52,496 nucleotides of DNA from a virus, in IMG/VR virus record IMGVR_UViG_3300028045_000022, positions 1 to 52,496 of that record. The stretch is one strand, 5' to 3'. Numbering within the stretch: the first letter of the stretch is position 1; each line of letters starts with the position of its first letter. The notes below the pieces were generated by a model that searched no databases, was not told the DNA's origin, and saw nothing but the letters and a program-made list of their open reading frames with translations. The translations under genes and the position numbers were made by a program. Positions 1 to 52,496 of the stretch are shown here, in pieces.

Positions 1-444
1 ACTACTACCACCACCAACAGTAAATATTTTTTTATTAGTTATAGATTCACACAATGCGCCTAATTCTATTAGATCTAGATATGTTAGTGTTTGTAAATAT
101 TCGAATGATATATTCATTGTGTTGGTTATAGCTAAACTTAATGTTAGTATTTGATCATCTTTAACTGATGCTCTAAAATCGTCAACAGTTAATCCTAATA
201 ATGTAGCATTATTTAATTCTATAGTAGATGATTTGATAATATCTAAACCTATTTGATGTTTAGAAAAAAAGTTTGGTTCGTTACCAGATATATAACCTAA
301 TTCATATGCAGTCTCAGCTTTTGTATAAGGGTGATTAATATTATCAAGAACTGAAATTTCTGTTACATTTAATGTTCTATATATTATTTCGACATCTTTT
401 CCATCAGACGATTTATATAGTTTTGTGTTTCTGGTCAAGGTCAT
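1..444 (-). CDS. hypothetical virion-region protein, 3' end outside window
   Basis: The open frame starts with ATG at 444-442 and runs off the left edge, so only the first 148 residues are visible. They form a soluble, mostly helical-looking protein with a threonine/serine-rich start and the stretch SLAITNTMNISFEYLQTLTY near residue 110. I do not recognise the family. It begins its own transcription unit: a TATACTATA-like motif lies 26 bases upstream and the gene follows the 1461 aa tail protein, so a tail or baseplate assembly role is likely from position alone. The visible end is glycine/serine rich (VGGGSS), which may begin a linker. Confidence 0.75.
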   Translation of the reverse strand, partial: MTLTRNTKLYKSSDGKDVEIIYRTLNVTEISVLDNINHPYTKAETAYELGYISGNEPNFFSKHQIGLDIIKSSTIELNNATLLGLTVDDFRASVKDDQILTLSLAITNTMNISFEYLQTLTYLDLIELGALCESITNKKIFTVGGGSS

Positions 445-469
445 AAATAACTCCGTTGTTAAGGCTAAT

Positions 470-479
470 TATAGTATAC
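470..479 (-). promoter_or_regulatory. putative late promoter, TATACTATA motif
   Basis: Minus strand reads GTATACTATAATTA, preceded by a T-rich run (AATTTTTATA). It lies 26-35 bases before the ATG of the gene entering from the left. The same motif with T-rich upstream sequence recurs before most leftward units. The promoter role is inferred. Confidence 0.5.
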
Positions 480-506
480 TATAAAAATTTAACATTAGTA
501 TTGACA

Positions 507-598
507 GAATGGTATGTTTCAATGTATTTTTATAATATGATATTATAACGCGCGAAGCGCTTATTAATAATATATAGATATATAGTAGTTACCATTCT
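507..598. other. intergenic region with inverted repeat and GCGC hairpin
   Basis: AGAATGGTA near 507-515 is the exact reverse complement of TACCATTCT near 590-598. Between them lies a small GC hairpin (GCGC-GAA-GCGC) in otherwise very AT-rich DNA. No gene is visible on either strand from 445 to 654. It could be a cruciform, a binding region or a folded part of the leftward leader. Confidence 0.4.
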
Positions 599-606
599 TA
601 TAAAAA

Positions 607-629
607 AAGGGATGAGTGACCCATCCCTT
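607..629 (-). terminator. rho-independent terminator after the 99 aa gene
   Basis: On the minus strand, an 8-bp stem AAGGGATG/CATCCCTT is followed directly by a run of seven T. It lies 25 bases past the stop of the 655-954 gene. Confidence 0.8.
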
Positions 630-654
630 AGTTAATTAAAATTTTCGGTTTGTA

Positions 655-954
655 TTACAGTTCTTCAGATTCAACAACTGTAAAACCAGAGTTCTTCATG
701 ATTTCCTCATAAACAACAGTTACTAGTCCACCGCGTTCATAATATAGACTATCATCGATATCATTTAATACGCAACGTTTCACTGTTTCTAATTCAGGAT
801 CACTTACTTCACCCATCATTTGTTGACCTAATATATCCATATAATCTCCACGAGAGATTAATTTATAAATTATATCTGTTTCTGGTAATGGACTAGTTTT
901 AAAAATTCGTCCATATTTTTCTTTCCACTCATTAATATTTTCTTGTGATACCAT
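655..954 (-). CDS. hypothetical protein, 99 aa
   Basis: Small soluble acidic protein starting MVSQENINEWKEKYGRIFKT, with a GGAGG ribosome binding site just upstream. The WKEKYG..F pattern near the start followed by an acidic helical body is common in small tail-assembly proteins of contractile phages, but I cannot assign a family. It is a single-gene unit: a promoter-like motif sits 36 bases upstream and a terminator lies downstream. Position between the hub-like fusion protein and the left-edge gene suggests a tail assembly or chaperone job, which is inference only. Confidence 0.75.
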   Translation of the reverse strand: MVSQENINEWKEKYGRIFKTSPLPETDIIYKLISRGDYMDILGQQMMGEVSDPELETVKRCVLNDIDDSLYYERGGLVTVVYEEIMKNSGFTVVESEEL

Positions 955-989
955 ATGACCTCCTATATGTTATATCTTATGGTTTATGT

Positions 990-998
990 CTAGTATAG
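990..998 (-). promoter_or_regulatory. putative late promoter, CTATACTAG variant
   Basis: Minus strand reads AATAGACTATACTAGAC, a variant of the TATACTATA motif. It sits between the stop of the 1461 aa gene and the ribosome binding site of the 99 aa gene. No terminator hairpin separates it from the gene before it. Confidence 0.35.
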
Positions 999-1014
999 TC
1001 TATTTTATATATTT

Positions 1015-4000
1015 TTATTTTGTATCATCTACTTTTTTTAATTGTGATTTTACTAAAGCTGTAGGATCAATATAACCTGTAGCTCTAAATACAGCTAGTG
1101 GTATATATTGCTTTCCTGTATTAAACTGTAAATTATCTACTCTTTGAATCCAGAAATCTTTAGTACCTGCACCACTATGACCAATTAATGGTATTAACTT
1201 ATCTAGTTTTTCATCATATATAGATCCAACAACAACACCTTCATGTTCATTAAGTAAATTAGCTTCAACTGGTAATTCTTTACGAGGATCTAAATGTGTA
1301 GCATATTTAATTCCACCTTGATCTAATGATACTTTATCACCAAATTGAAATATACCTTTATTATATCCTTCTATAAAACTACTAACAGCATTATTCGCAG
1401 CATCAAAATTATCAGCTGGAGCTATACGTTCAGCTTTCCAAATAATTTTAGCTCCTTGTTCTTTATTATAAGCTAAACCGTAAAATGCATCTGTATTACC
1501 TGTAGCTGAATATGGTATAGTTGGATTCACATAACTTAACCATTGATTTACAGTTCTACCACATGGCGAATTTACTGGACAACTAAATCTCGATTTCGGT
1601 ATACGAATATTACCAAATTCATCGAATTGTCCTGCAAAATCTTGTGCTGTATAAATAGGTGCTAATACGCGTAATACTGCAGCCGTAGGATAGTTGTTAT
1701 CAAAAGCAATTTTATCAATCGTCTCAAATACATCATAGTTTTGAACATCAGCATCGACAGTTATATTCTGGAAATATATATCTCTAGCAGTTTTAGTAAC
1801 AATATCTTCGAAATACTCAGGACTATCAGGATCAAAATCACTAATATCATTAGTGAAATCAACAAATTTAGTTTGTTCATTTTCAGGAACTTCAAATCCA
1901 AATTCTTCATCTGATAATTCAGGTTCAGGATTAACATTATCAATAATAGATTCAGACGTTATACCTTCATCGGTAAGATCTGGTTGTTCAAATTCAGGAT
2001 TAACATTATCAGTTTTCTTATTATTAATAATAGGTTGTTCGGTTATACTTTCATCGTTATCTTCATCTTGAGGAACTTCAAATCCAAATTCTTCATCTGA
2101 TAATTCAGGTTCAGGATTAACAGTATTAGTTTTCTTATTATCAATAATAGGTTGCTCAGTCATACCTTCATATTCAGTGTCAGGGACTTCAAATCCAAAT
2201 TCTTCATCTGATAATTCGCGTTCAGGAATAACTACATCAGTTTTCTTATTTTGTTTATCTTCAGGAATATTAACTCCTAATTCGTCAGATGATATTTGAA
2301 CGTCAGTCTCAGGATTAGGACTACTAATAATCTCATCTTTCTTTTTCTGTTGTTCCTTAGTATTATCTTGTGTAATTTCAACTTCAACTGTATCTGGATT
2401 AATAGTAGGATTAACATTATCTTTAGTTTCAGCTATAGCTGGATTATTAAGAGCCTCAATCAATCTAGCTTCTTCTGAAGCCAATTCGTCACTTTTAATA
2501 TTATTCTGAGCTTGTATAACTTGTTGTTTTTCTTTTTCTTTAATAATATCACGTTGTATTTTGACTGCTTTAAGTATTTCTCGTTCAGAATCTGATAGTA
2601 CATCACTACTAAGTAGCCATTCTACATTTTGATCTGATACATCGGCATATTTAGCAAGCTGATCATCTGATAATTTAGTATATATATAGTCCTCATTACC
2701 AGTTGCTGCATAGTTTCGTAATATAGCAGCTTGTATTTGTCCTTCATCAGATACTATATAGTCAGCAACCTTTTGAGCTTCAGTTAATGCTATAGATGTA
2801 TTTGTAAACTTATCAGATAATTTACTAACATCAATATATTCACCTTTATCCTTAACTCCAAAAACATCTTTGTCTATAAGATTAACTAAACCATTATCAT
2901 TAGCTTGAAGTTTTAGAGCTTCTTCTTCTAATTTAGATATTTCACTATTTAGCTCGTTAAGACGAAGATCTGCATCTGGATCTCCACCAAGAGCTATTAT
3001 TTCATCGCGTAATTGTTGTTCCGTATTATCTAATATTAGATCATTTTGTCTAGCCGCAATCTGATTAGCTTTAGCAGCTAATCTATCAGCTAATGCTTTA
3101 TCTTGATCTTCTATAGGATCAGTAGTTTCACCAATATCGTAATCGACATAACCTTTATCTTTAAATAAATCTTTATGCATTTCAAATGTTTCTTCAGCTT
3201 TTTTCTCTAATTCAAGTAGTTCAGCTCGTTTGATAGCTGTTTCTTTATCTGCTTCTGCAAATTCATCCAATAACTTATCAAATGACTCAAGATTATCACT
3301 ATATTTACCAGTTTTTAAATTAGTACCAAACTGTTGAAAATAGTCTGTATCTTCAAAATTATTAACATCAGCAATATTATAGTCAACAGGTTCATATAAT
3401 TTATTACCATCAATATCTTTAAATGTTGAATTTTCACCATAAAGTCTTTCATTAATTGATTTTTGTAATTCAACGCCTTCTATTATATCTTGTGCATATT
3501 TTGGTGTACCAGTTCGTTCTACCTCATTAAGAGCATCAATCAATCTAGCTTCTTCTAAAACCAATTCATTATAGTTTTGATCAATTATTTGATCATCTAA
3601 TTTCTCAACAGCAGTACGATATTGCCAGTTTGACGACATATTATAGTTAAATTCAAATTGATCTTTTGTATCGACATTAGGTCTAAAGAAATCTTCACGA
3701 CGTATAAGATCTATTATTTGACTAGGATTTTTAGATGGTAATAATACTCTAAAATTTGAACCACCAACTCGTTCTAATAATACATTTAATGGTTTTAAGT
3801 CACTAGATCCAGTCAACGTTTCATACCCTTGCTCATCAACATCACCAGTTGTTGTAAAATTTGAAAATGTAACTTCAATTGCAACTTTAGTGCTATCTAT
3901 TAATGTGTCACCAATATGAAAATTATTACTAATAAACATAGTATTAGTTACATCTTCAATATATGTTAACATTTGAGTATTATAATCCTTACCATGTGTC

Positions 4001-5400
4001 ATAATAAAAGGTTCAATACCTAAACCATTTTCAATATACTCTGATGTAAGGGTAGCATCTATAGTTAACCATTTTATACCATCATACTTAGCTTTATATT
4101 TAATAGACAATGATGCAAAATTTGCTGGGTCTAATAATTTTTCCATGTCAGCTAAAGTAGATATATGAAATTCTTCTTCTTTAGGAAGTTTAAATGCTAA
4201 TTTATTAACTTTAACATTATTAGTATTAATACTTTTATTAATATCTCGGAAGAAGAAATTATAAACTTCAGCAATAGGTTCACCGTTAGGATTAACCATA
4301 ACTGATTGTCCAGTAAAATGAACATCATTTAAAACTGTTAATGTATGCTCTGCTCTTTTATCAGATATATCACCAAATGTAATTAGTATATTAAATGCGT
4401 CTTCGTAGTCATTACCTATAGCAGAATTAATTCCAACATTACGACCTTTATTATCATATTTTGTATCAAATTGATCAGCTCGAAGTAATGCGTGTGGTTG
4501 TTCGACACCAAATGGTTTACCGTTAGAGTCACCCCAAATTAAATCTTCTAATACTTCAGCTGCATCTTCAAAATCTTTAATTTTATTACCTGTTGTAGAT
4601 GCAAAATCTACATTATTAATAGGTACATCTACTTTTTTAATAGTACCATCATCAAGTGTAATAGTTTCTGTACGTGATCCAGTACGCTCAACTTTAAGAT
4701 CTGCGCCTTTAAGATTATCTAATACTTCTTCTATAGTTTCTGATTGTCTAATAAGTCCTGGATTAGATGTACCAGTAACATTAACACTATTAGCCATATC
4801 GGTAGTTGTTAACATATTAGGGTCACCAAATGTTCTAGATCTTAAATTCTTAACAGCTAGTTCTCTTCCACTTTTTTGTTCTTCTATAAACGCTCTAATA
4901 ACGTTAAAATAGCCAACTTCTTTAAAAGCGATGGCAATCATACCTTCACCTAATACCGTGCCTTGAGCGACGGCATCGAAGTTCTGAGACGCATATGAGT
5001 ATATTGGTTCTTTAGTTTGTCTAATATTATATTGAATAGTTACGATATCATCAACCCAGATATCTCCAAAGAAAATTTTAGCTTGACTACCGCAGTAATA
5101 ATCATATTGATATGTGTCATAATTAAATCTAGAACTATACTTATCTGGTTTACGCATTTCACCGCGAGCTTGTTCAGCAAATCTTTGTTCTAATGCTTCT
5201 TTTGTTTCGTTTTGTATACGACTAAGCTTATCACTATCGTAGTCAGGTATTTCATTTGAATCTAATCGTCTAGCATATCTAGTGTCTTTAATTTTTTGTA
5301 CTCGTTCTTTTTCGGCACGAATACGTCTACCTAATCTAGGACTATCATTACCTTTTTTATCAATTATATTATCAGCAGCTGTAGCTTTATTGTTTGCCAT
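1015..5400 (-). CDS. tail hub-like protein: tube-like domain, acidic repeats, C-terminal peptidase-like domain
   Basis: This 1461 aa protein is probably a baseplate/tail-hub component. After a basic N-terminus, residues about 105-390 follow the same pattern as the two upstream tube-type proteins (FFGDIWVDDIVTIQYNIRQT..PIYSYASQNFDAVAQG, then a segment ending with VYNFFFRDI). The middle is charged and helical. Residues about 1055-1170 carry three near-identical acidic repeats ELSDEEFGFEVP, joined by TEQPII(D/N)NKKT linkers. Residues about 1230-1461 resemble an NlpC/P60 or CHAP-type cysteine peptidase: a Cys in SPCGRTVNQWL (about 1278), then FQFGDKVSL, then His in NEHEGVVVG (about 1388) and IGHSGAG. 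I infer that it locally opens the cell wall during injection. The start has the site AAAGGAAC. The peptidase call is less sure than the tube similarity. Confidence 0.7.
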   Translation of the reverse strand: MANNKATAADNIIDKKGNDSPRLGRRIRAEKERVQKIKDTRYARRLDSNEIPDYDSDKLSRIQNETKEALEQRFAEQARGEMRKPDKYSSRFNYDTYQYDYYCGSQAKIFFGDIWVDDIVTIQYNIRQTKEPIYSYASQNFDAVAQGTVLGEGMIAIAFKEVGYFNVIRAFIEEQKSGRELAVKNLRSRTFGDPNMLTTTDMANSVNVTGTSNPGLIRQSETIEEVLDNLKGADLKVERTGSRTETITLDDGTIKKVDVPINNVDFASTTGNKIKDFEDAAEVLEDLIWGDSNGKPFGVEQPHALLRADQFDTKYDNKGRNVGINSAIGNDYEDAFNILITFGDISDKRAEHTLTVLNDVHFTGQSVMVNPNGEPIAEVYNFFFRDINKSINTNNVKVNKLAFKLPKEEEFHISTLADMEKLLDPANFASLSIKYKAKYDGIKWLTIDATLTSEYIENGLGIEPFIMTHGKDYNTQMLTYIEDVTNTMFISNNFHIGDTLIDSTKVAIEVTFSNFTTTGDVDEQGYETLTGSSDLKPLNVLLERVGGSNFRVLLPSKNPSQIIDLIRREDFFRPNVDTKDQFEFNYNMSSNWQYRTAVEKLDDQIIDQNYNELVLEEARLIDALNEVERTGTPKYAQDIIEGVELQKSINERLYGENSTFKDIDGNKLYEPVDYNIADVNNFEDTDYFQQFGTNLKTGKYSDNLESFDKLLDEFAEADKETAIKRAELLELEKKAEETFEMHKDLFKDKGYVDYDIGETTDPIEDQDKALADRLAAKANQIAARQNDLILDNTEQQLRDEIIALGGDPDADLRLNELNSEISKLEEEALKLQANDNGLVNLIDKDVFGVKDKGEYIDVSKLSDKFTNTSIALTEAQKVADYIVSDEGQIQAAILRNYAATGNEDYIYTKLSDDQLAKYADVSDQNVEWLLSSDVLSDSEREILKAVKIQRDIIKEKEKQQVIQAQNNIKSDELASEEARLIEALNNPAIAETKDNVNPTINPDTVEVEITQDNTKEQQKKKDEIISSPNPETDVQISSDELGVNIPEDKQNKKTDVVIPERELSDEEFGFEVPDTEYEGMTEQPIIDNKKTNTVNPEPELSDEEFGFEVPQDEDNDESITEQPIINNKKTDNVNPEFEQPDLTDEGITSESIIDNVNPEPELSDEEFGFEVPENEQTKFVDFTNDISDFDPDSPEYFEDIVTKTARDIYFQNITVDADVQNYDVFETIDKIAFDNNYPTAAVLRVLAPIYTAQDFAGQFDEFGNIRIPKSRFSCPVNSPCGRTVNQWLSYVNPTIPYSATGNTDAFYGLAYNKEQGAKIIWKAERIAPADNFDAANNAVSSFIEGYNKGIFQFGDKVSLDQGGIKYATHLDPRKELPVEANLLNEHEGVVVGSIYDEKLDKLIPLIGHSGAGTKDFWIQRVDNLQFNTGKQYIPLAVFRATGYIDPTALVKSQLKKVDDTK

Positions 5401-5419
5401 TATACATTAGTTCCTTTAA

Positions 5420-6430
5420 TTATTTTTTTGAAAACGCAGGCGATTGGGTATAATTTGGTTGAGTAGCAGAATTCATATCCCATGACATTTTAGTTTTTTC
5501 ATACTTTCTAATATTATTATAGGCTTTTTCTATTTCAGAAATTACAATTACTCTTCTTTTATCTAGAAGTTTAATTTGTTGCTGTGAAACTCGTTTAGAG
5601 TCTAAGCTACTAAATGTACTTTTACTTTTCTTACTAATCTCACTAATATTTTTAAGTATTGTTGATAATTCTTGTTCTAATTTATCAGCATATTTAACCA
5701 TGGAGGCATAATGTTCATCGATAACTTTACCTTGCATCATTTTATTAAATAATAAAGTTTGATGTTCACCACTAGAACCATTAGATACCATAGGATCAAT
5801 ATCTTTAGCTAAAAATTGCATAACATTTTCTGAATAAATGTCATTAATACTATATGTTCCACCTTCATCAGTAATCTCTACACCGTATATTCTAATAATA
5901 GAACTAAAGCCATATTCATTAGTGAATATAAGCATTAGATCGAATGGTGGTATTTCATCTGCGAGAGGTGAACTAAATCTATGAGGATTTTCTAATTTTT
6001 TATTAAAAAAGGTATATACTGCATTTAACGGACTTTCGTCAAATTGAACAAAAATTAAACTACCAGCGATAGTTCTTTGTCCACGAACATAATCTTTAGC
6101 ATACGTTCTACCTAGTGTGCGAACTGGCATTTTATCTCTATGTATAGAATATGTAGCAGTTTGAACATTACCAAGTATAACAATATTCTCGTTATATACT
6201 AAAGCTACTGTAACATCAGTCCCAGCAAAAGTTCGATTAGTATCAGTATAAATCATCGATACAGGTGACTCAATATCTCGACCATTAAGCATACTAGTAT
6301 CTCTAGGACCAGCTTTAAGGAAATCTAAACCGTTAGCATCAACACCGCCGATTATATTTCGAGTTCCTTGTAATGCAGCATTACCTAATGCTCGTCCAAC
6401 TTTTTTAAAAAACTTATCATCATCAGCCAT
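5420..6430 (-). CDS. tail tube-like protein (tube initiator/baseplate type)
   Basis: The 336 aa product shares a collinear pattern with the 232 aa tube protein: ILGNVQTATYSIHRDKMPVRTLG against VLGNLNGISFSTTREKAPVYTLG, then RGQRTIAGSLIFVQFD against RGKRGHAGSMIFTNFD, then IPPFDLMLIFTNEYG against IPPFTITLTGQNEYG, then a VEI.DEG.TYSI.DI segment. It has an extra C-terminal helical part from about residue 235, rich in Lys/Ser/Glu. T4 gp48 and gp54 are tube-like proteins that cap the baseplate and start the tube, so a similar role fits. It lies between the tube gene and the hub-like fusion gene, all read leftward. Confidence 0.7.
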   Translation of the reverse strand: MADDDKFFKKVGRALGNAALQGTRNIIGGVDANGLDFLKAGPRDTSMLNGRDIESPVSMIYTDTNRTFAGTDVTVALVYNENIVILGNVQTATYSIHRDKMPVRTLGRTYAKDYVRGQRTIAGSLIFVQFDESPLNAVYTFFNKKLENPHRFSSPLADEIPPFDLMLIFTNEYGFSSIIRIYGVEITDEGGTYSINDIYSENVMQFLAKDIDPMVSNGSSGEHQTLLFNKMMQGKVIDEHYASMVKYADKLEQELSTILKNISEISKKSKSTFSSLDSKRVSQQQIKLLDKRRVIVISEIEKAYNNIRKYEKTKMSWDMNSATQPNYTQSPAFSKK

Positions 6431-6455
6431 AAAGTTATAAACCTATAGAATTAAT

Positions 6456-6482
6456 GACATGGGGACATCTGCCCCCAATGTC
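6456..6482 (-). other. intergenic RNA hairpin between tube genes
   Basis: Minus strand: GACAT plus GGGG pair with CCCC plus ATGTC around a loop of about 7 bases. No T run follows, so it looks like an mRNA processing or stability hairpin rather than a terminator. Confidence 0.5.
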
Positions 6483-6504
6483 AAACGTATAAACCATAAA
6501 ACAA

Positions 6505-7203
6505 TTATACGGAAGGTCCTCGTTGATCCTGCGCAGCCCATGCAGAGCGAACAGCAGCTAAAGGACTATTTGCACCAACAACATTTGGCTCAAACGCTTT
6601 TAAGTCGCCACCAAATAGTGGTCTCCAAGTTTGAATAGCTCTCGCTACAAATGTCATTTGAGTTTCTGTTACAATATCATCTATCGATATACCAGAACCT
6701 TCATTGATAAATTCCACACCGAGTAACGCCATAACTGAAACTGAACCATATTCATTTTGTCCAGTTAAAGTAATAGTGAAAGGAGGAATTTGGTCTGAAT
6801 AGTTCGCTTTAGTTTTATTAACACCTTGGATGAAAGATAAATCACCTTCGAACGATTGAGTACCTAGAAGAGTAGATCTACCCCCAGCAGGGATATCAGT
6901 ACCTTTTGCGTAGTAGCTTAATTCTTGGCTACTACCTTCTAATGCTTTTTGTACATCATATAACGCGTGTCTATCGAAATTTGTAAAAATCATAGAACCA
7001 GCGTGACCACGTTTACCACGACCGAACGCAACAGCATCTACATTACCTAAAGTATATACAGGTGCTTTTTCACGAGTAGTTGAAAAAGATATACCGTTAA
7101 GATTACCTAAAACAACTCCATTAAGCGTCGCAATAATATCGGTACCAGCATGAGCATTATATGTTTGTGTTAAAGTGTCTGAAAAATTACTTCCATTAGC
7201 CAT
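6505..7203 (-). CDS. tail tube protein
   Basis: The 232 aa product directly follows the sheath gene, the usual place of the tube subunit in contractile-tailed phages. It has the tube-type pattern seen again in the next two genes: a beta strand VVLGNLNGISFSTTREKAPVYTLG near residues 31-54, RGKRGHAGSMIFTNF, IPPFTITLTGQNEYGSVSVMALLGVEF, and FINEGSGISIDDIVTETQMTFVARAI. Length is a little above the T4 gp19 type. The protein should polymerise into the inner tube through which DNA passes. Hairpins flank the gene on both sides, which may set its expression apart from its neighbours. Confidence 0.8.
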   Translation of the reverse strand: MANGSNFSDTLTQTYNAHAGTDIIATLNGVVLGNLNGISFSTTREKAPVYTLGNVDAVAFGRGKRGHAGSMIFTNFDRHALYDVQKALEGSSQELSYYAKGTDIPAGGRSTLLGTQSFEGDLSFIQGVNKTKANYSDQIPPFTITLTGQNEYGSVSVMALLGVEFINEGSGISIDDIVTETQMTFVARAIQTWRPLFGGDLKAFEPNVVGANSPLAAVRSAWAAQDQRGPSV

Positions 7204-7230
7204 AATACATACCTAACCTTTTTTTAAATA

Positions 7231-7248
7231 GGGTGGGTTTCCCCACCC
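7231..7248 (-). other. strong hairpin with GAAA tetraloop between sheath and tube genes
   Basis: Minus strand: GGGTGGG-GAAA-CCCACCC, a 7-bp perfect stem with a GNRA loop, 7 bases after the sheath stop. What follows is TATTTAAAAAAAGG, not a T run, so termination would be weak. It may be a processing or 3'-protecting hairpin. Confidence 0.55.
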
Positions 7249-7254
7249 ATTATA

Positions 7255-10140
7255 TTAACTTAGAGCGACATTCTTTCTAAGTTTAACAGTTGTTCTGATT
7301 TTCTTCATTGTAAACACTGGAACAATGATTAAATCAATTTCAACAACACCGAGTATTTGTTGCTCAATAGTAGATGAAAGACTGTAATTAAACGCTTGGA
7401 TACCAGACATATTTTTAAGTATGTTAGAGATATCTTGGTCTAATGCATTTTTAATTTCAACACTATTAGGTCTACCAATATAGTTGTCAGCTAAACGTTT
7501 AATACGGTCAGCAGCTTCTTTAGTAATACTAAAGATAGAATAATTTATATAATCAGATCCAAGAGGAGCCGCAGTTATATCATTAACAACTACAGGAGGT
7601 CTTGTATCGGAAGTTTTCATAGCAACATATCTATTACCGTTAAGAGCTTCTAATTGTCTAATTGTAAATGGGAATCTTGTAGCATAAATTCCTGGTATTG
7701 ATTTATTTGTTGGTGATACATCATAAGGTACAGATGCAAGCAATCCTGCATATGACGCTTGACCGTTAGCAGCGTAAGGTGTACCTCTACCAGTATTCAA
7801 GAATACAGGTTCAAATGCAGCAACCGAAATAAATTTATTCTGGATAGTACTCATAGTATTAGCACCGCGAGTAGGATCATCAAAATCAACTTCAGTTAGA
7901 TTTTTAACCCATTCGTCTCTATCACCGATGGTATCACCATCAATTTGAGTAGTACCAAGCACAGCATGTGGTTGAAAGAGATTAATAGATTGTTCATCTA
8001 AGAAATCTTCAATATCAGCAGCAAAGCTATTAGCTTGATTTTCAAGTAAACCAGTATTCTCATTATAATCTTGTTTAATATCATCGATATATGCACCCAT
8101 TGGTACCCAAACATCACCTTCAAAATTACGAAGATATTCGTAAGCTTTTTTCAGTTCATCTTCTCGTTCTTTAACAGAAAGATTAGCACCAGTTGTACCA
8201 CCATTTAAAGCTTTAGCTTTAGATGTAATATCTGGGAAGTTTGGCATATATGAATAATTTAATCTAATATGTGAAGCTTCAGTACTATCTAGTTGTTCTC
8301 CACCTGGCCCAGGTAAGTTATTAGTATCAGTAAAAGTTAAGACACCTTTATTAGCATCAGATAGGATAACATTAGTTCCTACTTCATATGTTCTTTTAGT
8401 TCCATAATTCATAATCATTGGAAATGGAGCCGCAACATTAAGTAACAATTCGTCTCCACGAACAAAGTAATTAGTAGGTGTAATTGCACTTACATTCTCA
8501 AGTTGAGAATAAGTATCAAGTTCACTCATAAAACCTTTAACTGATGTACCAGTAACGCGAAGATACGTATTGTCTTTAATATTACCATCTTTATCAATAA
8601 GAGCAGACATATTAGTAAACTTAACTGGATCAACTTTAGGTATACCTGTATCGAATGTTATGTTTGTTAAGTTAGCAATATTAACATCATCATAACAACC
8701 AGATGCACCAGAACCAACAGAAAATATAACTTCAGCATCAGTAGTTGATGTAGCTTCAACGAATTCTGAAATATATACACCAGACTCTGGACTGTACGGA
8801 ATTTCTGTCCAATTACCATTTGGATCAACGTTATTAGATGCGAATACGCGAACAGAACCATAAGGACGTCTAAGTCCAGAAGGTTCAGCACTTATAACTT
8901 TAACACCTTTACATGTAGCATCGAAATAATTGTTGTCAAAATAATTAACATAATCAGTATTACCTAATAAATAATTATAAACTACACCACTTTCAACAGT
9001 AACATATGGGTTTTCAGTATCATCAAAAGGTTTATCAATAGTAAAAGAAAATTTATTTTCTTCGTCTAACCCTTTTTCATCAGTTGGAATTTCATCAATA
9101 AGTGCGAAATTAACATCATACATATATTCAGATGTAACATTACCAGAAGGATCAGTTGCGTATTGATAATCAGCATCATAATCATTAAGTGCTTGTATTG
9201 TATTCCATCTACTTGTACCTTTACCATCAAGAGGTGTTAATCCTAATTTAGTACTAGTACCAGTGAATGTTTGTAGTTTCCAATCAGAAATACCTACAGC
9301 TTGAACTGAATCAAGTGCAATAATATTATTACCAACTGTAACATTTTTACGAACACCATTACCATCTAGAACATCTTCACCGTATGGTAAATCTGGATCA
9401 GTGACAATATACGCATCATTTGAATCAGCAATAACGCCACTAAGCGCAAGTATAGTTGGAAGAGTTAATTCAACTTTAGTAGTTGTAGAATTAACACCAG
9501 CATCACCACTTTTAACCATTAACTCATAATCAGTTGTAAGGTCATCGAAAGATGCAGTAACGACAGAACTAGTATTTCTATCATTATTAATCGCAGCAAC
9601 AAGTTCCGCGACATTATGGACTTGTACACTTGAATTATTAGGGTTTTTTCTATCTACTGTAAAGTATGAATACAATCCAGTTTTAGGATTATATACAGAT
9701 ATATCCCCTGCGTTTGCTCTACTAGTATCATATTGAATTGTTACCTGATCATATACAGGACCAGGAAAACGACCCTCAAGTACTAACGAGTTAATATTCG
9801 TATCACTGTCTTCAGTATCTATATCGTTAGAATTAATTTCTCCGATTTCAAGAATTGACTTTTTAGCGTTACCAATACGCACACCTACAACATTTTGATT
9901 GTTACTTTGTGAGTTCCAACATTCAGAGATACCTCTTACGAGATCACCTCTTGATTGACGGCCCCACACTAATTCTGCATCAGTTGGTAAATCGACAACA
10001 ACAGGCTCATAAAGAGGTCCGTCTTCAGATGTACCAATAATAACAACACGTCTATTTCTAGCGGTAGGTGGAGTGGTTACGGCTAAACCGAAATCCTGTA
10101 AAATAGTTGAAGAACTCGGAATTGCATATTCTCTAGCCAT
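7255..10140 (-). CDS. tail sheath protein
   Basis: The 961 aa product has the C-terminal hallmark of contractile tail sheaths: PGIYATRFPFTIRQLEALN, then RPPVVVNDITAAP, a helix DRIKRLADNYIGRPNSVEIKN, and the closing beta strands VVEIDLIIVPVFTMKKIRTT. The N-terminus (REYAIPSSSTILQDFGLAVTTPPTARNRRVVIIGTSEDGP) is also typical of the sheath family. It is much longer than T4 gp18 (659 aa); the extra length sits in the middle (about residues 100-620), a region rich in Asp, Asn and Thr that probably forms surface-exposed domains. The ribosome binding site is TTAGGAG. Tube genes lie immediately downstream. Confidence 0.9.
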   Translation of the reverse strand: MAREYAIPSSSTILQDFGLAVTTPPTARNRRVVIIGTSEDGPLYEPVVVDLPTDAELVWGRQSRGDLVRGISECWNSQSNNQNVVGVRIGNAKKSILEIGEINSNDIDTEDSDTNINSLVLEGRFPGPVYDQVTIQYDTSRANAGDISVYNPKTGLYSYFTVDRKNPNNSSVQVHNVAELVAAINNDRNTSSVVTASFDDLTTDYELMVKSGDAGVNSTTTKVELTLPTILALSGVIADSNDAYIVTDPDLPYGEDVLDGNGVRKNVTVGNNIIALDSVQAVGISDWKLQTFTGTSTKLGLTPLDGKGTSRWNTIQALNDYDADYQYATDPSGNVTSEYMYDVNFALIDEIPTDEKGLDEENKFSFTIDKPFDDTENPYVTVESGVVYNYLLGNTDYVNYFDNNYFDATCKGVKVISAEPSGLRRPYGSVRVFASNNVDPNGNWTEIPYSPESGVYISEFVEATSTTDAEVIFSVGSGASGCYDDVNIANLTNITFDTGIPKVDPVKFTNMSALIDKDGNIKDNTYLRVTGTSVKGFMSELDTYSQLENVSAITPTNYFVRGDELLLNVAAPFPMIMNYGTKRTYEVGTNVILSDANKGVLTFTDTNNLPGPGGEQLDSTEASHIRLNYSYMPNFPDITSKAKALNGGTTGANLSVKEREDELKKAYEYLRNFEGDVWVPMGAYIDDIKQDYNENTGLLENQANSFAADIEDFLDEQSINLFQPHAVLGTTQIDGDTIGDRDEWVKNLTEVDFDDPTRGANTMSTIQNKFISVAAFEPVFLNTGRGTPYAANGQASYAGLLASVPYDVSPTNKSIPGIYATRFPFTIRQLEALNGNRYVAMKTSDTRPPVVVNDITAAPLGSDYINYSIFSITKEAADRIKRLADNYIGRPNSVEIKNALDQDISNILKNMSGIQAFNYSLSSTIEQQILGVVEIDLIIVPVFTMKKIRTTVKLRKNVALS

Positions 10141-10158
10141 TATTTTACTCCTAAGTTT

Positions 10159-11115
10159 TTATTTAATAAAATGCCAACGATTTATTATATTATTATAATA
10201 TTCAGATAAATTACTGTTTATTACAAAATCGGTTGCAGACTTAACAACGTCAATATCTGCGTCTATTCTATTGATTGGCATAATAGTTTCATTCATAATA
10301 TGTTCAGTTCGTATATAGTATAGCATAGAACGCAAGTGAAAGCGATTTTTAACTTGCATTAAAACGTCATCTCTAACTCGTCTTTGGAATATTAGTTCGT
10401 TTATACCAGCTTCACGAAACATACCAGTATAAGGTAACATATATTCTCTCTGAAACCAGTCAGCTAATTCTTCAGCTTCCCAGTTCGTCCTAGTCCATAA
10501 ATTATATTGAACTAAATTATCAAAAAATTGACCTTTGACTTTTATATATTTTAAAATTTTATCATTATATTCTACAAATTTATTATCACTATTTTCTCGT
10601 AAAAGAGATTGATGTTCTTTATTGAAAACTAATACTAGTTCGCGTTCTCTAGGTTTTAATTCTTGTGTACCACGGAAAGGTGTACCACTAACTGTACCTG
10701 GTTCTGTTCTAACAATACCCCAAGTTATATGAGGTTGAGGAACATTATTTAATGTGTCATATTCATCATAGTTACGAGTATATAGATCAGATCTATAATG
10801 TGGCATATTTTTATAATCACTAGGATTAATAGTAGGTATAGTTTCCATATATTTAGGATCATCTTCAGATAATAAATAGTCTGGAAAGTCTGGAGAAAAT
10901 ACAAGTTTAGGATTAATAATAGATAATGACTTAGTCATTAACGTATGCATTTCTAATATAGTTTGTATAGAACCAGTACTTTTATTTTTAGGTATATTCT
11001 GTTGGTATTGATTTATAATTTGATTAGATTTACCATCTAAAACAACAAAAGATAAGTCAGAAGCTATACCTGGATTAATACCAGCATTTTTAAAAAATTG
11101 AGTATCGAAAAACAT
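10159..11115 (-). CDS. hypothetical neck/connector protein, 318 aa
   Basis: I take the start at MFFDTQFFKNAGINPG, which has AAAGGT upstream; a longer frame to 11181 would overlap the preceding gene. The sequence has no membrane segment. Features are an N-terminal domain with SFVVLDGKSNQIINQYQQNIP, a PHITWGIVRTEPGTVSGTPFRGTQELKPRERE segment, and an aromatic part (LVQYNLWTRTNWEAEELADWF) near the middle. This lies just before the sheath gene, where head-tail joining, tail terminator or sheath-capping proteins usually sit. No family recognised. Confidence 0.75.
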   Translation of the reverse strand: MFFDTQFFKNAGINPGIASDLSFVVLDGKSNQIINQYQQNIPKNKSTGSIQTILEMHTLMTKSLSIINPKLVFSPDFPDYLLSEDDPKYMETIPTINPSDYKNMPHYRSDLYTRNYDEYDTLNNVPQPHITWGIVRTEPGTVSGTPFRGTQELKPRERELVLVFNKEHQSLLRENSDNKFVEYNDKILKYIKVKGQFFDNLVQYNLWTRTNWEAEELADWFQREYMLPYTGMFREAGINELIFQRRVRDDVLMQVKNRFHLRSMLYYIRTEHIMNETIMPINRIDADIDVVKSATDFVINSNLSEYYNNIINRWHFIK

Positions 11116-11125
11116 AATTATACCT

Positions 11126-11668
11126 TTAATATGTAACGTTGTTATATTTACATACAACTTGTAGATATTGAACATTACCATTTTCTAATCTATACGGATG
11201 TACTCTATCAATATCGTATTTTTCTACAAATGTATAACTTGTAGGTTTATTAGTATGATCTAAAACATTTAGTTCGAAAATCTGATCACCATCTCTTAAT
11301 GGAACATCATATTCTAAATAATATGAAAATTTATGACCAGTAATTTCACCAGCTTTAATACCATCGATAGATGATCTTGTAAGTCTACTAGGTGCACGTC
11401 TTGCTCTAATTAAATAATCAGTATAAGGGTGTGATGGTCCACCAACACCCTCTTTAGAAAATTCATTGAAATATTTAGATTTTTCGTCACCAGCAAATAC
11501 TCTAGCAATAACCCAATGACCTAATGGTTTCTTAAATGTAGTACCGTATAATATTCTATTCATTTCTATTCTAAGATCTATACCATCAGCGTCTGAAACC
11601 AAACCAGGATAATAAGTATCTTGAATCGCATTATCGGTAGAAACAGTAGTATCTTTAAAAAAATTCAT
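11126..11668 (-). CDS. hypothetical neck/tail-completion protein, 180 aa
   Basis: The start ATG overlaps the stop of the 386 aa gene (TAATG), so the two are probably translationally coupled. The product begins MNFFKDTTVSTDNAIQDTYYPG and looks all-beta from about residue 40, with FKKPLGHWVIARVF and SYYLEYDVPLRDGDQIFELNV. Size and position between capsid and sheath genes suit a neck or tail-terminator protein. This is inferred from gene order only. Confidence 0.7.
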   Translation of the reverse strand: MNFFKDTTVSTDNAIQDTYYPGLVSDADGIDLRIEMNRILYGTTFKKPLGHWVIARVFAGDEKSKYFNEFSKEGVGGPSHPYTDYLIRARRAPSRLTRSSIDGIKAGEITGHKFSYYLEYDVPLRDGDQIFELNVLDHTNKPTSYTFVEKYDIDRVHPYRLENGNVQYLQVVCKYNNVTY

Positions 11669-12828
11669 TAGAAATTACTCCTAGGATATCTAGTATTACC
11701 ATTTTGGAACCATGGTCCGTTAGCGTCAGGTCTAGTGTTAACTACTCTATTATGTGTGATATCATCGACGGGATGTGAAAAACCTTTACTAACATCATAT
11801 CTACCACGAACAGCATTATTAATACCAGCACCAGTACCGCAAACAGTAGGACTATTACTAAGAATACCTTGAAGTCCCATAAAACAATCATATAAATCTT
11901 TTTTAGGATCGACGGAACTACCATCGCCGCCACCACCACCATTATATTTGATGGACATATCACCAAGTGTTTTAGTTTGACCTCCACCGTTACCGTCAAC
12001 TTGTCGCATTCTATCTAATAGATTAAATAAATCATATGCGGTTTTACACTCGACATATCTACGAATATTAGAAGGTATTCCGTCAGGTCCACAACCATAA
12101 TAATCGTAACCTATTTTAGCAGCGCTACAATCTGGGCTAACATTCATTAAATCAATTGCTTCTAATGAATTTCTATGTATATATCTATTAATAGTATCTA
12201 CCGCAAATTTATCACCTTCAACACCAAGCATTAGAATTATTCTAGTAGCAGTTGTAAATAGCGGACAATATTGACTAGTAAATGTGAAGTTTTCACTACT
12301 TACTAATTTTAGATTATTTTCACTATAAATAGCATTAGATATATTTACGCCATACTCGGTATTATATGCTAGTGATGAGACATATGATTCACCACTATAA
12401 TACGATGCTGGGAGAATATAAATATCATCATCATCTACTAAAAATCTATATTCAAATCTATCATATATATCAGAATACGCTAATTCGTCAATAGTAACAT
12501 CTATAGTTTTAGTTAATATATTACGCCTATTAGTAATAGCATCCATTTGAATAGAATATATAGTATCTACAATTCCACTATTAACTAATACAGCAATATT
12601 AGCATTATCACAAATATCAGGATCACGCGTAAATATAGTATTATAATTGCCACTAACGGCATCCGAATATGTTTCTAAACGATCTGTGTATAAACCACTT
12701 GCGTGATCATCATTAACATATACGTTATAATCTCTAATAGTTTCACCAGATGCCAATAACGTATCATAATTAAAAATAAGATTATAGAATCTATCACTTG
12801 TTTTACTAAATATTAAATTTCCAGACAT
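11668..12828 (-). CDS. hypothetical head-tail connector region protein, 386 aa
   Basis: The beta-rich, Asp/Asn/Tyr-rich product begins MSGNLIFSKTSDRFYNLIFNYD. Near residue 290 there is a glycine run (YNGGGGGDGSS), and the C-terminal 60 residues are low-complexity and rich in Asn, Arg and Gly (NTRPDANGPWFQNGNTRYPRS), probably flexible. Cysteines occur at several places (CGPDG, CFMG, VCGTG). There is no recognised domain. It is part of a tight four-gene run read leftward (overlaps or gaps of a few bases), pointing to joint production with neck proteins. Confidence 0.75.
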   Translation of the reverse strand: MSGNLIFSKTSDRFYNLIFNYDTLLASGETIRDYNVYVNDDHASGLYTDRLETYSDAVSGNYNTIFTRDPDICDNANIAVLVNSGIVDTIYSIQMDAITNRRNILTKTIDVTIDELAYSDIYDRFEYRFLVDDDDIYILPASYYSGESYVSSLAYNTEYGVNISNAIYSENNLKLVSSENFTFTSQYCPLFTTATRIILMLGVEGDKFAVDTINRYIHRNSLEAIDLMNVSPDCSAAKIGYDYYGCGPDGIPSNIRRYVECKTAYDLFNLLDRMRQVDGNGGGQTKTLGDMSIKYNGGGGGDGSSVDPKKDLYDCFMGLQGILSNSPTVCGTGAGINNAVRGRYDVSKGFSHPVDDITHNRVVNTRPDANGPWFQNGNTRYPRSNF

Positions 12829-12831
12829 AAT

Positions 12832-13503
12832 TTACTCCAAAACATTTTTAGTAGTAACGTTTATATAAGCGTTATAATCTATACCACTAGCTGGCATAGA
12901 ATCATTAAATGTTAATTTGAAGTATTTCAATTTATTAAATGGTATATTAGATTGTAAATGTGTAGGATATGTATTTAGTACTTCGAGATCACCAGTAGGT
13001 TCAATAGTAATCGCTATAGTTCCACTAGATGTACCATCAATAAGATCTTGAATTCTAGCAGCTTCGGTATAATCTTCACGTTCAACTGCTGCTGCTAGAT
13101 CAATTAACCATTGTTCATATTGAGTTGGTTCAGTATTATTAACTGTAGATATACCAGTATAAAATTTAAACGAATATTTGTCTTGAATATAGCTGCCATC
13201 TGTAGCCATTACACTATCAGGATAATCTGGTACAACAACATTATATGTCGTTTCAGGATCAAGATAAGTATCAGGTGTAAATGTAAGTATACTAGCAACA
13301 CCTGATATTGTACCTTTATTATAATACTCCCAACCAACTGTACCTTCAACTGGATTATATAAATAATCAGTAACAATAATATTATTATTTTTTACAGTAG
13401 ATGTATTAATTTCTCTATCAAGAAAGATTTCTATTCTTGGATTTCGTACAACATCTTGTTGATGTATACTTGGATAATGTCCAGAAATCAAAATAGCAGC
13501 CAT
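12832..13503 (-). CDS. Ig-like (Big_5/SbsA-type) domain virion protein
   Basis: The 223 aa product contains two copies of a pattern typical of bacterial Ig-like Big_5 domains. The first (residues about 8-115) has YPSIHQQDVVRNPRIEIFLDREI, then ILTFTPDTYLDPETTYNVVV, then DKYSFKFYTG. The second, incomplete copy (from about 170) has NTYPTHLQSNIPFNKLKYFKLTFNDSM. Such domains decorate phage heads, necks and tails and can bind surfaces weakly. The helix between them (EQWLIDLAAAVEREDYTEAARIQDLI) looks like a linker. It sits among head-tail joining genes. The truncated second domain is unusual but the frame is intact. Confidence 0.7.
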   Translation of the reverse strand: MAAILISGHYPSIHQQDVVRNPRIEIFLDREINTSTVKNNNIIVTDYLYNPVEGTVGWEYYNKGTISGVASILTFTPDTYLDPETTYNVVVPDYPDSVMATDGSYIQDKYSFKFYTGISTVNNTEPTQYEQWLIDLAAAVEREDYTEAARIQDLIDGTSSGTIAITIEPTGDLEVLNTYPTHLQSNIPFNKLKYFKLTFNDSMPASGIDYNAYINVTTKNVLE

Positions 13504-13523
13504 ATTTACAATCCTTAATCTAA

Positions 13524-14237
13524 TTAATTATTTGAATCATCATCTGATTCAAAATCTTCAACAGTAATAGGAGACATAGTAGGTCCTAACGAATTAAGTT
13601 TAGTTCTTAATGCTGCGAGTACAGTATCTCTAGGACGACTTAATCTATTATATCCTTTAAGTTCATAATCGAATAGATCCATTAAATTAACTCTAGCATT
13701 AATAGGAGCATCAGATATAAACTTAATTAAATCATCATGTTTAGTATTATTTAACTTGTCATACATTTGTTTATTTTTACCGTTAAAGATCATATCACCG
13801 TCTTTTTTAAAGGTGAAATCTTTTTTGAGTTTTTTATCAACAGTATCTACTGCTGGTTTTTCTGGGTCAAATTCTATTAGAATACCAGTATTATATGCAG
13901 TTATAATATTAGCTAGTTTAATTTTAGGAATATCCTCAGTGCAAAAATATGACTTATCGTCATCGACATCAACATAACCATAATCACCATGTTGTGTGCT
14001 AGTATTTTTATTTTTATCATCAGGAATTTCTTTACTATCTAAATAACCATTAGATTCAAAAGTATTCCATTCATCATCAGAAATATAACCTCTACCTACA
14101 AATTTAGTGGTAGTATTAAAAAGTGAAATATTAGAACAATTTTCACCCATGTTATCGAACCACATGGTTCCTTTAGCTAATTTTAAAAATTTTGGTAACG
14201 TAATATCATTTGTTTTTGTTGAACTCTTTCTAGCCAT
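13524..14237 (-). CDS. hypothetical head/neck protein, 237 aa
   Basis: The start is the ATG of MARKSSTKTND, 5 bases after a strong GGAGG; an in-frame GTG two codons earlier is less likely. The product contains KFLKLAKGTMWFDNMGEN at the start and a C-terminal acidic tail (VEDFESDDDSNN). The first gene of its unit: a late-type promoter motif and the capsid terminator lie just upstream. Proteins beginning with a Lys-rich lead and G.MWFD.....S patterns are known near neck genes in large myophages, but I do not recognise this one with certainty. Confidence 0.7.
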   Translation of the reverse strand: MARKSSTKTNDITLPKFLKLAKGTMWFDNMGENCSNISLFNTTTKFVGRGYISDDEWNTFESNGYLDSKEIPDDKNKNTSTQHGDYGYVDVDDDKSYFCTEDIPKIKLANIITAYNTGILIEFDPEKPAVDTVDKKLKKDFTFKKDGDMIFNGKNKQMYDKLNNTKHDDLIKFISDAPINARVNLMDLFDYELKGYNRLSRPRDTVLAALRTKLNSLGPTMSPITVEDFESDDDSNN

Positions 14238-14274
14238 ATACACCTCCTTATAAATCGTTATATGGTTTCATATG

Positions 14275-14283
14275 ATAGTATAC
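14275..14283 (-). promoter_or_regulatory. putative late promoter after the capsid terminator
   Basis: Minus strand reads CTTTTTAGCGTATACTATC, 38 bases before the 13524-14237 gene. It starts only about 15 bases past the terminator hairpin, so the T run of the terminator forms the upstream edge of the promoter. Confidence 0.5.
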
Positions 14284-14298
14284 GCTAAAAAGCAAAAA

Positions 14299-14322
14299 AA
14301 AGGATGACCGAAGCCATCCTTT
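14299..14322 (-). terminator. rho-independent terminator after major capsid gene
   Basis: Minus strand: AAGGATG-GC-TTCG-GT-CATCCTT, about 9 bp with a TTCG loop, then a run of T. It lies 27 bases past the capsid stop and should boost capsid over neck proteins. Confidence 0.85.
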
Positions 14323-14348
14323 TATATTAAAAACTTATATCAAATAGA

Positions 14349-15662
14349 TTAAGCCATACCAGAAGGTGTAACGTTTCTATCTAATTCAGAAAGTGTTTGA
14401 GCATTAGTATTTTCAAAGTTATAGTTTCTATCTGTAGAAATATTACGAGCTACAGCGATTCCTTTACCTTGTTCGAGTAATGCAAGTCCCCACATTTCCT
14501 TAAGTTTGATATTTTCAATATCACGTTCAGGGTCAGACCAACGATCCATAGTAACTGGCATAGATTGTCCAATAAGACCACAGTTAGAAGAGTCAACCAT
14601 AACTAAGTTAGAAGTTGATCCTTTAGTAGTTTCATTAGCAGTACCAGGACTACGAGTACCATAAGTAAATGGTACATACTGAGTTACGAGAACTTCAAGT
14701 GGAGTTGGAAGATATTTAGGTGCAATATTAAATGTTGCTCCAAGTGGATTCAATGTTTGAGTCCAAGCGCTTCCGCCTTTCGCACTGTTACCAGAAGTTG
14801 CACTGTTACCAGTTGCAGTGGTTCTAAGTCCAAGTCCGTTATGAGATGTACCCCAGTTTTCAGCATAAGATCCGTTAGGATTCTTGTAAGAAGCTACAGT
14901 AGCACCTTCAAGAACAACTTCACGCATTTCAGTATCACACATGAAAGTTTTCCATGCAAGTGGGTGCATCATGATAGTATCAGGACTAAATCCACGATGC
15001 ATTAAGTAAGTATACATTTCGAATACATCGTTAACAGTCATAGAACCGTTACCGAGACCAGCAATGTTACGACCAGTAGTCGCACCAATGTATGCATTAC
15101 TTGGAGTTACGTTATCGAAAACGTCGTATCCCATTTCATTAATAAGTTTAGCAGCAGTACGTTCTTTATGGCGAGCAAGAGCACGACCAGCAGCACGTAA
15201 CCAGATACCAACTACATCAAATAGGTTTTCTCTAAGAACTTCTTCAGTAAGAGAAATTTTAAGACCGTGTTTATCGGTAGTAAGTGCTACCATATCTCCA
15301 CCGTCCATATCTACGAAACGTTCAGGATATTCACCACCCTGCCCAACACGTCCAGCTTCCATAGCACCGATAGCACCAATTTGGATTCTAGATCCGCGAG
15401 GGATATTTATTTCTTGGAATAATTTATCAACGATAAATAAGTTAGGTTCAATTGCTTCACGTACAACAGTCTCAACAGTCTGAGGGATAAAACGAGTAAG
15501 ATCTTGAGTACTGATTAAATCACGAAGTTCAAATATCTCACGGTTACCATCAGAGTCCTGCATTAATCCACGGTTAGTGAATGCGTCGTATACGTTGTTA
15601 AATAGAACCCGATCTTCAGTTGTTTTATAATCTCTAAGAGCTACTTCTTCTCTAATATACAT
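14349..15662 (-). CDS. major capsid protein
   Basis: The 437 aa product has the order expected of an HK97-fold capsid subunit in this phage type. An N-terminal helix region (VALRDYKTTEDRVLFNNVYDAF) is followed by IEPNLFIVDKLFQEINIPRGSRIQIGAIGAMEAGRVGQGGEYPE and HGLKISLTEEVLRENLFDVVG. The long spine-type helix WLRAAGRALARHKERTAAKLIN comes next, then a domain with MMHPLAWKTFMCD. Codon use is visibly richer in G and C than its neighbours, as is common for the most strongly expressed phage gene. It follows the protease/scaffold and the 366 aa protein and ends at a strong terminator. The site is AAAGGAGAA. Cleavage by the prohead protease is likely but the site cannot be fixed here. Confidence 0.9.
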   Translation of the reverse strand: MYIREEVALRDYKTTEDRVLFNNVYDAFTNRGLMQDSDGNREIFELRDLISTQDLTRFIPQTVETVVREAIEPNLFIVDKLFQEINIPRGSRIQIGAIGAMEAGRVGQGGEYPERFVDMDGGDMVALTTDKHGLKISLTEEVLRENLFDVVGIWLRAAGRALARHKERTAAKLINEMGYDVFDNVTPSNAYIGATTGRNIAGLGNGSMTVNDVFEMYTYLMHRGFSPDTIMMHPLAWKTFMCDTEMREVVLEGATVASYKNPNGSYAENWGTSHNGLGLRTTATGNSATSGNSAKGGSAWTQTLNPLGATFNIAPKYLPTPLEVLVTQYVPFTYGTRSPGTANETTKGSTSNLVMVDSSNCGLIGQSMPVTMDRWSDPERDIENIKLKEMWGLALLEQGKGIAVARNISTDRNYNFENTNAQTLSELDRNVTPSGMA

Positions 15663-15674
15663 AGTATTTCTCCT

Positions 15675-16775
15675 TTATGAAACCATCAATTGGATTCTAG
15701 CAACACCATAAGTACCAGTCTGTACAGCGTTTAGTACAGATTCAATAGTAGGTGTATTTCCTATAGCAGTTTCAGCTGCTACAACGAATTCGAACAAGAA
15801 GCTTGGAAGACCAGCAGTCTGAGTCCCTGGCATTCTTGATCCTGGATAAGTTTGCACTTCATCGAGTGCAGATTTAGGAAAGCGATTATCGATACCGATT
15901 ACTTTACCAACAGTTTGAGCCGTTTTATTTGCAGTTAAACTACCAGCGCTTTGTAATTTATAATTACCAATAGCATCAGAGTCAACAAATTGACCAGGTT
16001 TAAGACCAAGTGAATCACCATAAGTAGGTTTAACAGTTAAGTATGCATACTGATTAGAAACACCAGCAAAAAGTGCACGAGCAGCAGCATCATCTGTAGA
16101 TTCAGCACGAAGAGTTTGAACTCCAGAAGCTTCAATAGCATAAGGAACTTCAACATACCAGTCAGTTAATACATGTCCACCGTCAGGCCACATTCTATAG
16201 TTAAGATTTTTACCGCGAATATCTTGGTACCAATCATGGAATGCTACACCAATAGGAGCGTTAGCTGGCATTGGAAGTGCATCACCTGCTACAGCATAAG
16301 TACCTGAACCAGTAATAGAACCAGCAGTTACATCAAGTGCAGTATAGAATAAGTTAGTAGCAGTACCACCATTAGCAGGAACTACTAAATTAGTGATATA
16401 ATCATCATATCCAAAGTATGATTCAGTTTGTGAGTAAGTGCCAATTGCACTTGTTACTTGGTTTGTGAAACCATAAAGTGTTCCGCTTTCAGGAATATCT
16501 TTAATACCACCAGCTGGCGTTAAATCATATGCAGAAAGAGACCCTAAAATTCTACCTTTTGGGATTATAACGTAATCTTCAGTAGTTACATCTTTTTCAG
16601 TAACAGGTAGATATTTGAACGGTGCGAAATATTCCGCAGGGCGTTGACCTTCCGATACTTCGAAACGTGCTCTTTTAGCAAGAGGTGTTTCAGCGTATTT
16701 GTCGGGACGGTTTCTAATAGGCACTTTATGAGTATTCTGAGCTTGAAGATTCAATTGATAATTATCTAAAGCCAT
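15675..16775 (-). CDS. capsid-associated (decoration or stabilisation) protein
   Basis: The 366 aa product begins MALDNYQLNLQAQNTHKVPIRNRPDKYAETPLAKRARFEV and contains FKYLPVTEKDVTTEDYVIIPKGRILGSL, APIGVAFHDWYQDIRGKNLNYRMWPDGGHVLTDWYVEVPY and LKPGQFVDSDAIGNYKL. The G-rich beta turns and KPGQFV.SD pattern resemble head-stabilising proteins encoded beside the capsid gene in large myophages. It lies 2 bases from the protease/scaffold stop and 12 bases before the capsid start, with codon use like the capsid gene, so it is probably made in large amounts. Exact role inferred. Confidence 0.75.
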   Translation of the reverse strand: MALDNYQLNLQAQNTHKVPIRNRPDKYAETPLAKRARFEVSEGQRPAEYFAPFKYLPVTEKDVTTEDYVIIPKGRILGSLSAYDLTPAGGIKDIPESGTLYGFTNQVTSAIGTYSQTESYFGYDDYITNLVVPANGGTATNLFYTALDVTAGSITGSGTYAVAGDALPMPANAPIGVAFHDWYQDIRGKNLNYRMWPDGGHVLTDWYVEVPYAIEASGVQTLRAESTDDAAARALFAGVSNQYAYLTVKPTYGDSLGLKPGQFVDSDAIGNYKLQSAGSLTANKTAQTVGKVIGIDNRFPKSALDEVQTYPGSRMPGTQTAGLPSFLFEFVVAAETAIGNTPTIESVLNAVQTGTYGVARIQLMVS

Positions 16776-16776
16776 C

Positions 16777-18309
16777 TTATTCCTCCATAGTTAGAATATT
16801 GTTTTTAAAAAAGCGATCAATTTTACTTTGTTTTGAATCATCATTCGAATCCTCAATAATTGTAGTTTCATCGCTAGTACTATCATTATCTGATTCGCTA
16901 GAATCTTTTAATGTTTCGTCATTAACTTTTGGAATCGAATTTTCTGATTCATTTCTAAAGTCACTTAATGTATCCACTAAGCTTTCGACCTTTCTTGAAT
17001 CATACTTATTAAATTCCTCATCTTTATTTTCAGTAACTTTTTTAAAGTCAAGAATATTATCTACAAGAGCATGTTTATAATTCACAGTAAGTTGTGCGTT
17101 ATCGTCAAGCAACTTGTTGATTTCATCTTCTTTACTAATTAGTATAGTATCTTGTTCAGAAACTTTATCAGTTAATTCTGATTTTTCATCATTTATTTTA
17201 GTTATAGTATCGTTCAATTCATTATATTTAGTAACAATAAAGTCACAGAATTTAATAATTTCATCTTTTTTACCTTTAACTACTTCTTGATAATCATCAA
17301 TAGTATAGGTAACTTTTTCTTCATCTTCAACAATTTCTTCAGTTGCTTCATCTTCGGAAGGAAGATCTGCGTCTGGATTTTCGTCGAAAAATGTGGTGAT
17401 AGCTTTTACTTCTTCATCAGTAAATTCATCATCCATTCTAAAAACTAAAAGATCTTTTGTTTTTAATAATTCATCTTCTTGTGGTTCTATGTCAAATCTT
17501 TTACCTTTTCTATATAAGCTAGATTTAATTTTAGCTATAGTAGAATCGTCAAAATCTGAACTGTCAAGTAGTTTCAATCCTGCGGCAACGTGTTCCTCGT
17601 CATGAGCAGGGAAGCTTCTGTTAGGACCACAAAATGCTGACTCAGGTAATGTCTGACGACTTTCCTTAGTTAGTTTTGCTTTTTTGGTCATACCATCCTC
17701 CATATAAAAGTTGGTTAATAATTCTTCCTTATCATCAAGGAATTTGTCGTAAGCCATTGGGCCATCTCCAATATCTATAGATACTATTCGAGAGTATGAA
17801 TCCGCAGGATTGTTAACAAAAGAATTTTCTCTATAGGATATGTTATCCACTATCCAGTGTACTTTCTCACCATCAACTGTTGAACCTTTTTCATGTTCAC
17901 ATAAACCATCAACAGTTAATACTTGATCACAGTGCGAACATCTAACTCTAGATGTCGAACTTCCTACACTACAAGTATAGTATATTCCTTTTATAACTTT
18001 AGATATAGCTTCTTTATCAGTTATTCGAACTTGTAATTTAATAAAATCATTAGGTTCACCTTTAGTAGCAGCAGTATCCTCAATAGAGTATCCCATAATT
18101 CTACCAACGGCATCACTATGTTTATCGTGATGTAATAGTTGTGGTTTTTTATAAGGAGTTATCCAAGATTTACCACCACTGTTCGCAGCATCTATTGTAT
18201 ATAAAAGTGAATTACCATTTACGTAATTAAGATGTGTAGCATTGATATCAACATCAACAAACTCTAACTTTTCAATCAGATCGTCAAGGTTTTTATTTTT
18301 CTTCATCAT
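16777..18309 (-). CDS. prohead protease fused to scaffold
   Basis: I choose the start MMKKNKNLDDLIEKLEF (site TTGGAG), giving 510 aa. Residues about 1-200 look like a herpesvirus-assemblin/T4 gp21-type serine protease: KPQLLHHDKHSDAVGRIMGY carries the candidate catalytic His (60, 61 or 64), and YYTCSVGSS the candidate Ser114. Right after it comes a probable zinc site C124, C127, C137, H139. Residues about 218-275 contain LPESAFCGPNRSFPAHD plus a helix pair, a module I associate with other phage head proteins. The rest is acidic coiled coil (KGKKDEIIKFCDFIVTKYN onward), as expected of a scaffold. The protein should shape the prohead, then digest itself and capsid N-termini. The start overlaps the portal gene's end. 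Confidence 0.85.
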   Translation of the reverse strand: MMKKNKNLDDLIEKLEFVDVDINATHLNYVNGNSLLYTIDAANSGGKSWITPYKKPQLLHHDKHSDAVGRIMGYSIEDTAATKGEPNDFIKLQVRITDKEAISKVIKGIYYTCSVGSSTSRVRCSHCDQVLTVDGLCEHEKGSTVDGEKVHWIVDNISYRENSFVNNPADSYSRIVSIDIGDGPMAYDKFLDDKEELLTNFYMEDGMTKKAKLTKESRQTLPESAFCGPNRSFPAHDEEHVAAGLKLLDSSDFDDSTIAKIKSSLYRKGKRFDIEPQEDELLKTKDLLVFRMDDEFTDEEVKAITTFFDENPDADLPSEDEATEEIVEDEEKVTYTIDDYQEVVKGKKDEIIKFCDFIVTKYNELNDTITKINDEKSELTDKVSEQDTILISKEDEINKLLDDNAQLTVNYKHALVDNILDFKKVTENKDEEFNKYDSRKVESLVDTLSDFRNESENSIPKVNDETLKDSSESDNDSTSDETTIIEDSNDDSKQSKIDRFFKNNILTMEE

Positions 18310-20158
18310 TAATCTCCAATAATAATTCGAACGATTTAATTTCATCTATAATAGAATTAAAAACATAATCGTATTTTTCTTGTGAATCAATAGACGCTAA
18401 TCTATTAACTCTATCTTCAAAGCGTATTTTGAAAATCTTAAAGACTTCATCAGCTTTATCATAATCGTTATCTACAATCTTTAGTATAGTATTTTTAGCA
18501 TTCTGTAAGCTTTTATTAAGGAATGTAGTTCTATTCAAATTAGACTGACAATTATTATTATCTAATAATGTCTGCGCTATCTTATCTATATAAGATACAC
18601 TTTCAGATATGCAGTCTTTTTTAAATGTAGGTCTACTAAGTTGTTTACCATGTTGATTACTAGGTTGACTATTAGCTTTAACTTTATTTTCAGAAGCTTT
18701 AGTAGCAGATTTAGCTTTACTACCAGAACTATTAGTTTTAGCGCCACCACCAGTTGTTGTAGGTTTAGGTGCAGCTTTAGCAACTTTAATACTAGCATCA
18801 GCTTGTTTATCTATTTGTTTCATAGACTCTTCACTCTCAGCTTTAAGAAGAGGAATTTGAACTTGATTGATATATAGATCAGTATCTTTAATTTTAGGTT
18901 CCATATCCATTTCAATACGAGCTTCATCTCTAGTAATAAGATTAGCATGATATTTTTGAATAACGTGAGTCTGTTTTTTGATTGTAGCTTCTAAATCGAT
19001 TTCATTCCAACGAACTTCAAATTCAAAACGTTGAGGACTCCAACCACCATCAAGAATTAATTCTTTGATTAATTCCATTTCTAATTTTTCTTTAATTATT
19101 TGTTGGTATGATTTAGTTATAGCTTGCATAGAAAGATATGCAGCTTCAGCTGTATTTCTATTTGATGTGTCTGATTCACCCATAGCAACAGGTGAAACTC
19201 CAAGACCAGAATATACGCGTTTTTTGAAATGGTCTATATATTTAATAATATCTATAACATCATTATTTTGAGTTACAGTTTCAACATTATGAGTATGAGG
19301 AACACACATGATACCGTAAGTATTCATGTTATTAATTTCCATCGCAACAGAATCAACTTCACCAGGAGCAGCAGGATGATTATCTGTACCTACTTTATAT
19401 AGATATAATGGAACGGCATATTGAAATCCTAAAATTTCTGCTTCTTCTTCAAGTTTACGTAATGCTCTAACGTCATCTAATATAGAAACTAAACTAGATC
19501 TACCAGTTAATAAACCTGGGACTTTATTATAGTACATATGTATAACGTCATCAGCAGCAAAGATACGTTCAGAACCATTAATTACTTGTTTATAATATTT
19601 AACTTGATTGTTTTTATCTAGACCTATTTTAATAGTTGTAGCGTCGGCGACAAATAGACCAACGATAGGTCTATAGTTTTTATTATACATATTATAATTT
19701 TTACCAGTTTTAGAAACACTAGATTTACGCGTTTTTATAAGAAAGGCATTTCCATATGTAACTAATTGTCTAGATAAAGTATTAACTAATTCTGTAGTTT
19801 TTATATTTGTAAACATTTCTATTTCAGTTAATCTACTACTAACATGCTTATAAACTTTATCATCAGGAACCACAACTTCATATCCGTTTTTATTTATCTG
19901 CTCTGTGAAAACGTTAACTGATCTATTTAAAATACCATCGAGTTGAACAGCTGTAGCTATAGTAGTTAAATCATATTCTGAATCTACAAATTCCACACTA
20001 TTAAGTTTATTATAATTAGAATTTTTAATATATTTAGGTCGACTAAATTTTAATGATGGATCTTTAACTGTAGCATCAGTAATATCACCACTAAAATTTA
20101 ACTCAATATCGTCTTCAAATTTAACTGTACTAATTGAAAATAAGTTTTTTAAATTCAT
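18293..20158 (-). CDS. portal protein
   Basis: The 621 aa product has the portal pattern: an N-terminal region with AVQLDGILNRSVNVFTEQINKNG, then LSRQLVTYGNAFLIKTRKS, RPIVGLFVADATTIKI, DDVIHMYYNKVPGLLTGRSSLVSILDDVRALRKLEEEAEILGFQYAVPLYLYKVG, and RVYSGLGVSPVAMGESDTSNRNTAEAAYLSM. The latter part (EIDLEATIKKQTHVIQKYHANLITRDEARIEM) is the usual wing/stem follow-on. The C-terminus adds a Lys/Ser/Ala-rich low-complexity stretch (about 450-500) and a helical tail. Twelve copies should form the DNA gate at one capsid vertex and dock the terminase. Its first codon overlaps the preceding gene's stop. Confidence 0.9.
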   Translation of the reverse strand: MNLKNLFSISTVKFEDDIELNFSGDITDATVKDPSLKFSRPKYIKNSNYNKLNSVEFVDSEYDLTTIATAVQLDGILNRSVNVFTEQINKNGYEVVVPDDKVYKHVSSRLTEIEMFTNIKTTELVNTLSRQLVTYGNAFLIKTRKSSVSKTGKNYNMYNKNYRPIVGLFVADATTIKIGLDKNNQVKYYKQVINGSERIFAADDVIHMYYNKVPGLLTGRSSLVSILDDVRALRKLEEEAEILGFQYAVPLYLYKVGTDNHPAAPGEVDSVAMEINNMNTYGIMCVPHTHNVETVTQNNDVIDIIKYIDHFKKRVYSGLGVSPVAMGESDTSNRNTAEAAYLSMQAITKSYQQIIKEKLEMELIKELILDGGWSPQRFEFEVRWNEIDLEATIKKQTHVIQKYHANLITRDEARIEMDMEPKIKDTDLYINQVQIPLLKAESEESMKQIDKQADASIKVAKAAPKPTTTGGGAKTNSSGSKAKSATKASENKVKANSQPSNQHGKQLSRPTFKKDCISESVSYIDKIAQTLLDNNNCQSNLNRTTFLNKSLQNAKNTILKIVDNDYDKADEVFKIFKIRFEDRVNRLASIDSQEKYDYVFNSIIDEIKSFELLLEINDEEK

Positions 20159-21477
20159 TATCCTACCTTACTACTCTCTACTAAACTTTTTAATATAGAA
20201 GATATATCTCCTGGATTTAGTATATTACCACAACTATTAGCTGTACCTGTTCCATCATTACCAGTATTAAGTCCACCATCAGCAAGCATTTGATCTGCTT
20301 TATCAGCAGATAATCCCATATAATTTAATAAGAACGCTCTGACTTCGTCATTACTTGGAACATTAATTGAATTTTGACCTTTATCTATGTCTAAATTATT
20401 AGACCCATCGTTGACATCATTTAGTATAGTATCATCGTCAGAAAATAGAAAATCATTAGTATTATGATCATATGTTTGACTATTAGAATTACCAAGTGAA
20501 TTAGCTAAATATTTAAAATATGGATTATCGTCAGTTTTATTTTCAGTTTCAGGATCTTGATTTAGGAATACACAATACTCCATACTAATAACAGATTCTT
20601 TAATTTTTAATAGAACCGATTTAATAAATCGTAATGTTTCAATAACTTTAACATTTTTATTAAAATCATCACCAAAAGCTTTATTAAATTTATTACCCCA
20701 ATTAGCAGTGAAGCCTTGCATTAATGCTGCTAACTTTGCTGTTAAACCATAATCGTGAATATATTTTTTCATAATAGTAATAAAGTCCATATATGGTAAA
20801 CATTTAGCCCACTCCATATCTTCAGTAGCTTCATCTATTTTTTTAATAATCCATTCAAAACCAGCATCTCTTAATGTGAATATTATTTCTTGCATAGCAA
20901 TACACAAAAATCCAATAGCAGCTTCAGTAATTTCTCGTATAAAATCTAACGATGGCATAACGAAATCTTTGATATCCAGTTCTAAAAATGATAACATAAT
21001 ATCTATAATTGCAACAATACTATCTATAGCTTGAGCGAAACCACTTTCACTAAGAATAAATTCGAAATTATCTTTATCTAAATGTAATCCAGATACGTAT
21101 GCGTCATTATTAGGATCAGCTTGAGAATCACGTAGATCATGTATTTTTTTATTTACACTTTCGAGTTTTTCTTGTAAACCTAATTGTATAAGTAAATTTT
21201 TAATTAAACAACAAAGCATTTCTTCTGATACATAAAATGAACCTAATACACCAATCATATCTGTAGCAAATGATTTCAAAACAGGTTTATCAATACTATT
21301 AGTTAAATCTTTTAACATTGAAACTAGATCTCTTTGTCTACCAGATACGAATTTTGTAAATTTACCAGCACCTTTAGCAGTTACTTCAGTATTGTGTTCT
21401 TCCACTCTACGAGTTAATTCTCTAACTTTTTCAATATATTCTATATCATTAGCTTGTTGACTATTAACTTCCGCCAT
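20158..21477 (-). CDS. hypothetical virion protein between terminase and portal, 439 aa
   Basis: The mostly helical product starts MAEVNSQQANDIEYIEKVREL. It has several hydrophobic or amphipathic helices (MLCCLIKNLLIQLGLQEKLE, IDSIVAIIDIMLSFLELDIKDFVMPSLDF, EAAIGFLCIAMQEIIFTL) and an Asp/Asn/Gly-rich C-terminal 110 residues (DDDTILNDVNDGSNNLDIDKG). It lacks a classical signal peptide. The upstream 418 aa gene has the same layout of hydrophobic centre and acidic, Asp/Asn-rich end, so the two may be distant relatives or partners. Position suggests an internal head or neck protein. Function unknown. Confidence 0.75.
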   Translation of the reverse strand: MAEVNSQQANDIEYIEKVRELTRRVEEHNTEVTAKGAGKFTKFVSGRQRDLVSMLKDLTNSIDKPVLKSFATDMIGVLGSFYVSEEMLCCLIKNLLIQLGLQEKLESVNKKIHDLRDSQADPNNDAYVSGLHLDKDNFEFILSESGFAQAIDSIVAIIDIMLSFLELDIKDFVMPSLDFIREITEAAIGFLCIAMQEIIFTLRDAGFEWIIKKIDEATEDMEWAKCLPYMDFITIMKKYIHDYGLTAKLAALMQGFTANWGNKFNKAFGDDFNKNVKVIETLRFIKSVLLKIKESVISMEYCVFLNQDPETENKTDDNPYFKYLANSLGNSNSQTYDHNTNDFLFSDDDTILNDVNDGSNNLDIDKGQNSINVPSNDEVRAFLLNYMGLSADKADQMLADGGLNTGNDGTGTANSCGNILNPGDISSILKSLVESSKVG

Positions 21478-21820
21478 TAGTTACATCTCCTATTGTATTA
21501 TCATTATGAAAATCATTATATCGTTCTATTTTAGTTGTGTCTTTAGCATTAGTGTTAATATCAGGAGTATACGAACTTTTACCTAATGCTTCCATTTTAC
21601 CTCTCATAGTAAACTTATCGATTTGTTCAGAATTATAAATAAATTTATGCATAGAATCATTATGCATTTCTGTATTTTCTTTCATTTCTCGAGTTGTATC
21701 ATTATCAACAAGCATTCTACAAACGAATTTTTCGAACTCTACATATTCGCGCATTTCTCTAATTTTTTTATTCATTAATAATGCACCAGAAACATAACCA
21801 TTATTTTGTATAGCACCCAT
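21464..21820 (-). CDS. hypothetical protein, 118 aa
   Basis: Small charged, Met/Asn-rich helical protein (MGAIQNNGYVSGALLMNKKIREMREYVEFEKFVCRML) with a hydrophilic, Asn/Thr-rich C-terminus (NDFHNDNTIGDVTNGGS). It overlaps the next gene by 14 bases and follows the previous one by 8, so it is part of one translation-coupled run between terminase and portal genes. No family recognised. Confidence 0.7.
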   Translation of the reverse strand: MGAIQNNGYVSGALLMNKKIREMREYVEFEKFVCRMLVDNDTTREMKENTEMHNDSMHKFIYNSEQIDKFTMRGKMEALGKSSYTPDINTNAKDTTKIERYNDFHNDNTIGDVTNGGS

Positions 21821-21828
21821 AATTACTC

Positions 21829-23085
21829 CTATTTACTATTATCATCATTATTATTATATAAAGCATCATTGACAGCTGCTTCTAATACAAGTTTAGCAGC
21901 TTCTAAACATTCAGGACTCACCGCAGACTTATCACCTTTTTTAGTATTTTTAAAACCTGTATCTAAATCAGAATCAGGACAATCAGTATCGATAATATCT
22001 AATCCTTCACCAATACCAGGTTTATCTTTATCATCAGTAATAATATCACCATTATCATCTACTATATTTATTTTACCAGATTCGTCAGCTTTTTGTTTAC
22101 GACGTGTACCATAATCAGGACAATCTTTACCTATATTAGATTTACATAAATCCTCTAACGCCATAAAACCTTTTAGATATACATAAATTTGTATACCTTC
22201 CTCTGGTTTAAAATCAGACCAAGCACGTCTAGGAATTTTACATAAAAACATTAATTTTAATACATTTAAAATTTTGTGTATGATACCCCATTTATAATAG
22301 TTTTCAGTACTTATTATATAAAACGGAGGTTTAACAAATAATGATCTAGTTATAATAATTAATGCATCAATAGGTTTAGCTATGATTTTTTCAACGAAAT
22401 CAAAAATACCAGTCCACATTCTACACCAGATATGGTTCCAGAATAATTTGTTTAATAATCCAGCAAACATTTCACCCATTTGTTTAGCAAAGCTATCTTC
22501 CATAGCTGCTTTATTATCTAGTATATCTTTAATGCGTTCTTCATCATTTTTTTGAACAATATCAAAACCTTCAAATACAGCTTTAGTAACTTCTGAACAA
22601 TTAGAGTGAGGTATATTTAATGTGCCATCACCAAGTAATGCTGCAAGTTTAGTATTATAACCATTTAATGCGTCTACGAAATCTGGTGATGTAATAGTTT
22701 CAGCAGCATCAAATACTGGTTTAGTTATAGTTCCATCTTTAGAACCTAAAAGTTTAGCAGCATCTTTAACTCTATCACTCTTAGGTGTAATCTTCATATC
22801 TTTTAATAAATCATCTCGCATATCTTCTAGTGTTTTAACTAAGTCTTCATTTTCTTTAACATTATCAACTAGATCTTTAATGTCTTCTTTAGTAGTAGTA
22901 TCAACACCATCAGTTCCAATTTCACAAGAATCATTAGAACCTTTAGATATAGCAGAAGGTGCAGTTACTGGTCTGTCTGGGAATTTAATTCTACCTTCAG
23001 TTATAAGACTATTTAATATATTACCATCAATTGATTTACCTAATAAATCATCAAGTTCGATATTACTTTGATTATTTTTATCCAT
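21829..23085 (-). CDS. hypothetical virion protein next to terminase, 418 aa
   Basis: Its ATG overlaps the terminase stop codon. The N-terminal 170 residues are charged and helical (LVDNVKENEDLVKTLEDMRDDLLKD). The middle has aromatic/hydrophobic segments (LNKLFWNHIWCRMWTGIFDFVEKIIAKPIDALIIITRSLF, then WGIIHKILNVLKLMFLCKIPRRAW) that could insert in a membrane or pack in the portal vertex. The end is acidic and Asp/Lys-rich (DNGDIITDDKDKPGIGEGLDIIDTD) and closes with NDALYNNNDDNSK. The similarity in layout to the 439 aa gene suggests a pair. A role as head-interior or ejected protein is conjecture. Confidence 0.75.
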   Translation of the reverse strand: MDKNNQSNIELDDLLGKSIDGNILNSLITEGRIKFPDRPVTAPSAISKGSNDSCEIGTDGVDTTTKEDIKDLVDNVKENEDLVKTLEDMRDDLLKDMKITPKSDRVKDAAKLLGSKDGTITKPVFDAAETITSPDFVDALNGYNTKLAALLGDGTLNIPHSNCSEVTKAVFEGFDIVQKNDEERIKDILDNKAAMEDSFAKQMGEMFAGLLNKLFWNHIWCRMWTGIFDFVEKIIAKPIDALIIITRSLFVKPPFYIISTENYYKWGIIHKILNVLKLMFLCKIPRRAWSDFKPEEGIQIYVYLKGFMALEDLCKSNIGKDCPDYGTRRKQKADESGKINIVDDNGDIITDDKDKPGIGEGLDIIDTDCPDSDLDTGFKNTKKGDKSAVSPECLEAAKLVLEAAVNDALYNNNDDNSK

Positions 23086-24902
23086 TAAAATGTTCTCCTA
23101 AATCCTGTACCTAATATATTTGAGCTTCTAGAGTTTCCACGACCACCAACCATTCTAGGTCTACTATACGTCGGTGGTGCTTCTGGATCTCTAATAGGTT
23201 TATCATTCTGCTGTAGTATAGCAGATTTTGGAGAAGCACTATCTCTTCCTTCAAAATTATCTAATCTAGGATTACGCATATACTTAATTTTATTATCATA
23301 TGTGTTTTTTAATAGTAAACCGAACTGATGATAGAATCCATATATAGCTAATGTAAATGCGTCTAATACGTGGTCTTCACCTTCATATGTACAATCACCT
23401 CTAGCAGTTATAGATTTAACTGTATATGCTCGCATTTGATCTATTAATCTATGACTAGCATCTTCTTCTTTAGGTAATAACATTCTACCTTCTTCTAGAG
23501 ATAATACAGTTTGGTTAATCATTAAACCTTTATTTCTTTTTTTAACTTTTTTCTGAAGGATAGCGTCGTAGTGTTCAGTAGATGCACCAGAATCTATAAC
23601 ATGTAATTTTCTAGACATACCAAGAGATGGAACTTTTCTACCATGTAACGTTAGTTCTTCAACGTTTGTATCACCAGCACCATAATCAACATATAAGAAA
23701 TCGACTCTATAATAAGTCATTAATCTAATAATTTCATTACGAGTTTCTCTTTGAGTAGCTTCTTTAGATTTAACACCTTTACGATAGAATAATCTTATTT
23801 TACCAGTACAATCTATTTTAACATCTTCATTTTTTTCATGATCGTAAAATTCTATAAATGTAGGTTCATGACAATATTCAATCATTACAACTTGTCCACC
23901 ATTTTTATAAGTATTCCAATCAACCCCAATGATATATTTATTACCAGGTTTTTGTTCAAATCCTGGATCGAAGATATCTACATCATGACTATTAAAGTGT
24001 GAGAAATAATTAGCTAATGACTCATTAATATGTTTATGTTTATAAACACCTTGAAGTTCTTCACCGAATTCAGCACCAAACTCACGCATGTATGCATCTT
24101 CCGCCATCATAGATCTAAATTTAAATTCAGTTGAATCTGTTATAGGTCTACCTTGCTCTTCAGCTTGTTCAATAGATAACCAGTTAGGATTATCTTTATG
24201 CCAAGATGGATAGTGTTTTGACCACCAACCAATAGACGAACCTTTAGTACACCAATCATAAAATATATCTCGTTTACCTGACGGTGTAGAACATGCTCTA
24301 ATTTTAGTATGTTGATTAGTATTAGCAATAGGAAGAACAGATTGTTCCATAATATCTCTAGGTATAAAGTCAGCTTCATCAAGCATGAGTAAGTCAGCAC
24401 TTTGACCACGAACAGATGTACCTTTATTTGCAGAAGATATACCAAGGGTCATACCTTTAATAACTGAACCATTAGAAAAATGTATTTCATTAACATCAGA
24501 ACGTTTTACGCTAGTTATTTGTTCATTAAGAAAAGGTGAGTCAGCTATTAAATCCATTAGAGTATCAAATATCATTTTAATTTGAGCATCCATTGGTGTC
24601 ATTATAAGTACACTAAACGGAATAGGTTTAGTTCCATTTGTATTATACATAGTAGCTAATGGTTGCGCGACTGTCCACCATAATGCATCGGCACATAATA
24701 CAACAGTTTTTCCCATTCTTCTACCATATCTAAGAACTATCTGTTGTTCGTCTTTACTCGCATCTAACACTTCTCTTTGATAAGATCTTAATTTAAGAGG
24801 TTGTTGTGGATCGATAGGATTACGTAAAAATGTTTCCGCCCATTTTGACGGAACATTTAATATATCCGCGAATACTTTTTTCTCTTCTAAACTTAATTTC
24901 AT
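23085..24902 (-). CDS. terL: terminase large subunit
   Basis: The 605 aa DNA-packaging motor has both expected domains. In the ATPase part, Walker A is RYGRRMGKT (residues 58-66), Walker B is LLMLDEADF (171-179, with D175 and E176), and CSTPSGKRD marks the coupling motif. In the RNase H-like nuclease part, acidic residues lie in IIGVDWNTY (about 320), FLYVDYGAGD (about 400) and EDHVLDAFTLAIYGF (about 507). The C-terminal tail is basic and Ser/Arg-rich (RPRMVGGRGNSRSSN), perhaps for portal or DNA contact. The ribosome binding site is TAAGGAG. Next genes downstream overlap by single codons and encode head-neck proteins and portal. Confidence 0.95.
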   Translation of the reverse strand: MKLSLEEKKVFADILNVPSKWAETFLRNPIDPQQPLKLRSYQREVLDASKDEQQIVLRYGRRMGKTVVLCADALWWTVAQPLATMYNTNGTKPIPFSVLIMTPMDAQIKMIFDTLMDLIADSPFLNEQITSVKRSDVNEIHFSNGSVIKGMTLGISSANKGTSVRGQSADLLMLDEADFIPRDIMEQSVLPIANTNQHTKIRACSTPSGKRDIFYDWCTKGSSIGWWSKHYPSWHKDNPNWLSIEQAEEQGRPITDSTEFKFRSMMAEDAYMREFGAEFGEELQGVYKHKHINESLANYFSHFNSHDVDIFDPGFEQKPGNKYIIGVDWNTYKNGGQVVMIEYCHEPTFIEFYDHEKNEDVKIDCTGKIRLFYRKGVKSKEATQRETRNEIIRLMTYYRVDFLYVDYGAGDTNVEELTLHGRKVPSLGMSRKLHVIDSGASTEHYDAILQKKVKKRNKGLMINQTVLSLEEGRMLLPKEEDASHRLIDQMRAYTVKSITARGDCTYEGEDHVLDAFTLAIYGFYHQFGLLLKNTYDNKIKYMRNPRLDNFEGRDSASPKSAILQQNDKPIRDPEAPPTYSRPRMVGGRGNSRSSNILGTGFRRTF

Positions 24903-24911
24903 TTAAACTCC

Positions 24912-25976
24912 TTAAGCATGCATCATTCCAGCTTCTTGTCCTAGTATACTTCTTCCATTCATTCTTGACTTAGAAATAGCTTGAATTGCACGTTGGCGTT
25001 CTGTTGCTGCACCTTGAGAAATGAATGCTAAGTTGAGCTGTCCGCCTAATTCAGGTCTAGCCATATTATTTATAGAATTAAATGTACTATCTACAGCTTG
25101 CGTTGCTGCTTGACCTATAGGGTTAGCTACCATTTTAATACCTTCATACATTAAACTACCAACAGCATAATATGCTGAACCTTTACCGAAGGCAGTAGCA
25201 GCCCTAAATAAACCGCGACCTAAACCTCTAGCTGCACCATATCCAGCTTTTAATGTATTTGCAGCTAATAAGTGCATTTGACCTAAAGCTTGATTATCAG
25301 TTACAATATTAACACCACTAAAAGCTGTGGATACTTTAGCTATTAATCTTGTAGCTTTAGCACCTAAAGTCCCAGATATATCTTTCATTGTAGCTATTTG
25401 TTTATCTATACCTTTCAATGCTCTACTTAAACTTTGTCTTCTAGCAAGAGGTTGATCTAAATCTAATATATCACCACCGATTTTTGATGCATGTGCTTTT
25501 AGTGTTGATAATGATGTACCATTTATACGCTTTTTAGCATTTGATCTCCATGCGTCTAGTTTTTTAACAAAGGATGTATCTGAAAATTTAGTTTTATTTA
25601 AACCAAAACTAAGTTGACCATCTATACTTCTATCTATAGTTAGTCCGATTGGGGATAACGCGTTATTTGCACCAGTTCTCATTCCTGGTAAAATACCTTT
25701 AGCTCCAGTTTTAAAATTAGATATAGACTCTGGATCGAATAGTTTATTAGCAGCCCAGTTAGCTCCTTGGGTCAATTTACTCCCAGCAAATTGACCTAAC
25801 TTACTATTTAATATAGGGTTGTCTTTAATCGAATTCAACATCACTCTACCATATGATGGTCGCCACATACCTGGATTATATTTGTACGCATAATGTGGTA
25901 ACATTGATGCGATTGCTGCATCTTTCGCAATACCTAAAACGCTTATTTGATCTTCCATATACGGTTGTTGTTGCAT
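24912..25976 (-). CDS. probable internal virion protein, 354 aa
   Basis: Basic, Gly/Ala/Ser/Asn-rich product beginning MQQQPYMEDQISVLGIAKDAAIASMLPHYAYKYNPGMWRPSYG. It has several mildly hydrophobic small-residue helices (AARGLGRGLFRAATAFGKGSAYYAVGSLMYEG) and an N-terminal amphipathic part. Such composition is usual for proteins packed inside the head or ejected with DNA. It sits with the next two genes, which share the composition (basic, Met/Asn/Gly-rich, one Ala/Met/Gly helix). Function is not assignable from sequence. Confidence 0.7.
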   Translation of the reverse strand: MQQQPYMEDQISVLGIAKDAAIASMLPHYAYKYNPGMWRPSYGRVMLNSIKDNPILNSKLGQFAGSKLTQGANWAANKLFDPESISNFKTGAKGILPGMRTGANNALSPIGLTIDRSIDGQLSFGLNKTKFSDTSFVKKLDAWRSNAKKRINGTSLSTLKAHASKIGGDILDLDQPLARRQSLSRALKGIDKQIATMKDISGTLGAKATRLIAKVSTAFSGVNIVTDNQALGQMHLLAANTLKAGYGAARGLGRGLFRAATAFGKGSAYYAVGSLMYEGIKMVANPIGQAATQAVDSTFNSINNMARPELGGQLNLAFISQGAATERQRAIQAISKSRMNGRSILGQEAGMMHA

Positions 25977-25986
25977 AATTTACCTC

Positions 25987-26508
25987 TTATCCATGTCTAG
26001 TTTTATGCATAGATAATGATAAACCAGTATGATTACCTATACTCATTTTAGATTTACCCATAGCTTTACCTATGCTAGTCTGAGTCATCATTCTACTAGA
26101 GTATCTAGAATCTTGTAAATATCTAGCACTCATTATATCTTGTGCTCTACCAACAGCACCAGACATCATAGATAATGCAGTCATTGCGGTAGCACCAACT
26201 GCAGCTTGAGTCATTAAACTAGTTGGTGAGTTAACACTAGTATTAACTAACTTTTTAACATTAGTATTAAACATGCTTGTATTACCAACAGCACTAGCCA
26301 TATTATGTGGTGCGTCAAATAGATTATTCATTCTACTTGTACCAGGTTTAATATTAGTATTGTTATTATGCTTACCAATAAAACCTTTATTTTTATTTAA
26401 AGATTTAAGACCACCTTTACCTAACATTGATCTAGTGAAAACGTTATTACTAACTAAATCTACGCCCTTTTTGAACATTTGCTTTAAGCCTGTAAATACA
26501 CCTTTCAT
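25987..26508 (-). CDS. probable internal virion protein, 173 aa
   Basis: Small, very basic product (MKGVFTGLKQMFKKGVDLVSNNVFTRSMLGKGGLKSLNKN). A hydrophobic small-residue segment, SLMTQAAVGATAMTALSMMSGAVG, sits near residues 92-118. Met, Asn, Ser and Lys dominate. It lies in a run with compositionally similar genes just before the terminase, separated by 10 and 2 bases. It could be a membrane-interacting or DNA-compacting virion protein. No family recognised. Confidence 0.65.
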   Translation of the reverse strand: MKGVFTGLKQMFKKGVDLVSNNVFTRSMLGKGGLKSLNKNKGFIGKHNNNTNIKPGTSRMNNLFDAPHNMASAVGNTSMFNTNVKKLVNTSVNSPTSLMTQAAVGATAMTALSMMSGAVGRAQDIMSARYLQDSRYSSRMMTQTSIGKAMGKSKMSIGNHTGLSLSMHKTRHG

Positions 26509-26510
26509 AA

Positions 26511-27692
26511 TTAATACCTCGTATGATTAATTGCATTATTATGCATATTTAAAGCTATATTATTATTCATTACAGAATTAGTTGACGTTATGTAACCATT
26601 TCTACTACTATTTTTAGGAGTTCTAATGAACTTATTAACAGCTTTATCTAAATGTACTGATGAACCGAAATCAGTAGTTAATTCTTTTATATCGTGGAAA
26701 CCTCTTTTATATAAAGATGGTATATATGCAGATTGTCTATCTGTAAATTGTGTTGATTGTCCAGGATTAACAATATTAGTTTTATGACTAGATGATAGTT
26801 TAGACATCATATATGATACTAATACTGTCGCCCCGAATGCTACAGCTAACTTAGATCCACCTTTAATCGATGACTTTGTTTTTTTCGGTGGTTGTTGTTG
26901 TCCAGGTGAACTACTTTGTTGTTTACTTACTGGTTTATTTTGTATATCATGTGGTGAACTTGTATTATCCGCGCTTTTACTCTGTGGTGTATCAGTTTTA
27001 CTACCAGTAGTAGATGGTTTACCATCAGCTCGTCGTCTAGCTGCTACCTCTAAATCATAAGCTGTTTTTTGACTATTACCATTAGCATTATCAGTTTTTG
27101 CTTTGTTAGCAGTAGTTTGTCTTTCTTTTTCTTTAGTATGATTATTATCAACTTTATTTGGAGTAGTTGATTTATCCTGTTGAAGATCATATTCTTCTTG
27201 TGTTATTATTCCATCTTTTAAATCTTTTTCCAAGTGTTGTTGTGCTAGTTTACCACCTTTATTACTACGTTTAACTTTATCATCAATTTTCGTATTATTG
27301 TCAGCTGCTAATTTTTCTTGTTTAAGACTTGCATCATATTGTGCATCTTTATGTTGTTGTAATTGTTCTCTACCAATTGATGTATAATATGAACTATAAG
27401 TTTCTTGCATAACAGTAGTATTTGTATTACTAATACCTTTAACTACTTGATGATGTGTTTTGTTTTTCTTATCCCAATAACTATAAACGTATTTACCATT
27501 TGCGTCGACCACACCAGGCTTAACACCTACAATTTCAGCACCTGTAATTTTATCAAATTTAACATCAGTTCTAGCACCATGTCCAAATTCTACATGTGTA
27601 CTTTTACACTGACTGTTATCTTCTACGAAATTCTCTCGACCACCAAACATGTCGAGAGTTTCCATTCTACCAGCTGGTTTCTGTATTGCCAT
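26511..27692 (-). CDS. probable virion protein with low-complexity middle, 393 aa
   Basis: The start MAIQKPAGRMETLDMFGGRENF overlaps the end of the preceding gene. Residues about 60-110 look folded (GVVDANGKYVYSYWDKKNKTHHQVVKG). Residues about 130-275 are a Lys/Gln/Asn/Thr/Ser-rich unfolded linker with many short repeats (e.g. PPKKTKSSIKGG). A single hydrophobic stretch KLAVAFGATVLVSYMMSKL follows near residues 278-296, then an Asn-rich tail. The single membrane-like helix after a long linker suggests an ejected or membrane-contacting protein. The role is unknown. Confidence 0.65.
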   Translation of the reverse strand: MAIQKPAGRMETLDMFGGRENFVEDNSQCKSTHVEFGHGARTDVKFDKITGAEIVGVKPGVVDANGKYVYSYWDKKNKTHHQVVKGISNTNTTVMQETYSSYYTSIGREQLQQHKDAQYDASLKQEKLAADNNTKIDDKVKRSNKGGKLAQQHLEKDLKDGIITQEEYDLQQDKSTTPNKVDNNHTKEKERQTTANKAKTDNANGNSQKTAYDLEVAARRRADGKPSTTGSKTDTPQSKSADNTSSPHDIQNKPVSKQQSSSPGQQQPPKKTKSSIKGGSKLAVAFGATVLVSYMMSKLSSSHKTNIVNPGQSTQFTDRQSAYIPSLYKRGFHDIKELTTDFGSSVHLDKAVNKFIRTPKNSSRNGYITSTNSVMNNNIALNMHNNAINHTRY

Positions 27693-27694
27693 AA

Positions 27695-28339
27695 TTATGC
27701 TCCAGACATAGCACTCTTTATAATCTCTTCCATACTAGAAGAACCTTGTATACCATAACGTTTTTTAGCTAATCTAGTAGCCATAAACTCATTTAATAGT
27801 TTTTGTTTAAGCCCTTTTAAATCCATCTTGATGCTGAATTCAGGAGCAATATCTTTAGATATAACTGATCCACCTCGACCCTCCTTAGTAATTTCTTGAA
27901 CTAAAGAACTTTGAGCTAACATACCAGACGTTCTCATATCTAATATTTTAGCATCAATAAAATCATAAAGTAATTCCATTTCAACAGTATCTTGAGAATC
28001 TATATCTAAATCTCTACATAATGTTATTTCTAATTCACTACTTAATTTTTTTTCAATAGGACAAGTATAACCTTCAGGAGCTAAATCATTTTTTAATAAA
28101 GGACAAGATAATTTATAAGGACAAGTATCTATATTACATTTCATAAGCATAACAGCAGATGAAACATTAGCGATACCACTATCGAAAATCGCAGCTAATT
28201 TACTTAGCTTATCTTTATGTTTTATTAATTTATCCATAGCTTCTTCAGGATACATCGCTAATAGAGGAGATAGATCACCTATTTCCTCTTGTATTAGTGA
28301 TAATTGTTTTGATTCACTTAAGTTTTCTCTTAAATTCAT
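27695..28339 (-). CDS. cysteine-cluster protein upstream of terminase, possible small terminase
   Basis: The 214 aa helical product has a compact metal-binding-type cluster at residues about 68-95: CNIDTCPYKLSCPLLK and then GYTCPIEKKL. After it come helices with VEMELLYDFIDAKILDMRTSGMLA. The C-terminus (LLNEFMATRLAKKRYGIQ) is basic. Packaging genes are close and many phages place the small terminase subunit before the large one, so that role is possible, but three genes intervene and the usual helix-turn-helix pattern is not obvious. Alternatively it is a virion assembly protein. Confidence 0.6.
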   Translation of the reverse strand: MNLRENLSESKQLSLIQEEIGDLSPLLAMYPEEAMDKLIKHKDKLSKLAAIFDSGIANVSSAVMLMKCNIDTCPYKLSCPLLKNDLAPEGYTCPIEKKLSSELEITLCRDLDIDSQDTVEMELLYDFIDAKILDMRTSGMLAQSSLVQEITKEGRGGSVISKDIAPEFSIKMDLKGLKQKLLNEFMATRLAKKRYGIQGSSSMEEIIKSAMSGA

Positions 28340-28348
28340 ATATAACCT

Positions 28349-28933
28349 TTATTTAATAATTTCTTTAATTGCATCTACATGATATTTTATTATTCTATGT
28401 CTTCCATGTTCTGACATTAAGTACTCTCTACATTCATGCTCATTATCCATGAAAAAGTTTTCAGTTAATACGGCAGGCATTGATGAATGTTTAAGCATAT
28501 AAAAGTTAGCTTCTTTATCCATATCACCATCCGTTGTATCAACTCTAACTTTAACAGTTGGGAATTCTTTTTTAAATTTATTATAAAAAATAGTAGCATA
28601 TCTGTCACTAGCACTAACGCCAAAATATGTAAATGCTTCGAAACCAGAACCACCACCTGCGTTAGCGTGAATAGATAATAAAATAGAATCAGTATATGAG
28701 TTAGCTCTTTTAATTCGTTCTTTTAAAGGTATATCTGTTAATTCAGGAACAAGATTAACATATGGAATTTCCAACACAGTTAATTCTTGAATGATACCAT
28801 TAACTATAGCTCGAGTAAATTCACCTTCATATAATATAGATCCATCATCCCAAATAGGACTGCGTTTACCATTAGTTTGATAAACGCCATTTATAATACC
28901 ACCATGTCCATTATCTAAGAGTATCGTTTTCAT
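28349..28933 (-). CDS. N-acetylmuramoyl-L-alanine amidase (endolysin type)
   Basis: The 194 aa product is a complete Amidase_3 domain. It begins KTILLDNGHGG (zinc ligand His10), continues with a second ligand Glu36 in ILYEGEF, His89 in LLSIHANA, and the catalytic Glu158 in VLTENFFM. It cuts the amide bond between muramic acid and the stem peptide. There is no signal peptide or wall-binding domain, so a holin or similar would be needed to reach the wall if it is the lysis enzyme. It lies in the late block but among structural genes, so a virion-linked role remains possible. The start has AATAGGT at a suitable distance. Confidence 0.9.
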   Translation of the reverse strand: MKTILLDNGHGGIINGVYQTNGKRSPIWDDGSILYEGEFTRAIVNGIIQELTVLEIPYVNLVPELTDIPLKERIKRANSYTDSILLSIHANAGGGSGFEAFTYFGVSASDRYATIFYNKFKKEFPTVKVRVDTTDGDMDKEANFYMLKHSSMPAVLTENFFMDNEHECREYLMSEHGRHRIIKYHVDAIKEIIK

Positions 28934-28940
28934 TATAAAC

Positions 28941-29042
28941 CTATTTCTTATTTTTATTAAATCGTTTAATCATTTGAGCGTTAGTTTTTATATATTGTTT
29001 TCGTTTTCGTAAAAATTTTATTCTTCTACGTCCTGTAAACAT
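28941..29042 (-). CDS. tiny basic protein, 33 aa
   Basis: ATG at 29042 gives MFTGRRRIKFLRKRKQYIKT and 13 further residues, with about half Lys or Arg and ending NKNKK. The frame fits snugly between its neighbours (3 bases after the preceding stop, 7 bases before the amidase start), which supports a real gene. No clear Shine-Dalgarno is seen. It could bind nucleic acid or be a small virion or lysis-timing peptide. Function unknown. Confidence 0.5.
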   Translation of the reverse strand: MFTGRRRIKFLRKRKQYIKTNAQMIKRFNKNKK

Positions 29043-29045
29043 ATA

Positions 29046-29384
29046 TTACCCTCTAGATTTACTTCCTGTACCTGAACCCCACGCACCAGGATAAAACCCT
29101 GCATTATTAGGATTTATAGTTTTATTATTAACACGATACGCTGTTTGATCGCCTATATAATTATAGTTAACATTTGCGTATGTTCCGCTGCCGCTAACTT
29201 CAACAGTTAAATCTTCACCAAACTGTATATTAAGATTATTATTTAATCCATCTAATGTATAATTAATCGTATCATTATAAATATGCACAGTAGAACTACC
29301 ATGTGCATCAACAGATGTTATTAGTCCATCTAAACCTTCAGGGACATTTAAAGTTCCAGAACCAGTCATTATATAATTTGACAT
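29046..29384 (-). CDS. hypothetical beta-rich protein, 112 aa
   Basis: I start at MSNYIMTGSGTLNVPEGLDG, directly after AAGGAGAATAGTA; an upstream in-frame extension crosses a promoter-like and terminator region and is unlikely. The product is Gly/Thr/Asn-rich with regular beta strands (TLNVPEGLDGLITSVDAHGSS, then LTVEVSGSGTYANVNYNY). It looks like a small head or tail decoration domain. It heads the transcription unit that continues into the amidase. No family recognised. Confidence 0.7.
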   Translation of the reverse strand: MSNYIMTGSGTLNVPEGLDGLITSVDAHGSSTVHIYNDTINYTLDGLNNNLNIQFGEDLTVEVSGSGTYANVNYNYIGDQTAYRVNNKTINPNNAGFYPGAWGSGTGSKSRG

Positions 29385-29456
29385 TACTATTCTCCTTATT
29401 ATATAAAATGAGATTAACCCACGTTTTTTATTATTAATACGTACTACGTACGTGTT

Positions 29457-29466
29457 TATAGTATAC
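29457..29466 (-). promoter_or_regulatory. putative late promoter after terminator
   Basis: Minus strand reads TATTTTAACGTATACTATAAAC, starting within about 15 bases of the preceding terminator. It lies about 75 bases before the 29384 start. The intervening leader contains the near-palindrome ACGTACGTAGTACGT. Confidence 0.5.
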
Positions 29467-29480
29467 GTTAAAATATGAAA

Positions 29481-29509
29481 AAGGAGCATACCAGGAAGGT
29501 ACACTCCTT
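29481..29509 (-). terminator. rho-independent terminator after the 151 aa gene
   Basis: Minus strand: AAGGAGTGTACC pairs with GGTATGCTCCTT (about 12 bp, two wobble pairs) around a short loop, followed by TTTTTC. Confidence 0.85.
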
Positions 29510-29569
29510 ATATAAGAAGGTTATCGGAAATGCTTTTACTCAAAGGGGTATTTATGAGTAATGTTATAT

Positions 29570-30025
29570 TTAAGCCTTTTCTGAAGAAAGACCTAGATCA
29601 TTTGCTTTATCATTAAGACTATCTAATGTTCTATTTAATAGTATATCAGTAGTCGGACAAGCAATTTCTTTATCACTACAATGTTTAATTATATTATCAA
29701 CTAATTGTTTTTTCTCTTGATCAACTTCATCACCTAGATACCTAATAACATCTGCATCAGCGAATTTAATATCATCTTGGATACCGATAGGTTTAATATT
29801 TTCAACCATGTCAGGTCTTTTAGTAAATGACTCTCGTTTCATAGTTCCTTCATCATCAAAAGATGTTACATTAAATGCTATATATCCATCTTCTTCATAT
29901 CTTTTATTAGGTGCATCCGCGAAAAATGTTAAACTTGCAACTTTTCGTGAATCACTTAATTTTTCACCATCCATAGTAACAGTAGTGCCTGAAACTGTCA
30001 AATCTGTATCTATTGTAATTTTCAT
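29570..30025 (-). CDS. hypothetical protein, 151 aa
   Basis: The beta-then-helix product begins MKITIDTDLTVSGTTVTMDGEKL, then ASLTFFADAPNKRYEEDGYIAFNVTSFDDEG, and ends in an acidic helical half (DEVDQEKKQLVDNIIKHCSD). It has a strong AGGAGG site. The gene is a one-gene unit with its own promoter-like motif, an unusual palindrome in the leader and a terminator downstream. No family recognised. Confidence 0.75.
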   Translation of the reverse strand: MKITIDTDLTVSGTTVTMDGEKLSDSRKVASLTFFADAPNKRYEEDGYIAFNVTSFDDEGTMKRESFTKRPDMVENIKPIGIQDDIKFADADVIRYLGDEVDQEKKQLVDNIIKHCSDKEIACPTTDILLNRTLDSLNDKANDLGLSSEKA

Positions 30026-30046
30026 AAATCCTCCTATTATAAAAAT

Positions 30047-30064
30047 GGCCAGTATATACTGGCC
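30047..30064 (-). other. perfect palindrome in leader (terminator or operator)
   Basis: GGCCAGTATATACTGGCC is a perfect 18-base palindrome; as RNA on the minus strand it folds into a 7-bp stem followed by ATTTTTA. It lies between the TATACTATAG motif (30078-30087) and the ATG at 30025, so either it ends the dUTPase transcript or it acts in the leader of the next gene. Confidence 0.7.
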
Positions 30065-30077
30065 GTAATATACATCC

Positions 30078-30087
30078 TATAGTATAG
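30078..30087 (-). promoter_or_regulatory. putative late promoter upstream of a palindrome
   Basis: Minus strand reads TGACTATACTATAGGATG, starting just past the dUTPase stop. Unlike the others it precedes rather than follows the hairpin. Confidence 0.4.
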
Positions 30088-30092
30088 TCATA

Positions 30093-30734
30093 TTACATAA
30101 AATTAAATGGTGTCATTTTAACCACTGAATCAGTAGGTATTGATGACATTATACCTTTATTAAAATCTTTACGAGTAGTATTAGTTGAACCATAACCATC
30201 TTTTCCGCGCTCAGTATTATCGTTAAGTTCTTCTTCTATAACTTCTAATAATTCAACTTTCATAGGAACAACTTGAGCTATAGCTTCACCTAATGTTATT
30301 TTCTGAGTTTGTCTAGAAGTATTCATTATAATAACACCAACTTCATTTCTGTAAGCTTCATCTACAGTACCTGGTGTATTAACAACTGTAAGTCCACGTT
30401 TTAATGCATTACCACTTCTAGGTCTAACTTGGATTTCATATCCTGGACCTACGGTCATTTTAAGACCTGTACCAATTAATGCTCGTTCACCAGATTGTAA
30501 TTCGAAAATACCAGATTCGATAAATTTACTTTCCATATTATCACCTTCTAGTAATTTTTCACCATTACCACCAAAGTGTGCATATATACGTTTTACATTA
30601 TGCGCAACGACATCAAAACCACTATCTGTGCTAGTTTTAGGTTTACTAGGTAGTGGTGCGTCTGGGTATAGTTTTTCAACTCTAAGAGCAAGTGTATCTT
30701 TTTTTGCAATTTCTTCTTTTTTTGATTCAGTCAT
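30093..30734 (-). CDS. dut: dUTPase (deoxyuridine triphosphatase)
   Basis: The 213 aa protein has all five trimeric dUTPase motifs in order: DSGFDVVA (residues 37-44), PRSG (105-108), GTVDEAYRNEVGV (122-133, with the uridine-contacting Asp125 and Tyr128), GEAIAQVV, and RGKDGYGST (176-184) for the phosphate-binding tail. It converts dUTP to dUMP plus pyrophosphate in the cytoplasm, keeping uracil out of phage DNA and feeding dTMP synthesis. It carries an insertion of about 15 residues (HFGGNGEKLLEGDNMESKF) after motif 1 compared with short bacterial forms. It has its own sigma70-type promoter and an RBS that can be masked in read-through RNA. Confidence 0.95.
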   Translation of the reverse strand: MTESKKEEIAKKDTLALRVEKLYPDAPLPSKPKTSTDSGFDVVAHNVKRIYAHFGGNGEKLLEGDNMESKFIESGIFELQSGERALIGTGLKMTVGPGYEIQVRPRSGNALKRGLTVVNTPGTVDEAYRNEVGVIIMNTSRQTQKITLGEAIAQVVPMKVELLEVIEEELNDNTERGKDGYGSTNTTRKDFNKGIMSSIPTDSVVKMTPFNFM

Positions 30735-30741
30735 TAAAACC

Positions 30742-30876
30742 TCCTGATGAACTGATTATATTGAATATAATAGATTTCCTTCAATTTGTCAATAATTAAA
30801 ATATTTTATATGTAAATAATTATTTTCCTAAGTTAAGATTTATTTTTAAAATTTCCATACTATCAATTCATCAGGA
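30742..30876 (-). promoter_or_regulatory. dUTPase control region: RBS-masking repeat and sigma70 promoter
   Basis: Minus strand, in order: TCCTGATGAA (30876-30867), then TTGACA (30792-30787), a 17-base spacer, TATATT (30769-30764), then TTCATCAGGA (30751-30742), which runs into the AGGAGG site. The two 10-base arms are exact reverse complements. RNA starting at the local promoter (about 30757) lacks the first arm, so its RBS is free; RNA reading through from upstream has both arms and can mask the RBS. T4 uses this logic for lysozyme. Confidence 0.7.
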
Positions 30877-31185
30877 TTATTTATTAGATATCACTCGTTG
30901 TTCAAACATTAATTCTGGTATCATATTTTTTAATGTTTCTATTTCGTAGTATTTAGTTTTTATAGTTTGTCTTATATGTTTTATTCTAGTAGTATAACTA
31001 TTTATTAAATAAGATACGGCATCCTTTTCAGAGAATGCCGTAGTAAATATATCATATGTCATATTAATAATTGTTTTGTTTTGCGTTAAAGCTTTTATAT
31101 TATCATCTTTTATTTCAATAATTGTAAATTTATAAACAACAATTTCATCGTTTATATATTCAGCTTTATACACAAAGTCATGCAT
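30877..31185 (-). CDS. hypothetical protein, 102 aa
   Basis: The product begins MHDFVYKAEYINDEIVVYKFTIIEIKDDNIKALTQNKTI, a beta-rich first half, and continues into a helical second half (YTTRIKHIRQTIKTKYYEIETLKNMIPE). It is Ile/Lys/Tyr-rich, as the AT-rich genome favours. TAAGGAT lies upstream. Its stop lies directly next to the first arm of the dUTPase control repeat. No family recognised. Confidence 0.7.
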   Translation of the reverse strand: MHDFVYKAEYINDEIVVYKFTIIEIKDDNIKALTQNKTIINMTYDIFTTAFSEKDAVSYLINSYTTRIKHIRQTIKTKYYEIETLKNMIPELMFEQRVISNK

Positions 31186-31194
31186 ATAATATCC

Positions 31195-31374
31195 TTATTT
31201 ATTTTTAGTCTTCTTAGACGATTTACATACATCATTTATTACTGTTGTAGTCTTTTGTTTAGTATATTTTTTTTCAACATTTTTTGTATCAACTTGTTTT
31301 TTATTTATAAATCTAGTTGTATCATGTGTTGTTAACATATCATTAAACGCTACATCATTAACTTGTTGTCCCAT
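31195..31374 (-). CDS. small basic protein, 59 aa
   Basis: The start at MGQQVNDVAFNDMLTTHDTT follows a strong AAAGGAGG; the longer frame back to 31395 has no such site. The C-terminal half is Lys/Thr-rich (KKQVDTKNVEKKYTKQKTTT, ending KKTKNK) and likely unfolded or nucleic-acid binding. It overlaps the preceding gene by 17 bases. Function unknown. Confidence 0.65.
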   Translation of the reverse strand: MGQQVNDVAFNDMLTTHDTTRFINKKQVDTKNVEKKYTKQKTTTVINDVCKSSKKTKNK

Positions 31375-31633
31375 AAACTTCCTCCTTTGTAACATTTAAT
31401 ATAAACTTTAACCATTTCCATGTAATGTTAATATCTTCTGGATCATCTTTTATAACATCTCGTAATATACATGTACAAGATATAGCTGATCCGTCTTTGC
31501 CCCAATCGTCAATTCCACTACCATCACATATTTTACAATTCTTTTTAGGTTGTATTATACCACCTATTAAATCGTCGTCGTTAATATTTAAACTATCTGA
31601 CATTTTACGTATAAGATCTAAATCTATATCCAT
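31358..31633 (-). CDS. small zinc-ribbon-like protein, 91 aa
   Basis: The product starts MDIDLDLIRKMSDSLNINDDD. Its central part, CKICDGSGIDDWGKDGSAISCTCILRD, has CxxCxGxG followed by CxC, the layout of a DnaJ-type zinc site. The end is WKWLKFILNVTKEEVYG. The ATG overlaps the stop of the ATPase gene, so the two are translationally coupled and may work together. A small zinc protein next to a terminase-like ATPase could be a DNA- or partner-binding subunit, but this is inference. Confidence 0.7.
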   Translation of the reverse strand: MDIDLDLIRKMSDSLNINDDDLIGGIIQPKKNCKICDGSGIDDWGKDGSAISCTCILRDVIKDDPEDINITWKWLKFILNVTKEEVYGTTS

Positions 31634-32163
31634 TAATCTTCTCCTTTAATATTAAGTCCAGCAAATATACCAGTTATATTTGGATCAAAATGGTATGGTC
31701 CAGTTCGTTCACCTATTAAAATTAAGTTACTAACATTTAGTAAATCTAAATCAGTAGGCATAAATTGATATTCATCTATAAAAATTTCATCAAATATATA
31801 TTGTAATTTTTTCGTTTTTACTTCATTATATGTTGCGAATTTATTATGATATCCGTTTATACTTATAATGTCATCATTAATTTCATAACCAATATTATTA
31901 GAAATACTTACATCTATCATTTGTTGAAATAACGTGTTACACATAGCTTTATTGTTAGATATTAGTAATGTATTTCTATGTTTATTAGCTAAAGCTTGCA
32001 TACATAAAAATATAGATTTACCACATCGTCTAGGTGCCATAATTATACATCTATTATTATTACTATAAAAGTCCATCATTTTATTTTGTATATGTGATAA
32101 CCATGTATAAGATATCTTTTTTACTGCATCTTTTTTATTATTCAGTAATCTTAGATTGATCAT
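31633..32163 (-). CDS. stand-alone terminase-like P-loop ATPase
   Basis: The 176 aa product (start MINLRLLNNKKDAVKK; an in-frame ATG at 32220 is an alternative) holds only a nucleotide-binding domain. A preceding helix with SHIQNKMMDFYSNNN resembles the adenine-binding region of large terminases. Walker A is APRRCGKS (43-50) and Walker B is IFIDEYQF (127-134, D130 and E131). PRR.GKS and a Phe/Tyr after DE are terminase-like, yet no nuclease domain follows, and a true full-length terminase lies 7 kb away. It may be a remnant, a regulator of packaging, or an ATPase for another step. It overlaps its 56 aa upstream neighbour. Confidence 0.75.
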   Translation of the reverse strand: MINLRLLNNKKDAVKKISYTWLSHIQNKMMDFYSNNNRCIIMAPRRCGKSIFLCMQALANKHRNTLLISNNKAMCNTLFQQMIDVSISNNIGYEINDDIISINGYHNKFATYNEVKTKKLQYIFDEIFIDEYQFMPTDLDLLNVSNLILIGERTGPYHFDPNITGIFAGLNIKGED

Positions 32164-32308
32164 CGCTAATTTCTGCGTCAGATAGTTTAAGTTGTAATTC
32201 GTTATTAATCTTAACAGCATTATTTAATTCTGTTTTTAACATTTTAACTCTATTTTGTACTTCTAACATCAAATCGCATGTATCTGCGTAAAACTCATCT
32301 AAATTCAT
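32138..32308 (-). CDS. small coiled-coil protein, 56 aa
   Basis: It starts MNLDEFYADTCDLMLEVQNR after a strong AGGAGG and consists of a single long heptad-like helix (VKMLKTELNNAVKINNELQL) with an acidic end. It overlaps the start of the P-loop ATPase gene by 26 bases in another frame. It is the first gene after a promoter-like motif. It may be an oligomerising partner of the ATPase. Function unknown. Confidence 0.7.
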   Translation of the reverse strand: MNLDEFYADTCDLMLEVQNRVKMLKTELNNAVKINNELQLKLSDAEISDDQSKITE

Positions 32309-32339
32309 AAAACCTCCTATTTTGTTTTATTAATTATAA

Positions 32340-32349
32340 TATAGTATAT
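32340..32349 (-). promoter_or_regulatory. putative late promoter
   Basis: Minus strand reads TGTAAAATATACTATATTAT, 32 bases before the ATG at 32308 and just past the stop of the 204 aa gene. No terminator hairpin is visible ahead of it. Confidence 0.4.
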
Positions 32350-32365
32350 TTTACAGAATTAATCA

Positions 32366-32980
32366 TTAAATTTTTGCACGATCCTTAATATTTATTGATG
32401 TTTCGAAAACATTGCGTATAACATCCTTTAATTCTGACTTATTAATATATTGAATTAATGGTACAGTGTGTTCTGTAGATACAAGTCTATTTGTTAACGT
32501 ATCGTATATTTGTTCTGTTACATATGTTATATATTCTTCTAATGATACAGTGCTTAATTCGTGATACCCATTTTCAATAATTTGCGTCATTATATCTTTT
32601 TCTATTTTGATCATAGCTTTTAATAATATACCGTGTGCCGCAGATCTTATACATCCATCTCTACCCATTCTAATACAATTAGTTTCTTTACCATTTATAC
32701 AAACTGGCTCTATATCTAATCTATTCATTATAACTGCTTTAAAATGTTTACATTTATTTATAAGATAACGTTCTATCTCATTATATGCTTTATGTTTGTC
32801 ATCAATTCTATCTTTTTCTTCTTCTTTAGCGAGTTTAATTGCTAATTGTAACTTATCTTCTACTAGATTAGTTTTGCTTTCACACATTCGTTTAAATTCA
32901 TTATAACCAATATAAAGTATTAGTATAATAATTGACCATACTGAAGGATTAGTTAATCCTTGTATAAAAATTGATTCCAT
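32366..32980 (-). CDS. membrane-anchored protein, 204 aa (holin/spanin candidate)
   Basis: I start at MESIFIQGLTNPSVWSIIIL with GTAAGG at good spacing, not the longer frame from 33040, which overlaps the small membrane gene ahead. Residues about 12-30 form one membrane helix (VWSIIILILYIGYNEF). The rest is a charged coiled coil (LVEDKLQLAIKLAKEEEKDR) and a soluble domain with three cysteines (CKHFK, VCING, NCIRMGRDGC). A short N-terminal out, single-anchor topology suits a holin-like, spanin-like or host-takeover membrane protein. It is paired with a 46 aa membrane protein directly upstream. Confidence 0.65.
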   Translation of the reverse strand: MESIFIQGLTNPSVWSIIILILYIGYNEFKRMCESKTNLVEDKLQLAIKLAKEEEKDRIDDKHKAYNEIERYLINKCKHFKAVIMNRLDIEPVCINGKETNCIRMGRDGCIRSAAHGILLKAMIKIEKDIMTQIIENGYHELSTVSLEEYITYVTEQIYDTLTNRLVSTEHTVPLIQYINKSELKDVIRNVFETSINIKDRAKI

Positions 32981-32990
32981 CTTATAAGCC

Positions 32991-33131
32991 TTACATATAA
33001 TTAATAAAATATTCTTTAAGAATTGGTATAATATATTCAAGTGTAAAACTCGATATTAACCAAATAATAATAATAAATAATACTGTTTCTATAAGTTTTT
33101 TAAAATAATACTTATCCATAATAATACCCAT
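32991..33131 (-). CDS. small membrane protein, 46 aa
   Basis: ATG at 33131 gives MGIIMDKYYFKKLIETVLFI followed by a strongly hydrophobic run (IIIIWLISSF) and an amphipathic end (LEYIIPILKEYFINYM). An internal ATG at 33119 is an alternative start. It is one membrane helix with a basic inside end. It is the first gene after a terminator/promoter pair and lies 10 bases before the 204 aa membrane gene. A holin or antiholin pair is possible; sequence alone cannot prove it. Confidence 0.6.
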   Translation of the reverse strand: MGIIMDKYYFKKLIETVLFIIIIWLISSFTLEYIIPILKEYFINYM

Positions 33132-33144
33132 ATTCTATATAATA

Positions 33145-33153
33145 ATAGTATAC
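33145..33153 (-). promoter_or_regulatory. putative late promoter directly after a terminator
   Basis: Minus strand: the T run of the hairpin at 33168-33195 is followed by AAATTAAAGTATACTATTATTA, 14 bases before the ATG of the 46 aa membrane protein. Confidence 0.5.
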
Positions 33154-33167
33154 TTTAATTTAAAAAA

Positions 33168-33195
33168 AATAGCACAAATATTAATCTGTGCTATT
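33168..33195 (-). terminator. rho-independent terminator after the 100 aa gene
   Basis: Minus strand: a 9-bp perfect stem AATAGCACA/TGTGCTATT with a 10-base loop, then eight T. Confidence 0.85.
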
Positions 33196-33230
33196 CTTAT
33201 ATACATTAGTAATATTACTAGTGTTATACC

Positions 33231-33533
33231 TTACAATACACCTGAAGGTTCAGGTTCCTCTACTGGTTCCTCTGGTTCTTCTTCAACAATAGTATAACCA
33301 TTATCAATTTTCCATTGGTCAAACATAGACTCAGACAAAATACCAAATTTTTCTAAATCAATTGCTCCAGCCAGTACCGCATCTTGTAATGAAACAGAAG
33401 CACTGCCAACTCGTATACCCTTATCAGTTACATATTTCAATGTAACATTACCAGTACCTTCTGCGAAGTTGATACCGTTTACCTTTACTGAAGTGACTGC
33501 ACACTCCATATTACCTAAGTTTAATTCAGCCAT
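33231..33533 (-). CDS. hypothetical protein with Pro/Glu tail, 100 aa
   Basis: The product starts MAELNLGNMECAVTSVKVNG after AAAGGAG. The first 80 residues look like a small beta domain (VTLKYVTDKGIRVGSASVSLQDAVLAG), and the tail is a Glu/Pro repeat (EEEPEEPVEEPEPSG). Its codon use resembles the GC-richer end of the fibre gene just upstream rather than the next genes, so the two may have arrived together. It could be a fibre chaperone or a small virion protein. No family recognised. Confidence 0.75.
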   Translation of the reverse strand: MAELNLGNMECAVTSVKVNGINFAEGTGNVTLKYVTDKGIRVGSASVSLQDAVLAGAIDLEKFGILSESMFDQWKIDNGYTIVEEEPEEPVEEPEPSGVL

Positions 33534-33566
33534 TTCTGACTCCTTTTCTATTGAAGGGGCAGTTGC

Positions 33567-36500
33567 CTACCCCAGTTCTGATAACATTGCTGTTATAAGT
33601 CCGTTGGTAACTGTAATTGTTTTACCATCATTACTTGTAAAGCTACCACTTGCACCTGCCGTTCCACCAACACTATAAGTAGCTGAGTCAGTATCACCAC
33701 TAACTGCAAGGTCTTTGTATACTCTTGTATCGCCATCTCTGTCAATTTCAAATAACAGTTTAGCATAGTCTCTAAATGAGTAGGCAACTTTTCCAGCAAG
33801 AGTAGTATGCTCTTTACCTCCAGCAGAATCATCATCTTCTCTAACAGTGAATATCATATCAGAGTCAACCATTCCGTTATTGGTTACTGCACCAATAAGT
33901 AGTCCAATATCAGATATTCCACTTCCTTTAGCTAATATACTTGGCACTCTATATATAGATGAGCCATTTACTATTTGCAGAGTACCATTAGCCACTGCTG
34001 AGGCATCCCAACCATTACCAGTGTTCGGCAATATTGTAAGGTCTTTTCCTGATATATCTCCACCAACAGCGAGGTCGCCACCAACATCAAGGTCGTCAGT
34101 AATTTCAACATCGCCAACTACATCCAGTTCAGCAGAAGGTGTATCTGTTCCAATACCAAGATTATTATTAGCATCGAGTACCATACCAATAACACTACCT
34201 GTACCAAAAAACATATCACCGTCTTCGTAGTTTAGGACATACGCAGTAGTAGGACCAGATAACCCAATACCTAAACCACTGTATAAATCTGTTCCTGAAT
34301 CTGTATTGGTAATCTTAATTAAGTTGGTGTTCGAACTAGCGTTATGCACATGTAGCGGTTGCGCAGGGTCTGCTAATCCGACACCTATATAACCACCATT
34401 AAAGTATGAAATACCATTACCATTAATATTAACAGTATCAGCAGTAGATGTTCCTTTGAGTGCTAATAAACCTGAAGTGTCAGTGTTCTCAAACATATAG
34501 CCAAACAGGGTTCCACTGGCTGTGCGTTCAAGTGCTAATGCTGGTGCACCTACACTATTATTTTTTACAATCAATGGATATGATGAAGCAATTGTTGCTC
34601 CACCAACAGTAAGGTTGTTAGTAACATTAACGCCACCAGCAGGACCAGATTCTATAGACAACTTTTTAGTGCCTTGTGTCCAGAAATCCAACTCACCGCC
34701 TGTTACTGTGTTCTTAACTGATACATCGTTGGATTGTGCTCCAGACGCTGAACCGTAGGCAACCATTACACCAGCAGTTGCACCGTTGCTCGTGTTTAGC
34801 GATAATACTGAGTTTGCATTTGTGTTAGAGCAGGTAGCATTGATAACAGCAGCAGTGGCATCACCAACTGTGAGAACTCCACCAACATCGGCATCTCCAC
34901 CAACATCTAAGTCGCCATTGAGTATATCAACATCACCCAAATTGTCTATAGTTATTCCAGCATTTGAGTTTGCAATGAATGTCATTACATCGGTGTTGTG
35001 GTTATAAGTAATCTGACCTACTGTATTGCTTGCTTCATCACCAAATAGCATGTATTGTATTGAGGTTGATGGACTCAGAAATTGTAAACCAGTGGAACTA
35101 CTATTTTCTACAACCAAGTCAGTAACAGAGGACGCACCGATTGCTCCAGCCGAACCCGAAAATACATGAAGCCTCTCATCAGGAATTGCTGTTCCAATAC
35201 CAACATTACCACCACCAAAACCGAGAATCACATCTGATGCTGTATAGTTGTTGATATATGTACCAGCGTCTGAATCCATAACTAAATACTTACCTGTAGC
35301 ACCTGCAATAGATGCCTCTCCACTTTTACGCTCAATGGTAATTGCTGGTGAAGCGGTTACGCCATCACCAACGGTTAGAGTACCACCAACAGTAAGGTCG
35401 TTAGTAATGTCTGCATCACCTAGCATATCAATACTTTTATCATCATTCATTACCATTGCAATATCTAAAGAGTCGCCACCATTGACATAAAAATTCAATT
35501 TGCCCTTTAGTGCTGATGGTGTAGCTTGTGTAATTACGCCCTGCATTATTCCATGGATGTTGGTATTTGACAACGCCCCTGTACCTGTCATAAGGTATAC
35601 ACCATTAGCACTATCTACGGCTTCAGCACTATTTCTGAGTGCTAATATTGAACCATTACTACCTGAGTTGCTTACGATAGATTCTATCGCCACATTTGCC
35701 TCGCCTAAACCATCTCCAACTACAACCCTGCCGCCAACATCAAGGTCGCTAGAAATATCTACATCGCCAGTATTATTAACTGTAAATAATTCGTTACCTC
35801 CATCATCCCCAACTGATAGAATATCTTGATTTTGAGTTGAATGACCTTTTACTCTGAGTTGAACATTATCGTCTCTACCATCAATGAAGACATTGCCGTT
35901 AATTCCTGCTGCATATGACTCTGACACTTCTATGCTCTTAGTGGTTGTTCCAATAAGCACTCTTTCACCTGTGGAACTTAGGGTTACTTTAGCGTTTCCC
36001 GTAGGGTTTCCAATGGAAGAACCATCTCCAATTATAACCTCGCCATCAACAGTGAGGTCGTTAAAAACCTCAGTATTCCCTGCACCGTCAATGGTGAATA
36101 GGTCAGTACTATTCCAACTCTCTACTTCTAATATATTTGAAGCTGTTTGAGTGGAATGCGCTTGAACCTTCAGTTGGACCTCATCCGCAGTTCCATCAAT
36201 AAATGTTGCTGAGTCATTCACGCTATCAACATACGATTTGATTGCTGATTGAGTTACAAGGCGAGTGTTTGTAGGAGTAGTAAAGCTAGTATCTGTTGAT
36301 ATATCGTTTACACTTACACTTCCTGAAAGGTCAAAAAAACCACCAACAGTGAGAGATCTTAAAATGTCAACATCTCCTGTAGAGTCTATAGTAACCCTGG
36401 TAGCATCATTAGTGTTAATAGCCATGCTGTCGGTTGCGTTGTCGTAAGCTATTTTACCAGAGGAAACATTGTCTCCTAAGCCTAGCGTAGCCACTGAGGA

Positions 36501-39500
36501 AGCGCCAGCCTCAACATAAACACCTGCGTTCGCACCATACGCTATTGTTACCCTGTCGTCAGCAGTTGCAAAGTTCCCTGCAGTCAATACTCCTGCTACA
36601 TCTAAGTCGTCTGTAATATCAACATCGCCTTCAAACTTAGAATCACCAACAACATGAAAATCAGTATCAGGTGTGATATTGTGTACACCCACTCTATCGG
36701 TGGTATTGCGAATCGTTATTGCTCGCTCTCCTGTGCTTGAATATAAATTAGTATAATCTGCCCCTCTTTGTAATAGTGAGGCACCCGAACCATCATTTAG
36801 CCTTACACTTGTTTGGTTAATTAATAATGCATTATTACCACCTAAGTCAACTTGAAGATATTCAGCACCTGTAGTACCATTAAAGTTCATATTTGCAGAG
36901 CCAGTACCATCACCTGTTAAAATTATATTTGGACCATTGTTATCTTTTCTTATTGTGTTAGCCTCAACTGTATTGGCTGTTGCAATACCTGTAACCGTTA
37001 GGCTGCCATCAACATCTCTTGTACCATCAGCCAATAAATATTGTGTATGGTCATCGTCGTCTAAACCTGTTAATGCTCCATGATCTACAATACTACCAGC
37101 GACAGCAGTTCCAATAGATGATGTTCTCCAATCAATAATCATAGCTGCACCTTCAACTTGCTCATAATCCCAAGTGTTATTACCACCTCGAACAATTGCT
37201 GTTGCAAGTGCTTTATATTCAGGAAAAGTTAATCCTGTTGTAGTTATTGTATTTATTTCACTAGCAGCAGCTTCTCTAGCAGCATTTCTAGCAGTATATA
37301 AATTTTGACCAACTACTGTAAATATTTCCTTATTATTAAAATCTAAAGTACCAAAATAATGATATAGTACATAATTATTATTCGGTACATCCTTAAGTGG
37401 TTCTATCGCATCTGTAATATCATTATATTGTGGTTGACCGCCACCATCTATAGCTACACCTGAATCGAAGAAATCAGAATCCCATTCTGGTGTTACAGCA
37501 TCATATTCATACCATACTGATGATATTTGATTATTAGCAGCATTAGGAATGTCTGATATATTCCATCTAATATCTTCGTCCCAAATGAGACCACCACCAA
37601 TACTAATTTCTTTAGTATTATTTACGGGAACTACTAACAACCCCTCATTACCATATCTAGTACCAGTTGCTAAATGATTATATAAATGTGTTTCCCAATT
37701 CATTAATCCGTGAAATTCAAACGATTCTTTCATTGCTGCATCTCTAGCTTTATTCCACACTATTTCAGCTACAAATACATTATCTCTAATTATTGTATAA
37801 ACATTAACTGTATTAGCTGCTTCGACAGTAAGTGTACCTTCAGCATCTGAGAAATAAATCCAGTAAGATTTAGCAGTTGTTGGTATATCTACTGTTATAG
37901 CGTCAGTAGTTTTATTCATTACTTTTTCCGCACCTCTATAATAATACTCATATGTCGAATCAATAGCGTCTATAGTAAAAGAACCAATACCACCAGTACC
38001 ACCAGTTGGATCAAATGACATAGAAACTTTATCTTGTTGCCATTCTCCATTTGCTAGAGATTCAGTATTATATCCATTATTTGTTACTGCACCTTCAGCG
38101 TTAATCGCAAGTTCATCAATAGCGTCTTGTATATTGCTAGAACTTAAACTAGATGTGAAATTCTCATATGTAACTTCATTACCAGCTATATAACCTGATG
38201 ACCAAACTACACCATTTGATCTCATATATAATCCACTAATAGTAGCTGTTAGATTATTATCTACATCGTGCAATTCATATAATTCAAAACCATTTTGCGG
38301 ATTAACAAAAATAGCACCATTACCATTACTTTCAATAACAATAGTTCCAACTATAGAACCGTGTGCTGGTGAATCTGGTTGTGTAGTTTGCCATTCCCCT
38401 GATGTAACTGATGTCCACACTGTTGCACCAGCATCATCGCCACCCGTTACGTCCGTATTTAGATTACGAACAAGTCCAAACGTAGTAACCCAACCTTGAT
38501 CACCATCAGCAATAGCGTGAGTTGTCATACCTATAATATCTTGCGTTTCCTCAGAAGCAGCTGAAGTTAATTGTATTGTCGCTCTTTGTCCTTGTGAACC
38601 ATTAATATAAACAATTTTTCCATCACCGATATCAGATCCAGTATTATTTAATACTCTTACCCAATTTTCTTGACCAAGTTGTAATATCGAATCTGGTACA
38701 TCTGTTTGTAAATTTAATGTATGATCGTCAGAATTATACCAAACCGCGCCTTCTTCTGTAGGATCATCACCGCCAGATTGTTCGAAATGAACCCACTCTG
38801 CATGTAATCCGCTAACAGAACCTTGATACCAACGACTTGTCGCTTCATCACCAAATGATATGTTATCAGAAGTTGGTAAAATATAATTTCCAGATTCATA
38901 TATATTATTAAACGTTGGTATTTGTCCTGATAAAGTAATGATTTCACCATCAATATAATTCTTAGTAGCTAAGTCTGAATCTGCAACAGGATCTACTCCA
39001 CCAACTGGTCCAGTAAAAGGAATAGCGCCATCATCAGTTACATAATTACTTGGACCACCACAATTAGATTCATATCCAGTTCCAACAAAATACGCTTCGG
39101 TAATGGTAACGCCACTATTGTTATAATAACTATACATATTTATAGCGGTCTCAGCAGGAGAAAATGATCCAGACCTAACAAGTGTTTCTGTTAATACACC
39201 TTGTGTTACAGTTGTAGTCATTGTTAATTGACCTGGTGTATTAAAATCTAATTCAACTACAAAATCAGCAGGAACATTATTTACAAATGTAACAGAACCA
39301 TCAACTCTTGAACCGTTAAAATATGTAGCCAATACTCCACCTATTAATCCAGTTCTAGTATTCGATGTTAAAGAACCACCAATATTTAAAGAGTTTGCTC
39401 CACTATCGGGTTGTGCGTCAGGATCAGTCCATTTAATTCTAGCAAAGGTTAGGTCGTATACATCAACATTTGAACCATTCGCTCTAAATATAGAATACTG

Positions 39501-40685
39501 TCTATTAGAAGTAATACCTAAAGGATCTAAATCAACGGAACCGTCACCATTAAATGTGTAGTCAGTAGAAAATTTATAATCAAAATCGACAGATGTAAAA
39601 GCTGTAGCGCCATCTGCTGTCAGACCTCTTGAAAGATATGTTCCACTAATTGGACAATTAGCGTAACCATCACTAGTCGCAACATCAGCTTTTAATGCTA
39701 GTTCAGTTGTTATTTTATCTGCTGACCATAATATATCATCGTCTGTATTATCATCGTCAACTTCAAATCCTGAATCTGTTAAGTTACCATTAGAATTTAA
39801 TGCTGCTAGATTACCATCTGTAGCACCTGACACTTTATCTGCCTTGTCCTCTAATGCAGTATTGAAGTCTGTAGTAGTTACATATGTTTCTTCATTGCCT
39901 AAACAATCACTTTCAAAGTCCGTTCCTACAACATACAACTCATTAAATGTTATTCCATAGGCGTTATCTGCCTGATTATAAGCTATACCAATTGTGTTGT
40001 CACCTGATGTAGTTCCTGTGTGCTGAACTGTTTCTATTGTTGCACCTTGAGTTACTGTTACAGTTACAGTAGTAGTTGCACCGTCAATTACAACGTCTAC
40101 TTCCCAATCTGATGAATCAGGTTGAGCAAATACCGTAGTACCTTGCTTCAGGTTGCCATCGATATAAATGCTGATCTTATAGTTAGCCGAAGTTACCCAA
40201 TTAAACTCGCTTTGCCAATTCCAAGTAAGCTTAGACGGTCTAGTGCCATCAAACATCTGCTCTTTTGTATACTTCATGTGAAATGACTTTACTTTAGTCA
40301 TGTCTATGATGGAACCCTGAGAATAGAATTCTATATCATCGTTTGATGTTCCAGTAGGATCGAAGAACATAGAACCATCAACATTATAAACAAGATCTGA
40401 TACTGGATTGCCTAACCATTTGATGTCATCACTTGAAAACGCCGTTGCTCCACCTTCCGTCAGACCTCTCGCGAGATATGTTTCACCGATAGCACATGAA
40501 CCATAACCTTCCATAGTCGGTACATCAGCTTTAGTGGCTAATGCTTCTTGTACAGATAATCCTGTAACTATATCTGTTGCTAACGCTGTAGATATATTAT
40601 CTGATACACCACTAATTGGTAAACTTTCACCATCTATTGTGTCTCCTATTAGGAAACCATTTTTAATTTTAAATTCATTAGACAT
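33567..40685 (-). CDS. very long tail fibre protein with repeated beta modules
   Basis: The start MSNEFKIKNGFLIGDTIDG (site GGAG in the upstream ATGGAGAG) gives 2372 aa. Two diverged copies of a domain of about 190 residues lie at the N-terminus, opening YGSCAIGETYLARGLTEGG and YANCPISGTYLSRGLTADG. Residues about 1203-1225 have DHGALTGLDDDDHTQYLLADG, a joint seen in many phage fibres. The C-terminal half is built of at least eight repeats like DVDITDDLDVAGVLTAGN and DADITNDLTVGGTLTVGDG, mixed with NVGIGT.IPDERLHV motifs, as in trimeric beta-helical fibres. The reading frame is intact. The last half and the N-terminus are richer in G and C than the middle, suggesting that modules were swapped. 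It probably binds the host surface. Confidence 0.8.
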   Translation of the reverse strand: MSNEFKIKNGFLIGDTIDGESLPISGVSDNISTALATDIVTGLSVQEALATKADVPTMEGYGSCAIGETYLARGLTEGGATAFSSDDIKWLGNPVSDLVYNVDGSMFFDPTGTSNDDIEFYSQGSIIDMTKVKSFHMKYTKEQMFDGTRPSKLTWNWQSEFNWVTSANYKISIYIDGNLKQGTTVFAQPDSSDWEVDVVIDGATTTVTVTVTQGATIETVQHTGTTSGDNTIGIAYNQADNAYGITFNELYVVGTDFESDCLGNEETYVTTTDFNTALEDKADKVSGATDGNLAALNSNGNLTDSGFEVDDDNTDDDILWSADKITTELALKADVATSDGYANCPISGTYLSRGLTADGATAFTSVDFDYKFSTDYTFNGDGSVDLDPLGITSNRQYSIFRANGSNVDVYDLTFARIKWTDPDAQPDSGANSLNIGGSLTSNTRTGLIGGVLATYFNGSRVDGSVTFVNNVPADFVVELDFNTPGQLTMTTTVTQGVLTETLVRSGSFSPAETAINMYSYYNNSGVTITEAYFVGTGYESNCGGPSNYVTDDGAIPFTGPVGGVDPVADSDLATKNYIDGEIITLSGQIPTFNNIYESGNYILPTSDNISFGDEATSRWYQGSVSGLHAEWVHFEQSGGDDPTEEGAVWYNSDDHTLNLQTDVPDSILQLGQENWVRVLNNTGSDIGDGKIVYINGSQGQRATIQLTSAASEETQDIIGMTTHAIADGDQGWVTTFGLVRNLNTDVTGGDDAGATVWTSVTSGEWQTTQPDSPAHGSIVGTIVIESNGNGAIFVNPQNGFELYELHDVDNNLTATISGLYMRSNGVVWSSGYIAGNEVTYENFTSSLSSSNIQDAIDELAINAEGAVTNNGYNTESLANGEWQQDKVSMSFDPTGGTGGIGSFTIDAIDSTYEYYYRGAEKVMNKTTDAITVDIPTTAKSYWIYFSDAEGTLTVEAANTVNVYTIIRDNVFVAEIVWNKARDAAMKESFEFHGLMNWETHLYNHLATGTRYGNEGLLVVPVNNTKEISIGGGLIWDEDIRWNISDIPNAANNQISSVWYEYDAVTPEWDSDFFDSGVAIDGGGQPQYNDITDAIEPLKDVPNNNYVLYHYFGTLDFNNKEIFTVVGQNLYTARNAAREAAASEINTITTTGLTFPEYKALATAIVRGGNNTWDYEQVEGAAMIIDWRTSSIGTAVAGSIVDHGALTGLDDDDHTQYLLADGTRDVDGSLTVTGIATANTVEANTIRKDNNGPNIILTGDGTGSANMNFNGTTGAEYLQVDLGGNNALLINQTSVRLNDGSGASLLQRGADYTNLYSSTGERAITIRNTTDRVGVHNITPDTDFHVVGDSKFEGDVDITDDLDVAGVLTAGNFATADDRVTIAYGANAGVYVEAGASSVATLGLGDNVSSGKIAYDNATDSMAINTNDATRVTIDSTGDVDILRSLTVGGFFDLSGSVSVNDISTDTSFTTPTNTRLVTQSAIKSYVDSVNDSATFIDGTADEVQLKVQAHSTQTASNILEVESWNSTDLFTIDGAGNTEVFNDLTVDGEVIIGDGSSIGNPTGNAKVTLSSTGERVLIGTTTKSIEVSESYAAGINGNVFIDGRDDNVQLRVKGHSTQNQDILSVGDDGGNELFTVNNTGDVDISSDLDVGGRVVVGDGLGEANVAIESIVSNSGSNGSILALRNSAEAVDSANGVYLMTGTGALSNTNIHGIMQGVITQATPSALKGKLNFYVNGGDSLDIAMVMNDDKSIDMLGDADITNDLTVGGTLTVGDGVTASPAITIERKSGEASIAGATGKYLVMDSDAGTYINNYTASDVILGFGGGNVGIGTAIPDERLHVFSGSAGAIGASSVTDLVVENSSSTGLQFLSPSTSIQYMLFGDEASNTVGQITYNHNTDVMTFIANSNAGITIDNLGDVDILNGDLDVGGDADVGGVLTVGDATAAVINATCSNTNANSVLSLNTSNGATAGVMVAYGSASGAQSNDVSVKNTVTGGELDFWTQGTKKLSIESGPAGGVNVTNNLTVGGATIASSYPLIVKNNSVGAPALALERTASGTLFGYMFENTDTSGLLALKGTSTADTVNINGNGISYFNGGYIGVGLADPAQPLHVHNASSNTNLIKITNTDSGTDLYSGLGIGLSGPTTAYVLNYEDGDMFFGTGSVIGMVLDANNNLGIGTDTPSAELDVVGDVEITDDLDVGGDLAVGGDISGKDLTILPNTGNGWDASAVANGTLQIVNGSSIYRVPSILAKGSGISDIGLLIGAVTNNGMVDSDMIFTVREDDDSAGGKEHTTLAGKVAYSFRDYAKLLFEIDRDGDTRVYKDLAVSGDTDSATYSVGGTAGASGSFTSNDGKTITVTNGLITAMLSELG

Positions 40686-40713
40686 AATTTCACTCTCCAT
40701 TATGCTTTAGTTA

Positions 40714-40735
40714 AAAATGAGGACCGAAGTCCTCA
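40714..40735 (-). terminator. terminator between the two fibre genes
   Basis: Minus strand: GAGGAC-TTCG-GTCCTC followed by ATTTTTAAC. No new promoter motif precedes the 2372 aa gene, so partial read-through may set the fibre ratio. Confidence 0.75.
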
Positions 40736-40741
40736 ATAATA

Positions 40742-42700
40742 TTATAATGCTGGTAATACATATGCACCAGTACTATTAGACCAAAATGTTCCATTAAACC
40801 AAATTGGGTATCCTAAACTTGTATTAAAATATTGTGTACCTGTTGTCACTACACCAGAAGGTCTATCTGCACTTAAACCATAAGATACCTGCGTATCAAC
40901 ATAATTCTTAGTAGCAAAATCATCTGAATCTACTGGATCGTCACCTTTTACTCTGGTTTCAAAATGAAAAGTATCGTTATCACCATTAAATTCAAGTTTT
41001 CTAGTTATTCCTGATGCTGTCATTGCTAAATATGGATTAAATAAACCTGTCGGATATGCAGGAATTGTATTTTCTGTTTCATCATTAACATTTAATGTTA
41101 TTCTATTATATCCACTAGGTGTTATATAATCGACTGTTCCAACTGAACCATTCGAATCTGTACCAATCGTTAATATATCTCTATATAATCTAGCCATTAC
41201 TCTATCAGCTATTTTTGTATCATCGTTAAGTATTAAACCACTACGAGTATATTGTGCCGTTGGTACACTACCTGATCCTTCAATTGAATCTATATAATCA
41301 TATAAGAAATAACCAGCACTTCCAGTACTTGATATATTTTTACCATTAGAGTAAGTATAGAATGCACCTGGATTAATTAAAAATGATGCGCCAGTTTCTA
41401 ATGGTGCGGTAGTAGTTCCATCTATATCACCAACTGCTAATTGATAATATCCAGAATGTGTATATATAATATTACTATATGAATACCAATAGTCAGAAGA
41501 ACTCATATTAGCATCAACATAACCTTTTGTTGTTAATACTTGATCAGATGCTGCATCAATCATATCATTAGTTGCTTCATCACTAAATGCTAAACCACTA
41601 TTTGTAACTCTAAAAGCATTTAATAATCCACTACTACTTGTACCAATACCAATCTCAAATATTGATTCTTCTTGTGGGTCATTATATTTACCTATTGCTG
41701 TCATATAATCATTATATGCTACTGTAAAATATCCACCAGCATGAGAATAATCGCCATTGGCTATAGAAAAATGACCTTCAGCATGTGCCGAATTAGCATT
41801 AGCCTGAGTACCATTACCTTCAGCATGTGAATAATTACCACTAGCTCTAGTACCAGCACCTTCAGCGTGTGAAGAATTTCCAATTGATGTTGTTGCTTCA
41901 CCTTCAGCATGAGAATATATTCCACTTGTAATAGTATATCCACCTTCAGCATGTGACGAAGCACCTATAGCTTGAGTATTTTCACCTTCAGCATGTGAAG
42001 CATAACCATATGCTTTAGTAATTACACCTTCAGCATGTGCACCTGGTCCACCATCAGTATAAGCCGTAGTGTGAAATCCTTCTGCGTGTCCTGCATAAAT
42101 TCCAGATACTACTGAACTGTCACCTTCAGCGTGAGAAGCAATAGCATATGCTATAGTTCTCATACCTTCAACATGTGAATAATCACCATAAGCAATTGTG
42201 TTATATCCTTCCGCATGCGACGCATCGCCACTAGCCACAGAATAATGACCTTCAGTATGTGAAGCATAACCATATGCTTTAGTTCTCATACCAGTAGCAT
42301 GACTAGTTGATCCTAATGCTCGAGATCCATCACCAAATGCGTGAGCATAATGACCACTAGCATATGTATTTTGACCTGTAGTAAATGAATAAACACCTTC
42401 TGCTCCACCAAGATTACCAGATGTTGTATTTGATAAATCTACAGCGTCTAAACCAATAGTAGTTTTATAAGTTTTATCCTGCGATGATATAGCATAACCA
42501 TTATCGAATTGTATTAATTCTCCACTACCTGACGGATTCTCATATATATAATGTAATACGCCACTTTCATCTTTATATCGTAATGCGTGATTAGAAGGAT
42601 CTTCAGTTGACCATGTTGGCTCTCTATTATACTGAACAGCATCTATTTGTGAATTAGTAGCTTCTAACATCAGATATATACCACTTATATATTGAGCCAT
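40742..42700 (-). CDS. tail fibre/adhesin with trimeric-autotransporter-type head repeats
   Basis: The start MAQYISGIYLMLEATNSQID follows GGAGAAAATT, giving 652 aa. Residues about 100-335 consist of roughly fifteen 14-16 residue repeats of the form SHAEG..T.A.G..., the YadA/Hia-type head motif that forms a left-handed trimeric beta-roll. A joint with DDEATNDMIDAASDQVLTTKGYVD follows, then a domain with TRSGLILNDDTKIADRVMARL. The C-terminus is ADRPSGVVTTGTQYFNTSLG, then YPIWFNGTFW, a closing motif common in fibres of varied phages. It is probably a trimeric fibre that acts with the longer fibre gene downstream. It is the first gene after the 42.8 kb terminator/promoter pair. Confidence 0.85.
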   Translation of the reverse strand: MAQYISGIYLMLEATNSQIDAVQYNREPTWSTEDPSNHALRYKDESGVLHYIYENPSGSGELIQFDNGYAISSQDKTYKTTIGLDAVDLSNTTSGNLGGAEGVYSFTTGQNTYASGHYAHAFGDGSRALGSTSHATGMRTKAYGYASHTEGHYSVASGDASHAEGYNTIAYGDYSHVEGMRTIAYAIASHAEGDSSVVSGIYAGHAEGFHTTAYTDGGPGAHAEGVITKAYGYASHAEGENTQAIGASSHAEGGYTITSGIYSHAEGEATTSIGNSSHAEGAGTRASGNYSHAEGNGTQANANSAHAEGHFSIANGDYSHAGGYFTVAYNDYMTAIGKYNDPQEESIFEIGIGTSSSGLLNAFRVTNSGLAFSDEATNDMIDAASDQVLTTKGYVDANMSSSDYWYSYSNIIYTHSGYYQLAVGDIDGTTTAPLETGASFLINPGAFYTYSNGKNISSTGSAGYFLYDYIDSIEGSGSVPTAQYTRSGLILNDDTKIADRVMARLYRDILTIGTDSNGSVGTVDYITPSGYNRITLNVNDETENTIPAYPTGLFNPYLAMTASGITRKLEFNGDNDTFHFETRVKGDDPVDSDDFATKNYVDTQVSYGLSADRPSGVVTTGTQYFNTSLGYPIWFNGTFWSNSTGAYVLPAL

Positions 42701-42771
42701 AATTTTCTCCACTTATTTATAAAATACATATAGTATTAAAATGATATCAAATGATATCTTATTTTCTACTC

Positions 42772-42781
42772 TATAGTATAG
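42772..42781 (-). promoter_or_regulatory. putative late promoter merged with terminator T-run
   Basis: Minus strand: CTTTTTTTATACTATACTATAGAG; the terminator's T run and the promoter motif are only 3-4 bases apart. It precedes the 652 aa fibre gene by 72 bases. Confidence 0.55.
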
Positions 42782-42791
42782 TATAAAAAAA

Positions 42792-42811
42792 GAGAAGCTT
42801 TTACGCTTCTC
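42792..42811 (-). terminator. rho-independent terminator after the DUF1353-like gene
   Basis: Minus strand: GAGAAGC/GCTTCTC, 7 bp with a 6-base loop, then a run of seven T that leads straight into the next promoter motif. Confidence 0.85.
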
Positions 42812-42825
42812 CCTTTATCTAATCA

Positions 42826-43344
42826 TTATATAATTTTAGTACTTTTATATTCTACAAAATCTAACATATATAATCTACTCTTCCTATATCGCCACCATCT
42901 TATTCTTCCTACTAGCGAGCTAATTCCTAACCACTCCAACGCTCCGAGCGGCACGGGGAGGTCAAAATACCGAGAAATCCAATAATACATACGATTAACA
43001 TCTCTAAATCCGATTGGTTGTATACCAAACATATAATCATGTATCATACTCGCTATCTCTGTCCGTGGATCATCATTATCCTTTAACGCTTTTATTATTC
43101 CTGGAGTCGAACTTAAATCCCATATGTATCCTCGCTTAAACAATATGTCATACCTATATCCATCAAATTCATACTTGACCCTTACTGGATCAAGTAAGAT
43201 TCGATAAGCATTCCTATTCCGCATCCTCAACTTCGGTAAATCTATATGCTCACCCTTAAAACTAACTACAACTCTATCATAATTATATTTACTCAAAGTC
43301 GTTGTCTTTACTTCTCCATCTATATCCATGTCATCTATCTTCAT
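42826..43344 (-). CDS. DUF1353-like phage protein
   Basis: The 172 aa product has the core of the DUF1353 family found in many tailed phages: YDILFKRGYIWDLSSTPGIIKAL, then PRTEIASMIHDYMFGIQPIGFRDVNRMYYWI. Other members have a similar D-S-P pattern followed by a helix with HD and a later R..N or D. The His-Asp pair (residues 112-113) could bind metal, but the biochemical role of the family is not known to me. The end is basic (IRWWRYRKSRLYML). GAGGAG lies upstream. It is the last gene of its unit. Confidence 0.75.
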   Translation of the reverse strand: MKIDDMDIDGEVKTTTLSKYNYDRVVVSFKGEHIDLPKLRMRNRNAYRILLDPVRVKYEFDGYRYDILFKRGYIWDLSSTPGIIKALKDNDDPRTEIASMIHDYMFGIQPIGFRDVNRMYYWISRYFDLPVPLGALEWLGISSLVGRIRWWRYRKSRLYMLDFVEYKSTKII

Positions 43345-43357
43345 CTGTTAACTCCTC

Positions 43358-43846
43358 TTATCTTAATAATATATCACTTATTAGGTCTTCTTGATTTTCT
43401 ACTCTGGTTTCTAACCGCTGTATGCGGTTTAACAATTCAAATATGTTACAACTTTGCTCCAAATCTTCAGATATATATGAGAAATCACCATTAACATTAA
43501 TTATCATACTATCACCAGTTATATTACTAGTTATGTGAAATACAGGATCTATATATTCAGCACTACTACTATCTACACCTACTGCAGACATTGGTGTTGA
43601 TTCTAAGTGCTGAATATAGTCGTGTAGATACACGTTTGTACCATCAGTTGTTGTTGTCATTGTTGATGAAATAGTATGAGCTGGCCCGCTCGTACTACTC
43701 GCACCTAAACCAGACCAAGATGCATCTGTTGATATACCGTGTCTATTTGTTAAATAATTCTCTACAGCAACATCCATATTTAATATATTATCTCGATATC
43801 GTAACCGAGCACCTAATTCATTTGCCGAAGCATATTTTAATTCCAT
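43358..43846 (-). CDS. hypothetical structural-type protein, 162 aa
   Basis: The product starts MELKYASANELGARLRYRDN after AGGAGAAATAG. It has an N-terminal helix, a Thr/Ser-rich middle (ISSTMTTTTDGTNVYLHDYIQHLE) and a heptad-like coiled coil at the end (ELLNRIQRLETRVENQEDLI). It lies one base from the end of the 82 aa gene, which is also helical; a small fibre-attached or trimer-forming protein would fit the neighbourhood. No family recognised. Confidence 0.75.
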   Translation of the reverse strand: MELKYASANELGARLRYRDNILNMDVAVENYLTNRHGISTDASWSGLGASSTSGPAHTISSTMTTTTDGTNVYLHDYIQHLESTPMSAVGVDSSSAEYIDPVFHITSNITGDSMIINVNGDFSYISEDLEQSCNIFELLNRIQRLETRVENQEDLISDILLR

Positions 43847-44095
43847 CTATTTCTCCTGTATATCTACATTCAATTCATTATTTATTACTTCTAACTCAAA
43901 TATTACACCATCTAAATCTATATCATCTTTCAAATTACCTATCAAATCTATGATCTCGTCAGAGGCCATTTGAGACCCTAACATATTTAATGACTCCTCT
44001 AGTATCCCTATTGCACTTTCTATATGCTCTGATGCACTCTCTGGCTCATCTGATGCGTTGTATAATTCATTTAATGCTCTATCTAAACTTTTCAT
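43847..44095 (-). CDS. small acidic helical protein, 82 aa
   Basis: The start MKSLDRALNELYNASDEPES follows TTGGAGG at good spacing; a longer frame to 44152 would include the promoter. It is acidic and fully helical, with ASEHIESAIGILEESLNMLG and IDLIGNLKDDIDLDGVIFEL. Both a sigma70-like and a late-type promoter precede it, so it may be made through infection. No family recognised. Confidence 0.7.
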   Translation of the reverse strand: MKSLDRALNELYNASDEPESASEHIESAIGILEESLNMLGSQMASDEIIDLIGNLKDDIDLDGVIFELEVINNELNVDIQEK

Positions 44096-44120
44096 CTTAT
44101 CCTCCAAGGATATTAATCTA

Positions 44121-44167
44121 ATATATATGATCAACGCGTTTTTGTCAATCATATTCTATAGTATATT
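44121..44167 (-). promoter_or_regulatory. tandem promoters: TATACTATA motif plus sigma70 type
   Basis: Minus strand: AATATACTATAGAATATG (44158-44167 core), then TTGACA (44149-44144), 17 bases, TATATT (44126-44121). The hexamers and spacing equal those of the dUTPase promoter. Confidence 0.65.
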
Positions 44168-44204
44168 CACTTTTCCAATTTTATCACCGTTTCGAAATGT
44201 GCAG

Positions 44205-44221
44205 TGTTCACTATCCCTATA
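44205..44221. repeat. 17-base repeat shared with 52379-52395
   Basis: GTTCACTATCCCTATAT occurs here and again in the right-edge promoter region, bracketing the rightward gene block. Strand of action unknown. Confidence 0.6.
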
Positions 44222-44233
44222 TATAGAATCTAG

Positions 44234-44389
44234 TTAAAATTTTATTTTTAATCCTGAAATTAGAGATTTAATGCGATGTCTAATTAGTGGACCAACTGTA
44301 ACCATATCATCTTGAGTTAAAACTGTACCTTTAATAGTATTACAAAACCAACAACATGTACAAATTTTATAATCTTTATCAAATTTCAT
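44234..44389 (-). CDS. small Cys-rich protein, 51 aa
   Basis: ATG at 44389 gives MKFDKDYKICTCCWFCNTIK, with the cluster C-x-CC-xx-C at residues 10-16 that could hold zinc. It continues with LTQDDMVTVGPLIRHRIKS and a basic end. AAAGGAC lies upstream. It is the first leftward gene next to the divergent junction. A weak GTACTATATTA motif at about 44485 may be its promoter. Function unknown. Confidence 0.55.
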   Translation of the reverse strand: MKFDKDYKICTCCWFCNTIKGTVLTQDDMVTVGPLIRHRIKSLISGLKIKF

Positions 44390-44736
44390 AATTAGTCCTT
44401 TATATAGATTTTGTTAATTTTTTTTGTGAGACGGGAATATTAACGTTTGTATATATACATATATATGTAGCCCACCCCCTTTTATATAATATAGTACAAA
44501 ACAGGGATCCTCGCAAGTATTTTATATAAAATTTCATCATCTGCAACTGCTAGGTTATTATATTATGATCAAAGTAGTTTCGATTGATTCGAGCCTACCC
44601 CCTGTTTATAATAATAACTCTGTGGAAAGTACGGAAAACACAGTATAAACCTTGTACATAACAGGATAAAGCAGTTCCTGAACATATCGTTAAACACTGC
44701 GTAATACCTAGTACAGCTAGGAGAGAGGTGGCTATC
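44390..44736 (+). ncRNA. divergent junction and structured leader 1
   Basis: There is no gene in this stretch apart from flanking starts. TATAAT at 44485-44490 may be a rightward -10; RNA would then begin about 44497, exactly where the helix AAACAGGG (44499-44506) starts; its partner CCCTGTTT is at 44600-44607. Inside is a hairpin GTAG..TCGA/TCGA..CTAC (44574-44598). The conserved hairpin CTGTG-loop-CACAG follows at 44620-44643. From there to the start codon the sequence matches leader 3 closely, including the last 20 bases before and across the ATG. Confidence 0.65.
44620..44643 (+). ncRNA. conserved-loop hairpin, copy 1
   Basis: Stem CTGTG/CACAG encloses loop GAAAGTACGGAAAA. The other two copies have ACGTG/CACGT: two base pairs differ, and both are compensated. 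CTTGTACA follows in all three. Confidence 0.75.
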
Positions 44737-45009
44737 ATGGCTATCGTAAGAAGAGATGAGCTTGTTGTTGGTGATTGTTTCCATGAACTTAAGGGTAACT
44801 ATGACGAATCATTCAAGTACGTAGGTATTGTATCACTACCATGTGGTAAGTGCTATAGATATGAGCGTACAAACAAAATGACAGGTGTTAAAGACATCAG
44901 TCATACACTGTGTGATTGGGGTATATTTAAGGTCGATGTGTACTATAGCCCTGAAGTTGAAAAGGAAATAGAAACATGTGGCCTATGGAATGAGGAGTAC
45001 GGTGCATAG
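44737..45009 (+). CDS. hypothetical early protein, 90 aa
   Basis: I take the ATG of MAIVRRDELVVGDCFHELKG; an in-frame GTG three codons earlier (VAI) is also possible, as both sit after GGAGAGAGGTGG. The product has several cysteines (GDCFHE, LPCGKCYRYE, TLCDWG) and an acidic end. The start region (MAIV) and the 130 bases before it match those of the 726 aa gene, so a leader with its first codons was duplicated. No family recognised. Confidence 0.75.
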   Translation: MAIVRRDELVVGDCFHELKGNYDESFKYVGIVSLPCGKCYRYERTNKMTGVKDISHTLCDWGIFKVDVYYSPEVEKEIETCGLWNEEYGA

Positions 45010-45029
45010 GTAATATGTGTCATACAACA

Positions 45030-45150
45030 TAATTCGAAACTAGTCGTCCTAATAGGGTGGCTAGTCTGTAGGGGATAAGCTTCCTGCACTGATGAGATAG
45101 CTTACGTGGAAAGTACGGAAAACACGTTAAAACTTGTACATTTCGAATTA
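45030..45150 (+). ncRNA. structured leader 2: closing helix, pseudoknot and conserved hairpin
   Basis: A perfect 10-bp helix, TAATTCGAAA (45030-45039) with TTTCGAATTA (45141-45150), closes the element. Inside are ACTAG/CTAGT; an H-type pseudoknot with S1 TGTAGG/CCTGCA (45067-45072/45083-45088) and S2 AAGCT/AGCTT (45077-45081/45099-45103); and the conserved hairpin ACGTG-loop-CACGT (45104-45127). It ends 31 bases before the 61 aa gene. Pairing was done by eye. Confidence 0.7.
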
Positions 45151-45181
45151 TTAATTTAAAGCTTTTTGAAAGGAGCTTATT

Positions 45182-45367
45182 ATGAAAGTTTATAAAACTA
45201 TTGGTGCAAAATGGCGTTCAGAAAAAATTGTTAATATTAACACTAAAAATGAAGAAGATAAGAGGTATATGATTAAGCTTGCGACTAAGGTTGTAGGTGC
45301 TGGGCTTGTATCTGGTGTTATATACATCGGATATTGTTTAGTATGGATAGCTGCTGGCTTAAACTAG
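45182..45367 (+). CDS. small membrane protein, 61 aa
   Basis: The start MKVYKTIGAKWRSEKIVNIN follows GAAAGGAGC. The N-terminal half is basic and soluble; the C-terminal half is a membrane helix (VVGAGLVSGVIYIGYCLVWIAAG) ending LN, so the basic part should face the cytoplasm. It is preceded by the second structured leader, and the third leader begins inside its stop codon region. A host membrane takeover or exclusion role is possible. No family recognised. Confidence 0.75.
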   Translation: MKVYKTIGAKWRSEKIVNINTKNEEDKRYMIKLATKVVGAGLVSGVIYIGYCLVWIAAGLN

Positions 45368-45468
45368 TAGATATTCATATTTAGAACCCAAATGTGCCTT
45401 CTTGATAGTTCGCTATTGAGAGGGCCATTTTAGGTTTTATATCTACGTGGAAAGTACGGAAAACACGT
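45367..45468 (+). ncRNA. structured leader 3: long layered hairpin plus conserved hairpin
   Basis: Nested stems: AGATAT/ATATCT (45369-45374/45439-45444), AACC/GGTT, AAATG/CATTT (45390-45394/45426-45430), then a 13-bp stem starting GCCTTCTTGATAG (45396-45408/45413-45425) on a TTCG loop. The conserved hairpin ACGTG-GAAAGTACGGAAAA-CACGT follows (45445-45468). The outer stem can extend by 2 bp at the cost of the hairpin, a possible switch. Confidence 0.75.
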
Positions 45469-45559
45469 TAAAACTTGTACACAACAGGTTACAGTAGTGC
45501 CTGAGCATTTCGCTAAATACTACACAGATTCTAGTACAACTAGAGGAAAGGTGGCTATC

Positions 45560-47740
45560 ATGGCTATCGTTAAAACTTTCGCAGCACTCAAAAACATCGT
45601 AACATTTACTAACAACGTTGACATTAAACGTATCAGTAAAGAACAAGAAATCATAAACACTATGTCGAAGGAACAGTACTTCGGCCTAAGCGAACAGGAG
45701 TTTAAAACAATGACAAAGTCTGACTGGTACAAGAATGAAGAAACAAGATTGGATGCTTGGTTTAACCGAAAGGAAAGAGGTCTAGATAATGGACCAATCA
45801 TAAACGTTGATATTATAAAAGAGGCCAGAGCAAAGATGCATGCTGGTATAACTGAAGCTGATAACTTAAGAATTGCACTTAACCGTGCTGAGACAAGGAA
45901 TAACAATATGAAAAAGAACGAACTTCGTGCAGAGAAACGTGCTGCTAAGAAACAAGGGACTGAGATGTCTCTAACTATACATGGGTCTAGTTTTAAAGAT
46001 GAAATAAAGTCTAAATCTAACAAAGGAGTTAGTATGAGAAAGATAAGTATGTCCAAAGAGGCATGGGTTGAGACAATGGTTGCTGAAAATGCGGATTATA
46101 GGTATGGTCCATCAAGATTCTGCAATTGTTTTGATCATAAGGCAATATTAAAGGAGGCTATCAGTGAGCTTAAGGATGAGATCGATTGTCTTGATTCTAT
46201 CACAGATGAAGATAGAATATTATATCTTGAGTCTCAGGTTTTGGACTTGGAAGATATAGTGTATGCACCTCATATAAAGACGGAGTTGAGTACAGATGGA
46301 GCATTTGTATGTCCTGTTTGTAATGAATCATACAAGCACGAAGACTTAAGATTCGATTACATCGACGAAGATGAAATCAGAATTGATACAGAATATGCAG
46401 ATAGACGTAATGCGATTCTAGAGTCATTTAAATCTCCAATGCATAACCCAGAAATGAGTAATGAAATACCTGTTGTGATCGATAAGTGTAAGAAGGTTAA
46501 CCTTATTGGTAAGAACAAAGACACAATAGTAGAAAATGTAAAAGCGCTATTTAATACAGATAGTAATGGATCTCTATCATATGAGGATTATAATAAGTTT
46601 GAAGTTATTGAGAGTCTGATAATGACACCTGATGAACTTATTGCATCTGAAACTAGTAGTGATGGACTTGGTAATGAGTGTATGTCATATGAAGCGTTTA
46701 TGGGTTATGATTCTAATGATATGGAACGTAATGATGGTGATGATACAAATGATACACATGATGAATTGGATATAGCTGGGGCTGTAGATAAGATCTTGCC
46801 TTGGATTGGTGAATCTGTAGATATTAGAGGTATGCTCGACTTCAATGTAAGAAATTCTTTCGAGACAACACATGGTCATAAGTTTATACTAGGTAAGACT
46901 GAAGTTAAAGGTATGTTCGCTGACTACTATTTCACAAATCACACAATACTTAGAGAAAGGATTCAAAAGAAGGCAGAAGCTGCTAAAGCTGGCATAAATA
47001 AAGTGAATCGTATGATAGATATAGAACATGCAGATGGTAGTATTACCGAAGAGCGTAATATATCAGATGATGCATATAATACGTTAATTGAACGTCTAAC
47101 TGATGAATATTACTATTGGATGGCTTGGACTGAAGATGAAGAATGGAATGGTTATAAGAAGGTTCAAAATGGTAGAAATAAATCTATAGATCATGTTAGA
47201 GCTGGTGGTACACTTAAATACTACGTGTATATCAATAGAGATGGTAAGATATGTTTCGGATCTCATCCAGATACATATACAATGACGAGTGCAAAATATA
47301 TCGAACACGGCGATACATACATGTTAGCTGAGGATGACTATGTTGCAACTGCATATAAAGTATTTACTAAGATAGCACCAAGAATAGTTTGGAACTATAA
47401 CACATATAAAGGATATAACTTTGTAAATATAGGTATTAAAGGTAAGGATGGAAAAGTACATATGGGTTATGGTGGATTCGAGAATGGTCTTAAAGATGTG
47501 CTTCTAGATATTTGTGGTCAACCTAGGATGGCTGGAATAAACACATATCGTCAGTTTAATAACTTAGTTGAAACAGATGGTATGACTAAATTTGATTCAT
47601 CTAATGAGTTAATATCAAAACTAGCAGAAATGTTAAAGATCGATATTGTTCAATCAATTAAGAAACATAGATCAAGTAACAAATGGTTAGCTGATATTGA
47701 TGTTAAAGATGATAAAACTTATCGCTTTGAACTCAAATAA
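45560..47740 (+). CDS. unknown large early protein, 726 aa
   Basis: I use the ATG at 45560 (MAIVKTFAALKNIVTFTNNV), matching the duplicated leader; the frame is open further upstream but that part is leader RNA. The protein is charged and mostly helical in its first third. It has cysteine/histidine sites at FCNCFDH (about 187) and FVCPVCNESYKHEDL (about 252), the latter zinc-ribbon-like. A strongly acidic stretch lies near 390-420 (NDGDDTNDTHDELD). The C-terminal 320 residues look folded (WIGESVDIRGMLDFNVRNSF, LKYYVYINRDGKICFGSHPD). It is the largest rightward gene and ends at a tetraloop terminator. I recognise no enzyme motif. Confidence 0.8.
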   Translation: MAIVKTFAALKNIVTFTNNVDIKRISKEQEIINTMSKEQYFGLSEQEFKTMTKSDWYKNEETRLDAWFNRKERGLDNGPIINVDIIKEARAKMHAGITEADNLRIALNRAETRNNNMKKNELRAEKRAAKKQGTEMSLTIHGSSFKDEIKSKSNKGVSMRKISMSKEAWVETMVAENADYRYGPSRFCNCFDHKAILKEAISELKDEIDCLDSITDEDRILYLESQVLDLEDIVYAPHIKTELSTDGAFVCPVCNESYKHEDLRFDYIDEDEIRIDTEYADRRNAILESFKSPMHNPEMSNEIPVVIDKCKKVNLIGKNKDTIVENVKALFNTDSNGSLSYEDYNKFEVIESLIMTPDELIASETSSDGLGNECMSYEAFMGYDSNDMERNDGDDTNDTHDELDIAGAVDKILPWIGESVDIRGMLDFNVRNSFETTHGHKFILGKTEVKGMFADYYFTNHTILRERIQKKAEAAKAGINKVNRMIDIEHADGSITEERNISDDAYNTLIERLTDEYYYWMAWTEDEEWNGYKKVQNGRNKSIDHVRAGGTLKYYVYINRDGKICFGSHPDTYTMTSAKYIEHGDTYMLAEDDYVATAYKVFTKIAPRIVWNYNTYKGYNFVNIGIKGKDGKVHMGYGGFENGLKDVLLDICGQPRMAGINTYRQFNNLVETDGMTKFDSSNELISKLAEMLKIDIVQSIKKHRSSNKWLADIDVKDDKTYRFELK

Positions 47741-47748
47741 TATTAACT

Positions 47749-47766
47749 GGGGCTTCGGCCCCTTTT
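47749..47766 (+). terminator. terminator-type hairpin after the 726 aa gene
   Basis: GGGGC-TTCG-GCCCC followed by TTTTC, 9 bases past the stop. The surrounding sequence (TTAACTGGGGCT..GGCCC.TTTTCTAA) recurs after the next gene. Confidence 0.75.
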
Positions 47767-47803
47767 CTAAGGTATTTAATTAATTTTTAACAAAGGATAT
47801 ATC

Positions 47804-48109
47804 ATGATGAAGATTACAGGAAGTTACAGAATTTGGAAAAAAGGTGGGAACTTTAATAACCAGTTTCTACAAATGTATCTAATCATTGATGGTAAGAGAT
47901 TTGCCTTTAGTGGTTATGTTGATGAGAAGGATATGAGTCAAGTTAATATCTTATTAGCTGCTCATTGGGGTAATCTTAAGGTAACTAAGGATCTTAAGAA
48001 TGACAGAAAATCTGAACATGATGAGTATGTAGATTGGTGTTATGCTAGAGAGCTACACTTGAGTACATATATTGTACCATTTCTAATGCAGATTAAATAT
48101 ATAAAATAA
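47804..48109 (+). CDS. hypothetical protein, 101 aa
   Basis: The product starts MMKITGSYRIWKKGGNFNNQ (the second Met may be the true start) after AAAGGATATATC. It is beta-rich at first (FLQMYLIIDGKRFAFSGYVDE), then has a helix with a central WCYARELHL. It is flanked on both sides by near-identical TTCG/TACG-loop hairpins, a punctuation that makes it a cassette. No family recognised. Confidence 0.75.
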   Translation: MMKITGSYRIWKKGGNFNNQFLQMYLIIDGKRFAFSGYVDEKDMSQVNILLAAHWGNLKVTKDLKNDRKSEHDEYVDWCYARELHLSTYIVPFLMQIKYIK

Positions 48110-48116
48110 TTAACTG

Positions 48117-48133
48117 GGGCTACGGCCCATTTT
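48117..48133 (+). terminator. terminator-type hairpin after the 101 aa gene
   Basis: GGGC-TACG-GCCC, then ATTTTC; same frame sequence as the hairpin at 47749. It is weaker (4 bp), so some read-through is likely. Confidence 0.65.
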
Positions 48134-48148
48134 CTAAAGGATATTATT

Positions 48149-48454
48149 ATGAAAAAGAATATAAAAGTAAGAGAAATTAGTGTAACGATGATGGATAATG
48201 GTAAATATAAGCATGCACTTAGAGTATTTGCAGAATACACATTAATGATTGACATGAAGGTATATATTGAATATAACATAAACACTAATGTGTATAATGT
48301 ATACGTTGGATATATGGCTGCGCATAAAGTAATACTTGAAAACTGTTCAAAAGTAGAAGCTTGGGATAGATTATTAAGTATAAAACATTCAGAAGTATTA
48401 GATATTATTAAAGACATTCGTCGTATGGAATATCTAGCATCTCTTGAATCATAA
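48149..48454 (+). CDS. hypothetical protein, 101 aa
   Basis: The product starts MKKNIKVREISVTMMDNGKY after AAAGGATATTATT. It is beta-rich (TLMIDMKVYIEYNINTNVYNVYVGYMA), then helical (VEAWDRLLSIKHSEVLDIIKDIRRM). Its 5' region copies the previous cassette's layout: a hairpin, then TTTTCTAAAGG, then the gene, and both products have 101 residues, but the proteins are not clearly similar. A GC-rich non-coding island follows immediately. Confidence 0.75.
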   Translation: MKKNIKVREISVTMMDNGKYKHALRVFAEYTLMIDMKVYIEYNINTNVYNVYVGYMAAHKVILENCSKVEAWDRLLSIKHSEVLDIIKDIRRMEYLASLES

Positions 48455-48764
48455 GGGATTGTTCCTCCGCACACCTCCGCACCCAAAAGCATGCGTCTCG
48501 TCGTTCCTCCTCACCTTACTTTGGTGGTCGCTTCGCTCCATGGGGTTATAGCGGCACTCGTTCCTCGGCCTTATGGACCACTCGTTCCTCGTTCGGATTT
48601 TGGGTGGTCGGTAACATCTAACTGTCACCTCCGCACACAACAACAGTGGACACGCTCAGTATTATCTGTAACATATATCGTTTGTGTACGCAGGAGTTAA
48701 AAATGTATAGAATGTCTTATTCAGTGTCTATCAAATGGTTGGTAGGCGCAAACAAGGGGTTGTT
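48455..48764 (+). other. GC-rich non-coding island with CCTCC repeats, and leader of next gene
   Basis: I see no credible gene here. From about 48461 to 48660 the DNA is far richer in G and C than its surroundings. It contains CCTCCGCAC three times (48464, 48474, 48628), ACTCGTTCCTCG twice (48556, 48580) and a related CGTTCCTCC at 48502. GTGGTC at 48524-48529 and 48604-48609 can each pair with the single GACCAC at 48576-48581, giving two mutually exclusive hairpins. After 48700 the first ATGTCTTA element and the leader of the 102 aa gene begin. Confidence 0.6.
48707..48731 (+). repeat. ATGTCTTA element, copy a
   Basis: ATAGA[ATGTCTTATTCAGTG]TCTAT: 5-bp stem around the conserved core. GTGTCTATC can instead pair with GGTAGGCGC downstream (9 bp with wobbles). 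Confidence 0.6.
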
Positions 48765-49073
48765 ATGAGAATAACAGTCGGTAGAGTTGGTACCAACAAG
48801 TTTGGTGTAACCAATATCAAGGTTGATAGAACTACCATCCTTGGTAACCCTTTTCCGATGAAGAATCAGTCTGACAATGAACGCACTCGCGTATGTTTAG
48901 AATATGTTAAGTATTTCGTACGCATGGTTAATTCAGCTGGTCCTTTTCGGGACGAAGTTGGGAGAATATATAAGCTTGCTAAGAGTGGTAAGTCTATTAA
49001 TCTCCAATGTCATTGTGCACCTAAGCAGTGTCACGCAGATACAATCAATAAATTTATAGAAAAATATTTATAG
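48765..49073 (+). CDS. DUF4326-like protein, 102 aa
   Basis: I start at MRITVGRVGTNKFGVTNIKV, 6 bases after AAGGGG; an upstream in-frame ATG at 48735 lies inside the leader RNA hairpin. The product has the DUF4326 signature: a TILGNPFPMKN start loop, R.......Y..YF helix (TRVCLEYVKYFVRMV), and LQCHCAPKQCHADTI with three cysteines and two histidines near the end. The family is common in phages and near mobile DNA; its activity is not established to my knowledge, though the Cys/His end suggests a metal or nucleotide site. Confidence 0.85.
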   Translation: MRITVGRVGTNKFGVTNIKVDRTTILGNPFPMKNQSDNERTRVCLEYVKYFVRMVNSAGPFRDEVGRIYKLAKSGKSINLQCHCAPKQCHADTINKFIEKYL

Positions 49074-49095
49074 AATGTCTTAATTGATGTTCTAT
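49070..49095 (+). repeat. ATGTCTTA element, copy b
   Basis: ATAGAA[TGTCTTAATTGATG]TTCTAT: 6-bp stem; it includes the stop codon of the DUF4326-like gene and precedes the 64 aa gene. Confidence 0.6.
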
Positions 49096-49118
49096 TTAAC
49101 TTTTTTAAAGGAGTTCAC

Positions 49119-49313
49119 ATGGGTGAATTTATGAAAGCTTTTAAGAATGACTTAGCAATAAGTTTATTCGGTAGGAGCCAAGATGAAGCACAGGATAAAG
49201 CAATTTGTGTTTCTTGTGGCGGAGATGCAAGCGAATTCGTTGACGAAGTAAGTCAGCACGAATACTCCATTTCAGGAATGTGTCAAAAGTGTCAAGATGA
49301 ATTTTTTGGCTAA
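49119..49313 (+). CDS. small zinc-ribbon phage protein, 64 aa
   Basis: The product has two CxxC pairs, CVSC at 30-33 and CQKC at 55-58, joined by GGDASEFVDEVSQHEYSISG. The pattern C..C.......F.DE.S..EY.ISG.CQ.CQD.FF recurs in many small phage proteins, which probably bind zinc; their target is unknown to me. The N-terminal 28 residues are helical. The site is AAAGGAG, 7 bases before the ATG. It sits in the early array with an ATGTCTTA element on each side. Confidence 0.85.
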   Translation: MGEFMKAFKNDLAISLFGRSQDEAQDKAICVSCGGDASEFVDEVSQHEYSISGMCQKCQDEFFG

Positions 49314-49319
49314 ATAAAA

Positions 49320-49357
49320 TTAGAATGTCTTATTCAGTGTCTCTTAGGTGAGGCACT
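49320..49357 (+). repeat. ATGTCTTA element, copy c, with hairpin
   Basis: TTAGAATGTCTTATTCAGTGTCTC; its last 8 bases AGTGTCTC (49336-49343) pair with GAGGCACT (49350-49357) around a 6-base loop. Confidence 0.6.
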
Positions 49358-49392
49358 ACTATAAGATTTTTTAACATTTTCAAGGATTTATT

Positions 49393-49545
49393 ATGAAAAA
49401 TTTAGTTGATCTTTTTAGCTCAGACGTGTCACATTTGTTACATTTAGGTTTTAGGCCTGAAGATTTCAATCCAAGACCCGTAGATAAAGTTGAGTTTGGA
49501 TACAAGGAAGATTTCTTAGATACAGAGTTTGATGACTTTGACTAA
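49393..49545 (+). CDS. small acidic protein, 50 aa
   Basis: ATG at 49393 gives MKNLVDLFSSDVSHLLHLGF and then RPEDFNPRPVDKVEFGYKED, ending in an acidic tail (TEFDDFD). CAAGGAT lies upstream. It occupies one module between two ATGTCTTA elements, which supports its being a real gene despite its size. The acidic tail suggests a DNA mimic or inhibitor of a host protein, but this is speculation. No family recognised. Confidence 0.6.
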   Translation: MKNLVDLFSSDVSHLLHLGFRPEDFNPRPVDKVEFGYKEDFLDTEFDDFD

Positions 49546-49554
49546 GAAAAATAA

Positions 49555-49580
49555 ATAGAATGTCTTAATTGATGTTATTC
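49555..49580 (+). repeat. ATGTCTTA element, copy d
   Basis: AATAGAATGTCTTAATTGATGTTATT, 9 bases after the 50 aa gene's stop. It opens the non-coding module; TGATG here can pair with CATCA at 49590-49594, looping out AAAGGAG. Confidence 0.55.
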
Positions 49581-49706
49581 AAAGGAGTTCATCACCAAAT
49601 AGCCTTATATCTCTGACTGGTGAATCAGAGGGAAATTATTAGATAAGAGCAAACTAATGATTAAATATGAGGCCACCGCTCGTTTTTAACTAAAGGAGTA
49701 GCAGAA

Positions 49707-49715
49707 ATGCTATAG
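49707..49715 (+). other. possible two-codon minigene
   Basis: ATG CTA TAG lies 8 bases after AAAGGAG. The ATG falls across the GAAA loop of the hairpin TAGCA-GAAA-TGCTA. Phage lambda bar minigenes with such dipeptides stall and drain peptidyl-tRNA. It may equally be chance. Confidence 0.25.
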
Positions 49716-50184
49716 TTTCAGACCTGAGTCATGTCACAAAACTGACTTATTACGGACTATATGGGGGTAGGATCTCTTCACTTATGAACAGTAATGTTCT
49801 CGGTGAGTAGTCTGGGGGTTTGGTACTGACCTAATTAGTAAAGTACTACTGGTTTTTAATGATTGCACCAGTTATCCTAAAACAATCATAATTCGTATCT
49901 AAAATCTGGGAAGGCTTTGCGGAGCTGGAGTAAAAGATACGTGCATTTTTGTAGTAGATCTTAATAACAACACTACATTGATGTACTTAAATATTAAAGT
50001 TGTTATAGGAGTTGTGTACACTTCTTTGATGGTATAAAACCAAAGTGCATTTATGCGTAATAATTTGATATTGTGTCTAGTAACGCGCCAATATCATCTT
50101 ACTGAAAGACTACAGCGTGTTAAAGGAGTTGGGTACACTTCTAATAAAAACAAGTGCCCATTATATTTTATAAGATATACTAAA

Positions 50185-50209
50185 ATGAATAGTGCGTCTT
50201 ATTAAGTAT
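50185..50209 (+). repeat. ATGTCTTA element, copy f (divergent)
   Basis: ATGAATAGTGCGTCTTATTAAGTAT, close to copy e; it closes the non-coding module and precedes the 93 aa gene. Confidence 0.45.
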
Positions 50210-50230
50210 AATTTTTAACTAGGAGGATAT

Positions 50231-50512
50231 ATGAGAGATCATTTATCAAAATTGAACTTCAAATATGACGACAAAGGTCAACAAGCTATTCTTTTCTTCC
50301 TTAATGGATATGGTGTATCTGTTGTATGGGGAGAAGGTAGGTACGGTGATGGTGTTGATTCTTGGGAATTGGCTGTACTCAAAGGTGAAATGGATAATTG
50401 GGAACTATGTTATGACACTGATGTAACTTGTGATGTTATGGGTTGGTTAGATCGCAGTGAGGTTAACAAGGCAATCGAAGATGTTTACAAGTTAGAATTT
50501 GTAAATGAATAG
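50231..50512 (+). CDS. conserved phage protein, 93 aa
   Basis: The product starts MRDHLSKLNFKYDDKGQQAI after a strong AGGAGG. Its core, FLNGYGVSVVWGEGRYGDG, then WELAVLKG and LCYDTDVTCDVMGWL, matches a small-protein family I have seen in many early phage regions (N-G-Y-G-x-S-V, then A-V-L-.-G, then L-C-Y-D-T, then D-V-.-G-.-L). No activity is known to me. It is preceded by element copy f and followed by copy e. Confidence 0.8.
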   Translation: MRDHLSKLNFKYDDKGQQAILFFLNGYGVSVVWGEGRYGDGVDSWELAVLKGEMDNWELCYDTDVTCDVMGWLDRSEVNKAIEDVYKLEFVNE

Positions 50513-50533
50513 AGTGTCTTAATTATTGATTCT
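50509..50533 (+). repeat. ATGTCTTA element, copy e
   Basis: GAATAGAGTGTCTTAATTATTGATTC: GAAT/ATTC closes the core; the stop codon of the 93 aa gene lies inside. Confidence 0.55.
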
Positions 50534-50677
50534 TGATTAAGGAGGAACCACAATTGAGGGTTTACTAAGAGAGTTAGGTATCTACTGTAAAAGATATTAA
50601 TTCCATCTAAGAAGAGAGGGATGGTATAACAAATACTTCTCAAACTAATTTTTTTAAAACAATATCTAGGAGATATT
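50534..50677 (+). ncRNA. structured leader of the 141 aa gene with pseudoknot
   Basis: TATCT/AGATA forms one hairpin (about 50580-50596). An H-type pseudoknot follows: S1 CCATC (50603-50607)/GATGG (50620-50624) and S2 AGAAG (50610-50614)/CTTCT (50636-50640). An AAGGAGG at 50539 has no start codon in reach and is looped out by CTTGATT/AATTGAG. Confidence 0.5.
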
Positions 50678-51103
50678 ATGAATAACACAGCTGACAACAC
50701 CAGGACTTCAAACACTATCAGTGACCTTTTCGATGCAGGAAATCCAGTAGCTAGAGAACAGATAAAAACCAGAACTGTAAGAAAAAGCGAGAAGGATCTC
50801 ATAATCCAACAAATTAAGAATGAAGTCAATGTTATTAAAGTTAACAGAGATAACTTACTTAAAACTGCTAACGGTGATAAAATGCTTACACACCAGATAA
50901 ATAGTGAAGCGAAGACACGTATCCTTGCATTGCAGATTAAATTTCAACCTGCCATTAAAAATGCCAGCATTGACGTTGAAGCAGTTGGGGAAGCATTATT
51001 TTCTATGGGTGGTGAAAAAGTAGGTGCATTTGTCGCAACTCCAGTTAAAGCAGCTAAAGGGTTTTTTGGTTCTCTTATGAGAAGAGCAGGTATAATCAAA
51101 TAA
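50678..51103 (+). CDS. hypothetical protein, 141 aa
   Basis: The start MNNTADNTRTSNTISDLFDA follows CTAGGAG. A disordered start is followed by a long charged helix (KSEKDLIIQQIKNEVNVIKVNRDNLLKT) and a C-terminal Gly/Ala-rich amphipathic part (VGAFVATPVKAAKGFFGSLM) ending RRAGIIK, which may touch a membrane. It is basic overall. It ends before a strong terminator. No family recognised. Confidence 0.75.
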   Translation: MNNTADNTRTSNTISDLFDAGNPVAREQIKTRTVRKSEKDLIIQQIKNEVNVIKVNRDNLLKTANGDKMLTHQINSEAKTRILALQIKFQPAIKNASIDVEAVGEALFSMGGEKVGAFVATPVKAAKGFFGSLMRRAGIIK

Positions 51104-51126
51104 TAAGGTTTCTTCGAAATTCCCCA

Positions 51127-51152
51127 GGTCATCTGCCGAATGGTGGGTGGCC
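51127..51152 (+). terminator. terminator after the 141 aa gene
   Basis: GGTCATCTGCC-GAAT-GGTGGGTGGCC, an 11-bp stem with wobbles, then GCTTTATT. The T run is short, so it may be partial. Confidence 0.6.
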
Positions 51153-51194
51153 GCTTTATTAACTAATTTAATAATAATTATCAAAGGATATGTC

Positions 51195-51605
51195 ATGTTT
51201 AATATTAAGAATGCTGTAGAGAAAAAAGTAATCGGTAACAAAATTAGGACCTTTATCGAAGATCTTGATACTCAATCTATACTTGAAATTGGTGAAATTA
51301 TCGGAGACACATTTAAAAAGATATTAATATCTGAATCTTTAATGTTAACTGATATGGTTAAAGACAACAAAGAACAATTAATTAAACTAGCTGAAGATAA
51401 TTCTAATCTTATTATATCCTTAAATAATTCTTGGGATATGTGGACCGAAGCTAAAACTAATAAAAAGAATCAAGATAATGTCAAATCTATTAAATCTAAT
51501 ATTAATAGAAGTTGGAATGAGTTTCTTGAAAGAGTAGATTGCATAAACGAAGATAGTAACAAGGCTGTTGCTAACAATAAGTATATCGCTAAATTTAATA
51601 AGTAA
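51195..51605 (+). CDS. hypothetical helical protein, 136 aa
   Basis: The start MFNIKNAVEKKVIGNKIRTF follows CAAAGGATATGTC; the longer frame back to 51147 enters the terminator. The product is entirely helical and charged, with SILEIGEIIGDTFKKILISESLMLTDMV and NNSWDMWTEAKTNKKNQDNV. It forms a three-gene run with the membrane protein and 76 aa protein after it (gaps of 2 and 6 bases). No family recognised. Confidence 0.75.
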   Translation: MFNIKNAVEKKVIGNKIRTFIEDLDTQSILEIGEIIGDTFKKILISESLMLTDMVKDNKEQLIKLAEDNSNLIISLNNSWDMWTEAKTNKKNQDNVKSIKSNINRSWNEFLERVDCINEDSNKAVANNKYIAKFNK

Positions 51606-51607
51606 TC

Positions 51608-51958
51608 ATGGAAAGCATATTAATTTTCGGTATCTTAATGGCGCTTGCTGCTGGATTATTTTGGGTAATCGAGGCTCAACCGTATGTCAGAAAATTAAAA
51701 GAATTAAAGAAAGAACACGCTAATGCTACCGCTAACGTTTCAACTATACGTAAATATGCTAGTAATACAGCATTTACTATTAAAACTGGAGCACATATAT
51801 ATCTATTGTTACCTTTAGGTATAGATCTATTTATTACAAGTTCATTAGCATCAATGTTAGGTTTTGGTGGAATGGTCGGTGGTATCATCGGATTATTCAT
51901 CTCTAATATCATTTCATTATTTATTATAGTTGTAGCTGCAAGTATGAATGGAAAGTAG
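51608..51958 (+). CDS. membrane protein, 116 aa
   Basis: The product starts MESILIFGILMALAAGLFWV, a membrane helix at once, then a charged loop (KLKELKKEHANATANVSTIRKY). Two closely spaced helices follow: AHIYLLLPLGIDLFITSSL and GMVGGIIGLFISNIISLFII. That gives three membrane spans. It lies 2 bases from the preceding stop, with a helical soluble partner before it. Superinfection exclusion, membrane remodelling or holin function are options; the early position argues against a plain late holin. Confidence 0.75.
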   Translation: MESILIFGILMALAAGLFWVIEAQPYVRKLKELKKEHANATANVSTIRKYASNTAFTIKTGAHIYLLLPLGIDLFITSSLASMLGFGGMVGGIIGLFISNIISLFIIVVAASMNGK

Positions 51959-51964
51959 GACATT

Positions 51965-52195
51965 ATGGTTAAAGATTTAACAATCGCTGTCGCTGTTAGG
52001 ACCACAGAGCATGGAAACTCAGGGTATATATTATATATGCCCAATAGTTCAGGTAACGGTCGTTATGGATGGTATACAACGTCACATGATACTGATCATA
52101 TGATTAGACAAGAACTTCAAAATGATGCTGAGGATTATGGAAGATCATTAGTTATCTGTACACCTGATAGACAAGCATATTATGGAATTAAATAA
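51965..52195 (+). CDS. hypothetical protein, 76 aa
   Basis: The small soluble product (MVKDLTIAVAVRTTEHGNSG, then YILYMPNSSGNGRYGWYTTS) is followed by a helix with HMIRQELQNDAEDYG and the strand RSLVICTPDRQAYYGI. It looks like a compact alpha/beta fold. It is the last gene of the run, before a very strong terminator. No family recognised. Confidence 0.7.
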   Translation: MVKDLTIAVAVRTTEHGNSGYILYMPNSSGNGRYGWYTTSHDTDHMIRQELQNDAEDYGRSLVICTPDRQAYYGIK

Positions 52196-52238
52196 TACCA
52201 ACAAACAGGTTATGACTAAATAACGACTTTGTGGTAAG

Positions 52239-52264
52239 GCCCCCCGAGCGGATGCGAGGGGGGC
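52239..52264 (+). terminator. strong terminator closing the rightward block
   Basis: GCCCCCC/GGGGGGC, 7 bp of pure G-C, around a 12-base loop, followed within 12 bases by TATTTTTTCT. Confidence 0.8.
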
Positions 52265-52378
52265 TATTCATTCTATTTTTTCTAATTCTCAATTACTACA
52301 AATAAACATCAGTTCACTCTAGGGCCAAAGAAATATATTTCACTATATTTCAAGTACTTAGAGAAAACCTTGTTTTCC

Positions 52379-52395
52379 GTTCACTATCCCTATAT
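52379..52395. repeat. 17-base repeat shared with 44205-44221
   Basis: Second copy of GTTCACTATCCCTATAT; here TTCACT could serve as the -35 for the first CTAAAATA box. Confidence 0.6.
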
Positions 52396-52400
52396 TTTCA

Positions 52401-52469
52401 CTAAAATATACGTAAGTTTTACTAAAATAACGCAAATGCATTGAATTTGGTTAAAATTTTGCTAAAATA
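52401..52469 (+). promoter_or_regulatory. tandem rightward promoter region with three CTAAAATA boxes
   Basis: CTAAAATA occurs at 52401, 52422 and 52462, i.e. 21 and 40 bases apart. The last has a full sigma70 form: TTGAAT (52441-52446), 16 bases, TAAAAT (52463-52468). AAGAGGAG follows about 10 bases later, so a gene starts just outside the window. The boxes could also be iterons for a DNA-binding protein. Confidence 0.6.
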
Positions 52470-52496
52470 CGCGCGTAAGAGGAGTTTGAAAGTACC

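Follow-up and report, generated by a model that had tools for sequence, protein, structure and literature searches.

An intergenic module in the genome of an uncultured phage probably specifies a real regulatory or decoy RNA that was previously undescribed. Our preferred but tentative reading is that of a genuine structured noncoding locus in which several separate, compact units with pseudoknots take the place of a single giant RNA, with a 3' cassette that may function as a cis-acting leader or attenuator. Structured, pseudoknotted noncoding RNAs as such are known from phages. Noncoding RNA genes of uncultured phages are poorly known, and a cassette of this type, apparently recurring in a relative, offers a defined and testable element.

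Genomic setting of the noncoding module

The window (the whole stretch of DNA that was analyzed, 52,496 bases from IMG/VR) encodes a tail sheath, a major capsid protein and a large terminase subunit and was therefore taken as a fragment of an uncultured myovirus. Its terminase shares 66-80% identity with those of five other uncultured contigs, and alignment of its capsid protein led to 18 loci. Named phages are distant, the best terminase match among them being that of Moorella phage MTATph1 (30%). Structural genes occupy the minus strand up to ~44 kb and small genes the plus strand from 44.7 kb; no tRNA or tmRNA was found. The genes flanking the module have either relatives of unknown function only or no relatives, and IMG/VR protein queries with its 93-aa and 747-aa neighbors returned no matches. 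The features discussed in this section are as follows.

49556..50211, plus strand: noncoding module, with no plausible open reading frame and no coding remnant
49556..49576, plus strand: boundary element TAGAATGTCTTAATTGATGTT, with other copies at 48708, 49071, 49321 and 50510
49593..49681, plus strand: upstream structured unit, predicted by minimum-energy folding and the pseudoknot finder from a single sequence with no covariation
50231..50512, plus strand: gene downstream of the cassette, 93 aa, PHROG 4074 (unknown function)

The upstream gene ends at 49545 and the downstream gene starts at 50231, with no plausible gene between them. The longest plus-strand frame inside the module codes for 50 aa (50053-50205) and lacks a Shine-Dalgarno sequence at the normal distance. 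Fragments of the module's frames, compared with PHROGs and with 15 related contigs, gave no matches and no sign of a decayed coding gene, so that the original prediction of about 650 bases without a reading frame was borne out. The module is also the largest gap free of frames of at least 45 aa in the window contig and the 15 related contigs.

The boundary element occurs as TAGAATGTCTTA at 48708, 49071, 49321 and 49556, as the TAGAGTGTCTTA form at 50510 and as a degenerate form near 50187. It had been proposed that this same element brackets every module of the operon; the five copies and the degenerate one agree with that proposal in part, being confined to 48.7-50.5 kb of the window and falling into two sub-types. 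The exact pattern of the element had no matches in IMG/VR. One copy is included in the segment 49321-49374, which lies between the genes 49119-49313 and 49393-49545 and forms a strong terminator-like hairpin followed by TTTTTT. Two other segments nearby were noted. The first, 48455-48690, is GC-rich amid AT-rich surroundings, contains repeated CCTCCGCAC and CACTCGTTCCTC and has no phage match; possibly it is a further noncoding unit or an insertion. The second, 50545-50650, is a short stretch without a clear gene, where an ATT-initiated frame runs for 15 codons to a TAA and then stays open for 15 more.

Within the upstream structured unit, a predicted helix (49602-49610/49665-49673) encloses two hairpins (49610-49616/49625-49631 and 49635-49643/49654-49662), and the loop of the first of these would be able to pair with CACCA at 49593-49597. 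Further downstream, at 49694-49716, the frame ATG-CTA-TAG is only two codons long; AAAGGAG precedes it at good spacing, and its start codon lies inside a GAAA-capped hairpin, an arrangement that we take to be reminiscent of the bar minigenes of lambda.

Pseudoknots and the duplicated cassette

An exhaustive search for H-type pseudoknots ranked three sites of the module in the order E, D and C, and recovered all three with exactly the geometry originally claimed for them. These sites and the neighboring elements are listed below, with stem and loop lengths in the order S1/L1/S2/L2/L3.

49848..49889, plus strand: pseudoknot C, 5/6/7/2/10 or, equivalently, 6/5/7/1/10
49950..50006, plus strand: pseudoknot D, 6/8/8/0/21, first half of cassette copy 1, 57 nt
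50007..50047, plus strand: small pseudoknot of copy 1, AGGAGT/ACTTCT and GTGTAC/GTGCAT, with a hairpin inside the long loop (predicted from the direct repeat and a pair check)
50066..50122, plus strand: pseudoknot E, 8/7/8/0/18, first half of cassette copy 2, 57 nt
50124..50159, plus strand: small pseudoknot of copy 2, AGGAGT/ACTTCT and GGGTAC/GTGCCC, with a one-base L1 and an A-rich 11-nt loop (predicted by the finder and a pair check)
50159..50216, plus strand: long A+T-rich terminator-like hairpin followed by TTTTT (predicted from folds; absent from the list of the consensus terminator scan)

The sum of the three best scores in the module, the number of sites scoring at least 28 and the number scoring at least 31 were each reached in 0 of 300 dinucleotide shuffles of the module. 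On neither strand of the 52-kb window does another simple H-type site score as high as E, and 19 sites of the window, D and C among them, score at least 31. When the 70 nt preceding the AGGAG of the adjoining repeat (see below) were shuffled, 0.12% of the shuffles had a pseudoknot at least equal to D that ended at the repeat, and none of 5000 had one equal to E. Because real coding windows outscore shuffles, we regard the cluster as unusual but not astronomically so.

Nested folding gave a different picture. The full-length module reached modest z values of -3.05 on the plus strand and -2.46 on the minus strand (20 shuffles), and in sliding 120-nt windows its mean of -0.76, compared with -0.34 for the whole window, was near background. 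Nested local folding of the module is not exceptional as evidence of structure.

D and E resemble each other in several respects: both are 57 nt long, both have an S2 with TAAC near the start and GTTA near the end, and both are directly abutted by a copy of the same 25-nt direct repeat, TGTTAWAGGAGTTGKGTACACTTCT (25-mer TGTTATARGARKKGKRTACACTTCT), which recurs only at a spacing of 117 nt. Their likeness had been interpreted as covariation inside one molecule. This interpretation is supported as far as the architecture goes, for two copies with stem sequences that align poorly.

According to the predicted pairing, a further H-type pseudoknot, a small one, starts with the 25-nt repeat and conceals an AGGAG that resembles a Shine-Dalgarno sequence. 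Since D and E each abut the repeat with which a small pseudoknot starts, the locus contains a tandemly duplicated cassette consisting of a large and then a small pseudoknot. Between the two copies, S2 of the small pseudoknot shows one two-sided change and one G-U change with no pair broken, a comparison of two copies with few homologues. The last cassette copy lies ~105 nt before the start codon of the gene at 50231; its AGGAG is 107 nt from that codon and differs from that gene's own Shine-Dalgarno sequence; the terminator-like hairpin at 50159..50216 sits between this copy and the gene.

Altogether four AGGAG sites are present in the module, three of them without a start codon at the normal distance. 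Such sites, and the separation of the units by boundary elements and hairpins, are consistent with a role in RNA processing or stability, in which the pseudoknots and AGGAG would protect or mark the ends left by cleavage of a polycistronic early mRNA, e.g. as a barrier to exonucleases or as binding sites for 30S subunits. We consider such a role unlikely, as the AGGAG paired inside the small pseudoknots would be blocked for 30S binding. A decayed gene or an unselected spacer with chance pseudoknots appears more improbable still. It would fit the near-background nested folding, and the AAAGGAG..ATG-CTA-TAG at 49694 does resemble a gene start with an immediate stop; the lack of a coding remnant in the frames tested, the pseudoknot shuffle tests and the duplication of a cassette with preserved pairing all argue against it.

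Known RNA families and a likely counterpart in a related phage

At the gathering threshold, the module matched no Rfam family, including GOLLD, ROOL, OLE and preQ1. A covariance search of 49530-50240 at E-values up to 10 produced nothing convincing and again did not match GOLLD, ROOL or OLE, in agreement with the earlier failure to match the module to GOLLD or ROOL, and a scan of 50112-50172 returned no family. The suggested likeness to these large ornate RNAs held only in part. Like GOLLD, ROOL and OLE, the module is noncoding, several hundred bases long and rich in pseudoknots, and GOLLD and ROOL also occur in a phage context; unlike them, it has no Rfam match and no strong global nested fold that would support one large RNA.

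Searches for nucleotide homologues of the module in GenBank phages and PLSDB plasmids yielded none that was convincing, and none of the structural-protein relatives searched had DNA matching the whole module. Of the matches to a cassette pattern, the seven in IMG/VR were not plausible as cassettes once the sequences were read, and the two in GTDB genomes were likewise unconvincing. The duplicated two-pseudoknot cassette with its buried AGGAG matches no Rfam family and, in the other searches, only a related 147-kb phage contig (IMGVR_UViG_3300033146_000946, hereafter G002).

In its general layout the cassette is similar to the gene 32 operator of T2/T4, preQ1-I and SAM-II, in which, too, a phage or bacterial gene is preceded by a compact H-type pseudoknot with Shine-Dalgarno-like bases within the fold and an A-rich loop over stem 1. 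It differs from such H-type leaders and operators by having two consecutive pseudoknots, duplicated, by the absence of a sequence-family match and by an AGGAG that does not serve as the gene's own Shine-Dalgarno sequence. The fold prompted us to consider tandem preQ1-I-like riboswitches, as the helix, UACAC, the 3' strand and the A-rich loop follow one another in the same order and AC precedes the 3' strand of P1 as in type II (PMC11625349). This candidate was largely refuted and is now very improbable: the preQ1-I model (RF00522) had no match at the cassette element at a permissive E-value, with weak matches elsewhere only, and no QueC or TGT genes were found in six related contigs (incomplete contigs, positive controls).

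Small H-type pseudoknots, predicted here by the finder and the pair check, are also characteristic of the ToxI/CptI type III antitoxins. A one-base L1 and an A-rich loop have been described for CptI (PMC4627078, PMC5086642), and the small pseudoknot of the window has this geometry. However, type III antitoxins consist of head-to-tail repeats of 34-50 nt, each forming one pseudoknot, and with no such tandem array across the module its membership in this class was rejected. No PF13958 match that would indicate a ToxN/CptN-type toxin was obtained in four contigs, and the control genomes were likewise without a match.

The minus strand of G002 carries at 128242 the sequence CTGTTATAAGAAGGGTATACACTTCT, which agrees with repeat copy 1 in 20 of 26 positions without gaps. 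Among ~980,000 positions no other non-self match of the repeat was as good (next best 18), and in 20 replicates of sequence from an order-2 Markov model of four contigs no match of 20 or more occurred. The match lies in the most GC-rich of the large intergenic gaps of G002 (0.34 versus 0.25 for the contig), retains the S1 pairing of the small pseudoknot with A-U replacing the G-U of the window, and is 102 nt from a same-strand start codon, compared with 107 nt in the window (two cases only, with no kinship of the genes implied). Since AT-rich 26-mers from the module find agreement in 21-22 of 26 positions at other places, we treat the match as good but not conclusive; judged by its sequence, the G002 element is likely the counterpart of the small-pseudoknot repeat of the window. 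Matches of other module 26-mers to relatives were mostly AT-rich and were taken as chance. The AAA gene of G002, used as bait for further copies of the gap, returned G002 alone.

The same G002 gap contains a match to the abiF RNA (RF03085) at 128290-128324 on the minus strand (L022:8290-8324), with a score of 28.8 bits, below the 37-bit gathering score, and an E-value of 0.0023 over 311 bases and all families or 2.6e-4 for the genome. The conserved AAGC..UCU..AA..GCUCAAAUC core is kept, the stem is different yet paired, and a T run follows. The G002 contig gave no match to an Abi_2 (AbiF) gene, and it probably carries an orphan abiF antitoxin RNA. In C. difficile, abiF RNA is associated with the AbiF toxin and inhibits it (PMC12373285), which makes the G002 RNA a candidate phage decoy for AbiF. 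The abiF RNA itself is a single hairpin, unlike the cassette beside whose likely counterpart this probable copy lies, and no abiF match was found in the window.

The main rival to a leader would act in trans: a noncoding RNA, or several small ones in a string, would be released from the early transcript, with the hairpin at 50159-50216 as the 3' boundary, and would bind host or phage proteins as a decoy, e.g. as an RNA-antitoxin mimic neutralizing an RNA-controlled host toxin or another defence protein. The lack of an open reading frame, the terminator-like end, the CptI-like small pseudoknot with its one-base L1 and A-rich loop (PMC4627078, PMC5086642) and the probable orphan abiF RNA in the gap of G002, a contig without an Abi_2 match, are all compatible with this explanation, and there are precedents, since phages escape ToxIN through RNA mimicry (PMC3475682) and use RNA anti-CRISPRs (PMC10651486). 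Weighing against it are the missing tandem 34-50 nt repeats, the lack of an abiF match in the window and of a similar RNA in the plasmids and bacterial genomes searched, and a start-codon distance that is constant in two phages and suggests cis action. We view the trans-acting RNA as possible, although on the unlikely side. If it is correct, the cassette would belong with ToxI mimics and RNA anti-CRISPRs among the RNA decoys of phages, and the probable orphan abiF RNA of G002 would allow a direct test of whether phages escape AbiF toxins by means of RNA. It is also conceivable, but rather doubtful, that we are dealing with a fast-changing RNA counter-defence locus, whose small intergenic pseudoknotted RNAs would each imitate the RNA that inhibits a different one of the host's toxins or effectors. 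The probable orphan abiF RNA of G002 would then be the first recognizable item and the cassette of the window a new one.

The leader model and pseudoknot leaders elsewhere in the window

For the 3' half of the module we favor a cis-acting leader, based on the gap without a plausible gene, the pseudoknots beyond chance, the duplicated cassette, its likely G002 counterpart at a similar distance from a start codon and the pseudoknot leaders found elsewhere in the genome. The terminator-like hairpin between the cassette and the gene adds support, and the near-constant position of the element before start codons in two phages suggests cis action. Several points speak against a leader: the module is long for one, no start codon is near cassette copy 1 or the upstream units, the G002 counterpart is a single sequence, AT-rich 26-mers attain similar identity by chance, and nested folding is near background.

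In the leader model, the locus would be transcribed as part of the early small-gene operon in which it lies, and the upstream units (49583-49945) would be structured RNAs. The small pseudoknot would fold and hide the AGGAG, probably stabilized by a bound protein or ligand, and its folding might be coupled to the polymerase passing the downstream hairpin or to ribosomes reaching the gene at 50231. Duplication of the cassette would then provide tandem control. Such a cis-acting cassette would represent a new kind of phage leader control.

Further leaders with pseudoknots are found in the early part of the small-gene region.

44620-44721 and 45445-45544: two paralogous leaders, forming a 116-nt repeat, 77% alike

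The genes behind both leaders begin with the same MAIV peptide. In each leader, a first hairpin is followed by a predicted H-type pseudoknot, with 5/4/5/0/15 as its geometry in the first copy, and then by another hairpin that directly precedes the start codon. Five of the 20 pairs differ between the copies, and all five are changed on both sides and still paired (one as T-G), with none broken. No other covariation in the window is as clean, and the five compensated pairs indicate that the phage uses H-type pseudoknots in leaders. Taken together with the G002 relative and the lack of a strong global nested structure in the module, the paralogous leaders suggest a series of small units with pseudoknots, either leaders or sRNAs. 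The exact pattern of the 44.6-kb leader motif had no matches in IMG/VR; within the window, the motif of the first hairpin of these leaders, GTGGAAAGTACGGAAAACAC, has a third occurrence at 45104.
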